DNA of 6,041 nucleotides from Verrucomicrobiota bacterium (GTDB lineage Bacteria; Verrucomicrobiota; Verrucomicrobiae; Chthoniobacterales; UBA10450): NCBI GenBank assembly GCA_005887855.1, contig VBQB01000326.1, forward strand, positions 1 to 6,041. Reading direction: 5' to 3'. The first letter of the stretch is position 1. The number at the start of each line of letters is the position of its first letter. Below, piece by piece: positions 1-6,041 of this stretch. The notes beneath the pieces were generated by a model. It saw only the letters and a list, made by a program, of their open reading frames with translations. It searched no databases and had not been told where the DNA came from. The translations under genes and the position numbers were made by a program.

Positions 1-14
1 GCGTTTGGTATCTC

Positions 15-491
15 GTGCGCTCCCTGTGCTCTCGTGTCGAGCAAGCCGCGGTTGCTCTCGTTACGCTTGTTTTGGCGTTGTGCCAGCAGGGCAAGGTAAC
101 TCAGCAGGCGGGGGAGCTCGCTGAGCAGGCAGGCAACCTGGCTGAGAAGGCTGTCGGCGCTTCGCTCATCGCCACGTCGTTTGTCGCACCAGCTCTCGCG
201 GAGACGACGGAGTTCGACTTCAATTTGGGAGATGCATCGCCACCGCCGCGGGCGATCCCGGACATTCGAAAGGCTAAGGTTGCGTCGCGACCAATCGTTA
301 AGCGGGGCCCGCGTCGGGCACAGCCACAGTACCAAGTCGGTCCGGGACTGCGAGTCGAGAGAACAATTCATCACGAGTGGCGTCGCCTCGTCGCGGCACG
401 CAAGAACGTGCAGAGCGCGTTTGCTCGCGTAATTCGTGACGCGCATTCGCAGCAATCCAAACAAAAGCACCGCAAGCAGCGGAGAAGTTAA
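15..491 (+). CDS. Hypothetical protein with hydrophobic N-terminus and basic tail, possibly 5'-partial
   Basis: I do not recognise this gene. The frame is open from base 3, so the GTG at 15 may be an internal codon and the true start may lie before the window. From that GTG the product would be 158 residues. Residues 11-23 are hydrophobic. Residues 31-46 hold a tandem AG-x-LAE-x-A repeat that could form a short helix or coiled coil. Residues 47-62 look like a signal peptide core ending in ALA, so an exported protein with a mis-set start is possible. After that comes a Pro-rich linker (about 76-82) and a strongly Arg/Lys/His-rich C-terminus (about 97-158). No catalytic motif is visible. Codon use looks coding, but frames on both strands overlap it. 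It ends at TAA (489-491), 55 bases before the convergent gene remnant. Confidence 0.4.
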   Translation: MRSLCSRVEQAAVALVTLVLALCQQGKVTQQAGELAEQAGNLAEKAVGASLIATSFVAPALAETTEFDFNLGDASPPPRAIPDIRKAKVASRPIVKRGPRRAQPQYQVGPGLRVERTIHHEWRRLVAARKNVQSAFARVIRDAHSQQSKQKHRKQRRS

Positions 492-546
492 AAGCTCGTC
501 GAATTGTGTATAGAACGGGTACCAATGGCTGCCAGTTTCGCCCCGC

Positions 547-708
547 TCACGGCTCTTTGAAACCGGCCGCGTGCTCGTGCGTCTCGATCACGTTGCCCGC
601 TGAATCGTAAACGCGAATCACGGCATCATGCGAGCGGCTGAAAAACTTCGCGTAGCCGAATCCGGCTCCGAGCGTCAAAAGCCTCGCACCAAATGGACGC
701 CCTGTTTT
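547..708 (-). pseudogene. Eroded copy of the 79-residue small protein family (C-terminal part)
   Basis: Read on the minus strand, the last about 38 residues match the intact protein at 919-1158: GYAKF(F/Y)SRSHDAVI followed by a V(Y/F)D-x-AGN-x-IE-T-x-EH segment and FKEP at the stop. Over the shared 110 bases (about 548-657 against 921-1030) I count roughly 16 mismatches, about 85% identity. The N-terminal half is lost or scrambled: a PFG-x-RL motif survives near 680-697, about seven residues are missing between it and GYAKF, and a TGA at 709-711 blocks the frame upstream. No start codon or ribosome binding site is apparent. It is therefore best read as a decayed paralogue. A short frame starting GTG in the ATGA-like overlap at its 3' end (20 codons) shows no similarity to the membrane gene that follows the intact copy. 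Confidence 0.75.
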
Positions 709-739
709 TCAATCGCGACGGACACGCTCGCCCAATCGC

Positions 740-922
740 TCAACGGCGCCTCACCAGCCAGATGACTGCGAGAATCGTTAGCAGTATCAAAACAGCGCCA
801 GCGGCGTAGGCGGCGAAAGCTGGTACGTGCTTGGGTCCTTCGCTTATGAACCCAACGCCTACCAAAACTAAGACCACGCCGATCAAAATTGTGCCGAGAT
901 ATGCCCTTGCTTGAGCTCTCAC
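740..922 (-). CDS. Small two-helix membrane protein
   Basis: A 60-residue protein starting at GTG (920-922) that overlaps the TGA of the preceding gene as GTGA, which suggests translational coupling. No separate ribosome binding site is visible. Two hydrophobic segments, about residues 8-27 and 35-57, are rich in Leu, Val, Ile and Gly. They are separated by a short polar turn containing SEGPKH. The protein ends in a basic WLVRRR tail, so both ends probably lie in the cytoplasm by the positive-inside rule. Length and layout resemble many uncharacterised small inner-membrane proteins and give no function. It is the last gene of the three-gene minus-strand unit 1520-740. The family is not recognised; holin-like or effector roles would be guesses. 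Confidence 0.65.
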   Translation of the reverse strand: MRAQARAYLGTILIGVVLVLVGVGFISEGPKHVPAFAAYAAGAVLILLTILAVIWLVRRR

Positions 923-1158
923 GGCTCTTTGAACTGGCCCGGGTGTTCGTACGTCTCGATCATATTGCCCGCTTCATCGAAAACGTGAATCACGGCATCG
1001 TGTGAGCGGCTGTAAAACTTCGCGTAGCCAATTGCATTGCTGATTGCGTCTGGCTCGCCGTACCAGAGGCGACCGAATGGCAGTGCATCGGAAATTAGAT
1101 TGACGCCGCGTTTATCATTGCGCGGGCGAATGTCGTAAACGTGCTGGCTAAAAATCAT
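919..1158 (-). CDS. Intact 79-residue member of a locally repeated small protein family
   Basis: The start ATG (1156-1158) overlaps the stop of the GIY-YIG gene as TAATG and is preceded by GGAGG at 1165-1169, six bases away. The protein is soluble, with no membrane segment. Recognisable pieces in order are VYDIRPRND (7-15), RGVNLISDALPFGRLWY (17-33), GEPDAISNAIGYAKF (34-48), SRSHDAVIHVFD (50-61) and a final EHPGQFKEP (71-79). The alternating hydrophobic pattern near 55-70 suggests a beta hairpin, with a helix around 37-50. I cannot name a characterised family. Two degenerate paralogues in this window conserve the same blocks, so this is a real protein family. Its stop overlaps the GTG of the membrane gene. 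Position between a GIY-YIG protein and a membrane protein suggests joint expression; function is unknown. Confidence 0.85.
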   Translation of the reverse strand: MIFSQHVYDIRPRNDKRGVNLISDALPFGRLWYGEPDAISNAIGYAKFYSRSHDAVIHVFDEAGNMIETYEHPGQFKEP

Positions 1159-1520
1159 TATTTCCCTCCAGTTACGGTATACCCTTCGGCTTTTAGATCC
1201 TCAGCCAATTCGATTTCCATCTGGGCCGCCGCCTCGAAGGGCATCGGATTTAAGTGTTTGTATAGTTCTGGCATCAATCGAACGCCATATTTCCTGACAA
1301 CCCAAGCTGATTTGTAGCCGTTCTTGTGATTTTCAAATCGGTGATCAACTGGTAATCCAGTCATTCCGACATACACGCAGGGCTTCAACAGATCACGCGT
1401 TGGATTGACGCGTAAAATCGATGGGTGCTTAGCAACAGCGTCGTCAAGCAGGACCACATAGACGCTGTGATGAAATTTCTGCTCTTTGGGCGTTCGCCTT
1501 AATTTTTGATTCGTACGCAT
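1158..1520 (-). CDS. GIY-YIG-fold nuclease-like protein
   Basis: A 120-residue protein, about one GIY-YIG domain long. The 'GIY' strand is represented by VYVVLL (20-25) and the 'YIG' strand by VYVGMT (49-54). These are followed by Arg61 and by His65 in R-x3-H, then by a helix with A-x2-ME-x-E-x-AEDLKAEGY (98-114), where Glu102 or Glu104 would supply the metal-binding glutamate. In characterised GIY-YIG enzymes these residues cut DNA. The first motif here departs from consensus (VYV for GIY), so activity is uncertain and a structural or repair role cannot be excluded. The N-terminus is basic (RTNQKLRRTPKEQK). The start ATG has only a weak upstream purine stretch. It is the first gene of a unit of three overlapping genes. 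Confidence 0.8.
   Translation of the reverse strand: MRTNQKLRRTPKEQKFHHSVYVVLLDDAVAKHPSILRVNPTRDLLKPCVYVGMTGLPVDHRFENHKNGYKSAWVVRKYGVRLMPELYKHLNPMPFEAAAQMEIELAEDLKAEGYTVTGGK
1165..1169 (-). promoter_or_regulatory. Shine-Dalgarno GGAGG for the 79-residue gene
   Basis: GGAGG on the minus strand lies six bases before the ATG at 1158, inside the last codons of the GIY-YIG gene. It fixes the start of the second gene. A GGAGG also precedes the presumed TTG start of the decayed copy (2325-2329), so the signal has been conserved between the paralogues. Confidence 0.8.
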
Positions 1521-1532
1521 CTATTTTTCAGT

Positions 1533-1546
1533 ATGTACCGTTACAT
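1533..1546. promoter_or_regulatory. Inverted repeat ATGTA-N4-TACAT upstream of the GIY-YIG gene
   Basis: A 5+4+5 dyad (ATGTACCGTTACAT) ends 13 bases upstream of the GIY-YIG start codon. It lies in the divergent gap between this unit and the Mth938 gene. Its location fits an operator for a small dimeric regulator. A weak minus-strand promoter with TTTACA at about 1558-1563 would put the dyad in or near the -10 region. Chance occurrence of a dyad this short cannot be excluded. Confidence 0.35.
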
Positions 1547-1565
1547 GTGAGCGGCTGTAAAACTT
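1546..1565 (-). repeat. 20-base exact copy of part of the 79-residue gene
   Basis: Bases 1546-1565 are identical to 1001-1020, the stretch that encodes KFYSRSH in the intact gene. Neither flank matches. A 20-base identity in a 6 kb window is not expected by chance. It is thus a fourth trace of the repeated family, left by a duplication, conversion or deletion event. It sits in the upstream region of the GIY-YIG operon and contributes the candidate TTTACA hexamer. Confidence 0.7.
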
Positions 1566-1659
1566 AAACTCCGACCAATGCACGATGGTATGAGCGCGAC
1601 GCGAAGTCTTAGAACCTCTGTCTCTTGCCTTGAAGCTTGAGCCAGCAGAACATTGAGAT

Positions 1660-2013
1660 ATGAAAGTACGACTGGTCAAATTTGGCGAGATCGAGGTCGA
1701 GGGAAAGCGCTACACCCATGATGTGGTGATCGACGGCGGCAAAGTACGGAAACGGAAGAAAGGACCTTCCAAGCAATTCCGCGAAAAGTTCGGCCACACG
1801 CCGCTTTCGGCCGGGGAAGAAATTCCCTGGCGAGGCAAGCGGCTCATTGTCGGGACCGGCGCCCATGGCGCGCTTCCGGTAATGGACGAAGTTCTAGCGG
1901 AGGCGAAACGGCGCGGTATCGAGGTCATTGCGGCGCCTACATTGGAAGTCTGTCAGCTGCTGGAGGAAGTGAAGAAGGGCCAAGCATATGCCATCCTGCA
2001 TTGCACGTGCTGA
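1660..2013 (+). CDS. Mth938/DUF498 domain protein
   Basis: A full-length 117-residue single-domain protein of the Mth938-like (DUF498, AAMDC in animals) family. Supporting motifs in order are FGEIEVEGKRY (8-18) with THDVVI (19-24), the basic KVRKRKKGPSK run (28-38), GHTPLS (45-50), EIPW (54-57), LIVGTGAHG (62-70), LPV (72-74), KRRGIEVIAAPT (83-94) and the terminal AILHCTC (111-117). The family is small, cytoplasmic and of poorly defined biochemistry; bacterial members are conserved hypotheticals. ATG at 1660 fits the family's usual N-terminus, although only a weak GAG lies before it. It is transcribed opposite to its neighbours, shares the 1521-1659 gap with the GIY-YIG unit, and looks intact and housekeeping-like beside the decaying small genes. 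Confidence 0.92.
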   Translation: MKVRLVKFGEIEVEGKRYTHDVVIDGGKVRKRKKGPSKQFREKFGHTPLSAGEEIPWRGKRLIVGTGAHGALPVMDEVLAEAKRRGIEVIAAPTLEVCQLLEEVKKGQAYAILHCTC

Positions 2014-2030
2014 CCGGGGATTTGTGTTCA

Positions 2031-2050
2031 GTTAGGGAGGGCGCCCTAAC
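2031..2050. terminator. Hairpin between convergent genes, terminator-like but without T-run
   Basis: GTTAGGG (2031-2037) pairs perfectly with CCCTAAC (2044-2050) around a six-base loop. The inner ten bases AGGGCGCCCT are themselves palindromic. It lies 17 bases after the Mth938 stop and between convergent genes, so a bidirectional transcript end is likely. Neither side has a clear T-tract, so classical intrinsic termination is not assured; it could be an RNA 3' stabiliser. Confidence 0.5.
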
Positions 2051-2086
2051 AGCGTGGCTTCGCACTTTATTCCTGGCTTGAAGTAA

Positions 2087-2320
2087 TCAGAATTCGCGGA
2101 AATCGCCCGCGTGCTCGTGTGGTTCGATCACGTTGCCTCGCTGAGTCGTACACGCGAATCACAGCATCTGACCAGCTGAAAAACTTGCCACATCCGATTG
2201 CGTTGTTGATTGCGTTCGGTTCGGCGTACCACAGCCGATCCAATGGCAGCGTATCGGAGATCAGATCGACGCCGCGATGATCGCGGCGGGCCCGGACTTC
2301 GTATAAACGCGGAGTTTCAA
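2087..2320 (-). pseudogene. Frameshifted copy of the 79-residue small protein family
   Basis: The minus strand encodes YEVRARRDHRGVDLISD, LWYAEPNAINNAIG, GKFF and SDAVIRVYD, closely matching the intact protein at 919-1158. Two frame breaks separate this from its ends. An extra T at 2138 shifts the C-terminus; without it the frame reads D-S-A-GNVIEPHEHAGDFREF and stops at TGA 2087-2089, just like the other copies. Near 2302-2305 two extra bases (TATA for TA) separate the body from a TTG start at 2318-2320, which has GGAGG at 2325-2329. With those two bases removed the N-terminus reads (M)KLRVYEVRARRD, matching the family. One codon is also missing in the SRSHDAV motif. The uninterrupted frame 2067-2408 that spans this region is therefore probably an artefact of the frameshifts, although a functional variant protein cannot be strictly excluded. 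Confidence 0.75.
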
Positions 2321-2352
2321 ATTTCCTCCGAGCCGCCGTATTGAATGTCGGG

Positions 2353-2454
2353 TCATGGCTTGTGATCGGTTTCATGAAACAACACATCGTCCAGTTGGCG
2401 TCGATCAACCATTTCTCCGCATCGGCTGCATTTATAGAAATGCCTTTTCTCCAC
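2353..2454 (-). CDS. 33-residue zinc-finger-like microprotein (CCHH)
   Basis: GTG start at 2452-2454 and TGA at 2353-2355 give a 33-residue peptide: VEKRHFYKCSRCGEMVD, then RRQLDDVLFHETDHKP. Cys9 and Cys12 (CSRC) plus His27 and His31 (HETDH) form a C-x2-C-x14-H-x3-H pattern, close to the spacing of classical CCHH fingers. It could bind one zinc ion; aromatic and basic residues precede the first Cys. The upstream frame is closed by TGA at 2476-2478 and no strong ribosome binding site is seen. Its TGA overlaps an ATG as ATGA, and it lies 33 bases before the frameshifted family copy, so both probably formed one transcript. After the stop the frame continues as PDIQYGGSEEI to a second TGA, hinting that a slightly longer ancestral protein was truncated. 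DNA, RNA or protein binding are all possible. Confidence 0.65.
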   Translation of the reverse strand: MEKRHFYKCSRCGEMVDRRQLDDVLFHETDHKP

Positions 2455-2492
2455 TTCGCTTAAAGTCTGCGGTATTCACAGTTGCCTGTTGT

Positions 2493-2513
2493 GTTCCGGT
2501 GAAATCACCGAAC
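2493..2513. promoter_or_regulatory. Bulged palindrome upstream of divergent small genes
   Basis: CGGTGA (2497-2502) and TCACCG (2505-2510) are exact inverted repeats separated by AA. GTT and AAC extend the symmetry if C2496 is bulged. A two-base loop is poor for an RNA hairpin, so a protein-binding dyad is likelier. It lies between the zinc-finger gene (minus) and the promoter-like site at 2528 (plus). Confidence 0.4.
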
Positions 2514-2527
2514 GACAAAGATAAATT

Positions 2528-2556
2528 CTGATATTTGATTTGGAAATGCTTACAAT
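2528..2556 (+). promoter_or_regulatory. Candidate sigma70-type promoter
   Basis: CTGATA (2528-2533, four of six to TTGACA) and TACAAT (2551-2556, five of six to TATAAT) are spaced by 17 bases in an AT-rich stretch. The start point would be near 2563, giving a leader of about 178 bases before the small gene at 2741. The orientation and the absence of another plus-strand gene support the link. Confidence 0.45.
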
Positions 2557-2557
2557 C

Positions 2558-2572
2558 CTTAGCAATGCTAAG
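2558..2572. promoter_or_regulatory. Dyad CTTAGC-AAT-GCTAAG at the presumed transcription start
   Basis: A perfect 6-base inverted repeat with a 3-base centre directly follows the TACAAT hexamer and covers the predicted start point. That is a classic position for a repressor operator. Alternatively it forms a short hairpin at the 5' end of the transcript. Confidence 0.4.
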
Positions 2573-2740
2573 CGTTTGCCAGCCGGCATCGGTCGGCGGA
2601 CAAGAAAAACGAGAAGTCGACCATCCGAATTAGACAAAAGCTCTAATTGGCGGCGTCTTTATTAAGGAAGAGGGAAGAGAGAGAAGCGAAGAACAAAATC
2701 CTGAATCCAAACAGCGGACATTTCGCATCATAGGAGTAAG

Positions 2741-2917
2741 ATGGAACACGCCGTCGCCGTCCCAAAAGCAGAACGTAAAATCGCTGAAAACGAAAATTTT
2801 CCGATCGCAGCGAAATCGAATGAATCAGATCAATCGGCTGACAACGAGCAACTTATGTCTCTAGAGATTGCATTGGTATGTGCTTTGCAACAACTCGTGA
2901 GCAAACCAGAAAACTGA
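2741..2917 (+). CDS. 58-residue hypothetical protein
   Basis: ATG at 2741 is preceded by TAGGAG (2731-2736), a clear if closely spaced ribosome binding site. The 58-residue product is polar and acidic in its middle (KIAENENFPIAAKSNESD, then QSADNEQ) and ends in an amphipathic helix-like segment MSLEIALVCALQQLVSKPEN (residues 39-58). The first part looks disordered and the tail may dimerise or bind a partner. There is no signal peptide and no known motif. It is isolated, in the same orientation as the promoter-like site at 2528 and the propeller gene at 3932. I do not recognise the family. Confidence 0.6.
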   Translation: MEHAVAVPKAERKIAENENFPIAAKSNESDQSADNEQLMSLEIALVCALQQLVSKPEN

Positions 2918-3208
2918 AACCGAAAAAGTTCGGAATTTTAGCCGTCAACCTTCAATTCGACCCTTATCATTGTCCTCTGTGATCTTATTTACGCTCTCCT
3001 GAGTTTTGTTCCCGAGAATGACCGGCTTCGGCGCGCGCCGCTCGAGCCGATGAAGTTCGTGCGCCAGCAGAGCGATTGCTCGTATTGATTGCGGCGTTCG
3101 CAACTCTAATACCACAACCGGCCAAACGGCAGGCGTTTCAACGAGACCAACGCGGCCGCGATTCACGCTTCGAGAAAATCGTTGGAAGTACTATAGGATT
3201 TTGTCTGA

Positions 3209-3456
3209 TTGGACAATCAAGCGGCCGAGGATTTGAAATCGGCGGCAGGTGCAATCGCTGGAGAGTATCGCGGTAAGGTTGAGCAAACCTGGGACGATGC
3301 CCAAGAAAGCAAACGTCCCTCCGCCGCTGCGAGCTCCGCGATCGCGCGTTTCGCATTGGAAAGGAGCAGGCGAAGAGTGATTTGCTCTTGCGCACCGTCA
3401 AGCTCGGCGCCCGTTTTCTGATGAACAAGATCTTTCACAGAATGCTCAACACGTGA
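3209..3456 (+). pseudogene. Possible frameshifted small helical protein
   Basis: From a TTG at 3209 the frame reads MDNQAAEDLKSAAGAIAGEY and continues RGKVEQTWDDAQE, an amphipathic Ala/Lys/Glu-rich pattern loosely like CsbD or DUF883-type stress proteins. After about residue 40 it becomes low-quality Arg/Ser-rich sequence to a stop at 3421. One frame over, from about 3340 to the TGA at 3454-3456, the DNA reads DRAFRIGKEQAKSDLLLR then TVKLGARFLMNKIFH, which looks like a natural helical C-terminus. A single frameshift around 3310-3340 would join the two into one protein of about 80 residues. There is no good ribosome binding site. The family link is a weak impression. Confidence 0.3.
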
Positions 3457-3733
3457 TAGCTCTTCTCCCTCGGTGTCAGCGCCTTACGAGCCGACTTGGT
3501 GAGCATAGAGCGAACGATTCATCTAGAAAACGACGACAGTTGAACCAACCCGCGACACCGGGGGGCGCCAAGGGAAGGACCCTTCTTGCTGCCCTTGCAT
3601 TTGGCTTGGCCTTTCTGGTGATGACTACCGTCGCGATCATCGCCTGTGTTCCACCGGCCTGGCGCCACGCGGATCCCTGGAGGAGGCGGCGCTGTTGCGA
3701 TCGCGGTAGAGCCGTGCGGAAATAGGCCAAAGG
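3453..3733 (+). pseudogene. Possible decayed gene with one membrane segment
   Basis: The frame from 3453 to 3725 contains one hydrophobic stretch, LLAALAFGLAFLVMTTVAII (about residues 44-63), followed by ACVPPAW. Upstream and downstream of it the sequence is Arg-rich and unlike a normal protein. Shifting the frame after PPAW gives GATRIPGGGGAVAIAVEP to a TAA at 3731-3733, which looks more natural, so a frameshift near 3660 is possible. A minus-strand frame overlaps the same bases. The evidence is thin. Confidence 0.22.
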
Positions 3734-3759
3734 AAAAGTAAATCCCTGGTCGAAAAGTC

Positions 3760-3787
3760 TTGACATGCTCGCGCAATCCAAGATAAA
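3760..3787 (+). promoter_or_regulatory. Candidate promoter for the propeller gene
   Basis: A perfect TTGACA (3760-3765) is followed after 16 bases by GATAAA (3782-3787), four of six to TATAAT. Transcription would start near 3794 and leave a leader of about 138 bases before the ATG at 3932. No hairpin strong enough to call a riboswitch or attenuator was noticed in that leader. Confidence 0.5.
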
Positions 3788-3931
3788 AGCGAACCCGATC
3801 ACGTCATGCGACGTTTCAACGAGTCTTCGGGCGGGTTGAAGGAAAAGTCCGCGGGGCTGGACGTTCGGGGGGACAGCGCCTAACACGATCTCGAGATCCA
3901 ACTGAGTCCCTAGTCAGCGGAAGTGAGCGTC

Positions 3932-6041
3932 ATGATATCGCGACGAATGGCAATCTTGGCAATCACCGCGGGAATCACGTTGTGGTGGATTGTGCAGGCG
4001 AATGGACTGCCTGAAACCTATCGGTCCGGTGTTACTGATTTATCCGGATACACCGGCAGCGACTCCTGGCAACATGCCCTCGCCATTCAGGCCGGAACGG
4101 TCAGCGAGATATTTTACGCGCCGGACCGGAGAAGTGGTTCGGTCGAGGTTGGCCGGGTGCCATCAGCTCTAGCGATTGCCAGCTATGTTGCTCGCGGGTT
4201 TCGGTCTCATAACGTCGTACTCGTGCTTCAAGACGATGGCGACGTAATTCAACTGTGGTTTCGTTCCGATGGCGACGTCGGAAGCCGTGTGTTGGGCCGC
4301 ATTGATCGCGCAATCGACTTGGCGGGTTTTGAAGACGTGGACCTAACCCAGCATGCGCTTGTTCTCGACACAGACGGCGATTTGATTGAGTTCACATGGA
4401 AGCAGGGGGCCGGGACAGTGAGCCGGCAACAAATTACTAAGCTGGCTGGCGCCTTCCGGATCGGCGGCTTTCAGGCGGAAGACGACGGTCGCTTTATCGT
4501 GATCGCAGGAGATCAGAACGGGCGCATTCGCGAGGTATTCTATCGCGGAAAGGACGTTGGTGTGGGAGAACTTATCGGCCCGGGATTACCGCTAGCAGAT
4601 GTTAGCGGCTTAGGTTTAGGCACTGCGCCCCTCTTCAGCGACATCAAAGCCAGACGTGTGGCCGGATTCGCCAGCGAAAACGGTTGGCGCCATGTCCTGG
4701 TCGGCACCAGCGATGATCGAATCCGCGAGTGGGCTTACAATCCGAGTCAGGAGCCGAGGGATCAGGAACTCCAAAGCCTGCCAAAGGCTACCACCACGGC
4801 GCGCTCCGCCGGCCCTATGGTAGCTTTCGAGCGTGTGGCAAAGCAGATTAGTCCGTCAGCAGCGGGACTGGTCTATGCAATCGCGGGCACCGAGGAGCTA
4901 AGTTATCTGGTTACCCAAAATGCTGGAGTATGGCGCTACTTCCCAGGTAGCACCTCCTGGCAATCACTGCCGGTGTCGCCGCGGTATTCCCAGAGTATCG
5001 CTGTCGACCCCAATGACGTACGGCATCTATTCGTGGGCGAGCGGGATGGTGATGCAGGCAAAGACGACAGCGAATTGAGCTTTAACTGGGCGGGCCTTTG
5101 GGAGTCGAATGATGCTGGCGAAACTTGGGAGTACGTACTTGATCCGCTGACTTTGGCTAATTCGTCAGCGCCGCTGTCGAAGTGCAATTCGCAAGCGGTA
5201 CCGTCGATAATGCCCTTGAGCGACGGCGGGGCCTTGGTCGCCACACAGTGTACGATCCTACGACGGGAAGGGCGAAGCCCCGCGACGTTCAAGTCTTTGG
5301 ACGGATTCTGGGGACTTGGGCCATTTACGGGCGTCGCCGTAACGGGCGTTTCCGGCACGAGCACGGCAACCCAAAATTGGATCTGGGCAAGCACTCCGAA
5401 TGCGTTGTTGTGGTCTGATGACGATGGTGTAACGGCGCACCGCGAAGTGATTCCGAATGTAGCAACGGATCCGTTAGGCAATCCTCGGTCATTAAAAATC
5501 GGAGGCCCTCGTGGTGCCGGGTTCGGACTAGCGGCGTACGGGCCGCGCGCGGCAGTTGTGGTGCAGATGGAAGACCCTACTGCACTAAGTGATCGAATTG
5601 CAAGTCTAGAGTTCGATGTTGTCCAGCGGACGTGGGTGGTAGACCCAGTCGATGCCGGTGATGGGACTGGACTTGGTGGCCGACTATTCATCAAAGCGGA
5701 GCGTGCCGAGAGCTATACAAGTCGCACAGGATACTCGGACGCGCTCCTGTTGTCAGGAGCGCAAACGCTATTCTTGGGGATACCGCGCAGGAGCGGCGGA
5801 CTATTACAGCCGGGAGGAGTCGCACGCAGAGGTATTGTGTGGCGTGCCGTCGCGGAGACGCCGTGGGGCCCAACCCCGCCTGATCACTACCTCCTAAATG
5901 CTCCGTCTGCTATTCATTGTGATTTGTGGGATGCGCACATTAGCCATCACCCTAGTGGTGCTGTCTTGCTGATTGCTTCCGACGGCGGTGTGGCGAGGTC
6001 ACCGATTGAAAACGTCCTTTCGACCAGTGTTGGTGATTCTC
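3932..6041 (+). CDS. Large secreted beta-propeller protein, 3'-partial
   Basis: One frame runs from ATG 3932 through the window edge without a stop, giving 703 residues so far. An in-frame TAG at 3911 limits the start; GTG 3923 and ATG 3947 are alternatives, but ATG 3932 has GGAAG-type purines about eight bases upstream and gives the n-region MISRR. Residues 6-23 form a hydrophobic signal peptide (cleavage likely after VQA, 23). Propeller-type strands recur as VVLVLQDDGDVIQLW (95-109), ALVLDTDGDLIEFTW (142-156), FIVIAGDQNGRIREVFY (187-203) and HVLVGTSDDRIREWAY (254-269), reminiscent of tachylectin/fucolectin-type blades. Then IAVDPND (356-362) precedes a canonical Asp-box, SNDAGETW (392-399). 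Degenerate boxes SDDDGVT (495-501) and SDGGVARS (683-690) follow, as in BNR/sortilin-like propellers. Cysteines are few (418, 440, 663). It probably acts outside the cytoplasm, in carbohydrate or surface binding, or as a glycoside hydrolase-like protein. No catalytic residues can be assigned. Confidence 0.88.
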   Translation, partial: MISRRMAILAITAGITLWWIVQANGLPETYRSGVTDLSGYTGSDSWQHALAIQAGTVSEIFYAPDRRSGSVEVGRVPSALAIASYVARGFRSHNVVLVLQDDGDVIQLWFRSDGDVGSRVLGRIDRAIDLAGFEDVDLTQHALVLDTDGDLIEFTWKQGAGTVSRQQITKLAGAFRIGGFQAEDDGRFIVIAGDQNGRIREVFYRGKDVGVGELIGPGLPLADVSGLGLGTAPLFSDIKARRVAGFASENGWRHVLVGTSDDRIREWAYNPSQEPRDQELQSLPKATTTARSAGPMVAFERVAKQISPSAAGLVYAIAGTEELSYLVTQNAGVWRYFPGSTSWQSLPVSPRYSQSIAVDPNDVRHLFVGERDGDAGKDDSELSFNWAGLWESNDAGETWEYVLDPLTLANSSAPLSKCNSQAVPSIMPLSDGGALVATQCTILRREGRSPATFKSLDGFWGLGPFTGVAVTGVSGTSTATQNWIWASTPNALLWSDDDGVTAHREVIPNVATDPLGNPRSLKIGGPRGAGFGLAAYGPRAAVVVQMEDPTALSDRIASLEFDVVQRTWVVDPVDAGDGTGLGGRLFIKAERAESYTSRTGYSDALLLSGAQTLFLGIPRRSGGLLQPGGVARRGIVWRAVAETPWGPTPPDHYLLNAPSAIHCDLWDAHISHHPSGAVLLIASDGGVARSPIENVLSTSVGDS

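Follow-up and report, generated by a model that had tools for sequence, protein, structure and literature searches.

Our preferred, still tentative, reading is that the window, i.e., the whole stretch of 6,041 nucleotides analysed here, is a piece of a polar mosaic array from a Candidatus Udaeobacter-like genome, in which recombination between direct repeats may do the shuffling. A family of 79-codon genes (fam1) is the repeat met most often in the array loci that we examined, all chosen for holding it. Its copies are dispersed, their unit has sharp boundaries and their polarity is locked relative to neighbouring modules; copies on the same contig show no local kinship, the junctions of shared modules are enriched at fam1 ends and, in three loci, one module is flanked by fam1 direct repeats. 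That neighbouring copies run in one direction suggests shuffling by a form of DNA recombination that preserves direction.

The window carries four pieces of fam1, all on the minus strand, as the earlier note had described. The intact gene lies at 919..1158, its ATG preceded by a Shine-Dalgarno-like GGAGGG (1164-1169). A 5'-truncated copy, with its 3' end and the same stop codon as the intact gene, is 85.6% identical to it over 111 bases; the N-terminally eroded copy claimed at 547-708 is real but shorter, its homology being confined to 547..657 while 658-708 is not homologous. The copy reported as frameshifted at 2087-2320 is found at 2087..2310 (about 75% identity, gapped): its local alignment (2099-2282) spans 187 columns, 4 of them gap positions, at 74.9% identity, and further small gaps appear under global alignment, hence our description of it as frame-broken. 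When the window was shuffled base by base 200 times, no alignment to the fam1 gene reported at E <= 10 exceeded 37 columns, against 111 and 187 for these two copies. The last piece (1544..1565), whose 22 bases are 91% identical to 627-648 of the truncated copy, includes the exact 20-base fragment already noticed at 1546-1565. Being too short for the shuffle test, this fragment is supported by its exactness and context; we read it as a fam1 relic because the 20 bases are exact and because, at the matching place in L024, another locus, a longer fam1 piece (L024:3109-3222) comes after the same DUF498 segment.

These pieces are interspersed with other sequences. The intact gene is bordered on both sides by open reading frames of its own strand: one of 120 aa (1158..1520), without family match, has a stop codon that overlaps the fam1 start codon by one base and has related DNA at L070:6674-6984 (78%), and one of 60 aa (740..922), hydrophobic by eye and without family match over the cut-off in a profile search, has a GTG start that overlaps the fam1 stop codon. 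At 1577..2024 lies a module that recurs in other genomes and carries, on the plus strand and thus antiparallel to fam1, a DUF498/DUF598 (PF04430) gene at 1660..2013 (33.7 bits, for a cut-off of 33). The segment 3..515 is common to the window and genome G002 (92.6% identity to L082:13110-13622), and this homology stops about 30 bases before the first fam1 copy. The attC search of the window, 2031-2050 included, returned no site; this stretch, GTTAGGGAGGGCGCCCTAAC, adjoins the end of the DUF498 module and its ends resemble attC cores.

The fam1 repeat unit is the coding sequence itself, of about 225 bp: over 30 copies, conservation sets in at about codon 6, ends at the stop codon and is nil outside, the flanks having nothing in common. 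The family is scattered through a soil genus of Verrucomicrobia that is probably Candidatus Udaeobacter: all 35 of its genomes carry it, with 1-49 matches each (49 in G003, 25 in G002), against none of 287 other genomes drawn across the phylum; its homologous protein clusters number at least about 8,000. This count of paralogues per genome, which the earlier note had called for, does not describe a known housekeeping protein present once elsewhere. The suggestion of a toxin-antitoxin, defence or phage origin was not supported: fam1 had no match above cut-off among Pfam, NCBIfam, PHROGs and PADLOC profiles (for five proteins tested, none in PADLOC and PHROGs at E <= 0.1), searches of 50,697 phage and 72,556 plasmid records did not find it, and a scan of viral contigs with two peptide patterns did not confirm it. 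The codon-position bias of fam1 (27/23/50%) shows protein constraint, and the amino acids of the protein are or were constrained. Its predicted secondary structure runs strand-strand-helix-strand-strand, an order which, together with an H-x-x-P-R-x-D start, presumably makes it resemble DUF2188-like small proteins; neither the window gene nor any of the 84 aligned members scanned matched Pfam DUF2188, and a fold search with the predicted model returned no convincing relative in PDB or BFVD (the VIA list served as a second look only and excludes no family). Literature searches found nothing on repeated or paralogous hypothetical proteins in Udaeobacter nor, by title, any publication on such repeats among those on Verrucomicrobia integrons or attC, which does not prove absence in print.

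A second small coding repeat, fam3, is locked antiparallel to fam1, and adjacent fam1/fam3 elements less than 6 kb apart keep their polarity in 130 of 133 pairs (112/114 under 3 kb and 18/19 at 3-6 kb), as they do within single genomes (23/23 on 10 contigs of G001, 30/31 on 12 contigs of G003). Ten of the 15 other recurrent modules tested never flip relative to fam1, among them fam8 (24:0), fam16 (13:0), fam21 (16:0, probably part of the fam8 family), fam18 (8:0), L071_17578 (13:0) and the DUF498 gene (0:5), the latter being antiparallel in all five places where it lies near fam1. The remaining five have no strict lock (fam12 3:7, L082dn 3:2, L028_4865 3:1, GIY-like 1:2, hairpin20 10:1). The surrounding genes do not follow the polarity of fam1: 52% of the residues in open frames of at least 200 aa are on the same strand (bootstrap 45-59%).

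We reject local tandem duplication as the origin of this pattern, since copies found in the same place are not mutual closest relatives: the nearest relative lies on the same contig for 1 of 100 fam1 copies (random expectation 0.88), and mean identity is 0.749 within contigs and 0.747 between genomes. The earlier proposal of insertion or recombination with turnover of small modules, rather than tandem duplication, is supported. Within genomes, copies are slightly more alike (0.776, vs. 0.747 between genomes), with the nearest relative in the same genome in 15 of 100 cases against 8 by chance (maximum 19). At least one duplication did occur within a cluster, as a 314-bp segment is present twice in L046, and duplication together with deletion could be the source of part of the array pattern.

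Modules are shared between loci, and some of their ends fall on fam1. The DUF498 module of the window is 91.7% identical to L024:2651-3097 and, over 197 bases, 93.9% identical to L061, and in both loci it directly adjoins fam1 pieces; L127 of G001 has it as well, at 93% identity but about 900 bases from the nearest fam1 piece. Another module, of about 470 bp, lies in L060, L061 and L071 between direct repeats, each consisting of some 50 bp from the 3' end of fam1; homology between the three stops either at the right repeat's stop codon or no more than 15 bases past it. Overall, 9 of 138 right ends of shared segments fall at the fam1 3' end (random 0.44%), four of them from one module, and 11 of 146 left ends at the 5' end of fam1 or where a copy is truncated (random 0.77%); a looser count places 26/129 left and 23/126 right ends at fam1, vs. 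6.1%. Most ends lie outside fam1 (117/138 right, 122/146 left). These enrichments come from oriented loci with collapsed ends; a first count of module ends at family copies gave 51/818 vs. 131.9 expected at >= 75% identity, 23/167 vs. 25.5 at 85% and 17/49 vs. 9.2 at 90%, the only excess, and its low-identity figure stands against a role for direct-repeat recombination. A search for a sequence motif common to the module ends turned up only pieces of fam3 and of the DUF498 module, nor did any empty site that retains both flanks come to light.

Under direct-repeat recombination, a module would be a gene or a non-coding stretch plus a fam1 copy or its 3' end, and would enter or leave by recombination between direct repeats, most commonly fam1: a circle or an incoming strand with a fam1 stretch would recombine with a resident copy, leaving the module flanked by fam1 pieces in direct orientation, and modules would consequently keep one orientation relative to their neighbours. 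We infer both this route and the import of modules from a population-wide pool. Single-crossover insertion between direct repeats does preserve orientation and leaves one such repeat on each side of the insert; in the known cases these repeats are long and almost identical, whereas fam1 copies are typically only about 75% identical and, as such, poor RecA substrates, which counts against our reading. Circles cannot be seen in assemblies.

The polarity lock is also what integrons produce, and the arrays might be decayed or modified sedentary chromosomal integrons, in which fam1, fam3 and other modules would be cassettes fixed in orientation by an integrase, their attC sites having since eroded; integron involvement is possible, but we hold this complete scenario to be somewhat unlikely. 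Like such integrons, the arrays are polar, made mostly of unnamed small genes and subject to turnover. An integron integrase (TIGR02249, E <= 1e-30) is present in 16 of the 35 genomes of the genus, 10 of them over the cut-off (the 19 others are without, these MAGs being incomplete). A strict attC pattern found nothing, and a relaxed one gave four hits at two distinct sites (L056 and L080) vs. none in shuffled DNA at one setting, and 4 vs. 6 at a looser one, so the final search relied on arm complementarity. Complete attC-like hairpin sites number six once duplicates are set aside, and four lie on contigs with an integrase or a piece of one (L080, L081, L146, L155). An attC-like 5' half motif (<= 4 mismatches) was counted in 1.09 Mb of loci at 23 distinct places, one of which (L092) is probably the same place as in L015, vs. 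none in shuffled DNA; after seven of them, a fam1 copy on the same strand begins within 0-66 bases. A loose pattern for the translated half site matches upstream of the core in 19 of 168 homologous proteins, at least one of them (P0141) seemingly by chance. Against this, six complete sites in all loci searched, and none in the window, are few for well over 150 fam1 copies; the repeat here is a coding sequence, and the nil conservation just outside fam1 and fam3 means that no site is common to all copies. Several modules, including fam3 and the DUF498 gene, are antisense to fam1, which is unusual for integron cassettes, and genomes with many copies can be without a clear integrase (G002, and G003 with two short integrase-like pieces). 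It is quite improbable that the fam1 3' end is itself a genuine recombination site inside the coding sequence of a cassette gene, serving an integron-like system owned by the genus, through which modules would be captured and lost in a polar manner in many clusters of the chromosome.

Unit ends that stay sharp and in the same place when the contexts are unrelated would also fit fam1 and fam3 being small non-autonomous elements that insert themselves, MITE-like or RNA-templated. So would the truncations of the 177 internal fam1 copies (74 5'-only vs. 22 3'-only, figures that favour our preferred reading as well), an excess that copying would explain, and the variable N-terminal or C-terminal extensions that some homologues read from the flank. 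We find this doubtful: the DNA fold of the intact window copy reveals no hairpin (z +0.96), fam3 has no such truncation bias, codon bias speaks for a protein, and a local lock that reaches unrelated modules is unexpected for random insertion. Rickettsia palindromic elements (PMC2229807), protein-coding bacterial MITEs of 105-146 bp found between genes or fused in frame to neighbours, offer a comparison; fam1 shares with them a short repeat with an open frame, intergenic positions and in-frame fusions, but it is not palindromic, is longer, ends at a stop codon, is under amino-acid constraint and is locally locked in orientation. Ancient arrays inherited vertically, in which deletion and local duplication but no inversion have since taken place and polarity is merely conserved, would account for some neighbours keeping the same order between species (L024 and the window around DUF498; L109 and L111), for the L046 duplication and for the slight excess of within-genome similarity. 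They agree poorly with the lack of kinship on contigs and with the same modules in differing contexts (the 470-bp module in its three loci; DUF498 in L024, L061, L127 and the window), and we judge this history improbable too.

If short coding repeats do organize the polar exchange of modules, they would be a source of genome plasticity in this lineage and would stand somewhere between a gene family, a repeat element and an integron. The question can be tested by way of the polarity lock, from which one would expect junctions derived from fam1 both in circles and in modules that are newly gained.

A replication-linked orientation of fam1 was considered and set aside: the direction of the copies follows neither GC skew, which is positive in 21 of 40 contigs, nor the strand of the long open frames described above, a comparison that is not conclusive, the skew being weak here. 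Of the 6-9-mers with a skew, those of the CAACAC/GTGTTG type went beyond the maximum of the random flips at lengths 6, 8 and 9, which we tentatively attribute to a GTGTTG-rich repeat in L002.

The four copies of the 79-codon family, here called fam1, that the earlier note had described in the window were all recovered on the minus strand. Besides the intact gene (919-1158), there is a copy at 2087-2320 that aligns to it with gaps at about 75% identity, a fragment of 20 exact bases at 1546-1565, and a copy placed at 547-708, whose homology holds over 547-657 only (111 bases, 85.6% identity, 3′ end kept), the remainder being non-homologous; the longest alignment to the fam1 gene in shuffled versions of the window was 37 columns (200 single-base shuffles). 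Among the copies compared, the closest relative of the full copy is in genome G004 (0.88 identity). Past the array, positions 3932-6041 probably carry a long gene on the plus strand that extends beyond the window; positions 3796-3927 belong to a dispersed repeat, fam12, also present in loci L020, L022, L035, L072, and L074.

Searching genome contigs gave 41 fam1 loci: 38 titled Verrucomicrobia, one Chthoniobacterales, and two Acidobacteria, the last two (L003 and L022) having repeats in common with other fam1 loci and being contigs that may be misbinned. In the genus of the related genome G001, all 35 genomes carry fam1, with 1 to 49 matches per genome and 323 in sum, a broken copy possibly counting twice. 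We infer this genus to be Candidatus Udaeobacter, as a homologue (P0277) of the companion repeat fam3 bears that name and most of the loci come from Verrucomicrobia MAGs. At the family level, fam1 was found in 44/83 genomes, nine of which do not belong to the genus and have 1 to 5 matches each, and in a phylum-wide draw in 1/288, namely G001 itself.

Across 30 full copies, base conservation runs from about codon 6 to the stop codon and is nil on both sides. Differences fall at codon positions 1, 2, and 3 in proportions of 27, 23, and 50% (22 gap-free copies), a bias showing that selection acts or has acted on the protein, though many copies are broken. Of 177 internal copies, 47 are full; truncation affects the 5′ end alone in 74, the 3′ end alone in 22, and both ends in 34. 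The last codon is mostly TGG or CCG (Trp in 76 and Pro in 67 of 168 proteins), and a segment common to L109 and L111 loses its homology immediately before it. Within some 550 kb of loci, most of them fetched because of fam1, the dominant repeat was fam1 and the second short coding repeat fam3 (about 185 bp), which is sharply bounded (17 copies), lacks its own stop codon, shows differences of 28/23/49% at codon positions, and is present in 34/35 genus genomes; L003:3861-4047, a minus-strand CDS reading KYWEIIADNLSKAGW...LESAI, is an example. Long low-complexity tandem repeats, GTGTTG-rich or similar, occur in the same clusters (L002:3943-4599, L009:2583-2837, L072:15959-16199).

At least 7,985 homologous proteins (of 7,994 scored candidates) match fam1 in a protein search and at least 7,997 (of 7,997 scored) in a profile search; for fam3, at least 7,989 homologous protein clusters were obtained. 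Nothing exceeded the cut-off in Pfam or NCBIfam, no match was found in PHROGs or PADLOC, and the best PDB hit of the profile had an E-value of 0.21, which is not meaningful. Phage and plasmid records yielded no fam1, and none of the 18 stretches of viral contigs fitting one of two fam1 peptide patterns was confirmed. The fold, predicted with modest confidence (pLDDT 69.9), is strand-strand-helix-strand-strand and had no clear relative in a structure search.

The arrays are strongly polar. With fam3 read in reverse, adjacent elements on 77 contigs agreed in direction, among the best matches listed, in 112/114 pairs less than 3 kb apart, 18/19 at 3-6 kb, 4/6 at 6-12 kb, and 5/7 farther away, 70 of these contigs being uniform; within single genomes, pairs 0.3-6 kb apart agreed in 23/23 cases in G001 and 30/31 in G003. 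On the loci themselves, 91 cases had the same orientation and 5 the opposite one, the latter all involving a match of 37-58 bases. Taken alone, fam3 is antiparallel to fam1 in 121/126 pairs within 3 kb, where loci are partly redundant, and in 75/76 once known duplicates are removed. Among 15 other modules near fam1, which we chose ourselves, 10 are strictly locked (same:opposite): fam8 24:0, fam16 13:0, fam21 16:0, fam18 8:0, fam22 4:0, fam11 4:0, L071_17578 13:0, L027_6499 5:0, L033_5645 8:0, and, in reverse, the module carrying a DUF498/DUF598 gene (0:5); fam8 and fam21 appear to form a single family. The other five, not strictly locked, are hairpin20 (10:1), L028_4865 (3:1), L082dn (3:2), GIY-like (1:2), and fam12 (3:7). 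Long open frames around fam1 show no strand bias, which means that gene strand does not account for the lock.

The copies are not local duplicates of one another. A comparison of 100 copies that had enough aligned bases, drawn from 39 genomes or sources, placed the closest relative on the same contig in one case, against 0.88 at random, and in the same genome in 15 cases, against 8 at random with a maximum of 19. Mean identity was 0.749 on the same contig, 0.776 on other contigs of the same genome, and 0.747 between genomes; same-contig copies being no closer than copies across genomes, fam1 behaves as if drawn from a shared pool, yet lands in one orientation.

The borders of shared segments (at least 85% identity, 104 alignments) coincide with fam1 ends more often than random positions do: 9/138 right ends fall at the fam1 3′ end versus 0.44%, and 11/146 left ends at a 5′ or truncation end versus 0.77%. 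The majority of ends lie away from fam1, and no excess was seen when segments were counted at lower identity. This is seen most clearly in a module of about 470 bp that three loci share. In L060 and L061 it has a full fam1 copy on one side and a 3′ piece of fam1 on the other, whereas in L071 both flanks are pieces of the 3′ end, each about 50 bases long; on its right side, homology stops at or no more than 15 bases past the fam1 stop codon, after which each locus continues with a different sequence. In L061 the module after it is the window's DUF498 segment (1577-2024). This segment is itself flanked by fam1 pieces in L024, and in the window it has the copy at 2087-2310 on one side and the 20-base relic on the other. 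L109 and L111 have a fam1 copy and its upstream context in common and differ from the last codon on.

The finding opens a view of a polar, mosaic system of arrays that spans the genus and is organized around short coding repeats; the repeat itself, its limits, its dispersal, its polarity, and the lack of local kinship are directly observed. The reading we prefer, tentatively and at somewhat less than an even chance, is that modules would be exchanged through recombination between these direct repeats, shuffling the arrays. The main rival, that these are eroded integrons, draws on the integron integrases of 16/35 genus genomes, several of them broken, and on attC-like sites near some of them: L080:17424-17519, L081:644-747, L146:510-632, and L155:2648-2771, on contigs with integrases or pieces thereof, and L078:1-150, recognized by eye. 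In 1.09 Mb of loci, 23 distinct places carry an attC-like 5′ half motif that never occurs in shuffled DNA; at seven of the 23, a same-strand fam1 copy lies 0-66 bases after it, a result that raised the integron explanation slightly and lowered our confidence in direct-repeat shuffling. Complete attC-like sites, six distinct ones, are nevertheless too rare for the arrays to be filed as integrons. A loose translated half-site pattern, located upstream of the core, fits 19/168 homologous proteins, at least one by chance. In the window, positions 2031-2050 (GTTAGGGAGGGCGCCCTAAC) form an inverted repeat whose ends resemble attC cores; only a few bases separate it from where the DUF498 module ends.
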